Below the pieces are notes generated by a model. That model had not been told where the DNA came from. It made no database searches and was given only the letters and a program-made list of their open reading frames with translations. A stretch of 64,000 bases of DNA from Hypomesus transpacificus (taxonomy: Eukaryota > Chordata > Actinopteri > Osmeriformes > Osmeridae). Numbering within the stretch: position 1 is the stretch's first letter; each line of letters begins with the position of its first letter. The stretch is taken from assembly GCF_021917145.1 (NCBI RefSeq), contig NC_061071.1:2529110-2593109 (forward strand), written 5' to 3'. Positions 1 through 64,000 of the stretch are shown here, piece after piece. A program made the translations under genes and the position numbers.

Positions 1-6087
<6,087 letters not shown>

Positions 6088-6831
6088 CCAGTGCATGTGT
6101 ACACCTCCCTCACTTACGTACACTGCTCATCTAGTGGCTTCAGTGAGACAGAGTTGACACTTCCATGTCTAGTGTAGCTGTCTCCCTTTATTCCCAAATT
6201 AAGTATTTATATAGATCATGTTAAGGGAGTGTTTATTAATCCTCAAGACTCACCTATGAACACAAGTATTTCGAATCGAACCTGGATTGGATCCATGATG
6301 TTGAAGTGCCTCTTGATGCGCATTTATCTTTTTGTTCAATGTCTGCATTGGTGTTGTGCAGGAGGGTCACTGATTTTTCAATTACATAATTTCACTGACT
6401 TGTAATATGCAAACATTACTCTGCAGTTTTCCTGCATTGTGCTTAGAGCGTTAGTGCCTAGAGTCCTTGGTATACATGACTTTTGGTCGAAGGGGGAAGT
6501 CGGATCGCTTCGCAACGTGTATTTATTGCTCCTGTTTTCCATATTATGACAGCATTTGAACTTCTGACTCTTTAGAAGCCAACTACTTCCTCTATTATCA
6601 GGACTTGTTGTCCTAATAGTTCCAGGATTGGCCACTTGGGGGCAGTAGTGTGCTACTGTACGAGGCTTAGACCCACTTGATATTAGTGTGTATGTGGTGT
6701 GTGTTTGCGTGTGTGTGTTTACTGCTGTGTGGAGTGTGGATGTTATTGAGGTCATGGTGTGCCTGCTGCTGATGGGATTGTGTGGGAGGACAGTAATAGT
6801 GTTCCGCAAAAACTAGACTATGTCCCATGTA

Positions 6832-6837
6832 AATAAA
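6832..6837 (+). terminator. Polyadenylation signal of mfsd6
   Basis: AATAAA about 745 bases after the mfsd6 stop codon, the first good signal downstream. It implies a 3' UTR of about 0.77 kb. Confidence 0.6.
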
Positions 6838-6859
6838 AAATGGTCTTGGCATAGATTAG

Positions 6860-9800
6860 GTCTAATATTTGTGTTGAAATCTCATCAGCTGCTTCATTGT
6901 TTTTCCCTATTGCCTTTGTTTTGAGTGTGGTAATTAACGCAATTTAATGTCATTTCCTCGTAGCTCTCGCTGACATACTGACAAGGGTTTTTGTTTTATC
7001 AAAGAACACAAATTAAGCTCCACAAAATTAAATCAAATGGTCAAAATTAATTTATTGTCCCATAGTATCTTTTTTGTTATTGTTCACATGGGTAGGCAGT
7101 ATGAACTGGTGCAGGGTGTTACACTTTGAGACCATACTGTTTACCTTGGATTGTTTGGGGCTATAGTTCAATGGCATGAAAGGAATAAATAATGTATATG
7201 CCACTTCAATTGTGATTTGTTATTGGTCTGCCATATTTATTTAACATCTAGTTAATTTCAATGTAAGGTATCAAAGTGTTTGATGGTAATTAACCCACTA
7301 ACCAAATTTAATTAATCAGCTTGTTCTTGAATGAACATTCTGAGCTCAACTACTCAACTATTTTAGCCTATGTTGACCACTGTTGTTCAGGCATCTGAGA
7401 TGCCCTTCAGATGGGACTTTGTTGAATCTGTTGACTCATGGCGATGGTGACTGGTCTGTTCCCTGCCTGCAGACACTCCTGATGCACTACGAGAAATTAA
7501 ATCAGACAGCTGCCATGGTCAGTCTTGCAAAAGGTTCTGTTTCAGCTGGCTACCATCACTGTTCACACAACGCACTGATAACGTGCCGTTGACCTACATG
7601 CACACTGAAGCCAGTTGGTGGTAAAATGAACTTCTAACAGATATGTAACATCGCTTAACATGCTCTTAAAACGGTAAGGGTTCAAACTCCATCTCCCATG
7701 TCACCTCTAGAACCCAGACCGCAGACCCCAGGATGTCCTCTTTTGTGAGGGGAGCAGCACAGAGAGACAGTGAAGGGCTTTGTCTTCCCAGTGATCAATC
7801 GCCCCATACATGACGCCCACAGGCCAGGCCTGCCGTGGGCTTCCTCAGCCCAGCTCACCAGCCCCCACAGACTGCACAGCACAGCGGGACAGCAGCTCAC
7901 CCGGATCCCATCAATCCCATGCTGTCCGGCTGAGCCCTGGGCTTTCAGCTCAGACCCGTGGGTCACAACTTGGACACCGACTGGCCAAACCTTCACTTTC
8001 TTGCCTTGCACTGCAACATTTACATCCATTTTCTTCTCACTTTTATCAGATGTGCAGCCGAGAGTGAGGCGGATACAGTAGCTCTTTGAATAAGTACATT
8101 CTGTAAGGAAACCTAAGTTGGCAAGCTTTTTTTTCTAATTGAGTCAGGGACTTGTGTTTGAAAGGTAGGCGTGTGAGTGGGGGGGGTCTAATCCCTAGCT
8201 GTTGTTGTTTTCATGCCTGCTGGGTTGAGATCAAAAACTTAACAGCAATAATCATGCAAAAATGGTGCCTTTACTTCAAAGAGCAAATCAACTTTACTTA
8301 TGCTCATGTAGATTTCATTGTTTTGCCGATAATTATATTTCTTCATCAGAATTTCCGAATGTTCTTGGATTTTAATAGTTTTGTGGTGTATAGTGGTTGG
8401 ACGACAACCTCAAGACTCCTGGTTAGTATTGGCGAGTGAAATCTTTCCAGAATAAAGACGCCCTCAGATAAGTGCACACCTCAGAAATGAGCATGAAAGT
8501 TTCACAGAAGGGGCGTCAGGGTTCCCAGCGTTGATACGAGCTGACGGGCGGGCTCCACGCCTTCTCCTGCAGCAGAGGACATGGAACACATTAGCAGGGC
8601 TACACGGTGGGCGGAGCGGGGTCTCGGCTACCTGCGTGGTCACAGGCCCGCCCACGTGGGCAAATCCCCTCAGGCACACCATATGCAGTTCCCCTTATTA
8701 TCAGCCTGCTTGCATAGATTGGCCCCCCCATGGAGTCTCCATGTGGGCTGTGCAATTCTAGCTTCCCCCCGTGTCCAAGTGTGGCATGCTGTATCTGTGG
8801 TATCAATTACAGTTTTAATAGGAACACTTTTGAATGTTCACCTGCATGCTTTAGTTCCTGGCCAAATAAAATACTAGAGGGAGATTGATTCCAACAATGG
8901 CCAAACCATCTATTTACCATTTAAAATTTGAAACGTTGTGCTGTCAAGATGTAGTTCCAATCTCCGCATGTCAGACAACCCCGCCTACACCAAAACACCC
9001 ACCCACACACTTCCCGCCCACACACTCACTTCCCGCCCACACAGAGACACACATGTTCACTCAGACATAAGCTGCTCATGACATCCCACACTTTCTCAGA
9101 TACCTACAAAGTAATGTGCTCAGTGTACCCACAAATGATCTTGTTTTTCACAAATTCAAGCACAAATACAATCTGGAAGTCAGATCAAGTGTAAATGTTC
9201 TGGAACCCTGTACCTGCCTCAGACATTAACCTAAATCCACATGTATGTAACAACACACCGTTGAACAATACTCTGTTACTAACTTCCATGAGAATAATGA
9301 ACCATATACCGAATGCGTAATATGGTTGTTGCATTTATTTTGTCAGGCCATTGATTTGGATTTGACTTGATCAATTCACTGCATGAACTGTAATCAACAA
9401 GGATCAATGGATCAATGGGTATAAGCTTCTATAATCCAAAATAGGAATCGTTTTGCAGTGCTTCAAAAGAGGAACTTGGAAGGCTGAACCCCTCTTTAGT
9501 GCAAAAGTCTGTGAATGTGGGTTGTCAGGGGGAGGGGGGTGGGAGGAGACGGGGAAGGAGGCAGAACTGCGTGGGTGTTCTGACATGGTGAGGGTCTGAC
9601 AGGCTCAAGCGTGGGTTCGTCATTGAAATGTGTTTGTAGTTGCGAGGGACGGGAGGGGGGAGGGGGGAATGTGGGGGGGGGGGGGGGGGGGGGGTGAGGT
9701 GAGGTGGGGGGGAAGAAAAGTTGGAAGAAAAGTTCACCCTACTTTAAAAAGATCAACCAAATAACACACCATCGAAAAGCTGAAATAGAGATTTTCCTGC

Positions 9801-11200
9801 CGGCAGGCCGTTTCTTTGAGCCAGGGGACGGACACCAAGGAGGATCCGTCCATGTTATTCTTCCTTTATTGCATATGTTGTTTGTATGTTGTCGGTTCTT
9901 TTAACGAGCTTCAGTAACAAACAGTGAAGGGTTGAGGGTTAGGGCATAGTCAGGGAGGACCATCAGGGTCAGAGCTACTTTGGTAGCTGGTTCTGCCCTC
10001 GGAGGTCAGATCCGCACACACCACAGAGCCAGACAGGATTAAAGGTGTGGGTGTACTGGAAACGGAGCCTACCTGTTCCCTGTGCCTGTGGAAAAACACA
10101 TCATTATAAACTGCACTGAAAGGCAAACAGACTCAGTACTACCCTGACAATTATCTTCATCCATCTCTTTGTTTTTCATGAATTTATCGACACTTTTCCA
10201 TAGCTCTCTCTTTAAACAGACATTAGCTTATTCTTGTGTCTGTGAGTCTTTTTAAATAGCCTCACGAGAGTGAGGGAAAAGATCTGTTCTGCAGTTGAGT
10301 ATAGATTCTATCTTGTTTCCAAATGAAAAACAAAGCTCATCTCCCCAAGGCTGTACACTGTGTGGTGGCTGGCCTAATTCCCCAAAATAGCTCATTGATA
10401 CTGAAGCAGATTGAGTTATTACATGTACTTGTGTTGAGTGGAGAGCTTTGCATATCAAACAAAAGAAACAGAATTTACAGGACATTGTCTTGAAACCCGT
10501 TTTCGACTTCCTTTCTGAGAAAATAGGCTGGGATAAAACAAAATTCAATGTCTATATAACCTTCTTCTTCTCAACAATATTCTACGACGTGTGATTTCGT
10601 CTGAGTGCATGTGTCGTTTTGGACAACTGCGGGATGTCATGATCCACCAGCTTGGAGTCTGGGAGTTGCAAGGCCAATACACAGAGAGGTTAGGAGCTGA
10701 TGCCAACAGAATGAGTGTGCGTGGGAGTGGTAGTCCTATGAGAAAGGTTCATGGTTTGTGCACATGGGACCAAATCCCCGAGCCTCCTTATCACTTTTCC
10801 CACTCCCTGCTTGAATGCTATCCAGCAGACGTTGAAGGCATCGCCACCTTTTCGTGAATATGTTAACGTGAAGTATTTTTTATTTATAAAAGTAATTTAT
10901 CATTCTGTGTCAATGAATAGGTGAGAAATCGTGCCAATGATGACGGATCGACTATCGTGTGTAAAATCTAAGTAAGTCACAACTCATTTAAAATACGAAT
11001 TGAAACTTAATCTGAAATGCCATAAGATTTTCTGTACACTACTGTCTGCGCGGGTGTTGAACCTACTCGAGTCCCAGCTGACCGAGGCTGCTGCTGCGAT
11101 GTGGTGCTTGGTATTCCATGCAGAAGCCTCCCACGCCCCTGTCCGCCCACGCCAGGATTTGCGTCACGCAGGCGCGTGGGCGTGAGCACTGTAGCAACCG
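6860..11200. other. Intergenic region mfsd6-nab1
   Basis: About 4.3 kb with no open frame that looks coding. It holds a CCCACACACTCACTTCC-type simple stretch near 8995-9055, a long G run near 9670-9710 and otherwise unremarkable unique sequence. The last part should include the nab1 promoter. Confidence 0.6.
9650..9712 (+). repeat. Long G-run / G-rich tract
   Basis: GGGAGGGGGGAGGGGGGAATG is followed by more than 20 uninterrupted G and then GGTGAGGTGAGG and another G block. The plus strand could form G-quadruplexes. A run this long is also a typical place for sequencing or assembly error. Confidence 0.85.
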
Positions 11201-11219
11201 CGGAATATCCCAATTTCAA

Positions 11220-11541
11220 TAGGTGGGGACAGGAGGGATAGGCAGGCACTCGACGACTCGCTCGCAGTCAACACAATTCACACTGTATTTTAGTACGAAG
11301 ATAGACGAAGTGGACTTAAAAGTGTTTTTAAGACCGACAGTCAATATTCTGAGAAGGCTCTCCACATCTGTGCCAACGCGCATCAGGGAAATTATTTGTC
11401 TTTAGAGAGCGTGTTTTGGATACCGATTTTTGGGGCTGGTGCTTTTGAGACAGTTTGTGGCTTACACAATACATAAGGCGTTTGTCCTCGGTGTGTCTAT
11501 TACACTTTAACAACGGAAACCAAAGGAGGCCGACGTTCTCC
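11220..11541 (+). other. nab1: Probable non-coding first exon of nab1
   Basis: A good donor (TTCTCCAG|GTGTGTAACC) lies at 11541/11542. The sequence before it is GC-richer than its surroundings and has no long coding frame. The nab1 start codon lies 2 bases inside an exon that begins at 12266, so a separate 5' UTR exon is needed and this is the nearest candidate. The transcription start is not fixed. Confidence 0.45.
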
Positions 11542-12267
11542 AGGTGTGTAACCCGTCTTGTGACTGATAGTCGCATTTAACTTTTTAACACCTCTACAGC
11601 CTGTGGATCAGTTACTGAACATGTGTTTTTGACTTCCAGTCTACAGTGACTCTTGAGTCGAAACATTTCGATGAATGTTACATGTAAACGATCATAGAGT
11701 TGTTTTTGCAGTTACGAATGTATTTCCCAGTTTGCTACTGGTGACAAGTGATATGCAAGGTTTGTTTGTTTCTAGACAATGAAAATGATTTCAAATGGAA
11801 ATATAAACAACATCTAGGAAGTGACAAAATTAAAATGATTTCCTTCAACTGGTTTCTTTACACTGGCACGCAATCATAGTATACTCTCAGGGGCATTTTT
11901 TGGGAGTGACAATCATTCTGGCTGTCTTAATTATGACCTTTTCCCCATAGTCATTGTTCTAAGTTACTCACTATGAAGGACTAGCTAAGGATCCTTTAGC
12001 TAAGTAAAGCCTATTCTGAGCGGGCCCACCTACACATCCTGCAGAGGAGGAGTGTGGCATGTGGCCCTCCCAACAACCCAGGACTCTAAACTGCCACTCC
12101 TATATTTGCAACCCTTGCTTGGGCCTCAATGGCGCTTACTCTACATAGACCAACTCAGAGATCCGCGTGCATGCCTTTATTCTCCCTTCAGTCAGGCATA
12201 GAAGTAACGCTTAGAGAGAATATGGCCTATCACCTCACTACGCCTGTGTGTGTGTTGTGCCTCAGGT

Positions 12268-15200
12268 ATGGCGGCGGCTTTGCCGAGAACCCTGGGGGAG
12301 CTGCAGCTGTATCGGATCCTCCAGAGAGCCAACCTGCTCTACTACTACGAGGCCTTCATCCAGCAGGGCGGCGATGACGTGCAGCAGCTGTGCGAGGCTG
12401 GGGAGGAGGAGTTCCTGGAGATCATGGCCCTGGTGGGCATGGCCAGCAAGCCCCTCCACGTGAGGCGTCTCCAGAAAGCCCTGCGCGACTGGGTCACTAA
12501 CCCGGCCCTGTTCAACCAGCCTCTCACATCCCTGCCCGTCTGCAGCATCCCTGTGTACAAGCTCCCCGAGGGCTCCCCCACGCTGCTTAACGCCCAGGAC
12601 CGTGGCAGCGCCAGTGCCAAAGTGCCCAAAATCATGGCCGCCACCTGTTCAGACCCGGGCAAACTGGAGGTAGCCAGGGACAAGGCGGCAGCAGGTTCCC
12701 CCCTGCAGAGTAGCAGCGAAGCCCGCCTCTGGTCCGGCCACAGCAACGACAGCGAGCAGAGCCTGTCCCCCTCCGACCTGGGCTCTCCGTCCTCCCCCAG
12801 GGAGGGTCTGGAGGCCCTGGATGCAGCAGCCGTGCAGTCGGTCCTGGAGTGTGTGGAGAGGATGGCCCCTGGCCTGCCAAAGAGCGACCCAGCAGAGGTG
12901 AAGGAGCAGCTGAAGAGCAACAAGAAGCTGGCCAAGATGATCAGCCACATCTTCGACATGAGCGACGACGAGCCGCGCCGGGAGGAGGAGATCCGCAAGT
13001 ACAGCGCCATCTACGGACGCTTCGACTCCAAGAGGAGGGACGGCAAACACCTGACCCTTCACGAGGTACAGAAAGGGGACCTGCTTTTCGCACGCCCGCC
13101 TTAGCTCAGGCCGTACCTCAACACGTACCATCCTTCCTTGAAAAAAGCAGTGCTTTTCAAGTGATAGCTACTGGGTTCAAACCACAAGCAGCACTTGTGA
13201 TAGTGGCTGTGGAGTGGTGAATCCTCAGCGCTTAATTTATTTTCTTTTTCTTCCCCAGCTGACTGTGAATGAGGCAGCGGCCCAGCTATGTATGAGAGAT
13301 GTGGCTCTGCTGACCCGCAGAGATGAGCTGTTTGGGCTAGCCCGCCAGATTTCCCGAGAGGTCACCTACAAATACACTTACAGAACGAGCAAGTAAGAGG
13401 CACCTCCAAAGCAGCCAACACAGCATTCAATGACCTTAGCACTATTAGTAATATAATCAACACAGTAGTAGTGGTTACTGTAATTACTTTACAACAGATA
13501 CAAGTTGTGAGCAGTGGATGATGGGGATTACCTCATTATTACATTTAACATCAATGACTATTACATAAAGTACTATTTCAGTGAAGTACTATTATTACTA
13601 TACAGTCATCACTGTTGTCTTGAAATGGCACACAAACTGATGGGAACTGTTCACCTAGATCTCGCTATGGTGACAGAGATGAGCCATCTCCTAAAATAAT
13701 TAAAACTGAGGTAAGTTCCAGTTAATTCCTGTATGTTTCATTTTTTTTCTTGAACATGCTTCATTGCTAGCTGAGTACAGCATGAAAGGAGCCCTCTTTG
13801 TGCTGCGCATCCTCTGGGGTGTCGTTTGGGGATCTAACACACTCAGTTCACACAAGGCTTCCTTGAAAGAGGCATTCTCAACTCTTCACTTGATCGAAAA
13901 CACATGTGCCTCGATCACTTCACCGCTCTGTGGGACTTTGAGAGAATAAGGAAATGTTCTGCTGTGCATATAGAGACACCTGTCAACACACAGGATGTTG
14001 AAGACCCATCCCTTACGATGACCCTCCAGAATAACCCATTGTGAGCTTGCCCATCCCCTACTCCTTACTCTGAATGAACTACATCTTTCCTGTCCTCTTG
14101 AAATTCCCAGGAGAACTTTTTTGATATCCAGGAGGCCCTGCAGGCCATCCACATGCGCCAGGAGATGTTGAGAGAGCAGTTGGCGTGCGCCAAATCAAAA
14201 GGAGAGGAGGTTGTTGGCAGAAACCTGCAGGTAATTGGACAGTCCTGTTTGTCTTTTTGAACTCACATATAACTCGTCTGCTGCAGCCCATGAAGCTAAA
14301 TAGACATATATATCCATACTAGTATTCACACATATCAGTTTACATACCACCTGCTCCATCTGCTGTGAAGATATCCTAATTAGAGACGGGTGGTGGGAGG
14401 AGAGAGGTTTATGATAACTCATTATCGAGCCGCTCTCATGTAGCTAGCGATACACATCACTCACATCACACTTGCATTAACCCTGCATCTAAATGTAGGA
14501 ATGGGGGCATCATGGCTGTGTTCTTCTGTGGTGTAGATGCAGTTGGAGCGTCTGTTGGCCAGGCAGATGGAGATTCTCCATGATGCCGCCGTGCAGGAGC
14601 GACTGCAGGCTCTGGACTGGAGGATACCTGCTGGGGCGCTGAAGTACCTGGCTGACGCGCAGAACACCAACGGCACCTCAGGGGACAAAAGCAGAGATAA
14701 CCAAGGTACCGTCATGAAACAGCTCTCCCAAACACAGATGTGTTCAAACATTTTGGTTTGTGTTTTTTTTTTTCTTGCATTTTTTTTTTTTACCGCATTT
14801 TTCACTTCTAACTTCTCAAAATGAGGGGTAAAATCCTTATTCAGGTTCTCGCTGTTCCTAAGGGACTCATCTCATTTTCATCTTTTTCTGCACTCACCCA
14901 CTCTTGACAGCTCATTATATCTGTGTTCCCATAATTCCCCCCTCCACCTGTAATTATCAATCCCACGCATGTTTACCTCCGGCCAGTTGCCCAGGGGGTG
15001 TCTCTCTCTCTCCCTCTGTCTGGCTCTCGGTTTTTCTCTCTCTCTCTCTTTCTCTCTTCCTCCCATTCTTTCTCCCTCGCTCTCCTCATTATTCTTCAAA
15101 AGGTATGGTTACGACATGTAAAGCAGGCGCTATTAAAAGCACCTTTATTCAAGTTGAATGAAAGGAGCATGTAATGCTGCAGGCCCTGGGTGTCTGGAGA

Positions 15201-16036
15201 ACACTCACCGAGCTGATGTGTGAGACAATGAGACATAGAAGGTTTACGCACTGACTGAGCAGCTTAACCTGCTCCGAGTAAAAACAGTGAGAAACGTGAC
15301 TGTTTATCCTGCTCAGATGTTTGCAATCATGGTATTTTCTTTTTTTCTTCCAGATGAGAGGCCAATGAACCTGCGGATGGTCAGTCAGAGTGTGGCGGAG
15401 GGGGAGCTTCCCCTGGGAAAGCAGCTAGCCAACGAGCTCAAACGTCATCATAACCACAGCACAGATGAGACCAAAACACCAGCAACAGGTCAGCACCCGT
15501 CTCGCCGCTACACATCTAAGTTGCCATATCTAACAGCCTTGTACCATGCACACCACAGAGATGACAGGATTAGCAATGCACAAATGCACAGACACCCACA
15601 GCTTCAGTCAATGAATGAACTATGGTTGTAGCTACATGGAAATGCATGTTAGCAGATCCCCTATTAGCACACACTGCTGGGTTTTCATTTATAGCTTCAT
15701 GGTTGGGACTTGTCATTTTGTCAAGTCACTCTTTGAGACTTTAATCTAGGATGGCTTTGAAGATGACTTTGTCTCTTCTTTGTCTTGATAACTCCCCAAC
15801 ACCTTTTCACAACACACCTTTCTAGCACTGTATCAAATTTACTTTCATAAAGTTCTTAATTTTTGTAATTCTTAACATAAATATTGGAAGTCTACTAGAT
15901 ATGGTAATATATATCATGACACTCTTGCTTATTTGTCTTTTCGTTGGTTCATCCCCTAGAAAATGGTACCTCGCAGCGAACGCAGAGTCACTCCGACAGG
16001 AAGACCATCAAATCAGAACCGGAAGATTCCTCATAG
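12268..16036 (+). CDS. nab1: NGFI-A (EGR1)-binding protein 1, complete, 7 coding exons
   Basis: Nuclear corepressor that binds the repressor domain of EGR1-type zinc-finger factors. Exons: 12268-13065, 13259-13392, 13659-13710, 14111-14230, 14537-14705, 15354-15488 and 15960-16036; the sum is exactly 495 codons (494 aa; human 487). The N-terminal NCD1 domain is almost unchanged ([20 protein letters not shown], then [20 protein letters not shown]). The NCD2 domain spans the end of the first exon and the second ([20 protein letters not shown], then [15 protein letters not shown]). The C-terminus is IKSEPEDSS, matching the IKTEPEDS end of human NAB1; it fits the SUMO-site pattern hydrophobic-K-x-E. 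The linker at about residues 115-190 is the least conserved part. The C-terminal end argues for NAB1 over NAB2. The position between mfsd6 and gls matches human. Confidence 0.95.
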
Positions 16037-17600
16037 TGCCTCCCGCCACGCGCCGTCTCCCCTGTTCTACTCAAAATTTTACAGTATGCAGTTAGCCGTC
16101 AATAGATACTAAGCAAGCACAGCCACAGTAGAGCCTTAACAACCAATGTTGCCTCGTGAATAGCTTTTATTTTTCTTTAATTTACTTTAAGATTTTTTGC
16201 CAAAGCGTAGAGCATGTTTTCAGTCGTGGGGGAAACTGAGCAGGGTGTCTTCTGATGAGATATCCTTCATGCTATTACAGGTACTTTATGTATTAATTGA
16301 CTGTACTGTACATGTTGTCACATGCACGTGAAATATGAGCGGGATCAGTGGGTATGAAAAGAATGCTAAGTTGCATTTTGTATACTTTGTATACCCCAGG
16401 GTGTTTTTTACTTGTTTGTCTTTTTTTGGACAGATGATTTACTTCAGTCCTCTGGGGCTGAATCCTAACTTAAGATCCGTGCTCGTACTGTAACTCTTAC
16501 TTTTGTGTAAATTATGACTTGATACCAATGAGGGATTTGTGGGAACATAACACGGTTAGGATTCAGCCCTCACTTACTAGTTTATGTTTGGTAAAGATTT
16601 GGGCAAACTCGAGTTGTCCCTTAAAGGAACAATCATACAGTTGCTCTCTTGTCTTGTATGTATTTATGAGAGTTAAAGTTGAACTGAGGTTGTAAATGAT
16701 CTGTTGAGGAGTTCTGGCTCAAGGTCAGTGTTATTCGACTAGGCATATGGCTAGTTCTGTCTGTTTGCCAGTGACTACACTGATAAATTGCTATTCTTGC
16801 TTCACAAACAAAGCAAAAGTCCCAGTCTAGAGCCACTGTAGGACAGAACCATAGGGCCTGTACATACAGTAGTATAAAATCACAATAATGATAGCCTAAT
16901 CTGAAAAGCAGGGTTTTTGTCAATTAATGTAATTTGCTGTAGTTTTGGTGTCAATACAGTGTTTATGTATGTAGAGCAAAAGAAAAAGAAAAACACAACA
17001 AAAAAAAAACAAATAAGTGTTGTTGAGAACACCAGTGAAAGTGTCTGGTATCAAATGCTTTATAAGATTTTAATGTTACTTAGCATAGCCTTAGATCTTA
17101 TCAGTGTTTCACCTGTGACCACCAGTGCATAATTCAAAATGTTGCTGTTAGAATTAGCTACATAGCCAATGGGTGTTAACTGTTCTTTGTGCGTTGCCAT
17201 TGAGTGAATTGTGTTCACTCTGTAGGTTCTCTTTCAGGTCAAGAAAGTCCGAAGTAAATGTTCTTCTCACAGCAGTTAGTTTTGTAATAGTGTCATTCAC
17301 CAAGACTACAAACAATGCAATACCTATGTAAGTAATATGTGTAATGACATAATTTTTGGCCTGCCATTGTTCTGTGCTAGATGACTGTCGTCCACCAGTT
17401 CCCACACTGGTTTAGTTAATTGTCACTGTCCTATGATGTTCAGAGATCAACGCATGTCCAGCTGTGTGATAGAAGTCTCAATAGTTGATTCACATTCTTA
17501 TCACTGTTATTGTAAGTGATAGAGCTAGATTAGGCTTGCCTAGTTATGCACCAGTTTTTTTAAACACTAATATATTTTATTTGTTATACAGCACATAAAC

Positions 17601-17606
17601 ATTAAA
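17601..17606 (+). terminator. Probable polyadenylation signal of nab1
   Basis: ATTAAA followed by a T-rich stretch, about 1.57 kb after the nab1 stop. No AATAAA was noticed between the stop codon and this point. Confidence 0.4.
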
Positions 17607-17629
17607 CTTTATTTTTTTGAACTGAGATC

Positions 17630-19595
17630 TGGTTTCTCATCAATTTATAATGTATTGTCCTGACTAGTCTGGGGGTAATTATAGTCAATGTCACAGTACC
17701 TATGGTAGTTGGGAAAATGTGTTCCGGCAATCAGATAAACTATGAATAGAAGCTGACGAGACCATAGGTCAAGCTGTCTCTCTTAAAAAAGAAACGGTTG
17801 AATGTCTGGTTGAACAATTTGCATCAACGTCATATCAACACATTCTGAAACTGGCTGATGACTCACTCTGACGCAGGTCCTTTTCATACCTCCTGTCTCT
17901 CTCGCTCACCCTCCCCCTCCTCCCTCTCTATATCTCTCTTCCTCACACACACACACACACCCATACACACAGATTTTCTCCTGAGAACCGGTCCACTCAT
18001 CACTGAACACCCACACTTGTACAGCTCACAGTCTCAGCCCTGTATGATGGCCTCTGCCAATGCAAGTCACTGATGTGTTGCCATGGAAACACTGATTGTG
18101 GGCGGCACTAGCAGGCGTGTGGGAGGGAGTGGAGCCAGCCGCTAAGCTGTGTGGGAGGGATCTGCTGAACGCACCATCACCCTCATTTAAAAGAGCAGGA
18201 AACTGACTGCTTTTGAGAAAACTTGGGCGTTTGAGAATTGTCTCCTTACCCTCCTGCAATTTGTTAAGGATAATGTCTCTTTATCCATGTTTCTCCTTAC
18301 CTGTCTAACTGTATTCTCAACCTGCTATGCTGTGGTTCCACTGGAATATTGATCTATCACTTTATCACATCTGCAATATACACTTGTCAATCAATAGTAT
18401 CTGTCAATTGCCATAAATTACCTTAATATAAGGTAATTCACAAAATTTGAATTTAGAGAACAATCCATGGCAGTGGCCAAAAATTTCCTCTCAACCAAAA
18501 GCAATATTTACATTGACCACAAGATGTCACAGTAGAACAAGACATGGTAGAAGCAGAACTAAAATGAATTTGTATATTGCATATTTAGACCATTGATGAA
18601 TTACATCCAGTTGTAATGGTTTATAGTAGCCTACTGACCCAATCTATTAAATTATAATTTAATATGTGGTTGTGGTTAATCAGGTTGGTTTCCTTTGATT
18701 CAGAATCAGGGATACCCTGGACATGGCGAGTGAGATGAGTTTCAATCGTGTAGTTTATGATGATCACTACTGACTACAAAATAACATTTTCTATTTTTAT
18801 GTAGAATGTTTTAGGGAGGCTCATTTTGGCTGATAACAACGAAACTCAGGACTACTATACAAACACAGAATCTTTGCAAAACCAAGTGGATGATCTGATT
18901 GTGTTAGGGGCCTAGCTTGTTGTTTTATACATTGTACAAGTGTCACCCTATATTAATCACACATCAGACGGCCAGTTCATCACAAAGAATGTGTAAAAAC
19001 GAAGGCAAGGCATGCACTGTCTTAGCATTTGCAGGTAGAGTAAGCTTTTGATCGCGAACGCTGTCTGACGTCGGGGATTATTTGCAATGGTTTAAATTCG
19101 ATGTAAATAGGCTTGGATGTAGGCCCAATGCACTGTGAATGATTTGATCAAATAGCTCTACATAATGTGCTTGAACAATACGATATTTGTTTATAGGTTT
19201 GAAAGTGTTTTATATGACAGTATACTATTTTGTAAAGGAAATTACCGACAAACCCTATATTCATGCAGAAGGCGCACTTGGCACACAGAAAAGCACGCAG
19301 CACACACCCGGCATTTTGAGACCATGATAATCATTGTGAATGATAACAATCTTGGCCAATCAAATGAGGACGTGCAATTGTATAAGCCAATAGGATTCGT
19401 TTAGGGCGTGAATGATAGGTTTAGTCCACGGAAAAACATTTCTGACTGGTGAGTCACTGAGGAGGAACGATAACTCAATCGCTACCACTTCAGAGAGGAC
19501 ACAAACTGAATTAGGGGCACCGGATTATAGCTTGACATATCTTATCTGTTTAGCTAGCTATAAACCGTAACATTTCTGGGCTAGTTAGGTTTGAA
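17630..19595. other. Intergenic region nab1-gls with short CA/CT repeats
   Basis: A pyrimidine-rich stretch at about 17895-17945 runs into a short CA repeat (17946-17960). The last 200 bases before 19596 should hold the gls promoter and 5' UTR. An AP-1-like TGAGTCA lies at 19450-19456, but one such match is weak evidence. No coding frame is seen. Confidence 0.5.
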
Positions 19596-22373
19596 ATGTT
19601 ACATTTTCGGTCTTCGGTAGCGCTCAAGGAGTTGTTTCAATCCCATCTGAAGCGCCCTTTAACAGGTATAGCCGGACTCGGAAAAAAATCGTCACCATCC
19701 ACTGCGTATTGTTTTAGCACCGCTTGTAGAGATGTCAGGTCGGTGACAAACGTCAAGTACCCGTGGAGTGCGCTTGGTGGATGGCGACCTTCGCGCTACA
19801 CCACAAAGATCCATGGAACTAAAGCTCTGTGTTCCCATAGCGGTACTGGTCCGTTATCCGATGATGTCAGCAAGGATGCCGCTACAGAAAAGTGAGTAAC
19901 GCGGTGGCTGGCAAGATGTTCCAGCCGGCTAGCTAGCTATTACCAACCAGATAACCTGATTCATAATGTAAGCTGTTGCTGGTTTAGCTGGGCGTAATGT
20001 AGCAAGATAGTTTTAGCTAGATATTTAGTACTATTGCACATCACCAATTATCTACTTTGTTGACACGGTAAACTAGACTACTCGTACTGTAATACTATGT
20101 ATTGTAATGCTACTGTAGCTGATGTGATGCCACACACGTTCCCCCCAAGGAATATTGTCTGACTGGCACGGCTTGCCAGAAGGTTCTATTACTTGCTTAA
20201 AAGGTTAGACACTTGTTACAAGCTAGTTATTGTATCCCTAATACTAACTATCTCAGTTTCGATGGGTGATACTGTTACTTTAGTTGTAGAGCTAGGCCTT
20301 TCAGGATTACTGAGTTATTACATTCAGGTGGAGCTCTGTCATACAGTACTCGTAACTAAAATGTACCTGTTTCCAATGTATGGTGTCACCATGGTGCAGT
20401 CATCTTAAAACCAATGTTGTTTCACTTCTACCTGTTCTAGCTCAATGACTTGTGAAGGTCGGATTCATTTATAACCTGTGCTGCAGCCGGGGATGTTTTC
20501 GATATAGCAATAGCCTATAGTGGATTCAACCATCTTTATGAGTGGGGACTCTGTTTTCATTTGTCTTGGTATCTCAAGTGATTTTAACTATTGCTTATAT
20601 AGACATGGAACGGGATATAGGCTGATATTAGTGTTTACAACGAACCATCGGCTTGTTTGAACTGCTATGTTTACAGAGCAGGTAACTGCATATGTTAATG
20701 ATTGTAGCCTACCCTATATTTTGGACTATTGCCCTATTCAACATCTCTATTTGAGTTGCCGTCTTATCAGTAGCTTATCAGTGGTTAATATTTACCCTCT
20801 TGTAAAGCGTGCTGATGAATAAGTGGACAATTAGTGGATGTTGAAAGTTTTGTTGGGATGAAAGAAAAAAAATTGCTGACTAGTGTGTAACAGCCCTATA
20901 AATCCTGGAATCTCCTTGGGAGTCCTCATTCATGCATATTGTGGCACTAGATTACATGCAGGAAAGCAAATGTGTCATAAAGCCACACTGATTCCGGAGT
21001 GTTCTGCTTTTTTAACTTGATGAGGCAGCAACTGCCTGCTTGCTTAATTAGTCGAGAATGAATGGACTAGGAGCATCAGCAGCCGTATAGGCCTACACCA
21101 TCCAAGTGCACCTTGTCCTTTTTGACCCTGTTAAGATTTCAACAACCTTTCATAAGGGAAGGATGGTATTTCAAGAGGCCTCTGAAATCTTTTTGGAGGG
21201 TGAAATTAACCTGTGCTGAGAGAGCGGACTTGAATTTATGCTTTGGTATTCACAATTGATTGGACTTAACAGAGGAGTTGTTTGCCTCCAGCCTCAGGCA
21301 GGATATGATTGGGGAACTGCCAGTTCACTGCGGTGTTGGTAGAGTATGACTCAGAATTTTTTCCTAGTTTTTTTTTACTCCCCTCCCCCTGCACTGCTCT
21401 ATGCCTTCTCCTCAGCCATCAGCCCCTATTCTGTAGCTTTCAAAGACAACATCAAGGGCGTTGGGGGAAGCTTAAACCAGACAGACAGACAAAGCCAACT
21501 CATAACCTACAAAGTCCGTCCTAAACCAGGTTGTTACTCTGAGAGTACAGCACAAGCCCCTGTGCTGTATGTTATCGTTGAACCTCTCTGACACCAAGCA
21601 ACCCTGTACCAGAAACAAATACATGGTAATGATATGCTTCATTGCCCTTCAGCTTCACAGACACCTTCCAGTTGGTTCACAGTCAATTTGCCAAAAAAAT
21701 TGTCAGCCATCTGAAATAGGTCATAGGGTTATAACCCTTAAGCAAACCGGCAGGGTCCTTCTGGGTGCAAATTATTGGTAAGTATAAGGCCCCTACATTA
21801 GTCAATGTAATGTTTGACTAGGCTTGTACACACAAGGTCCTTACTATCAATCCTACTGAGGCCTCCCAGTGCTTGGGACTACTTGTGAATCTGTGTCGAG
21901 ACGAGTCACACCCATGGATTGATTTCTGTGTTGCAACTGCCTGTCAACAGACAATGATTTGTAGCATCTCCACTCGACCAATTCACAGTGACATCTTCAA
22001 AGCAGAGCAACTGCACTGATGGATTAAGCCAAAAAAAGATGTCGGATAAGAGAACTCTATCAAGGAAGAGGCCCTGATGTTTACAGCAGACCTACATCTT
22101 CAGAGCTCTACTTTAGTGACCTGGGAACAATGAGTCTGGCAAAATGGCACACTTAACGTTTTCCTATCGACTAGTAAGTTTAACACCTTGCTTTTGTGTT
22201 TACGACCAGCCACTGCCCAACACTCCAGCCATGCTAATCTTAAACCTGAAGATTTGCCAACTTCATACTCGACCTGTCAAGCTGACTTCGTCGCCGCTGC
22301 TTACGGTGTGTTCTATTTCAGGGAGAGAGCGGCGTGCCAGATTACTACTTCACCACCCTTGTGATGGTGCTGA

Positions 22374-22450
<77 letters not shown>

Positions 22451-25400
22451 GTGAGCCTGTGTAGGTTTAGTCTGGGAGGGAAGGGTTTGTTATTGTTCAC
22501 AGGCAGGAGCCAACGAGGTCATGGAGCTGTTGTGTGTATATGCGTGCAGGGCCAGCGCTACAAAGCCAGCATGCTGACTGTCATGCACACAGCTGACCTC
22601 ACAAGCCATGGAGAGGGAGGGGGGTGAGAAGGGGCGGGAACGTTGGAAGTGGCAACTGAGGCTTAATTACAGATGCAGGACAAGTCCAGATGTTTCGTTT
22701 TCCACCTCCCAGCTCCTGGTGGCAGGATGTTAATGGTCTGAACCTGCCTGCGGTCAGAGTAGGTTATACCAGGCAGGGAGAGCTGGAGAGGTGTTCCTTA
22801 TGCTGTGCAGGGTTGCAAAATTCTGGGAATTGTCGAAGTTGGAAACTTTCCATGGGAATAAACTGGAAATTAGCTAAATTGCAGGTTAGATTATAATAGC
22901 GAACATAAATGTAGGCTAAAAACCCATCTTGCAGCATAATGTTTGTTAAAACAACCTAATTTAATTTCAATTCAGTTGAATTTCTACCCTGCACATTCAT
23001 TAATGACATGCCCTACTTACTGCAGGACTATTTAGCCCTGGGGTGGGGTGGATCAGAGGGAACATGTTTACTTTATTCAACATTCATGCTTTTTTGTTCT
23101 TCAATTATATAGCCTAATCAATTATAGTTCTACTCACAAATAAATCCTCAAAAATATCATTTTGAATAGGTGTATTAGTTTGCATGAATGTCTGCCTATG
23201 ACCAAACAAAATGTTTATGTTGTTACAGGATAGGCTACAGTTTGTATAAATTATCCCACATTTGCAATTAATTCTCTTTAATCCCCATTAAGTTTCCAAC
23301 TTGGAATATTTCCCCATCTTCACTTTCCATTGAAAGTTTCTGTAAATTACCTGGAAATGTTCCTGCCCTAATCCAATGCATTTTCTGTTTATAATACAGA
23401 ATACAACTGCATTAGGTTAACCTTTTGTTTTACATTGTACTACTGCTGAAGTAGTACTACTGCTGCATGTCAAAATGTTCCCTGTCTTTTAATGGTGCTG
23501 CTCTTGAATGTTAAATTAAAGCATTTTGGGGGGATTACCCCAGAGCTGAATGATGAGTCTGTGGGTTTGCCTCTGAACTTTGGTGAAACTAGATGATGTT
23601 GATGAATGCATGTCATTTATTGTGTTCTACTGCCAATGTATTCACTGTGCACATTTTCTCTCCCTCTCGTTGATCTGCTTGCTTTGCATTTGTCTGTAAG
23701 TATATGTATCCATTTATTTATCCTTTTTTGTTGTCGTTTTATCATAGAAGTAGTTTTCCAGGCTCAGTCCTGCAGCTGTTCTGCTCTTCAAATGTCTTCT
23801 CTGAAATGTCCTCCACCCCTCCAAGCACCCGCGCTTGACTTTCCCTACTGACTCCGTTCTGGCGTTCCTCACTAGCAGGCATCAGTCATCCAGAAATGAA
23901 GACAAAAAAAACAGACCACACAACAACAATGCTATTCTTAAAAACACCTCCAAATAGATCCAATCCCGTCTTTAAATCCCACAATAATCATGGCTATTGC
24001 AAAGGCACCAGGTCCCACCAGGACATTTTCCAATCCATTTTTCCTAAGGTCCATAGTTTGGCATCATTTCTGGTTAGCTGATGAAGGGGTGATTCACCTA
24101 CTAAAGCTCACTTCTGAAACGTTTTGAAGTCCTTTCCAGGGCAGACCAGGGAGCTTGGCTAGGGCTCCACAGCCCGTCTGTGGCGCCGTGCAGGAGTGAG
24201 ACTGGGCTCCCATCTCCAGCTTTCACATTAGACTCCTAACCAGAGAGCTTGCTGCAAGCTCGCTATCCTAACTATTAATACCTATCTACCTCTTAACCTG
24301 CAGAACTAACCCCTCCTCCCAATGTAATGACATTAAAGCTGCCATGCATGATACCAGTCAGTGAACACTCACAACAACTTGACAAGCTCTAATCCGCGTC
24401 ACCAGAACGCTTGACATTGTGACTCGAATGGATCTAGACTAATTAGCGGCCTCGAGGCATTGTCAGACCTGACAGATCAGCCTTGCAAGTAGCAAGGACG
24501 ATTCCCTCCAAATTGTATTTCCAAATTCACGCAGAACAACACGCACTTATAACGCCCCCCCTCCCCCTGACTGGTACTTTAAGGAGCAGTGCAACCACCT
24601 TTTCCTGAACGCTGGGGCAATAAAAGAATCAAAGTCACTCACCGCTTCTCCTTCTCAGTATTCTAGCTAGCTCCCCCCTCCCTTCCCCGCCGCAGTTAGC
24701 TTCCACCATTAGCTCTCCCTCCCGTAGCTGGAGTGGGCAGACCTTGCCTCACCGTCTGTCTGTGTGTGTGTGCTCTTTCCCAGGAGAAGGAAGGCAGGCA
24801 TCCTGCCCAGTCTGGAGGATCTGCTGTTCTACACCATCGCTGAGGGCCAGGAAAAAATCCCCGCTCACAAATTCACCACAGTGAGTGTCGCGTCAGGCCT
24901 GCGTCACGGGCTTTATGGCTTAGCTTTTATGGTGGTAATTGCTCTTCTGTTTCGACAAGGCCACTGCTATCTCGGCCCATTAAATAAATAAGACCAGACA
25001 AAAGATGATTCGGATTTCCGTTTGTTTATCATTCTGAATAGGCCTGATGCATACATAAAGAACCCAAGATTTACGATGGAACTATTCCATAACTATAAAT
25101 ATGACTGTAACTGTTATTCGGAAAGGACAGTACTCACACAGAATGACATCCTCCAGTGGAACATTGGCATTTGACGTCTCAGAGCATACCCATAGTCCCT
25201 GAGGTGGGACAAAGCGTTAGATGTGGTGGGTTTCATTGATTTAAAGGGGGATGGGAGGTTTCAGCATTTTGTGAACATGATCCGTTGTTATCCAGGCACT
25301 GAAAGCCACCGGCCTGCGCACCGGTGACCCCCGTCTGAAAGAATGTATGGAGATGCTGAAAGTCACCTTGAAGACCACCTCGGATGGCGCCCTCGACCGC

Positions 25401-28400
25401 CACCTCTTCAAAAAGTAAGCGGCCGTGGGCACCGCCCAGTAAACCACTGGCGGTGCCGTCGTGCTCAGTGGTCAAGTCCCATAATGCACCTGACATAGTG
25501 CTTTGTCGTTGGCTCCTTCATTCAGGCTGGTTGAACTGTTCGTCATATAAATAATTTATGACTGTTGCGCTCTGCTTCTTTTCTGTGCGTTTGTTTCAAA
25601 TTATTCATGACTTCCAGGCCTTTTTAATGGAAGCACACTGTTCTCACTGAATGGTCGTCAGTCCCGCCTAATCTTAGATGTCCTTGGAACATCTGGCACA
25701 AACGTCAGCAAACAAACACACAATCTCCTATCATCACAAAACGCCCAAAGCAGTCAATTTGCTCCGAGTTGTTTTTTTCTTTTTACCCCATAGCCCCGTA
25801 ACCATAACCCCATCAAGGAGTATATTGTTTAAGCTAGAGCTACAGCCCAACCCTAGGACATAGCCGGCATACCCCAGTGACAGCCTGCAGAACTGGCGTG
25901 AGGCGAGTCGTGCAGCAGGATCAGGGACAGAAGATGACACACCAGGAAAGCACGTGAACACACAGGGCACAGCAGCTATGACCCAGAGCCAACTCACACC
26001 TCCTTTACTTATAGGCAAGAGGAGGCTCATCTCTGGATGCACACTTGGGAGGCATGACAGCTTGCACCTTGTGACTGGTGGATGGTGCCGGCCTGGATAG
26101 GAATGTGTTTTGCATGCAAGCAACACGCTTGACTGCTTTCTACAGCAGACCGGTTGTTTTGACTTAGATTCGTATTTATTTGTTATAATTTAAACTCACA
26201 CTGATGTAACACAACCCATGTTAAAGCCCGTTTAAAATAACCCTGGGTAAAACGTGAAAATGATACCATCCTTCACCCTACATAGCCTCCCTGCGCTCAC
26301 GAATAATGTTGTCATTTCAATGCATGTCAATCCATGACCTTTCCCAAGACGGCGACAGAATGTCGGCCTGGGCCGCGACCCCTTGTCATCAGCTGACATG
26401 TCTGAACAATGGCTGCTTCACCCAAACAGGTGCGTCCAGAGCAACATCGTGCTGCTCACTCAGGCGTTCCGGAAGAAGTTTGTCATCCCCGACTTCATGT
26501 CCTTCGCCTCTCACGTCGACGAGCTCTATGACAGCGCCAAAAACCTCAAGGGGGGACAGGTGCGTGTGCAGACGGACGGCAGGCGGCCCTAGAATCAATA
26601 ATACATACAGCGAGTGTGTGATTGAGGGGGTGGGAATGACGACGGTGTGTTTCTGTTCGGCAGGTTGCTGACTACATTCCCCAGCTGTCCAGGTTCAGCC
26701 CAGACCTGTGGGCCGTGTCTCTCTGCACTGTGGACGGACAAAGGTAGCTACCAACATGCCTCCTGGCTCGCTTTTTAATTGTCAATGCGCAGCACGCAAC
26801 ATCGATTTCCCACCTAGCTGTATGCAGTGCGTGCTGTTAATGGTAATGTATATAGTGCAAATAAAGAAGAGCAATTGCTCGTTCAAGTTCATTCGTTTCA
26901 TTTGGATTATTCTCCACTGTCCTTCCCCAGACACACTGTGGGCGACACCAAAGTCCCCTTCTGCCTGCAGTCGTGCGTCAAGCCCCTGAAGTACGCCATC
27001 GCCGTGCACGACCACGGCACCGAGTACGTGCACCGCTTCATCGGGAAGGAGCCCAGCGGCCTGCGCTTCAACAAGCTTTTCCTGAATGAGGAAGGTTCGT
27101 TCTGCTGCCGCTGGTCTCGTCCGTCGCTCACAGGGCGAGCCACCTGCCCAGACATCTCTGTGCCCGACTGCCCGTAGTACACGTTCTCAAGCGCTTGGCC
27201 CTTTTCCGTAACGGGAGATAGATGTAGACTAGCACGTCGCAATAGACTTGTTCTCGTGGGTCAGTGTCGAATGGTAGCGCACCACTATGTCTCCCTCAGG
27301 GTTGAGCCCCAGGGGGTCTCCCATGCAAGACGATCCAGCCCACGGTTGCCATGGCAGTGGGATGAAATGTTAATGATAGGCGCGGCACCGCTGCGGAGCA
27401 GCATGCTGGCGCCGTCCGTAGAAGCGTGTCGTCTCGTCGCGCCGTAAGAATTGATCCACCAGGATGTGGAAAATCCCAGCTGTAGACGCCTGGCATCAAA
27501 AGCGATTCTCCTCTCCCCTTCTCCCACGTTCGTCGTTAATTAAGTCAGAGAGGTTTCCGGTCGGGGTTTTATGTCGTTTCCTCTTCTACTTTCGTTGCAT
27601 AAGGAGCTTAAAGCGCCAGGAGGAAGTGGTGCCCCCTCCAGCAGAACAGGCAGTTCTGTAATCGTAACCTTCCGTGCCCCGCGCCTCATTATAACCAGGT
27701 CCTACCGTCCAGCTGTGATCCTGGCAGCACTCATCACCTGCTTTTACGAATATACATTTCCTCATGCAGAAGGGATTATGTGCCGTGTTTGTCCCCTTAG
27801 ACCAATTCTCCAGATCTAAAGTCTAACCAGAAGTCAAATACGGCTGGCCTTGTGTGTCTCTGCATCCCAGTCCATGTGAGGCGGCAGCGGAGTATTCCAC
27901 TTTACGCAGGTCCAAATGACACGACTTTGTCTTCCCTCCCACAGACAAACCTCACAACCCTATGGTTAACGCCGGCGCTATCGTCTGCACGTCTCTCATT
28001 AAGGTAAATAACACATGAAGTTCCCAATGTGTTGCATGTTTTAAAATGAATGAGTGACATTTGAAACTATTCCCTTGTGTGTTTAGTTCAGTGCGCAATG
28101 CTGCATAAAATAAGACTAGCACCATGCACACCATAGCTATGTGGTTCTTAAGAGTAGTTTAGTATCGAAATGACATTTCCTAATTTCAAAACGGGGACTT
28201 GCTTTAGCCAGATTACCAACTGTACTGTATACGACGAGATTAAGATGAGAAATAATCATGCTGAAAGGGGATTTGTTTAGTGAAAGCATCACTGAGCTGC
28301 ACCTAAGTTCAGCACACAGCTCATACCGTCCAGCGGGGCTAGGCGCATGCATCCGTCTGACCAGCTTAGCCATACAAATGATCTGTTTTAATCGCGGAGA

Positions 28401-31400
28401 AGCACCTTCTCCCCCAGTGAATGACATACGTGCCGATTGGGTGGGTGGCTGACTGGGTGCACGTTTGAAAACAAACGGGCTGCCAGGCGGTGAGCTTAGC
28501 TGTGTCCTTGTTCTGTCTCCACCCCGAGGCAGCCTGTCCACCCTGTAGACACGCACTGTAGGAGCTCCCCTCTGCTGCTCACTGTGGGATTACCATGTCC
28601 CACCCCCTACTGCACTGTGTGTTTCTCAAGACAATGCGGGGGGCTAAAGGACACCGCTGAAGACTAGGCCAGAGCGGACACGTACGTTGAGTGCATACGG
28701 TTTTCTGTAGTGCCGCTGCCACATAACCACCATGTATCATTATTCACTTGAGAACCCCTTCCCCCCACCCCACTCCCCAAGTATGTTTCATACTAAACTT
28801 CCAACATCCCTCTGATACATGCTGAATATTTAGTTCGATACAAGAACTCTGTCCAAGTGATTAGGTCTTCTACACCTTCGTCCTCTGTAGCTTTATCTTT
28901 GATCTTTTGAAGTTCATAGAAAATACTGACAACTGCGTGGCTGCAATTTCCTGGACTGTACCACGCCTACTAAATCAAAAACATGCAAATCGTTGGTACA
29001 TTTGACTATCCAATCGCATTACTGAGTTCAGTTCTGGATACTTAATCCAGTTTCCCCCAAGGTGAAACACCAGGTGCTGGCAGTGAGTCCAAGCTATATC
29101 TCTACTCAGCATCAGGATCACCCATGTTAAATGATTTGACCTTAATGTTATGATTATTACAAAGACAGGAATAGCAATAGAACACAACCAATGAGAGACT
29201 TCTGTCTATTCCAGGCACTTTCATTTTTCATTTGAACCCCTAGGGACGGTACTACACCCATGTCACTGACAAGTTCCATATTCCCAACTGACCATCATGA
29301 TAAACGTTTCCAGATAGTTGAGTCTTGGCTTCTCACTCTGCCATAACCACGCCAAGTCCTCTCAGTCGTGAGTTGTCCTATCTGGTTGAATTTAGAGGGT
29401 TGGTTTCTGAACAGAAAGATGCTGTATGATTATCCTGGCTAAGAACACATAGGGGATTCCATAATCATACAATTAATAGATAAAACAAACACCCAATGGT
29501 GTACATTATTCTTAATTTTCACAAACATTTCTACTAACGTTTACCTAATGGATAGTTATTTTTGGTGAATTGGTCATTTTGGGGGATGGTTGGACAGGGT
29601 AATTGTACGGTGTCTTTCTGTGAATGTATTTATCTAATCGTCCTCGTAACCTTTTTGAAAGCCAATCACTGTTGAGACTGATGTAGGCTAGTTACAGGCG
29701 GGCATGTAAATCCTCTGATTGGATAAGCCCCCACATTGTAGTGCACAGTTAAATAAAATAGAGCTTTCAGCATTGGGGAAGAAATGCATGATGTAATCTC
29801 CATTTATGATAACTGTAGGTGAAGACAAATGGAAACTTTTGCAATGTATTTTTGAAGGCTCTTTTGTGGTTTATTTGTTGTTGCATATTTTACAGCATTA
29901 GGATCTGTGGGAAATTATGACCACTGCAACAGGTCAATGACGTTGGTAATTTTTTCTTTCAATTCTTTTTCCCCATTGATCTGGAATTTGTTGCCAGCTT
30001 CCGGCCTCGTGGCTGCATACTGAAGTAGTTGCTCCTTGTCACTTGCATTTTTCTTAACTGTTTATACTGTGGATTATAAACAGGACATCAGAGCTGCTCG
30101 GATCCCCTAAAATATGCAGGTTTTTTTTCATAGAACATGCCATTTTTTGTAGATAATGATTTGTGTTTATTGTTTCGATTTGATTTATTTGTATGATTGG
30201 ACTCAAAGATCTAAGTTTTGATTAGTTTCGTTTTGATCCTAGCCTACTAGCAGGCTCCAGTAGGGTGAGCCTTCCCTGCTCTGTCAGTGGGATCCACCAC
30301 ACAGGTGCCTCATGACATGCTGAGTGCTCTCATCACACATGACCCCATCAACTTCTACACAGCACAAAACACACACTCGCTCACAACACATAGCTGCCAT
30401 ATTTGCAATAAAACCATTAATTGACATAAATAAGTACATTATAAAATACATGTACAATTAAAAAGGAAGTTGTGTTTTGGTTTGCAGTTACAGTTTACAG
30501 TTAAAATCCCTGCAAACCATTTAGCGTTTATTTATTATGCAAATTACCCAGTTTGGTTTAACAGACAGCTTTTTTTTCTTCTGTTCTTATTATAACAAAT
30601 ATAATTTTTTATTTTGTAAAGGAGTCTGAATTTTGGATTAACTGTTAATTTCACCTCCTTCATCTCCCAACTAGTTCACTAATTCTAACTCTTTTTGGTG
30701 TTATTTGAAATATTGTTAATCCTTAATCATAGTTGTGCTAGATTATTTTACTGAGATGCCCAGTATATCTACCAATATTTTTGTCTATAAACTTAAACCT
30801 CCTTTAGTGTAAAATGACCCTAGCAGATCTGTAGATTATTGATCTTGATAGTCATGAAAAAATAGTGGTAGTTTGACATAGTCACCATACAATGTTTACT
30901 CCCTTCCCTAAACACGGAGATAATGATCAAACATTATGTATTTAGTTTGATACCTGCATTCTTCTTTTTGTCTTTCAGCAAGGGGCAAGCAATGCGGAAA
31001 AGTTTGATTATGTGAGTAGTGAGGTTTTTTTACGTGTTGATTGTTTTTTGGATCTAGCTTTAATCTTACTAAACAGAGGAACGTTAGCAGGGTGTGTTGG
31101 AATTAGAACCAAACCCTTCCTTCTAGCACCGTTTGTCTGACCCCCCTCTTGGTTCTTACTAATGTGTTCCAGGTCATGAACTTCATGAATAAACTGGCTG
31201 GAAATGAGTATGTGGGTTTTAGCAACGCCACGTAAGTATATGACTGGAAACTCTTATCACTGCTACATGGATTAGTACACAGACACTGATTTCTTAGAAA
31301 CCCTCCTCATACTATGAAATCTTAACAACAACACGTTCACGGTGCAGGGAGGAGGTGACTTATCAGGAAAGTACACATCAAAGAAGAATGGACTTTCACT

Positions 31401-34400
31401 TTGAAGCAGAACTTTGAGTCTCCCTTTCTTTGACCCCCCCCATTCACCACCCCCAGGTTCCAGTCTGAGAGGGAGTCAGGAGACCGGAACTTTGCCATCG
31501 GCTACTACCTGAAGGAGAAGAAGGTGAGAGCTGGTCCCTGCAGGCCAACAGGGGCGTGCTGCGTCCTGCTGCTCTCAACTCCTACAGCTGGAATCTGGAA
31601 CCTGGAATCATGGCTGCACAGCACACTGTAGTAGCTACTACTTGTAGTAATTGTTGCCGCAGTTTGTCCCCCCAGATAAAAGCTTTGGGAAGATGTTGAC
31701 AGTATTTGATGATGTTGACAATCGTGGTTTGTGTGTTTGTTTCCTTTCCAGTGCTTTCCAGAAGGGACGGACATGACCTCCATCCTGGATTTCTACTTCC
31801 AGGTGGGTGAGGGCCCAAACGTCTTTTAGATTGTGGGCATTTTTACTCTGTTTTTTGGGGGGACGCAACGTTGTACACTTCTCCACCCCCATACGGGCTT
31901 TTATCAATCGGCGTCAACATGGCGCTGTTCTCGTGGGTGTGATGCCATCTTCTCACACTTGCACACGGTGCCTCGCTGACACCTTGCGGTGTCATTCACA
32001 CCCCTCGTCAACCAGGCAACATTTCCGGATGTATTTTGAGGGAGGCAAATGCAATATAATACACATCACCCGCATAGCAGGCACACCTTGAGTCATTCAG
32101 ACCACAATTAGATTGGAGGCCACAGATGTAGTGATTGACCGAGATTCTCTGTCTCCTTCCCGCCCGCCCGCCCGCCCGCTCGCCGTCTCCTCCTCCCAGC
32201 TGTGCTCCATCGAGGTGACCTGCGAGAGTGCCAGCGTCATGGCGGCCACCCTGGCCAACGGGGGCTTCTGTCCAATCACGGGCGAGCGCGTGCTCAGTCC
32301 AGAGTCAGTGCGCAACACCCTCAGCCTCATGCACTCCTGCGGCATGTACGACTTCTCTGGACAGTTTGCGTTCCACGTGAGTTCCTCGCAACAAACCCGT
32401 TGTATTGACCGCGTGCGTTCATGTATGTTTTGTTATTTGTGTATCTATGCTCTGTCCGGGGTTTTTTGTCTGGATATGTTTCCACCCTGTGTCCCACTGT
32501 GCCCTGTCATCTACCTGCCGTCATTCCCTGGCCCTGTGCTCCCTCCAGGTGGGGCTACCGGCTAAGTCAGGCGTGGCAGGAGGCATCCTGCTCGTAGTCC
32601 CCAATGTGATGGGCGTCATGTGCTGGTCCCCCCCCCTGGATAAGCTGGGCAACAGCGTACGGGGCATCCAGTTCTGCACGGTACGTCACGGGGAGGTTAT
32701 TATTTCTGAGGCGCTGGTATATCATCGTTCAAATGAGTCAGACTGACCCGGCAGTACTCTGTGTTGTAGGATCTGGTGTCCCTCTGCAACTTCCACAACT
32801 ACGACAACCTGAGGCACTTTGCCAAGAAGCTGGACCCTCGCAGGGAGGGCGGAGACCAGAGGGTAATTACTGGATAAGTCCTTCCCTCCCTCCTCTTCTC
32901 ACACACCAAAAAGGGCTTCCAGGTCCAAACAAGTCCTGTTACTTATTACCTATAACCTGATTACGCAGTAAGCAACTCAGCCTCGTTTTAAGAGCAATGC
33001 TGCCATCTACTGACAGTGCTGCATACATCATGTCACATAAAAAAACTGAGTTAGGAAACTCAAGTTTTGATTTGACCATTTATCGCCTTTGGTTTGACTT
33101 TGATGTAGGGCTGTATTGGCAGAGACCTGAATAATCAAACTCCTTTGTCACTGGTCACCTAGACATTGGTCTGGGGCAGTCACTACACTAATGTAAAATG
33201 GTAATCACACCTTCTAGCACACACCACAAAAATTGTGTACATCTACATATAGTTCTAAACAGCGTTTAATGTCACGTTTGATATGCTTTTGTTTTTTATT
33301 TTACGCATCATGTGTTTATATTTTTCTCCTTGTACGATTTATGTTTGACCGGTTTTATAGTTTGTGCATACCGCAGACTCAAATGTGCTAACATCAAATC
33401 AAATCAAATTTTATTTGTATAGCCTTTTTTACAAGAATTGTCACAGAGGGCTTCACATACGCCCATAGAACTGCCCCTCAACCAACCTAAACCCTCAAGG
33501 AAGACAAGGAAAAACTCCCAGGAAAACTCATTTGAGAATAAATGGACGAAACCTTGGGAGGAGCAATTCAGTGAGGGATCCCTTCCTCCAGAGACGGTTG
33601 GTGAAAGAGTGGTGCAGAACACAGGCTAAACATAGTCATATGTTTGGGTGGGGTGTTGAAACACAGAAATCCAAAGTTCAACTCGAGACAGAGTTGGCAA
33701 AATGTCAGTTTATGCAGTGGTAGCCACAGTAGCCACACATTTGTCCCTTTGTCTTGCTCTGGCATCACATCGGGCCTGCTGTTGCCATTGAGTAAACTGG
33801 TGGTCAAACTTGAATTTGTATGCGAAAAGCAATCTTTCTTTCATATGGCCGGTGTCTCTATTTTAGTATGAAAGTTGGGTGTAAATAAGGAGAAGCTAAA
33901 CCAATCATTTTGAGTTTTGTTTAAGTTACAAACTCTGGTGCTTTAGGCACCTAGTTTCATGTTATTGTGACTGCCTTTGTTAATGATTTCTCTGAAGGTA
34001 TGTTTTCTTTCATCATTATTATATATTGATTATCTTACAATTTAGATAATAAACTTAAAGTTACTGGTTCTATCTCTCACACTAAGGTGGTGAATACTTT
34101 GAGCTAGTTGGATTGACACGGCCATTAACTGTTCATAGACATATATGCTTTTAGAGTAGGTCCAAGTTAAGGCCTCTGAGTCACATCAAGTAGGGCTGTC
34201 CATGCTCTGAAGCTATACCGTATCCTCTGGGGGTCCGTTTGCACACTGGGATGGTGGATTAACTCCATATCCATAGTAGCGATGAACAGCCGATTAGTGA
34301 ATATGCTCAATTGAAATTGGTTTCCCCCGATCAAGCACAGAAACGATTCTTGCCTACATCGGAGATAAATGTCATTGACCGTTTAGCGCTCGAGGTTACA

Positions 34401-35446
34401 GGTAATGGTATAAGCACTTTTCAAAGTTGGAGTCAGATATCACGAGTCCATCTCCCTGCCATCCAATCAGCTCCCAGACAGGGACGAGCAGACTCGAGCG
34501 TCTCTGGCCCTACATTGGTGAAATAATTCCATCAAATGTTTTTATCAGATACAGCTATCAATTTGTAAAAGTAACAAATAGTCAGTGAAGACACACACAC
34601 ACACAGTCCTGAATTAACAGAGCAGTAGCAATGTTCTGCAGGAACGATACTGCTGTCTGACAGGATTGTTGCTGCAGAACTCTGTTTATGCTCTGTTAAT
34701 GTCATGATTAAAAAAAAATAATAATAATAATAACGATAACCATTGCTGTTTCTCAGGTGAAGTCTGTCATCAATCTCCTGTTTGCTGCCTATACTGGAGA
34801 TGTGTCTGCACTGAGAAGGTAGGATCCTAGTCCTGCTGTGATCCTGTTTTCCCAAATGAGGACAGATGTTGTGTGATGAGTAGCGTTACTGATGCCTGCC
34901 CCCCCGTCCCATCCCCCCTGTCCCCCAGGTTCGCTCTGTCCTCCATGGACATGGAGCAGAGAGACTACGACTCCAGGACGGCCCTTCACGTGGCGGCAGC
35001 TGAGGGTAGGTCTCCCTTCTCTGGGTTCTTCACTCCGCATCTTCATCAAAGCTGTCTGCGTTCAGGGTTTTATATTTTTTTATTATCTGAAAAATACTGT
35101 TTTGTGCTCAAGGACATGGTGAGGTGGTGCGTTTTCTACTGGAGGCTTGCAAGGTCAACCCAGTGCCCAGGGACAGGTAGGCAAACAGAGCAGGAGTCAA
35201 AGGGATGGGGGTGGGGTTGCTGTCTATTTAGGGTAATTGTGTTTATGTTCATGCCATTGGAATATGTTCATGACATTATGTTCATGTTCTTTCCAGGTGG
35301 GGAAATACACCTATGGATGAAGCGGTGCACTTCGGCCACCATGACGTGGTGACCATCCTAAAGGACTACCACACCAAGTACAGCCCCCAGGAAGTAGTGG
35401 ACAAGGACAAGGAGACCGCAGAGAAGAACCTGGACGGCCTGCTGTG
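19596..35446 (+). CDS. gls: Glutaminase, kidney-type (KGA-like), mitochondrial, complete, 18 coding exons
   Basis: Hydrolyses glutamine to glutamate and ammonia in mitochondria. Exons: 19596-19891, 24784-24880, 25295-25414, 26430-26559, 26664-26743, 26931-27094, 27945-28003, 30979-31011, 31173-31231, 31457-31523, 31752-31802, 32200-32376, 32549-32680, 32770-32862, 34757-34818, 34929-35005, 35113-35176 and 35297-35446, summing to 637 codons (636 aa). Exon 1 encodes a basic, Ser-rich targeting sequence ([20 protein letters not shown]). The catalytic Ser-x-x-Lys lies in [12 protein letters not shown]. The activation-loop region reads [14 protein letters not shown], and the active-site segments [32 protein letters not shown] and [12 protein letters not shown] are present. 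Ankyrin repeats follow ([16 protein letters not shown], then [17 protein letters not shown]). The C-terminus NLDGLL is the KGA form; a GAC-type alternative exon was not found. The exon 6 donor (GAAG|GTTCGT) is weak. Intron 1 is 4.9 kb and intron 7 is 3 kb. Confidence 0.97.
22376..22448 (+). repeat. (CT)n microsatellite, gls intron 1
   Basis: 73 bases of uninterrupted CT dinucleotides (about 36 units). The copy number is likely to vary between individuals. Confidence 0.98.
22805..23375. mobile_element. Possible non-autonomous DNA transposon (about 570 bp), gls intron 1
   Basis: The left end begins CAGGGTTGCAAAATTCTGGG and soon has GAAGTTGGAAACTTTCCATG. The right end, read on the opposite strand, begins AGGGCAGGAACATTTCCAGG and then has CAAGTTGGAAACTTAATGGG. 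The ends are therefore imperfect inverted repeats with AAGTTGGAAACTT in common. The interior is AT-rich and non-coding. The borders and target duplication are not settled. Confidence 0.5.
28004..30978 (+). other. gls intron 7, no further gene seen
   Basis: A 3-kb intron, AT-rich towards its 3' end. No coding frame or recognised repeat was found. The acceptor at 30978 (TTGTCTTTCAG) is strong. Confidence 0.6.
32158..32185 (+). repeat. (CCCG)n tract before the gls exon 12 acceptor
   Basis: About five copies of CCCG end 15-20 bases before the acceptor AG at 32198-32199. The repeat occupies part of the expected pyrimidine tract, and a proper CT-rich tract (TCTCCTCCTCCCAG) follows it. Confidence 0.8.
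33393..33640 (+). mobile_element. Interspersed fish repeat with ATCAA repeats at its 5' end, gls intron 14
   Basis: Starts with ATCAAATCAAATCAAATTTT, then ATTTGTATAGCC, ACAGAGGGCTTCACA and AAGGAAAAACTCCCAGGAAA, and continues with a GGAGGAGC segment. This composite is familiar as a high-copy interspersed repeat of fish genomes. The class (SINE or the end of a longer element) is not certain. It has no coding capacity. Confidence 0.6.
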
Positions 35447-37340
35447 AGGCCACCTCACCCCCCTCCCCCCCACAACGACTCTCTTTGTAAGACTTTCTTG
35501 TGTGGTTCCTCGTCACGTGTTGATATCTGTACCGTTGATTTTTGTAAAATAGTATTGTACGTATTTTCAAGGAAACGAGAAAAAAAAAATGGAAATCTGA
35601 TTCGTTTTTCCCCTAAGGTTTATTTGATGTTTTTTATTTTCTCGCTATTGTGGTGGTATTAGTTTGTTTGGCTTTCTTTTATGTAGTACTGCTCACGTTG
35701 TGCAACTCTCCTCCAGTGTTGTCACTATGTGGAATGTATGTCTGCATTCAAGTGCACCAGACATAATCCAGCAATGCAGCAAAGAACCAACACAATTCGG
35801 AAGAATTTGGTGAACTGGCGTACCCAGTTTGCAACTCTGATGCCCGGACCACAAGTATACCACATCCATGTCAGTATATGTAATAGTAACTGTAAACAAA
35901 AAGGAAAGACCATTACTCATCTGAAGAAGACAAACATCCCATAATTCCTGATCTGTGGAGTCTATTTCATGTATGACAGTGTGTAAACCTTGACATATTT
36001 ATATGAGGAAAAGAAACTACATTTATGTAGTGTGTACTGTATATTCCTGAGATTACTTTAATATCATAGAGGATATATAAGTAGGACTTTTAGTGTAAAT
36101 ACTATTTTATCTGTAGTTAAGATGACACACTGAGAGCAAGAGGGGAAGTCTTAGTTGCAACTGTTGGGCACTTCTGAAGCAGTGAGATTGACCTGTCTCC
36201 AAACAAAGATCTCTGATCTTAATGTTTAAATAGCAATCATATAACTCAAACAATGGTTTATTAGCTTTTATTGTTTGCTATCTGATCGATAGCCATTTTG
36301 CACATACTCCCTAATATAACAAAATATGTGTTTCTGATTGTCTTTTACGATGCTTTTTTGTTTGTGTAGAGGAACACAAGGGGTTGGATGTAACTTAGTC
36401 AGCCAAAGTTTGCGTGTTTGCTCTTCTACATTTGCTTTGGATAATTATAACAGGAGCATATCAATTTGATCTGTTAGAGACATCATATTTGTTACAAATG
36501 CACCTCTTCTACACCTTTAAAGAAAATCCTGGTACTCAGTGACAACAGTGAGCCATGAGCAGGCTACTTTCTCACCTGCTTACACTGCAAATAGAGAACC
36601 TGTAGATTGCACCATTGTTCACAAGAGACTGTAGTCAGTTTTAGAGGACATTGTACACCCCCTGGTCACATTATACGTTCTTTTAAAAAGGGTTCGGGCA
36701 TAGGCCTAGTTATTTTAGCTTTCAGTGCATTACAATTTGGTCTTTATTTGATCACGCCTAGTGGACTTTGGAATGGTGGACATAGGATCTTCCCCTCTTC
36801 AAGTGGAGATGATGATGGTTTTTATGAACAAGCTCAACACCACCACCAACTGATGGAGCACTTTTTAAAAACAGAGCTACGCACATTGATTGTTCTAACT
36901 GTTTAGAGTAAGAGTGAAAGGAGAAATGTCTTATACTTGAAAAGTCTTGAAATGCATCCAGTTATCGCTTTGTGGAAGCTACTTTGTGTCTGTGTGCTGG
37001 TGTGATTGGTTATCAAACCAAATCTGGTCTACAGAACGGTCAAAATCTCACTCAATAGTACAAAACAACTAACCATAATAACAACATGACCTGCATTTGA
37101 TTCTGTTCACCTAATTTTCCTAAACTATTATTGTATTAGTTGAAACACACTGACTGTATTTATCCTGTAACATCTGTTGAATAGTGCAGGTCAACAAAAA
37201 CATGAAATACTTTGAATGTATGGTGTTACTGTCATCAGTTTGTTTCTTCTTCCGTGTATATTTGCTTCTGCTCAAGGCAGTGAGTGACTGTGTTGCAAAA
37301 AAAATGAAAATATTTATTCACAAATAAAACTTTAAATAAA
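35447..37340 (+). other. gls: gls 3' UTR
   Basis: 1.9 kb of AT-rich sequence from the gls stop to two overlapping AATAAA signals (37323-37328 and 37335-37340). No other gene fits here. No strong earlier signal was seen, so a long 3' UTR is the simplest reading. Confidence 0.65.
37323..37340 (+). terminator. Double polyadenylation signal of gls
   Basis: Two AATAAA hexamers 6 bases apart. On the opposite strand an AATAAA lies at 37370-37365 and could serve stat1, so the two transcripts would end within tens of bases of each other. Confidence 0.65.
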
Positions 37341-37984
37341 GTACAACTTGAGGTGTTTACAGTGTTTATTTGTTATACATTCAGACATATAACTTCATAT
37401 GACTAAAAAGTAATGTATAATTTCTGACTGGTGACCATGTAAGAGCTCACCAAACTTATCCTCCTCCATAAATCCCTTTTTTTTTATGAAGAGCCTGACG
37501 TTGTCATGCTCATCATTCTAGTCAGAATATGAGTCTGAAACTGCTCCATTGGGCTGTGAGTATGGGGCGTGTTTCAACCGAACTCATAAAAAAAAGGCTC
37601 TTCGCTTAATTGGATAGACTTACAACCAATCAGAGCAACGTAGTATGTTGTTTGTTGAAAACAAATTCAACCCAAACGCTCTTTGGTGACATGATTGATT
37701 AAGTTACTGTTGATCATCTGTCCATCATCGTATAAAGCCCGCCCTGACAATTTGATTGCTCCGAACAGCTCCTGTTCGTACATACTTTTTCCCCAACCGA
37801 GCGATCCCAGGCCCAACTTCCCGACCAAATTGTTTTTGTGAGCGGGGCTAAGTTGGGCTGGCAGCCAGCCAGGCTCGGAAGAGCCTATATACAACAACAA
37901 AAATGCTGTGTAGTTCCACACTGCAAAATACGCCAATTCTTTGTTTTACTGCTACTCAAAGACATTGGCTGCGTTTCCCAATAG

Positions 37985-38215
37985 CAGGGCTGGCGTTTGC
38001 TAGAGGTGAACTAGGCAGCCGCCTTGGGCGCCACAAAGAGGGGGGCGCCACATACCGAAGTGCGTCCATTAATTAACAGTCCAGCACCACAAGCAGAGGG
38101 CGCCGAGGCTGGGTGGGGGGGTGTCTCTCCGATTTGTGCTACGGGGCGGGGGGGGGGGGGAGGGTGCTGTTGAAACATTTTGCCTAGGGCGGCGAAGGTA
38201 CTCGCGCCGGCCATG
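37985..38215. mobile_element. hAT-like MITE, 231 bp, between gls and stat1
   Basis: The ends are CAGGGCTGGCG and, on the other strand, CATGGCCGGCG (9 of 11 identical). It is flanked by CCCAATAG (37977-37984) and CCCAATAA (38216-38223), an 8-bp target duplication with one mismatch, the size made by hAT transposases. The interior is GC-rich with a G run near 38146-38160 and does not code. Confidence 0.75.
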
Positions 38216-38899
38216 CCCAATAACGATGGATCGTAGCAACGATTGAGCAAAAAACGAAACCATTGATATTTCTTGCATGCGTTTCCCCAACATGTTCTTA
38301 AGGAGTAGGGTAATCTGTGCGCTTTCAAGAACCACGGATTTTCAAGAGACACTTTAGCTACGATGTCTTTGGGAACGGCCTGTAAAACTAAGATTCGTCG
38401 TACAATGGTTTCTTCGATCAATTTAGGCTTACGCACCCATTATTGTTGGGTGTATAGATATTTTCACTGAAACTACAATTTTAAACATGCAAGAAAGAGT
38501 GAATGAGTGAGACATTCCAGTAAATGAATGCATTTGATCAATTCTCTCGAGGGAACAGTTGGCGTTATGTCCGTCTTCCTATTCAGCATACATCTAGACA
38601 TGCACACAGAAGAGAGAACGTTAGCGCTGGATCTAGAAACAAGAACAGCAAGGGTGAAATCTTAAAAGAGTGCCAAACTTGTGAAGCATTTTCCAGGGAG
38701 GAAAGCAATGACTCATTAAATGTACCGTATAGTCTTCATGAAGATCACGGGTCTGAGCCATGCGGTATGATTGAGAAAAAGGCCAGAGTAAGTACAAGGG
38801 AAAGGCAAGACAGCATAGCAAGAGCAACTATGGAATACATACACACATAATGATAGTTGGCAGCATAGGTATAGAGAACTGATAGTAAACAAGACTTAC

Positions 38900-44704
<5,805 letters not shown>

Positions 44705-44938
44705 CTAGAGACCATACAATGTAGTTATCTATTAGTGAGACTACATAACATTCTAGTGTCTAGAACCTGAATAGGGTCAGTATAAGGAATACACGAAAGG
44801 CATGTATTATTGAAGAGTTTGCGTAATACAAATAATATCTGCATTACCAAGCTCACAAAGTTAATAACGTCGAAGCAGCTACTGTTATTACGTACTCAAG
44901 TTACAGTATAAAACGCAAAAATAGTTTGACTACTTACC

Positions 44939-45060
44939 TTTACATGTAAGAAATGTTCAAATTCTTTATATATTATTATCGCTCAATAACAGCGTATTTA
45001 ATTCTGTTCACTTTCTGAAGGTTTCGTACTGTCTCGGTCAAGAGTCAGGCTGTCAGGAAA
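44939..45060 (-). other. stat1: Probable non-coding first exon of stat1
   Basis: On the minus strand ACATGTAAAG|GTAAGTAGTC is a strong donor at about 44939, about 235 bases upstream of the stat1 start codon, with no long frame before it. The 5' limit is a guess. Confidence 0.5.
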
Positions 45061-45387
45061 CGCACGTTATCCAATAGTATTTTAAGATTCCATAAACAAT
45101 GCCCTCCCATTTTTGTGGTAGCCAATTAAAATGAAGGCAATTTCGCTGTTGTGACAGTCAAACATCCTCCCATGATGGTCCTTCCTTTTACGAAAATGGG
45201 CATCTAAATGTAAGAATATCAATAATTGTTTCTTCTTCCATTAACTGCAGTAGATTATCTTTGAATCTTAAATAACTGTATATAAACTCTATACACAAAA
45301 CGGAAAAATATATGCTGAAATACGTCCTTTAACAAATGAGGGGGGGAGCATTGCCGGATCAGCCAATGTTGACCACGTGTTTTCAGA

Positions 45388-45397
45388 GAAACTGAAA
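45388..45397. promoter_or_regulatory. ISRE-like element upstream of stat1
   Basis: AGAGAAACTGAAAG holds GAAACTGAAA, which fits the GAAANNGAAA core bound by IRF and ISGF3. It lies about 350-450 bases upstream of the proposed stat1 first exon. STAT1 is an interferon-induced gene in vertebrates, so the position makes sense. Binding is not shown. Confidence 0.5.
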
Positions 45398-45479
45398 GCC
45401 ATCCTCTTGCATCCTTGACACGCGCACAACTCTTCCATGCGCGTTTATCCATTCTAAATCTCAATCATATAGGTTTTGT

Positions 45480-46283
45480 ATACCCATTTTTTGTGCTTGT
45501 GTCTAAATGTCGATTATATATTAACACATATTAATAATTTAATACATTGAATCAATGTCACTTGCACATTATTTGTAAATAATGTACAGATTTAGGCCCT
45601 ATTAACATGTGTCATTGAATCTTTATTTACCAGATGTTTATTTCATAACATATTCTTGCAGCAGGCCAAAGTATAATTACATTGCATCCACTGTACTATG
45701 TAATGATTTTCACCCAGGTATGTTGATAGAGAGATGTGAAATGTGCATAGTACAGTGAGTTTTTAATCTCACAAACATTTGTAATCACGCGTGATCCTGC
45801 CTCTGAAAACCCTGTGAACCTTAACAAACAGGACATCTGCACTCCCCGCAACCATGTGTCATTGAAGTCAGGGTTTGTAATGTTGTCTTTCAAACAAAAA
45901 TCTCAGCAAGAAACTTCCAAATAAGTCTTGGGGGAAGCAGTTCATGGCCTTAAAAAGGTCATTTGGTTCATGTTTTTCGCAACCAAAAAAAACTCCACAT
46001 GCCTCCCACAGTGTTTTATGCAGAGTGGAAGGTTCACTGTTAGTGATCTATACTTTCAATATGTTCTGGATTTCTAGACTATGGCCTAGACTAAGACAAC
46101 AACAGCATCCATCACAATGTTATACATTTGTCATTTACTTAAGCATCAGTGAACAAATTATTGTTGTGTTGACTGTATAGACAAACAATAGACTCACTGA
46201 CTGAGTCTCATAGACCTCCTGCTAACCTCATTCAACAACAAGGGGTGTTACCGATAAAACTGCTGATCAGATTCTGACAGCCA
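45480..46283. other. Intergenic region between stat1 and the myostatin pseudogene
   Basis: AT-rich sequence without a convincing coding frame or recognised element. Confidence 0.5.
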
Positions 46284-47942
46284 CTAAGGCTTAGGAGCAA
46301 CCACAGTGGTCCACCACCATGGAGGAGATCTTGCCATAGATGATCTGCTCCATGCGATTAAAGTAGAGCATGTTGATTGGGGACATCTTGGTGGGGGTAC
46401 AGCAGGGTCCTGCAGTCCCTCTGCGGTGGACCTTGCAGTGGCGTGTTCAGGGAGTGGCCTAGGGTGGCACGGGCCACCCCTGAAATCTGATTGGCCACCC
46501 CAATATCTTAAAATATGATTGGCTATATGCCCAGTCAGAGGCGGGCCACCCCTTGTGCCACCCCTATCAAAAATGTCTGGACACGCCCCTGGGACCTTGT
46601 TCACCAGATGAGTGTGGGGGTATTTCTGCAGGTGCATATACTCACACTCTCCAGAACAGTAGTTGGCCTTGTAGTGTTTTGGGGCAATAATCCAGTCCCA
46701 GCCAAAGTCTTCAAAGCCCACAGTGAGAGGGTACCGGCAGCAACGGATTTCTGAAGACTCTTCATCACAATGCAGTTCAGTGTCCCTCCGTGATTGCTTT
46801 GTGTTCTCCAGAACCTTTACCTCGATAAAGGGTTGCTGGGAGGGAATAAATGATTTCACGAATTAATATGACAAACCAACTCTGTATAGGCTTTTGCGTT
46901 CTGTATGTGGTATAGAGTCAAATCGGCCATAAACAATTTTGTTCAATTGTTGAGTATGTTGGTTGGCCTATAGGCTACTTACCAACCCTTCTTCACCATA
47001 CTCCACTGAGGTGACCGCTAAATCCTCTCCTTGCGCGTCAATAGTTTCGATCTTAATCCCATAATGTGTATCTGACTGACGGAGCCAGACTTAAAGTAAA
47101 AGTTTAATATCTAAACTTTGCCATGAACTTGTCCCTGCATCTACGTCGATCTTCAAAGATCGAATGCGAACGCGCGTCTTCTCTTTTGAAGGTTTAAGAT
47201 GAGATATTTGCAAGAAAACGGATGAGACTCGATCACTCAGTCGCAGGTAAACCCATAATTGTGCGTTTATTATGTTTTTAATTTCAATCTTGGGAGTAAG
47301 CGTGAAAAAACAACAAGGTGGCATTCCAGCTAACTGGGCATTGAGGTCATCTAAAAAGGAAGTAAGAAACATATTTTAGACATAGTCAACAGCTATGACA
47401 ATGCATCAACGTCTGTGCAGCCTAACACATATTTCAGTTTCAGTTTACATCAGTTGAAACAGATCCGGAAAACCATGACCAATTAAACCGCGGGAATTGC
47501 TTGCGTTTACCTGGATCTAGAGCTGTCAATTACGCATGCCACAAGATGCCCAGGATGCGTGCTTTCTGCAAAGTAATGATGACTTCCAAAGATACTTACA
47601 CTTCTTGGCCATGGTTATAATAGTTTCAGTGGCAGCATGGTCATCATCTTCCACGCGTTGGTCGTACTGGTCCAGGAGTTGTGTCAACGGAGGTGCTTTT
47701 GGTAGAAGTTGTCTGATCATATCTCGGCTGATGTTTGGGGCTTGTTCGAGCCTAGGTATACTGAAAATCTGGGATTTAATGCTGTGAAGTCTCATGAGCC
47801 TGCTCTGTTCCCTGAACTCGCAAGTTGAGCATTGTTCACCTCCTTTCACGTCAATACCAGGCTGGCGTGTAGTGTTTTTATTAATCTCCATGGCTATTAT
47901 GGAGACAAAACCAAACAGACTCAGACAAAGCAGAAAACGCAT
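46284..47942 (-). pseudogene. mstn: Myostatin (GDF8) paralogue, disrupted: stop codon in exon 2 and MITE in exon 3
   Basis: TGF-beta family growth inhibitor of muscle, here broken. Exon 1 (47942-47600) encodes a signal peptide ([18 protein letters not shown]) and the propeptide ([40 protein letters not shown]). Exon 2 (47350-46983) encodes CCFFTLTPKIE and RIRSLKIDVDAGTSSWQSLD, then an in-frame TAA at 47093-47091, where relatives have Thr or Ser before VWL. Exon 3 starts at 46835 and encodes [20 protein letters not shown] and [21 protein letters not shown] 156-bp MITE (46436-46591) then interrupts the domain. The frame stays open through the MITE but comes out shifted, ending at 46284 without the CC and CGCS cysteines; the old TAA is at 46293-46291. 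The processing site reads QSRR where relatives have RSRR or RIRR. Without the MITE and one target copy the exons sum to 364 codons including the stop. Splice sites look intact. Whether this is the teleost mstn1 or mstn2 lineage is unresolved. Confidence 0.93.
46436..46591. mobile_element. hAT-like MITE, 156 bp, inserted in myostatin exon 3
   Basis: The ends are CAGTGGCGTGTTCAG and, read on the other strand, CAGGGGCGTGTCCAG (13 of 15 identical). It is flanked by a perfect 8-bp duplication, GGACCTTG at 46428-46435 and 46592-46599. The CAGnGGCG ends and the 8-bp target site are typical of hAT elements. The interior has further inverted similarity (GGGCCACCCCTGAAATCTGA against GGGCCACCCCTTGTGCCACC) and no transposase. 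Confidence 0.92.
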
Positions 47943-48648
47943 TCTGGCACTTTCCTTATGTTTGTGGATAGAATAACACAGTTTGTACACAGGGTAATGC
48001 AGAGCTCTCACAGGACAGTGATATGTTAATATATAATCTCCTCGCCTTTCTGTGTCCACATTTTAATAGGATGGACTAATGGAGAAAAAAAGATTGTAGG
48101 TTTTAAAGCGATAGAGACAGAATTGTGATAATTCTTTATTGCATTTTATTAAGTCCAATAAAATAATCTCCAAACCCCCAGGACAGAGTGCACGGCACGC
48201 GATGTTATTGTAGCCATATCATATCGGTAGTATACACACACACACGTTAAACTTTATTATTTGATCACTTCATCTATGATATGGTTGAACTTAAACACCT
48301 TTTTGGTATCCGTCTTTGACAGAACAAAATGTGTAGTTCTGGCAAAATGACACTAGAGGACAGTACAGACTCTATGTGACTGTTCACTTTACCACTCCCA
48401 TAAACGTGTTAGTTGTGGCTCACATGTGTCAAGTGTCAATAGAGGTAGTGCAAGAGAATGAAACCAAACAATGTGCATTTCAGAACTGGAACACTGTTAG
48501 ACCACTTTCAAAGAGTGGGAGTTTTGGAGGTAAATTATTCTATTAGACACGTTAGTGTCATAACATAACACTTTCCTAAAATATATATTTTTCAGTGATA
48601 TGCAGTGCATTTGGATTTGCTATTCTCCTCTCTTTTTCTACACACCAG
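47943..48648. other. Divergent intergenic region, myostatin pseudogene to smAKAP
   Basis: About 0.7 kb between the two start regions. It would contain the promoter of the myostatin copy (minus strand), and in part smAKAP intron or promoter sequence. A short CA run lies at 48236-48244. No box is called with confidence. Confidence 0.4.
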
Positions 48649-48710
48649 GTGCCTCTTTGACCTTCACACATTACCTCAAAGCGCACAGTGTAAAGACAAA
48701 ATACAATAAC

Positions 48711-49028
48711 ATGGGATGTGTCCATTCAAGACTAAGATGCTTCTCAAAGGACGACAGCTTAAGGAAACCAAATGAGAGCATCAGAGAAGCCCACCTTGAA
48801 GAGAAACAGCCATTTGTCCACTCAAAAGATCCTGCAAAGAGGCACAAAAACAGCATGGAAGCTTCTGTCCACACAGAGGTCATACAGAATGAATTTACCT
48901 CCCTCCAGGCACTAAAAGAGTATGCTCAGAAGATGTCAGAGGAAATTGTTGCACACGCTCTCCATGTATTTGCTAAGCTGGACAGTTGCTACAGAGACAT
49001 ACCGTATATAGAGTCTGATGAGACGTGA
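48711..49028 (+). CDS. C2orf88: Small membrane A-kinase anchor protein (smAKAP, C2orf88 homologue)
   Basis: Small membrane-bound anchor for protein kinase A type I. It is 105 aa (human 95). The start MGCVHSRLRCF gives Gly2 and Cys3 for myristoylation and palmitoylation, as in human (MGCMKSK). The C-terminal half holds an amphipathic helix (LKEYAQKMSEEIVAHALHVF) equivalent to the PKA RI-binding helix, and the protein ends DIPYIESDET, where human has DIPYIES. I chose the start at 48711 although the frame is open to 48600, because the lipid-modification signal requires Met-Gly-Cys and a good acceptor (TTCTACACACCAG) places the exon start at 48649. The whole CDS is in one exon. In human the gene also lies next to MSTN in the opposite orientation. 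Confidence 0.92.
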   Translation: MGCVHSRLRCFSKDDSLRKPNESIREAHLEEKQPFVHSKDPAKRHKNSMEASVHTEVIQNEFTSLQALKEYAQKMSEEIVAHALHVFAKLDSCYRDIPYIESDET

Positions 49029-49650
49029 AAGCCGTGGCCCTTGGTCAACTCCAGTCCACTTCTGACAGTTAACTACTAGTTACGTTTGAGACCTTTAATA
49101 GTTATCTAAAGCTCTGCATTTGATATCTACACTCTCTATCAATTGTGTAAGATTTCGCATTGAATTTTAGTCCCAAAACACACAAAAAAGGCTATTGTTA
49201 TTTTTTTTTTTTTATTAAAACATTTTTAATTTTGTTTTAAGTGCACTGTGGTTCTTTTTATTAAAAGTTGTATTTTTGCACTCTTAACTAGACTGTGTAT
49301 GTTCTCTGTTTAATTGAAAATGATAGTAAATGATGTCTTGCACACTGGCTAAACAGGCTGACCTGGTCTTTTGAATGTTTGCTGTGCACGCCCAGGCTTG
49401 TGAACATCAAAACAAGACTTCCCCAGAAGTATGTGCACAGGTTATGTCAACTTTAGCACCAAGGCTAATGTGCAAATAAGAGAAGCACACAAGCTACTTC
49501 AAGGATATGTCTATATTTGAATTTCTGCACACATATACTTTAATTGATTAAAATAATTTTAAATGTTTCATATTTTCTTCATAACAATAACGTTTTGTAT
49601 TAGAATGTAGGACATTATTTTGAAATAGTCTGTTGAAATAGTTTTCAAAT

Positions 49651-49656
49651 TTTTAT
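49651..49656 (-). terminator. Polyadenylation signal, left Gly/Pro/His-rich gene
   Basis: Minus-strand AATAAA in GTATGAAATAAAAATTTG, about 390 bases after the stop codon. The same signal occurs in the right copy at about 51600-51608. A likely 3' exon with a CTCTTGCAG acceptor lies just upstream (near 49800). Confidence 0.55.
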
Positions 49657-50042
49657 TTCATACACATTTCTATTACTGCAATGTTAAAATAAAATCTTTT
49701 TTAAAGTTGATTTTTTGATTGTTCTATTTTAATTGAAGTATTTCTTCTTGTTTTGAGAAAAATCTTCTGTGTCCTGTTCAAGGCCACTGTCAGAGGGCTG
49801 CAAGAGGTAAAATCCAAATTTAATGCAAACAGACACATTGATTCAGCTGAATGAAAGACTGAGTCAGTCTTTTTTAGTTATTTCGCTAACTGGGTAGATT
49901 TTAAACTAGCCTGAAGAGCTTTCACCATGACTTGCATATCAACTCAATCAGACAAGTTTAGCTGATTAATGTACATTGCATCCATGACAGTAACTACACA
50001 GGCACTGCATATTGAGTCATAGTGATGAACTTACCCTCCATG

Positions 50043-50744
50043 TCAGTGCTTATGATGACCATGACCGTGACCATGTCCATGTCCATGTCCACGTCCACGT
50101 CCATGTCCATGACGACCATGTTTGTGGTCACTATCACTACCACTACCACTACCACTGCCACTACCACTGCCACTACCACTGCCACTACCACTGCCGCTGT
50201 GGTGTCTGTGTTTGTGTTTGCGCCCATGCTTTCCATGGTGACGGCCCTTCCCATGGTCTTTTTTATCGGGCTCAACAGGCATACAAGGCCCAGGCCCAAC
50301 AGGGATTGGCCCACAAGTGCCGGGCCCTCCAGGCATATAAGGCCCAGGACCAGGACCAGGCCCTACAGGCATACAAGGACCAGGCCCACCAGGGGTATAA
50401 GGACCAGGATAAGGACCAGGCCCACCAGGCATACAAGGACCAGGACCAGGACCACCAGGCATATAAGGACCAGGCCCACCAGGCATACAAGGACCAGGAC
50501 CACTAGGCGTATAAGGACCTGGATAAGGACCAGGCCCACCAGGAGTCCCTTGACCACCTTGCCCCCCTTGCCCACATTGATTTAGGTCATATCCAGAAGG
50601 ATGGCCACTACCTTTAAATGGAAAATAAATGGAAAAAAGAGCACCGTTGATGTGGTAATTGTCAAGGAAACATAAAGTGGCATTGTATGCTCACCTGAAT
50701 GTGCCCAAAACATGAGAATATATCACCTGAACCAGTGTTGAACA
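50043..50744 (-). CDS. Uncharacterised Gly/Pro-rich, His-Gly-tailed protein, left copy (195 aa)
   Basis: No family is recognised. Exons 50744-50726 and 50611-50043 join at GT-AG sites to 196 codons including the stop. The N-terminus reads MFNTGSGSGHPSGYDLNQ. CGQGGQGGQG and repeats such as PGGPGPYPGPY and GPGPCMPGG follow to about residue 115. Then come a basic Lys/His segment (HGKHGRKHKHRHH), a Gly-Ser run of about 11 units, and SDSDHKHGRHGHGRGRG with a His-Gly tail. There is no signal peptide or membrane segment, and the protein is predicted disordered. The His-rich end could bind metal ions (inference). The start is the only ATG in frame in that exon and has a purine at -3. A donor-like AGG|GTAAGT follows 12 bases after the stop in both copies, so the 3' UTR is probably spliced. 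All frames are open across the simple-sequence part, so the frame is chosen from the conserved N-terminal exon and exact phase. Confidence 0.72.
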
Positions 50745-51161
50745 TGTCTGTGTTCCAAACGTTCCAAACGCATCTATGAATAAATAAATATATGGTTCAG
50801 ATACAGAGATTTCCAGTGGTGTCAGTGGTGTCAGTGAACGAAAGGGAGGTGCCCGCGTACATTCCATTCTTGTTTTTGCTTCCTGGAACAACTTTCATAA
50901 TTTAAAATTGTATTTTTTGCTGCTAGAGCGCGTAAAATTAGGCACACGTACAATTCTTTTTCTCATATAAAGTTATGAAAAAACAGAACAAAAAATGAAA
51001 TACTTTGCTCCTTCCACAGTAATCCATAAGATAAACAATAAGACACTTATGTAAAAAATCTTTGCTGTGTTGTCAACAAAATGAATAAATGGATATTAAA
51101 TATATACAATTTATGAAAATGTGCTTTTATAAACTGCACAAATAGAAAGTAGCATACTCAC

Positions 51162-51242
51162 TAATCCCTTGTTCACACTTCCAATTCTTCCTTTGAGTTA
51201 CACCTCTCCCTCATCAGTCAGCATTAGCCTTTTTATTGTAAT
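51162..51242 (-). promoter_or_regulatory. TATA-like promoter and short first exon, left copy
   Basis: On the minus strand ACAATAAAAAGGCTAATG (near 51242-51225) is a TATA-like box. About 60-70 bases later a strong donor, GGGATTA|GTGAGTATGC, ends a non-coding exon at 51162. The block is nearly identical in the right copy. Confidence 0.5.
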
Positions 51243-51450
51243 AGGTGGAGCTTAGAAATGGGAGGGTGCATACTGCATTGTTGCATACTGTGTTTAACCA
51301 CGAGCGCAATCAAAACTCTTGCTTAGTTAACATTGAAGATGAAATCTAAACTCTTAAATTGTATTTCCCATGTCAATTGTGAATGATTAATTTGTTAGGC
51401 ATTTGCAGTACTATTAGTAAGACCCATGAGAGACACAATAATAATATCTC

Positions 51451-51546
51451 TCAATCAACCTGGGATCTGCAACGCTGACCCCTTCATCCTCTGCCAGAAA
51501 CCTTGGGGTGACCATGGATGACGAGCTCTCCCCCACAGCCCACATT
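51451..51546 (+). mobile_element. LINE reverse-transcriptase fragment at the duplication junction
   Basis: About 96 bases found only between the two duplicated units. In one frame it reads SARNLGVTMDDELSPTAH, which resembles the RNLGV-x-x-D-x-x-LS motif near the end of the reverse transcriptase of L2/Rex-type LINEs. It is a fragment only. Confidence 0.65.
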
Positions 51547-51961
51547 GTATTAGAATGTAGGACATTATTTGGAAATAGTCTGTTGAACTTGTTTTGAAAT
51601 TTTTATTTCATACACATTTCGATTACTGCCATGTTAAAATATGGTCTTTTTTTCTCTTGATCTTTTGATTGTTCTATTTTAATTGACGTATTTCTTCTTG
51701 TTTTGAGAAAATCCTTTTGTGTTCAGGCCACTGTTAGAGGGCTGCAAGAGATAAAATCCAAATGCAAAAAGACACATTGATTCAGCTGAATGAAAAACTG
51801 AGTCTTTTTATCTGAGATTTTAAACAAGCCTGGAGAGCTTTCACCATGACTTCCATATCAACTCCATCCAACAAGTTTAGCAGATTAATGTACATTGCAT
51901 GCTTGGCAGTAACTACATAGGCACTGCATATTGAGTCATAGTGATGAACTTACCCTTCTTG

Positions 51962-52741
51962 TCAGTGCTGATGACCATGACCATGACCATGTCCATGACC
52001 GTGACCGTGACCGTGTCCATGACCGTGACCGTGACCGCGACCGCGTCCACCTCCACGTCCACATCCATGTCTACGTCCATGTCCATGACGACCATGTTTG
52101 TGGTCACTATCACTTCCACTATCACTCCCACTACCACTTCCACTGCCACTACCACTGCCACTGCCACTGCCACTGCCACTGCCACTGCCACTACCACTAC
52201 CACTACCACTACCACTACCACTGCCACTGCCACCGCAGTGTCTGTGTTTGTGTTTGCGTCTGCGCCCTTTTTTTCCACGGCCCTTCCCATGTTTTTTTTT
52301 ATCAGGGTCAACAGGCATACAAGGCGCAGGCACAACAGGGATTGGCCCACAAGGGCCGGGCCCTACAGGCATACAAGGCCCAGGACCAGGACCAGGCCCT
52401 ACAGGCATACAAGGCCCAGGATAAGGACCAGGATAAGGACCAGGAACAGGCCCTACAGGCATATAAGGCCCAGGATAAGGACCCTGCCCACCAGGCATAT
52501 AAGGCCCAGGATAAGGACCCTGCCCACAAGGACCAGGACCACCAGGAGTCCCTTGACCCCCTTGCCCACCTTGCCCACATCGATTTAGGTCATATCCAGA
52601 AGGATGGCCACTACCTTTAAATGGAAAATAAATTGAAAAAAAGAGCAGAGTTGATGTGGTAATTGTCAAGGTAACATAAAGTATGCTCAACTAAGTGTGC
52701 TCAAAACATGAGAATATATCACCTGAACCAGAGTTAAACAT
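51962..52741 (-). CDS. Uncharacterised Gly/Pro-rich, His-Gly-tailed protein, right copy (223 aa)
   Basis: Paralogue of the gene at 50744-50043 with the same two coding exons (52741-52723 and 52614-51962), 224 codons including the stop. The N-terminus is MFNSGSGSGHPSGYDLNR, then CGQGGQGGQGTPGGPGPC and PGPYMPGGQGP-type repeats, a basic part (HGKGRGKKGRRRKHKHRH), a longer Gly-Ser run than in the left copy, an Asp/Ser part, and a tail of about ten His-Gly pairs. The frame before the ATG has a TAG where the left copy has TGG, which supports the chosen start. The length differences from the left copy lie mainly in the simple repeats and are multiples of three, which suggests selection to keep the frame. 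A 3' exon (acceptor CTCTTGCAG near 51740) can be seen. Function unknown. Confidence 0.72.
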
Positions 52742-53179
52742 GTCTGTGTTCTAAACGTTCCAATCGCATCTATGAACAAATAAATATATGGTTCAGATAC
52801 AGAGATTTCCAGTGGTGTCAGTGGTGTCAGTGAACGAAAAGGAGCTGCCCACGTACATTCCATTCTCGTTTTTGCTTCCTAGAACAACTATCATAATTTT
52901 TTATTGTATTTTATGCTTCTAGAAGGCAGAAACATGGGTACAAGTACAATATTATTTTCTTATATGACATGTTATGAAAGAACAGAACAAATAATGAAAT
53001 ATACTTTGTTTCCTTTCTACTGACACAGTAATCCATAAGATTAAAAAATAAGCATGTAAAAAATCTTTGCTGTGTTGTCAACAAAATGAATTAAATAGAT
53101 ATTAAATATGTAGATAATTTATGATCATTTGCTTTATAAACTACACAAATATAAAGTAGCATACTCACTAATCCCTTGT

Positions 53180-53255
53180 TCACACTTCCAATTCTTCCTT
53201 TGAGTTACACCTCTCCCTCATCAGTCAGCATTAGCCTTTTTATTGTAATAGGTGG
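53180..53255 (-). promoter_or_regulatory. TATA-like promoter and short first exon, right copy
   Basis: The same AATAAAAAGGCTAATG box (near 53247-53232) and GATTA|GTGAGTATGC donor as in the left copy. The sequence is almost unchanged over more than 100 bases, so both copies are probably transcribed in a similar way. Confidence 0.5.
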
Positions 53256-53656
53256 AGCTTAGAAATGGGAGGGTGCATACTGCATTGTTGCATACTGTGT
53301 TTAACCACGTGAGTGCATTCTAAACCCTTGCCTAGTTCACATTGAAGATTAAATCAAAACTCTTAAATTGTATTTCCCATGTCAATTGTGAATGATTAAT
53401 TTGAAGGCATTTACAGTACTATTAGTAAGACCAATGAGAGACACAATAATAATATGAACAACATAATGAAATTAGTTTGGGAAAGATTTTTATTGGAATT
53501 TCATTTTGTTGACATGGACTTCCCCAAATATTTTAAAATCTTAGGTTTGTTATCCACATAAACTAGAACCAAGACGAATATGATTAAGTTCATTTTCAGA
53601 TGTCTTATCCGTTTTCTGGCAGTGAAGGCATTGGCAGTGTAATGTTTGGCTGGATT

Positions 53657-56600
53657 TCATTCTCTCCTGTCAGCTGCATCCAGGACTGCAGAAGCACTCT
53701 CTCTCGCCTCCAGAAGCAGAGCTGAGGCCTTCTGTTGAGTCTGCTCACAAAACACAAAAGCATTCATTAAGGAATCTATTATTTCTCCTTGTTTATTTTT
53801 TAAGGTATTTATTTAGCAGATGTCTTTATCCAAAGCAGCATCCAGTAGATGGGGGGGGGCTTAACCCTGAAACCTCTTGCTGCTGCCAAGTGCTCCAGCT
53901 ACTGAGCTGCGGGTTGTACACTTGTTTTTCAAATGAAATATGCCCAAAAGTGATTAGTAATAGAAAATTACTATCTTTAAGATGTCTATAATAGTCTTTG
54001 GCCTAGAACAGTTATTGTTTAGGTCTTCTATAAAGATAGCATAACCTTTTTGTCTAAGACAGTATTGCTTCAGTTTCCGCTTGCTGACCAAGCGTCTAAC
54101 CAATTAGACTGTTTAACCCTGGTTGTTTTGCCCATACTCCATGGATTCTCAAACACAAGTCCTTCTTTCTTGTCTCAAGTTATGTTTTTAATATGGAACA
54201 TCTGTATTAAGTCCTGCAACCTGTTTCCTTGTTGCTTTTTTGCATATTGTGGAGTTCCTCTTTTGAACTTTTAAACATTAACTATTGAACTGATTATGTA
54301 ACTGTCTGGGACTACTGTCTAAAAGCTCAGATCATTCATTTTCAGGTAACCCTTCTACTCCAGACTTCATTTATGGTTCTGTTTTAGAACTGCTCCTCCT
54401 TGCAAGAATAAACAGATAAAGCCAAACTCTTCTGACCTCAGACTTTTTATGATAGAATTCCACCACATATTACTTACAGTAGTCTTAAAATAATCATCTT
54501 GGATGTCTTTGAGGTTGATTGTGACATTGTAATAGGCTCCAAAAACAGCTGTTTCCAGGGCTTTGGCTGCCACCTAAACAACACAAGACAAAAGAAAGAA
54601 AATTTTACAAAGCAAGACATATATTCATATACTACTACTTTACTTTAATGCCAGTCATGTTGACCCAAATAAGATGCATCAGTGCACCTGAGGACAAAAG
54701 CAAATGACATGATATTACACCATGTTGTCTCATTATGGTGGCAAAAGTCAAGTAAGCATAAAGCACTTGCATTATACATTGACAACAGCTTCTTTATGTG
54801 TTGGAGAGATATTAGATATACCTGCAGGTCTGACTTGCAGGCTACGTTTCCATGGAGAACCATTTCTTTCAGACAAGGCCACAGAAGGTTGACTTGTTGG
54901 GCCAGTGACAAGGGGACCCCGACAGCTTTCTTGAGACCCTCTTGCATAGCAACCTGTCTCCTGGGCCAGGGGTAGAGGAAGTGGAGATGGGAGAATCAAG
55001 GGGATAAATAAATGTATTAGATTGGTGTGAAACAAAACAAGATGGCCGACAAACAGGTTCTCCTGCTTCTAATCGTGTGTTCACGATCTACGTGTCTACG
55101 TCAATGTAATTTTTGCATGAATTGAATCACTGTCACTGATGCGGTTGTTTGATTTTACACACCCTCTATAGTTATGTTTAGCTGACACATACAGTATATC
55201 TATGGCACTACAGGCCTGTCACAAGACCATTAATAAAAAAGGTTTACTTTTCATTTAGCTAAAACCTTTTTTAAACAAAGTTTAAATCACTCATTCAAAA
55301 CTTTTCAAGCGTCAAGAGTTCAGCAATCACCTTTTGACTTCATCTTTAGTGTTTCTTGGCATTTTGAGCGCTGCCTAAAAAAGAGAAGAATTCAGGTGTG
55401 GTACTACAATGGCAAATATGTGATACATGGACAAGTTCTATCACCACCTTTTCCGTTGAAGAATGAAAAAAAATGTGACACGCTCTGGTAAAAAGGGTCA
55501 GTAGTTGGCCAACTAGTTCTTCCGTTTTTTACAGATGAAGAAAGTGCAGATTGTAAGTACTTTTAAATGACGTGTCATACATTTAATGTCATACAAAATA
55601 CTACGAAATTAAAGAAAGTAAATGTATAAAAAATGATGAGGCCAGACAGGAGTTTTCTCCGTTTTTTCCTGTAGTACCAGTTCTCTCCCTCACCATGTAG
55701 CTATTAAAGGCCGTAGAGTCAGAGTCCACCATGACCAGCAGCTCATTCATGGCCTGGTGGAAGGGAGGGATCAGTGTCCTCATCACCCCGTCCAGATCCT
55801 CAAACTGCCTCTTCCCATAGGTCATCTGGCCCACCATGGCTCCCAGGGCAGCCCCCTAAAAATAAACGAAGCGGACACTTAGACAACACCATCCCCACAC
55901 ACACTCATTTGAATACATTTAAATATAAAACAGGAATAATACAACTAAAAAAACGATTTTATAAAAACATTACATTCAATTAGATACATTCGTATAACAA
56001 ATGTAAAACACAAAACTCTGTACCTGTAACATACTGTATATACTCTTACACAACACAGACATTTTATTAGTCATGTTTGACTCATGTCTTCTTTTCAGTG
56101 AGCGCATATTATCAGAGGTGTGAGGGTGTTACCATGGCAGCGACAGTGGCAGAGACCGACCCTCCCCCGGGGGCAGCGGTTCTGGCCCCGACACTGCGTA
56201 CGAACTGCTGAAGCGACAGAGACACCAAACGCTTGTCGTCCTGAGTACTGTCCACCATGTACCTATACACACCACAAGCACCGGTCCATACAATGCGGAG
56301 TCAGATGGCTGAGCGGTTAGGGAATCAGGCTATTAATCAGAAGGTTGCCGGTTCAATTCCTGGCCGTGCAATATATGACGTTGTGTCCTTGGGCAAGGCA
56401 CTTCATCCTACTTGCCTTGGGGGAATATCCCTGTACTTACTGTAAGTCGCTCTGGATAAGAGCGTCTGCTAAATGACTAAATGTAATGTAAATGTATACA
56501 CACCACAAGGAGCGGTCCATACAATGCCTTCTAAACCAGGACCTCAAACAGTGAACTGAATGAATAAGAGTAAACATACTCTATTATCCTGTCCTTAGGG

Positions 56601-59039
56601 TTGAAAGCCCCAAGAGAATCAAGTCCAAGTTTACTGATGACCTAAAGTGGAAAAAATGTTGCACACACAACGAAAATACAAAATAGGTGTGAGAAGTAGA
56701 AGGGAGGGTAACTATGATATTACAGTAGCTACAGTAATGACTGTAGAGATTGATGTTGAGATCCAGCTGAATCTAAGGTGCATCATTCCCTTTCAAGTCA
56801 TTCTGTCCTCACCAGCCGGACTTTGTGTTCCTCCTCCACTATGAACAGACTGTCTTTCTGGATGTAGAAGTCCGCACAGTCGAGCAAGGCTTTTAGTGGA
56901 ACAAGGCCTACGATCTGGGAGCCCACCACGGGCAGATTTAGGTCCTGAGCAGACCAAACACATCAGCTTTACAATAGGTCCAAAATCAGACAATGACCAT
57001 GATTACCAACCGTATCTATGCTACACCCCTACCTTGGAAATGCTGCAGATCTCCTCGTACACAGTGTGGACGGGTGTCAGCTCATAATCCAGGATGTTGG
57101 TGGACACCTGGGCTATGTTCGATTCCTCCAGGTACCAGCCCATACCCTGGACCTTCTTCAGAAGACCTGGCTAAAATACACATATCCACCAAAAAGATTC
57201 CTATATTTTACAGTAGTCTTTGTACGCATGCTGTTCCATCAAATGTAGTTCATGCCTAAACATGAGTGAAGTTAAACGTGTAAAACGTTTTCCTAAATGT
57301 TCCTACAGAAGTCACTTTCACAAACAAATCAATGTGTAACGGGGCTCTGTAAACCAGCCCACCTGATCTTTTCCTCGTCCCTGTTCCCTGATGTCCAGAG
57401 CGATCCGATGGGCTTGTTCCTTGGTGCTGAGGAGGTTCACGTTGTAGGCAATGAGGAACTTGCGTGCCCCGGTGACTGTAGCTCCCCAGGAGGGGCTGAA
57501 TGTGGCAGGACCATAGTCAGGGGCCCACTCTGCCATCTTCAGCTACGCACAACACATACAATCATCCGTTCGTGTGATACAGACGAATACATTACTTGGC
57601 TTGTTACAGTTGATTATACAACAGAATCTGATCTGATCAAATCTGATCAGTTGACTGTCATGATATATTTAAATTATATAACAGGTAAATCCTATATATC
57701 ACTGGTATGCTGTGCCTTTGACTGCAGCGGTTTACCACAGTCTTGTGGTTTATTGCTTCATGTTATCACACACACATCCCCTTTACACTATAGTATCAAG
57801 GAAAACTTGAATATTATTGCGACATTATAGTCTGTAATTAACTGTTGAATAAATACAGAATCTCACTTTCTCAGCCAAGGCCTCATATTCTCCAGCGCGG
57901 ACAGATGGAAGAGAGGTCCTGTTTTCTTTTCTTGCAGCTTCTCCATACAGGTAGACTGCATTAAAGCATAATAGTACATAAGTCCTAATGATACATTACA
58001 TAATACCAGCTTGAGTAGAGGCACATTCGTGCATTATAATCATACAAGCTGAAGTATGTTTGACTTTAACAAACCAGGTACATGCAGCACTTCTGTTAAC
58101 CGCTCGGCAAAGATATTGGCACAGTTGACACAGTCCTCCATTGTGACGTTCTGGACAGGGATGAAAGGGCACACGTCCATGGCTCCAGTCCGCGGATGCT
58201 CTCCTAAACAAACAGACTTGTCAGTCCAGATAAACCCCAAGTCATCAATGGTACTATAATCAATGAAAGATCATCAGTGAACAAAACTATGGGATTTATT
58301 ACCCTTTGATCAATCCATATAGTTTTTTTCTTTTTTTTACAGTCTTTTCAACATCAGTTGTAGTCCCACATTGTGAAAGGGTTGGAGTTAAGGTTTCAGT
58401 GTAGTTTAAGAACTGGAACCTTGGTTGTGTCTGCCACTCGCCCATATCAGTGTACCTGAGTGTTTGGTCATGTCTATGAGAGGGAAAGCAGCCCGGGCGG
58501 CGTTCAGCGCCCCCTCCACCACAGCCTCAGGCGAGCCCACAAAGGTGTAGACGGTACGGTTAGTGGAAGACCCTGGGTCCACATCCAGCAGACTGCAGCC
58601 ATCAGTCGTGGAAATGGCCTCTGCAATGGCATCAATCACCTGCATGCAAGAATCTCTCATGAACTCTCTGATGTGTACTGCACAATTATTAAACATGTAA
58701 AGAGTGTCTATTTTGGGCATGAATAAGAATGTTGACATTTCCAAAGAATTTCAAAATGTTTAGACATTTGTGTTCTTTACCACTTTTATCACCTAATGCT
58801 GTCATATATTACATACCACTGTCAAAAACATTTATACAAATGTGTGTTCATATTGCAATTTGTTGGCAGCCTGACAGCCCTTCCAGAAGTTGTCTGACCA
58901 CAGGCTAAAAGTGTTGTTCTAATCACACCACCAGGATTGACAGCTATCACAACTCAAAGTAAATCCAAGATCACGTGTCTCCTACCTGTTTGTTACAGCC
59001 CTCCGAGAAGTTAGGCACACACTCTACTAGCTTTGCCAT
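53657..59039 (-). CDS. ftcd: Formimidoyltransferase-cyclodeaminase, complete, about 14 exons
   Basis: Bifunctional liver enzyme of histidine breakdown. It moves the formimino group of formiminoglutamate to tetrahydrofolate and then releases ammonia. The start at 59039 gives [18 protein letters not shown]. Exons, approximately: 59039-58988, 58640-58458 ([20 protein letters not shown]), 58204-58072, 57962-57868, 57546-57362 ([20 protein letters not shown]), 57175-57032, 56945-56813, 56641-56580, 56263-56133, 55855-55692, 55373-55330, 54957-54822, 54573-54478 and 53742-53657. The transferase catalytic His region [20 protein letters not shown] is split between exons 2 and 3. The cyclodeaminase domain begins near [20 protein letters not shown] and continues [16 protein letters not shown]. 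The C-terminus is [13 protein letters not shown]. Both domains are present and no break was seen. A SINE lies in the intron between 56580 and 56263. Confidence 0.95.
53800..53915 (-). mobile_element. SINE-like fragment in last ftcd intron
   Basis: TTTAGCAGATGTCTTTATCC and CCAAAGCAGCATCCAGTAGA are close to the conserved 3' part of fish SINEs of the CGCTTTGGATAAAAGCGTCTGC type, here reversed. A G run (about 53852-53860) interrupts it. Old and truncated. Confidence 0.55.
56296..56500 (+). mobile_element. tRNA(Leu)-like SINE in ftcd intron
   Basis: Head GTCAGATGGCTGAGCGGTTA (A-box-like), GGTTGCCGGTTCAATTCC (B-box), a TTGGGCAAGGCACTTCATCC core, and tail GTAAGTCGCTCTGGATAAGA with GCGTCTGCTAAATGACTAAA. 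The tRNA-like part resembles tRNA-Leu but has lost the structure of a functional gene. It is better preserved than the copy at 4863-5020. The sequence ACACACCACAAG flanks both sides (near 56267 and 56500), which may be part of a target duplication. Confidence 0.8.
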
Positions 59040-60608
59040 AATATCCAGAGTATCACAGGGTTATCCAGGATTAGAATCAGACTAACTTCAGGCAGGCAGG
59101 ATACAACACCTCTGTTCCAGCTGGCACATATATGTCCACTGGGTTTCTTCTTCTCCAAAATCCACATTTTAAGCGTGGCTCCCCCTGAAAAAAATGTTGA
59201 ATCATTAACCTGTCCCACTGCCCTGTATCTAGGTCGCTTGGCAATGATTCCCTCACTGCTCCAATAATTACCAATGAGGCGGAGGAAGCAGACACATGCA
59301 GCACAACACAAATTCCCAACACTTAAACACATAAATTGAGGGAATAAATTTGGTATCAATCCAGGTATAGCATAGACAGTTAATGTGCCCTTTAACAAAT
59401 AGATAAAAGGTTTTTGCTTAACAAACATCACTAGAGAAGTACACAAATGTGCTATGTAGGCCTTAGAAAATAAGAAATAAAGAGCCAGTATTGTCATATT
59501 TAAACATCGGTGTAAGGTGCATTACCTCTTATTTCTTACGATAGACCCGTGTAAGTTATGCACAAAGTTCATTCCCTGAAACCACACCAAGGTTTCATCT
59601 TACAAAAACCATTGGTTTGTTGGTTAAGATTTGTCAGTGCTTCAGAATTGGATTTTTTGTTATCTGCTGCTTCAATATTCCACAGGATTAAGCAGGCATG
59701 CTGAGGCACACAACATAATCCAAACCCAGCCTAATTAAACTGATCACAGCATTGCACTGCATAACAAAATGTGTCATGACAGTTAGTCTATTTGACAGGT
59801 AAATGTTGATCTTGAAGCATGAAAGAAACATTCTCAATCCAAGAATACACAGAAAGCTCATTAGATGAAACAGGACTATGCACCAAAGTCCCACTGTTAA
59901 AAGATAAACCGAATTTAAATCTGTGAACACATACTGTGTCACCGAAAACATGCCTAGGAGAAGGATGTGGTTAATATGTACTCAGAAAGGACATAGCCTT
60001 AGACAGAGGATTTTGGAACTGAAAACAAACAAGCTGGGTGCTGATTGGTTTAGTGACTGCCTCCCTACCAGTGCTGCTGCCTATATGACAGTGTTAAAGT
60101 AACTAATAATTTTTTATTTATTCGATAAAACAGGCTATATTTGGTCAAATGCTTTGACTTTTCTCAACCATAAGGGATTATATTATTCGTAACAAAACAA
60201 ACTAACAACATTCAGAAATAGTCACCGTGAATGTAGGTGGCCAGGGGCCAAGAATTACCTACAGAGAAATATAAAAATAATGGCCGAATAAATAATACCC
60301 TCAAAGTACACGGCTGTTGAGCAGAAATTTGGAAATCTATGGCTGCTAACTGCTGCCCATTTGTAGTAACGCTATATGTGTGGTGAACGGTCCAACTAGT
60401 GTCCCCTGGTGGGTACATGTGGAGAGCGAAATCAAGTGTCACGTGACAACGTGCGAGTTGAAAGTTCATAGACATTTGCGCTTCTCTCGCCAGTTCCGCT
60501 CTCTGTTTTCACAACAGAGACTCTTTTTTTATTTTACAAAACGGCTTGAAATTATTTAAAATAGGTACTCAACAGCCCACCGGAGATCATATCCAAGCGC
60601 TGCAGAGA
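59040..60608. other. Head-to-head region between ftcd and cnot9
   Basis: 1.57 kb between the divergent start codons. No convincing coding frame is seen. The last roughly 150 bases hold the cnot9 5' UTR. A shared promoter is possible, but the distance is long for it. Confidence 0.5.
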
Positions 60609-62622
60609 ATGCTGGCTACAGGAGCAGTAAGTAAACCAAATATAGTTGCACTAATGCTGAATATAATGGCAAGCTTGGTCGATTGCTGGCTAACGTTAGC
60701 ACAAGGCCAAACGTTGTAGCTAGCTAACCAGCTAACTTTACTAGCGAATGGTCATCTAGCTACCTCACCTACAGTACTCTTTTTGATATGCCTAGTCTGC
60801 CTTATCTTGAAAAGTAAATCCGTAGTGTAGTAACTACACGTTTGTACAATTGTGAGACGCTTTCCGGTATTTCTAACACGTCTAGTCGTGGAGTGAATGA
60901 ACCAGCTAGTCTTTGTTGCTAGCTAGTAAGCTAACGTTAGTTGGATGTTGTTCAATCTTAAAGTTATGTGCCAAATAACTGCACTGTAGTGTAGAAGCTA
61001 ATTTGGTTTTGAATCACAATCATTACAGGCTGTAACCACGGCGCTGGCGCAAGTGGATAGGGAAAAGATCTATCAGTGGATAAACGAACTGTCCAGCCCA
61101 GAGACCCGCGAGAATGCCCTGCTCGAACTCAGTAAAAAGCGAGAATCTGTCCCAGATTTGGCACCCATGCTGTGGCACTCTTGTGGAACCATAGCTGCAC
61201 TCCTGCAGGTAAGATCACGTCATCATTGACTCGCTCAGCCACTTGCACATGTTTCTAACCACTCAAGACTTGAAAATGTGTGAGCTGATCATCAACTCCA
61301 CATGACTCTTTTCCACTGTTTATCATGTGCAACAGGAGATTGTGAATATCTATCCCTCCATCAACCCCCCAACCCTGACAGCGCACCAGTCTAACCGGGT
61401 GTGTAATGCCCTTGCCCTTCTGCAGTGTGTAGCCTCTCATCCAGAAACAAGGTAATATGTCATTGTTGTTGCACCCACTTCTAAGTTTCGGTGCAGCCTC
61501 CTCTCAAGTGTATATCAATCCCGAATGTAATTCTTAAAACGTGTTTTCTCATGTGTTGTTTTTCTCAGATCAGCGTTCCTCACGGCACACATCCCTCTTT
61601 TCCTGTATCCGTTTTTACACACTGTGAGCAAAACGCGGCCCTTTGAATACCTCCGACTCACCAGTCTAGGAGTCATAGGTAACAGAATCAACCTCACAAA
61701 CAAACGTCTGTTTATTAAGACAATGCCTTGAAATGGCCCAGTGTTTATACGTCTCCCTGTTTATCTTGAAGGCGCATTGGTAAAAACAGATGAACAGGAG
61801 GTGATCAACTTCCTGTTGACGACAGAGATCATTCCACTGTGTCTACGGATTATGGAGTCAGGCAGTGAGCTGTCCAAAACGGTAAGTTTGCTTCTCTGTG
61901 AAAAAATTGCAATTTACTCTGCCAACTTTTGAAAGCACTGTCCTCTAATATGTTTGTATGCTTTACAGGTTGCAACTTTCATACTACAGAAAATACTCCT
62001 GGATGACACGGGACTTGCATATATTTGTCAAACTTACGAACGCTTCTCCCATGTTGCCATGATACTTGTAAGTGTGTAACTTTGATCAATATATCATTTG
62101 TGATTGTCTGCACTTCAGCTGTTTGTCTCACTCTGATGTTTATTTCAGGGCAAGATGGTTCTTCAGCTCTCGAAAGAGCCCTCTGCTCGTTTACTGAAGC
62201 ATGTCGTACGTTGTTATCTACGCCTTTCTGACAACTCCAGGTACTGACAACCAAAGCTTGTTACACTTGCCTGCTCTTTAGTCTGCTCTTGATTGATTGA
62301 AACAAGCATTGATAATCATAGAAAAACCAACTTCATCAGTATGGAGGGAACACAGACTTGTTATTATAGTTCGATTAGAGTGGATTTGGATAATACTGTC
62401 TGCACCCCTCTCGTCTCATCAGCATGAACTGTGTCTCTTTGTGTCTCCTACAGAGCCAGAGAAGCCCTTCGCCAGTGTCTTCCAGACCAGCTCAAAGACA
62501 CCACTTTTGCCCAGGTTCTGAAAGACGACACCACCACCAAGCGCTGGCTGGCACAGCTGGTCAAAAACCTGCAGGAGGGACAGGTCACAGACCCAAGGGG
62601 CATCCCCTTACCACCACAGTAG
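60609..62622 (+). CDS. cnot9: CCR4-NOT complex subunit 9 (CNOT9/RQCD1/Caf40), complete, 8 exons
   Basis: Armadillo-repeat subunit of the CCR4-NOT mRNA deadenylation complex; it binds tryptophan-containing motifs of partners such as GW182 proteins. Exons: 60609-60626, 61029-61208, 61336-61451, 61569-61678, 61772-61881, 61969-62067, 62149-62240 and 62454-62622, summing exactly to 298 codons (297 aa; human 299). After a short variable start (MLATGA) it is almost identical to the human protein: [80 protein letters not shown], and the end [10 protein letters not shown]. The acceptor of exon 5 (CTTGAAG) is unusually poor in pyrimidines next to the AG, yet the frame is exact. It is strongly constrained and surely functional. 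Confidence 0.98.
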
Positions 62623-62847
62623 CTCCTCACATGCCCCGAACATCACCAGCAAGGCTCCGGCAGCCTGAGAGAAGCCGCCCGTTTGAAATACGGACACAAA
62701 TAAGGGCACTTGTATTTTGTTTTTGTACAGACTTTAAGTAATGGGAAAAGGAACCTTGAGCCTTGTTGTTCTATGGCCAATCTACCCAATCTCCAAGTGT
62801 GTGGATGCTCTCTTTGTATCAAGAAGTTTTCTTTTTGTTGACTGTCC

Positions 62848-62853
62848 AATAAA
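62848..62853 (+). terminator. Polyadenylation signal of cnot9
   Basis: AATAAA in GTCCAATAAAATGTTG, 226 bases after the stop codon. Confidence 0.75.
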
Positions 62854-62879
62854 ATGTTGAAGCTCGGGATAAAATGCGA

Positions 62880-64000
62880 AATGTATAAATCGGGTTTTAT
62901 TTACGTCGACTATGCTGACAGGTGTCAGTTAAGTACATATCATTAGATTTAGAGATTTAATACAAAAACATGACCTTGCTGTGAAGTGTCTTGACAAATT
63001 ATGTACCATTTCTAAATGACATGGAGTCATTTATTGTAAATGGTTTGGATGGTGGCTGTGGTATACTTCAGAGGACACCAATGGAAGGAACCCCCCATTT
63101 TACCTCTGGCTCTGTCTGTGAAATTCAACCCTGGAAACTGAGCTGATGCTGTGTATTATTGATGCCACTGAACATGAGCAGGTGACAGAGAGGTAGGTAA
63201 AAAAAATAGATGCATATTCTTCAGCAAAACAGAGTTTACAAGGTATACCAAATTAGCATATAGCAAACGCTTTTTTGGGGGCTCCAATGTCAATGCGTTC
63301 ATGCAAATGATTTCAGCCCACAGTCCAATATGTCCTCACACAGTGCACCAGCAGGTAAACTGGACAGATAAATGTTTCATGGCCATGGGTTAGTAACATG
63401 AGAAGGGACTGTCTCCAAACAGCCAGCTATGGTTTATGCTGGCCTTCAGCCAGAGTGTACTGTCCGGGTCTGGGCTGGGTTTGTGTCGGGGAAGGGATGA
63501 AGCACTGAAAGGCTACATTACAGTTGATGCACATTTTTGTATGTCAGTGAAGTGGCTGCCCAATTCTGTTTTGAAGCCAGCGTGTGAAGCACCTACTGAA
63601 TCTTTGATGAATTAGATGTCCTATTAGGTAATTGACTGATTGACCATTCATGGTATCCTGCCTTGTGTTTTACTGCATCAGGTAATGATTTGGTAAATGT
63701 TTTGTTTTTATTAGATAACACAGGTTTAAAAGTTATGCTAGTTCTGTTGTAGCAATTGTTTATAACACAAATCACAAGTGTATAGATAAATACATTTTAA
63801 TAATCAAGTTTACTATCAAAGTATTACAATTCATGAGATAAAAAATAATAATCTAATAATAGCATCTAATAATTGACGGTATTGGCTCAAATATGATTGA
63901 TGATTCACATATTGCTTGTGAGGACCTTGCACAAACTTTGTACAGCATTTATAGTGTAAAAAACAAGAAAGATGGGTGAAAGAGAGACTGACCATCGAGT
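62880..64000. other. Intergenic sequence after cnot9
   Basis: AT-rich sequence without a coding frame longer than about 60 codons, recognised repeat or RNA gene. Confidence 0.55.

Follow-up and report, generated by a model that had tools for sequence, protein, structure and literature searches.

A probable mstn2 pseudogene in a teleost genome, with a nonsense codon and a hAT-like MITE insertion in its coding exons

Structure and identity of the myostatin-like gene

A myostatin gene on the minus strand of the window, the 64-kb stretch of DNA analyzed here, combines well-formed exons with a reading frame that does not run through to its natural end, and raises the question of which myostatin it is, what interrupted it, and when. 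The gene extends from the ATG at 47942 to the natural stop codon TAA at 46293–46291 (47942–46291) and consists of three exons. Exon 1 (47600–47942, 343 bp) contains the ATG, a signal-peptide-like start and the first part of the prodomain; exon 2 (46983–47350, 368 bp) codes for prodomain sequence and carries a nonsense codon; exon 3 (46291–46835, 545 bp including a MITE) comprises the end of the prodomain, an altered furin motif and the growth-factor domain, and is split by the MITE. Intron 1 (47351–47599, 249 bp) and intron 2 (46836–46982, 147 bp) are of the GT...AG type, with GTAAGT at both donors and AG at both acceptors. The initial annotation had thus correctly described a myostatin gene whose exon structure and signal peptide are intact.

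Since the frame covering the first half of the growth-factor domain in exon 3 retrieved GDF8 as its top PDB match (E 1.5e-38), the resemblance to myostatin is, as judged from sequence, not due to chance. Matches to PF00019 flank the insertion in two different frames, covering profile positions 1–54 and 62–104, and nine mature-domain cysteine codons are retained in the alignment across both halves of exon 3. Best matches to GDF8/GDF11, three exons separated by GT-AG introns, and the nine mature cysteines are all features of a myostatin. Aligned with its counterpart in the intact mstn1 from the same genome, exon 1 is identical at 51% of 123 columns. When the MITE and one copy of the duplicated target site are removed, the exons total 1092 bp and are in frame (363 codons plus stop), the TAA in exon 2 being the sole remaining interruption of this coding length.

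The furin motif reads KQSRR, as compared to KRSRR in mstn1 and gdf11 of this genome and in human MSTN, so that the RXXR motif ahead of the mature domain is lost. In the prodomain part of exon 1, at about 47650, nine alignment columns of mstn1 and human MSTN are absent. This gap lies around the stretch where tolloid proteases cut human MSTN; going by exon length, the data suggest that it is an old trait of mstn2.

The genome that contains the window (437,198,280 bases in 376 contigs) was surveyed for TGF-beta domains. All 62 candidates were scored, yielding 60 matches, two of which are the halves of the window gene; all remaining matches (44 loci) were compared with exon 3 of this gene. Outside the window, only two loci, L009 on contig C23 and L010 on contig C9, stand out, with identities to the two parts of exon 3 of 82.5% and 90.7% (L009) and of 79.5% and 81.4% (L010); the best rows of the remaining loci do not exceed 51%. 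L009 is an intact mstn1 with exons of 367, 371 and 381 bp (1119 bp, 372 aa) and the furin motif RSRR, and thus represents the other myostatin for which the initial annotation had recommended searching the same genome. L010, of which exons 2 and 3 were read, has gdf11-like residues. Judged by exon 3, neither a second mstn2 nor a second mstn1 was found among the 60 TGF-beta matches in 437 Mb.

Exon sizes, neighboring genes and the fact that the genome has a separate mstn1 indicate that the window gene is most likely mstn2, the second myostatin of teleosts, as the initial annotation had supposed. Exon 1 comprises 343 bp, as compared to 367 bp in mstn1 of this genome; lengths given for Salmo salar and Thymallus mstn2a likewise imply a first exon of 343 bp (481-138 and 424-81, respectively; Table 1 of PMC3557186). 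The reported lengths of mstn1 and mstn2 of Takifugu bimaculatus are 1131 and 1080 bp, as compared to 1119 and 1092 bp here.

The divergently oriented neighbor of the window gene, C2orf88 (small membrane AKAP; 48711–49028, plus strand), has an open frame that matches PF15127 over positions 1–97 of 97. A C2orf88 relative adjoins mstn1 also, and its occurrence beside both mstn genes fits the teleost genome duplication. C2orf88 was the only one of 21 neighbor pieces that matched the 129 kb around mstn1. Downstream of mstn2, exons of stat1 are located at 40208–42967 on the minus strand; the three exon pieces checked together gave matches to SH2, STAT_alpha and STAT1. Besides STAT, the window also encodes NAB domains, a glutaminase, and an MFS_1-like protein which we take to be mfsd6. 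The neighbors of tilapia mstn2 include Nab1 and MFSD6, and these neighbors support the assignment without deciding it, because zebrafish has them at both mstn genes (as described in PMC7059221).

Some other features of the window were observed. The stat1-like minus-strand coding sequence is adjoined by a minisatellite (39360–39914) in which the 14-bp unit GCTATCCTGAAGGT is repeated about 40 times. Long open frames at 50043–50690 and at 51962–52690, both on the minus strand and both rich in Gly-Pro, Gly-Ser and His, resemble each other and apparently are tandem duplicates; the latter had no Pfam match at E 0.001. An Rfam scan of the window at the gathering threshold gave a single match, the 3' element of a UnaL2 LINE (RF00436, 56429–56482, plus strand, 64.9 bits), and ARAGORN, run in its bacterial setting, predicted no tRNAs in the window.

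The nonsense codon and the MITE

The in-frame stop codon in exon 2 that had been reported initially is a TAA at 47093–47091 (minus strand; 47091–47093), which is codon 201 of the reading frame. It is located within the prodomain and is followed by another 108 nt of exon 2; upstream, the frame is uninterrupted back to the ATG. Messages with a stop codon more than 50–55 nt ahead of an exon junction are usually subject to decay; therefore, nonsense-mediated decay of the mstn2 message is to be expected. Any protein made would end after 200 residues, inside the prodomain. With this TAA and the frameshift caused by the MITE, there is no open frame from ATG to natural stop, and the gene was filed as a myostatin-family pseudogene.

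The frame-shifting insertion in exon 3 had likewise been recognized in the initial annotation, its nature as a hAT-like MITE having been missed. The element (46436–46591) is 156 bp long, has imperfect terminal inverted repeats of 15 bp (87% complementary) with ends that read CAGNGGCGTGTNCAG, and is flanked by an 8-bp target-site duplication, GGACCTTG, present as a direct repeat at 46428–46435 (left) and 46592–46599 (right) with a perfect match between the copies. MITEs of the hAT class are short, have inverted ends beginning with CAG, and generate 8-bp target duplications, and the element in the window shares all of these features. The 156 bp of the MITE and the 8-bp target-site copy add up to a net insertion of 164 bp, which shifts the frame of exon 3 and would lead to loss of the last 45 residues, among them four of the nine cysteines. 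Each of the two lesions alone should abolish an active hormone. The "several" disabling changes initially claimed thus come down to two certain lesions, beyond which there is only the changed furin motif.

In a search of the 437-Mb genome for copies of the MITE, 264 first-look candidates were obtained, of which the best-scoring 40 (loci L024–L063), mstn2 copy included, were scored. All of these best 40 of 264 candidates are 99–100% identical. Nine of them, counting the mstn2 copy, share all 156 bases; of the others, 15 deviate from that sequence by one base, 14 by two and one by three, and one has an indel. Four substitutions recur in two or three of the 40 copies and the rest are singletons, the mstn2 copy representing the commonest sequence among them, free of private changes. 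The two halves of the 8-bp duplication agree fully in 29 of the 40 copies, with one mismatch in eight (i.e., at most one mismatch in 37/40, mstn2 copy included) and more in three, two of which look changed at one end. Within the 64-kb window, a 21-bp core of the MITE, allowing up to three mismatches, had no match besides the mstn2 copy; the pattern of the terminal inverted repeats, allowing one mismatch, had one further match, at 26557.

The insertion into mstn2 looks very recent, because eight other copies are identical to it and 37 of the 40 scored copies have a near-perfect duplication. If the rate per site per year is assumed to be 1e-8, 5e-9 or 2.5e-9, the absence of changes in 156 bp places the 95% upper bound on its age at 1.9, 3.8 or 7.7 million years, respectively. 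These data suggest a burst of recent transposition of the hAT-like MITE in this genome; the family may be older than the best 40 of the 264 candidates imply.

Protein change and timing of the probable loss

With human MSTN as outgroup, 49 unique replacements were counted in mstn2 versus 14 in mstn1 (p = 1.1e-5 summed). Region by region, the mstn2/mstn1 counts are 14/5, 17/7, 5/0, 2/1, 6/0 and 5/1, with p values from 0.03 to 1; the rate excess of mstn2 is significant mainly in sum, less so for the individual regions. Columns that are identical in mstn1, gdf11 and human MSTN, exon 1 being left out of this set since exon 1 of gdf11 is missing, are altered in mstn2 at 24 of 159 positions, including the arginine of the furin motif. 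In exon 2, the altered columns amount to 9/39 before and 3/19 after the stop codon, and in exon 3 to 1/10 in the prodomain, 6/52 and 5/39 in the mature part ahead of and behind the MITE, respectively. Fast evolution is no proof of lost function, because it is normal for mstn2: salmonid mstn2a has a mean identity of 92%, as compared to 98–99% for mstn1, in the data given in PMC3557186.

The extent of decay expected under neutrality was simulated from the mstn1 coding sequence, with an assumed transition weight of 2 and CpG weight of 5, and with indels of which 70% were assumed to shift the frame, at an indel-to-substitution ratio of 0.05 or 0.12; the simulation covers substitutions and indels. 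About 90 substitutions were needed to replace 24 invariant sites. If all 24 replacements post-dated the loss, the simulation would on average produce 3.6 nonsense codons together with 3 to 7 frameshifts, whereas the 1092 bp of mstn2 contain a single nonsense codon and lack small frameshifts. An outcome of at most one nonsense codon and no frameshift at 24 replaced sites occurred in 1% of 2000 runs at the ratio of 0.05 and in 0/2000 at 0.12; at the latter ratio, its frequency was 8.2% at 8 and 2.6% at 12 replaced sites (1000 runs each). Because the simulation expects more nonsense codons and frameshifts than are seen, the loss looks recent, and on the assumed mutation parameters most of the protein change in mstn2 probably predates it, having occurred when the frame was kept. 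The initial suggestion of a recent loss therefore gains support from the identical MITE copies, the single nonsense codon and the absence of small frameshifts.

Interpretation and significance of the probable loss

We consider it very probable that the window gene is an mstn2 derived from the teleost genome duplication which was recently inactivated on the sequenced haplotype, be it fixed in the species or otherwise. The sequence directly shows the gene with its two lesions, the MITE and target duplication, the match of this MITE to other copies, and an intact mstn1; the lack of a functional hormone, decay of the message and the timing outlined above are inferred, as is the view that mstn1 carries what remains of myostatin function. 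With one assembled haplotype, it is possible that the nonsense codon reflects a rare allele or a base error and that the MITE is polymorphic.

A variant of this reading, possible and on balance rather unlikely, is that the null haplotype still segregates and that a large part of the species has a functional mstn2. The MITE, identical over 156 bp to eight other copies, is perhaps young enough for polymorphism, and it is accompanied by only one small lesion. However, two separate null lesions reside on one haplotype together with the altered furin motif, and because they co-occur, loss in the lineage fits better than a single fresh insertion. It is a slightly more doubtful prospect that such a segregating knockout would provide natural mstn2-null and mstn2-intact fish, with a mutation that stems from a recent burst of a hAT-like MITE.

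Isolated myostatin prodomain inhibits the hormone, and as nothing interrupts the mstn2 frame between the ATG and the stop codon, the truncated gene might act as a natural antagonist by yielding a secreted 200-residue prodomain able to bind and restrain Mstn1. A truncated prodomain has also been considered for mstn2b of O. nerka; however, the authors of PMC3557186 judged such a product unlikely on the grounds of splice motifs. For the window gene, decay of the message is expected from the position of the stop codon, 108 nt ahead of the exon junction. Moreover, invariant columns are altered at 9/39 positions before the stop codon (exon 2) versus 15/120 after it; since conservation ahead of the stop codon does not exceed that of the remainder, there is no support for a prodomain product under selection, and we regard the antagonist as very improbable. 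Still less credible is an assembly or base-calling artefact: the evidence comes from a single assembly, and for the TAA taken by itself a base error is conceivable in principle, but a MITE that has inverted ends and is flanked by an exact 8-bp duplication, like most of its sister copies (at most one mismatch in 37/40), is unlike the product of an assembly error, the window contains no N, and the neighboring C2orf88 is open across the full profile. Least likely of all, the gene could be the salmonid mstn2b pseudogene already described, with which it shares the paralogue class, the pseudogene state and, as deduced for mstn2a of Salmo salar and Thymallus, an exon 1 of 343 bp, an identity that was rejected because the 437-Mb genome has a single mstn1 and a single gdf11, with neither an mstn2a partner nor a second mstn1 among the 60 TGF-beta matches, and because no comparable insertion appears in the salmonid gene descriptions in the available part of PMC3557186.

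The gene content of this small genome, with one mstn1, one gdf11 and one mstn2 in 437 Mb, agrees with the proposal of the initial annotation that the loss is independent or lineage-specific. The salmonid mstn2b pseudogenes are described in PMC3557186 as nonfunctional genes of three exons with in-frame stop codons, whose lesions differ among species; the window gene likewise is a nonfunctional teleost mstn2 with three exons and an in-frame stop codon. Going by that description, mstn2b originated from the additional salmonid duplication and has mstn2a beside it in the same family, whereas the window gene is the only mstn2 found; mstn2b shows deletions, small insertions and non-consensus splice motifs, whereas the window gene has GT-AG introns, a MITE and one nonsense codon. 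A single mstn is listed for medaka and for Japanese flounder in PMC10604553, and these fish would resemble the present case in having one working myostatin; a second gene is unreported in that list, whereas here it persists as a young, still readable relic. Among the matches listed from the open-licence PMC literature, no title or abstract mentioned an mstn2 loss with such an insertion. Losses of mstn2 in fish are already known; an apparently very recent one outside the salmonids is a new case.

The emphasis that the initial annotation placed on muscle growth was overstated. Expression of tilapia mstn2 is reported to be mainly in brain and absent from muscle (PMC7059221), and medaka and Japanese flounder are listed with a single mstn; a large muscle effect is therefore not to be assumed. 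The sequence itself does not give a muscle effect, and an intact mstn1 is present.

The significance of the locus lies in the fact that the loss has a datable cause, a MITE whose best copies remain nearly uniform across the genome. The gene appears to have been caught between fast protein change and decay, and its counterparts in relatives and populations could show whether constraint went first. If the null allele segregates, it would offer a ready-made natural test of mstn2 function.
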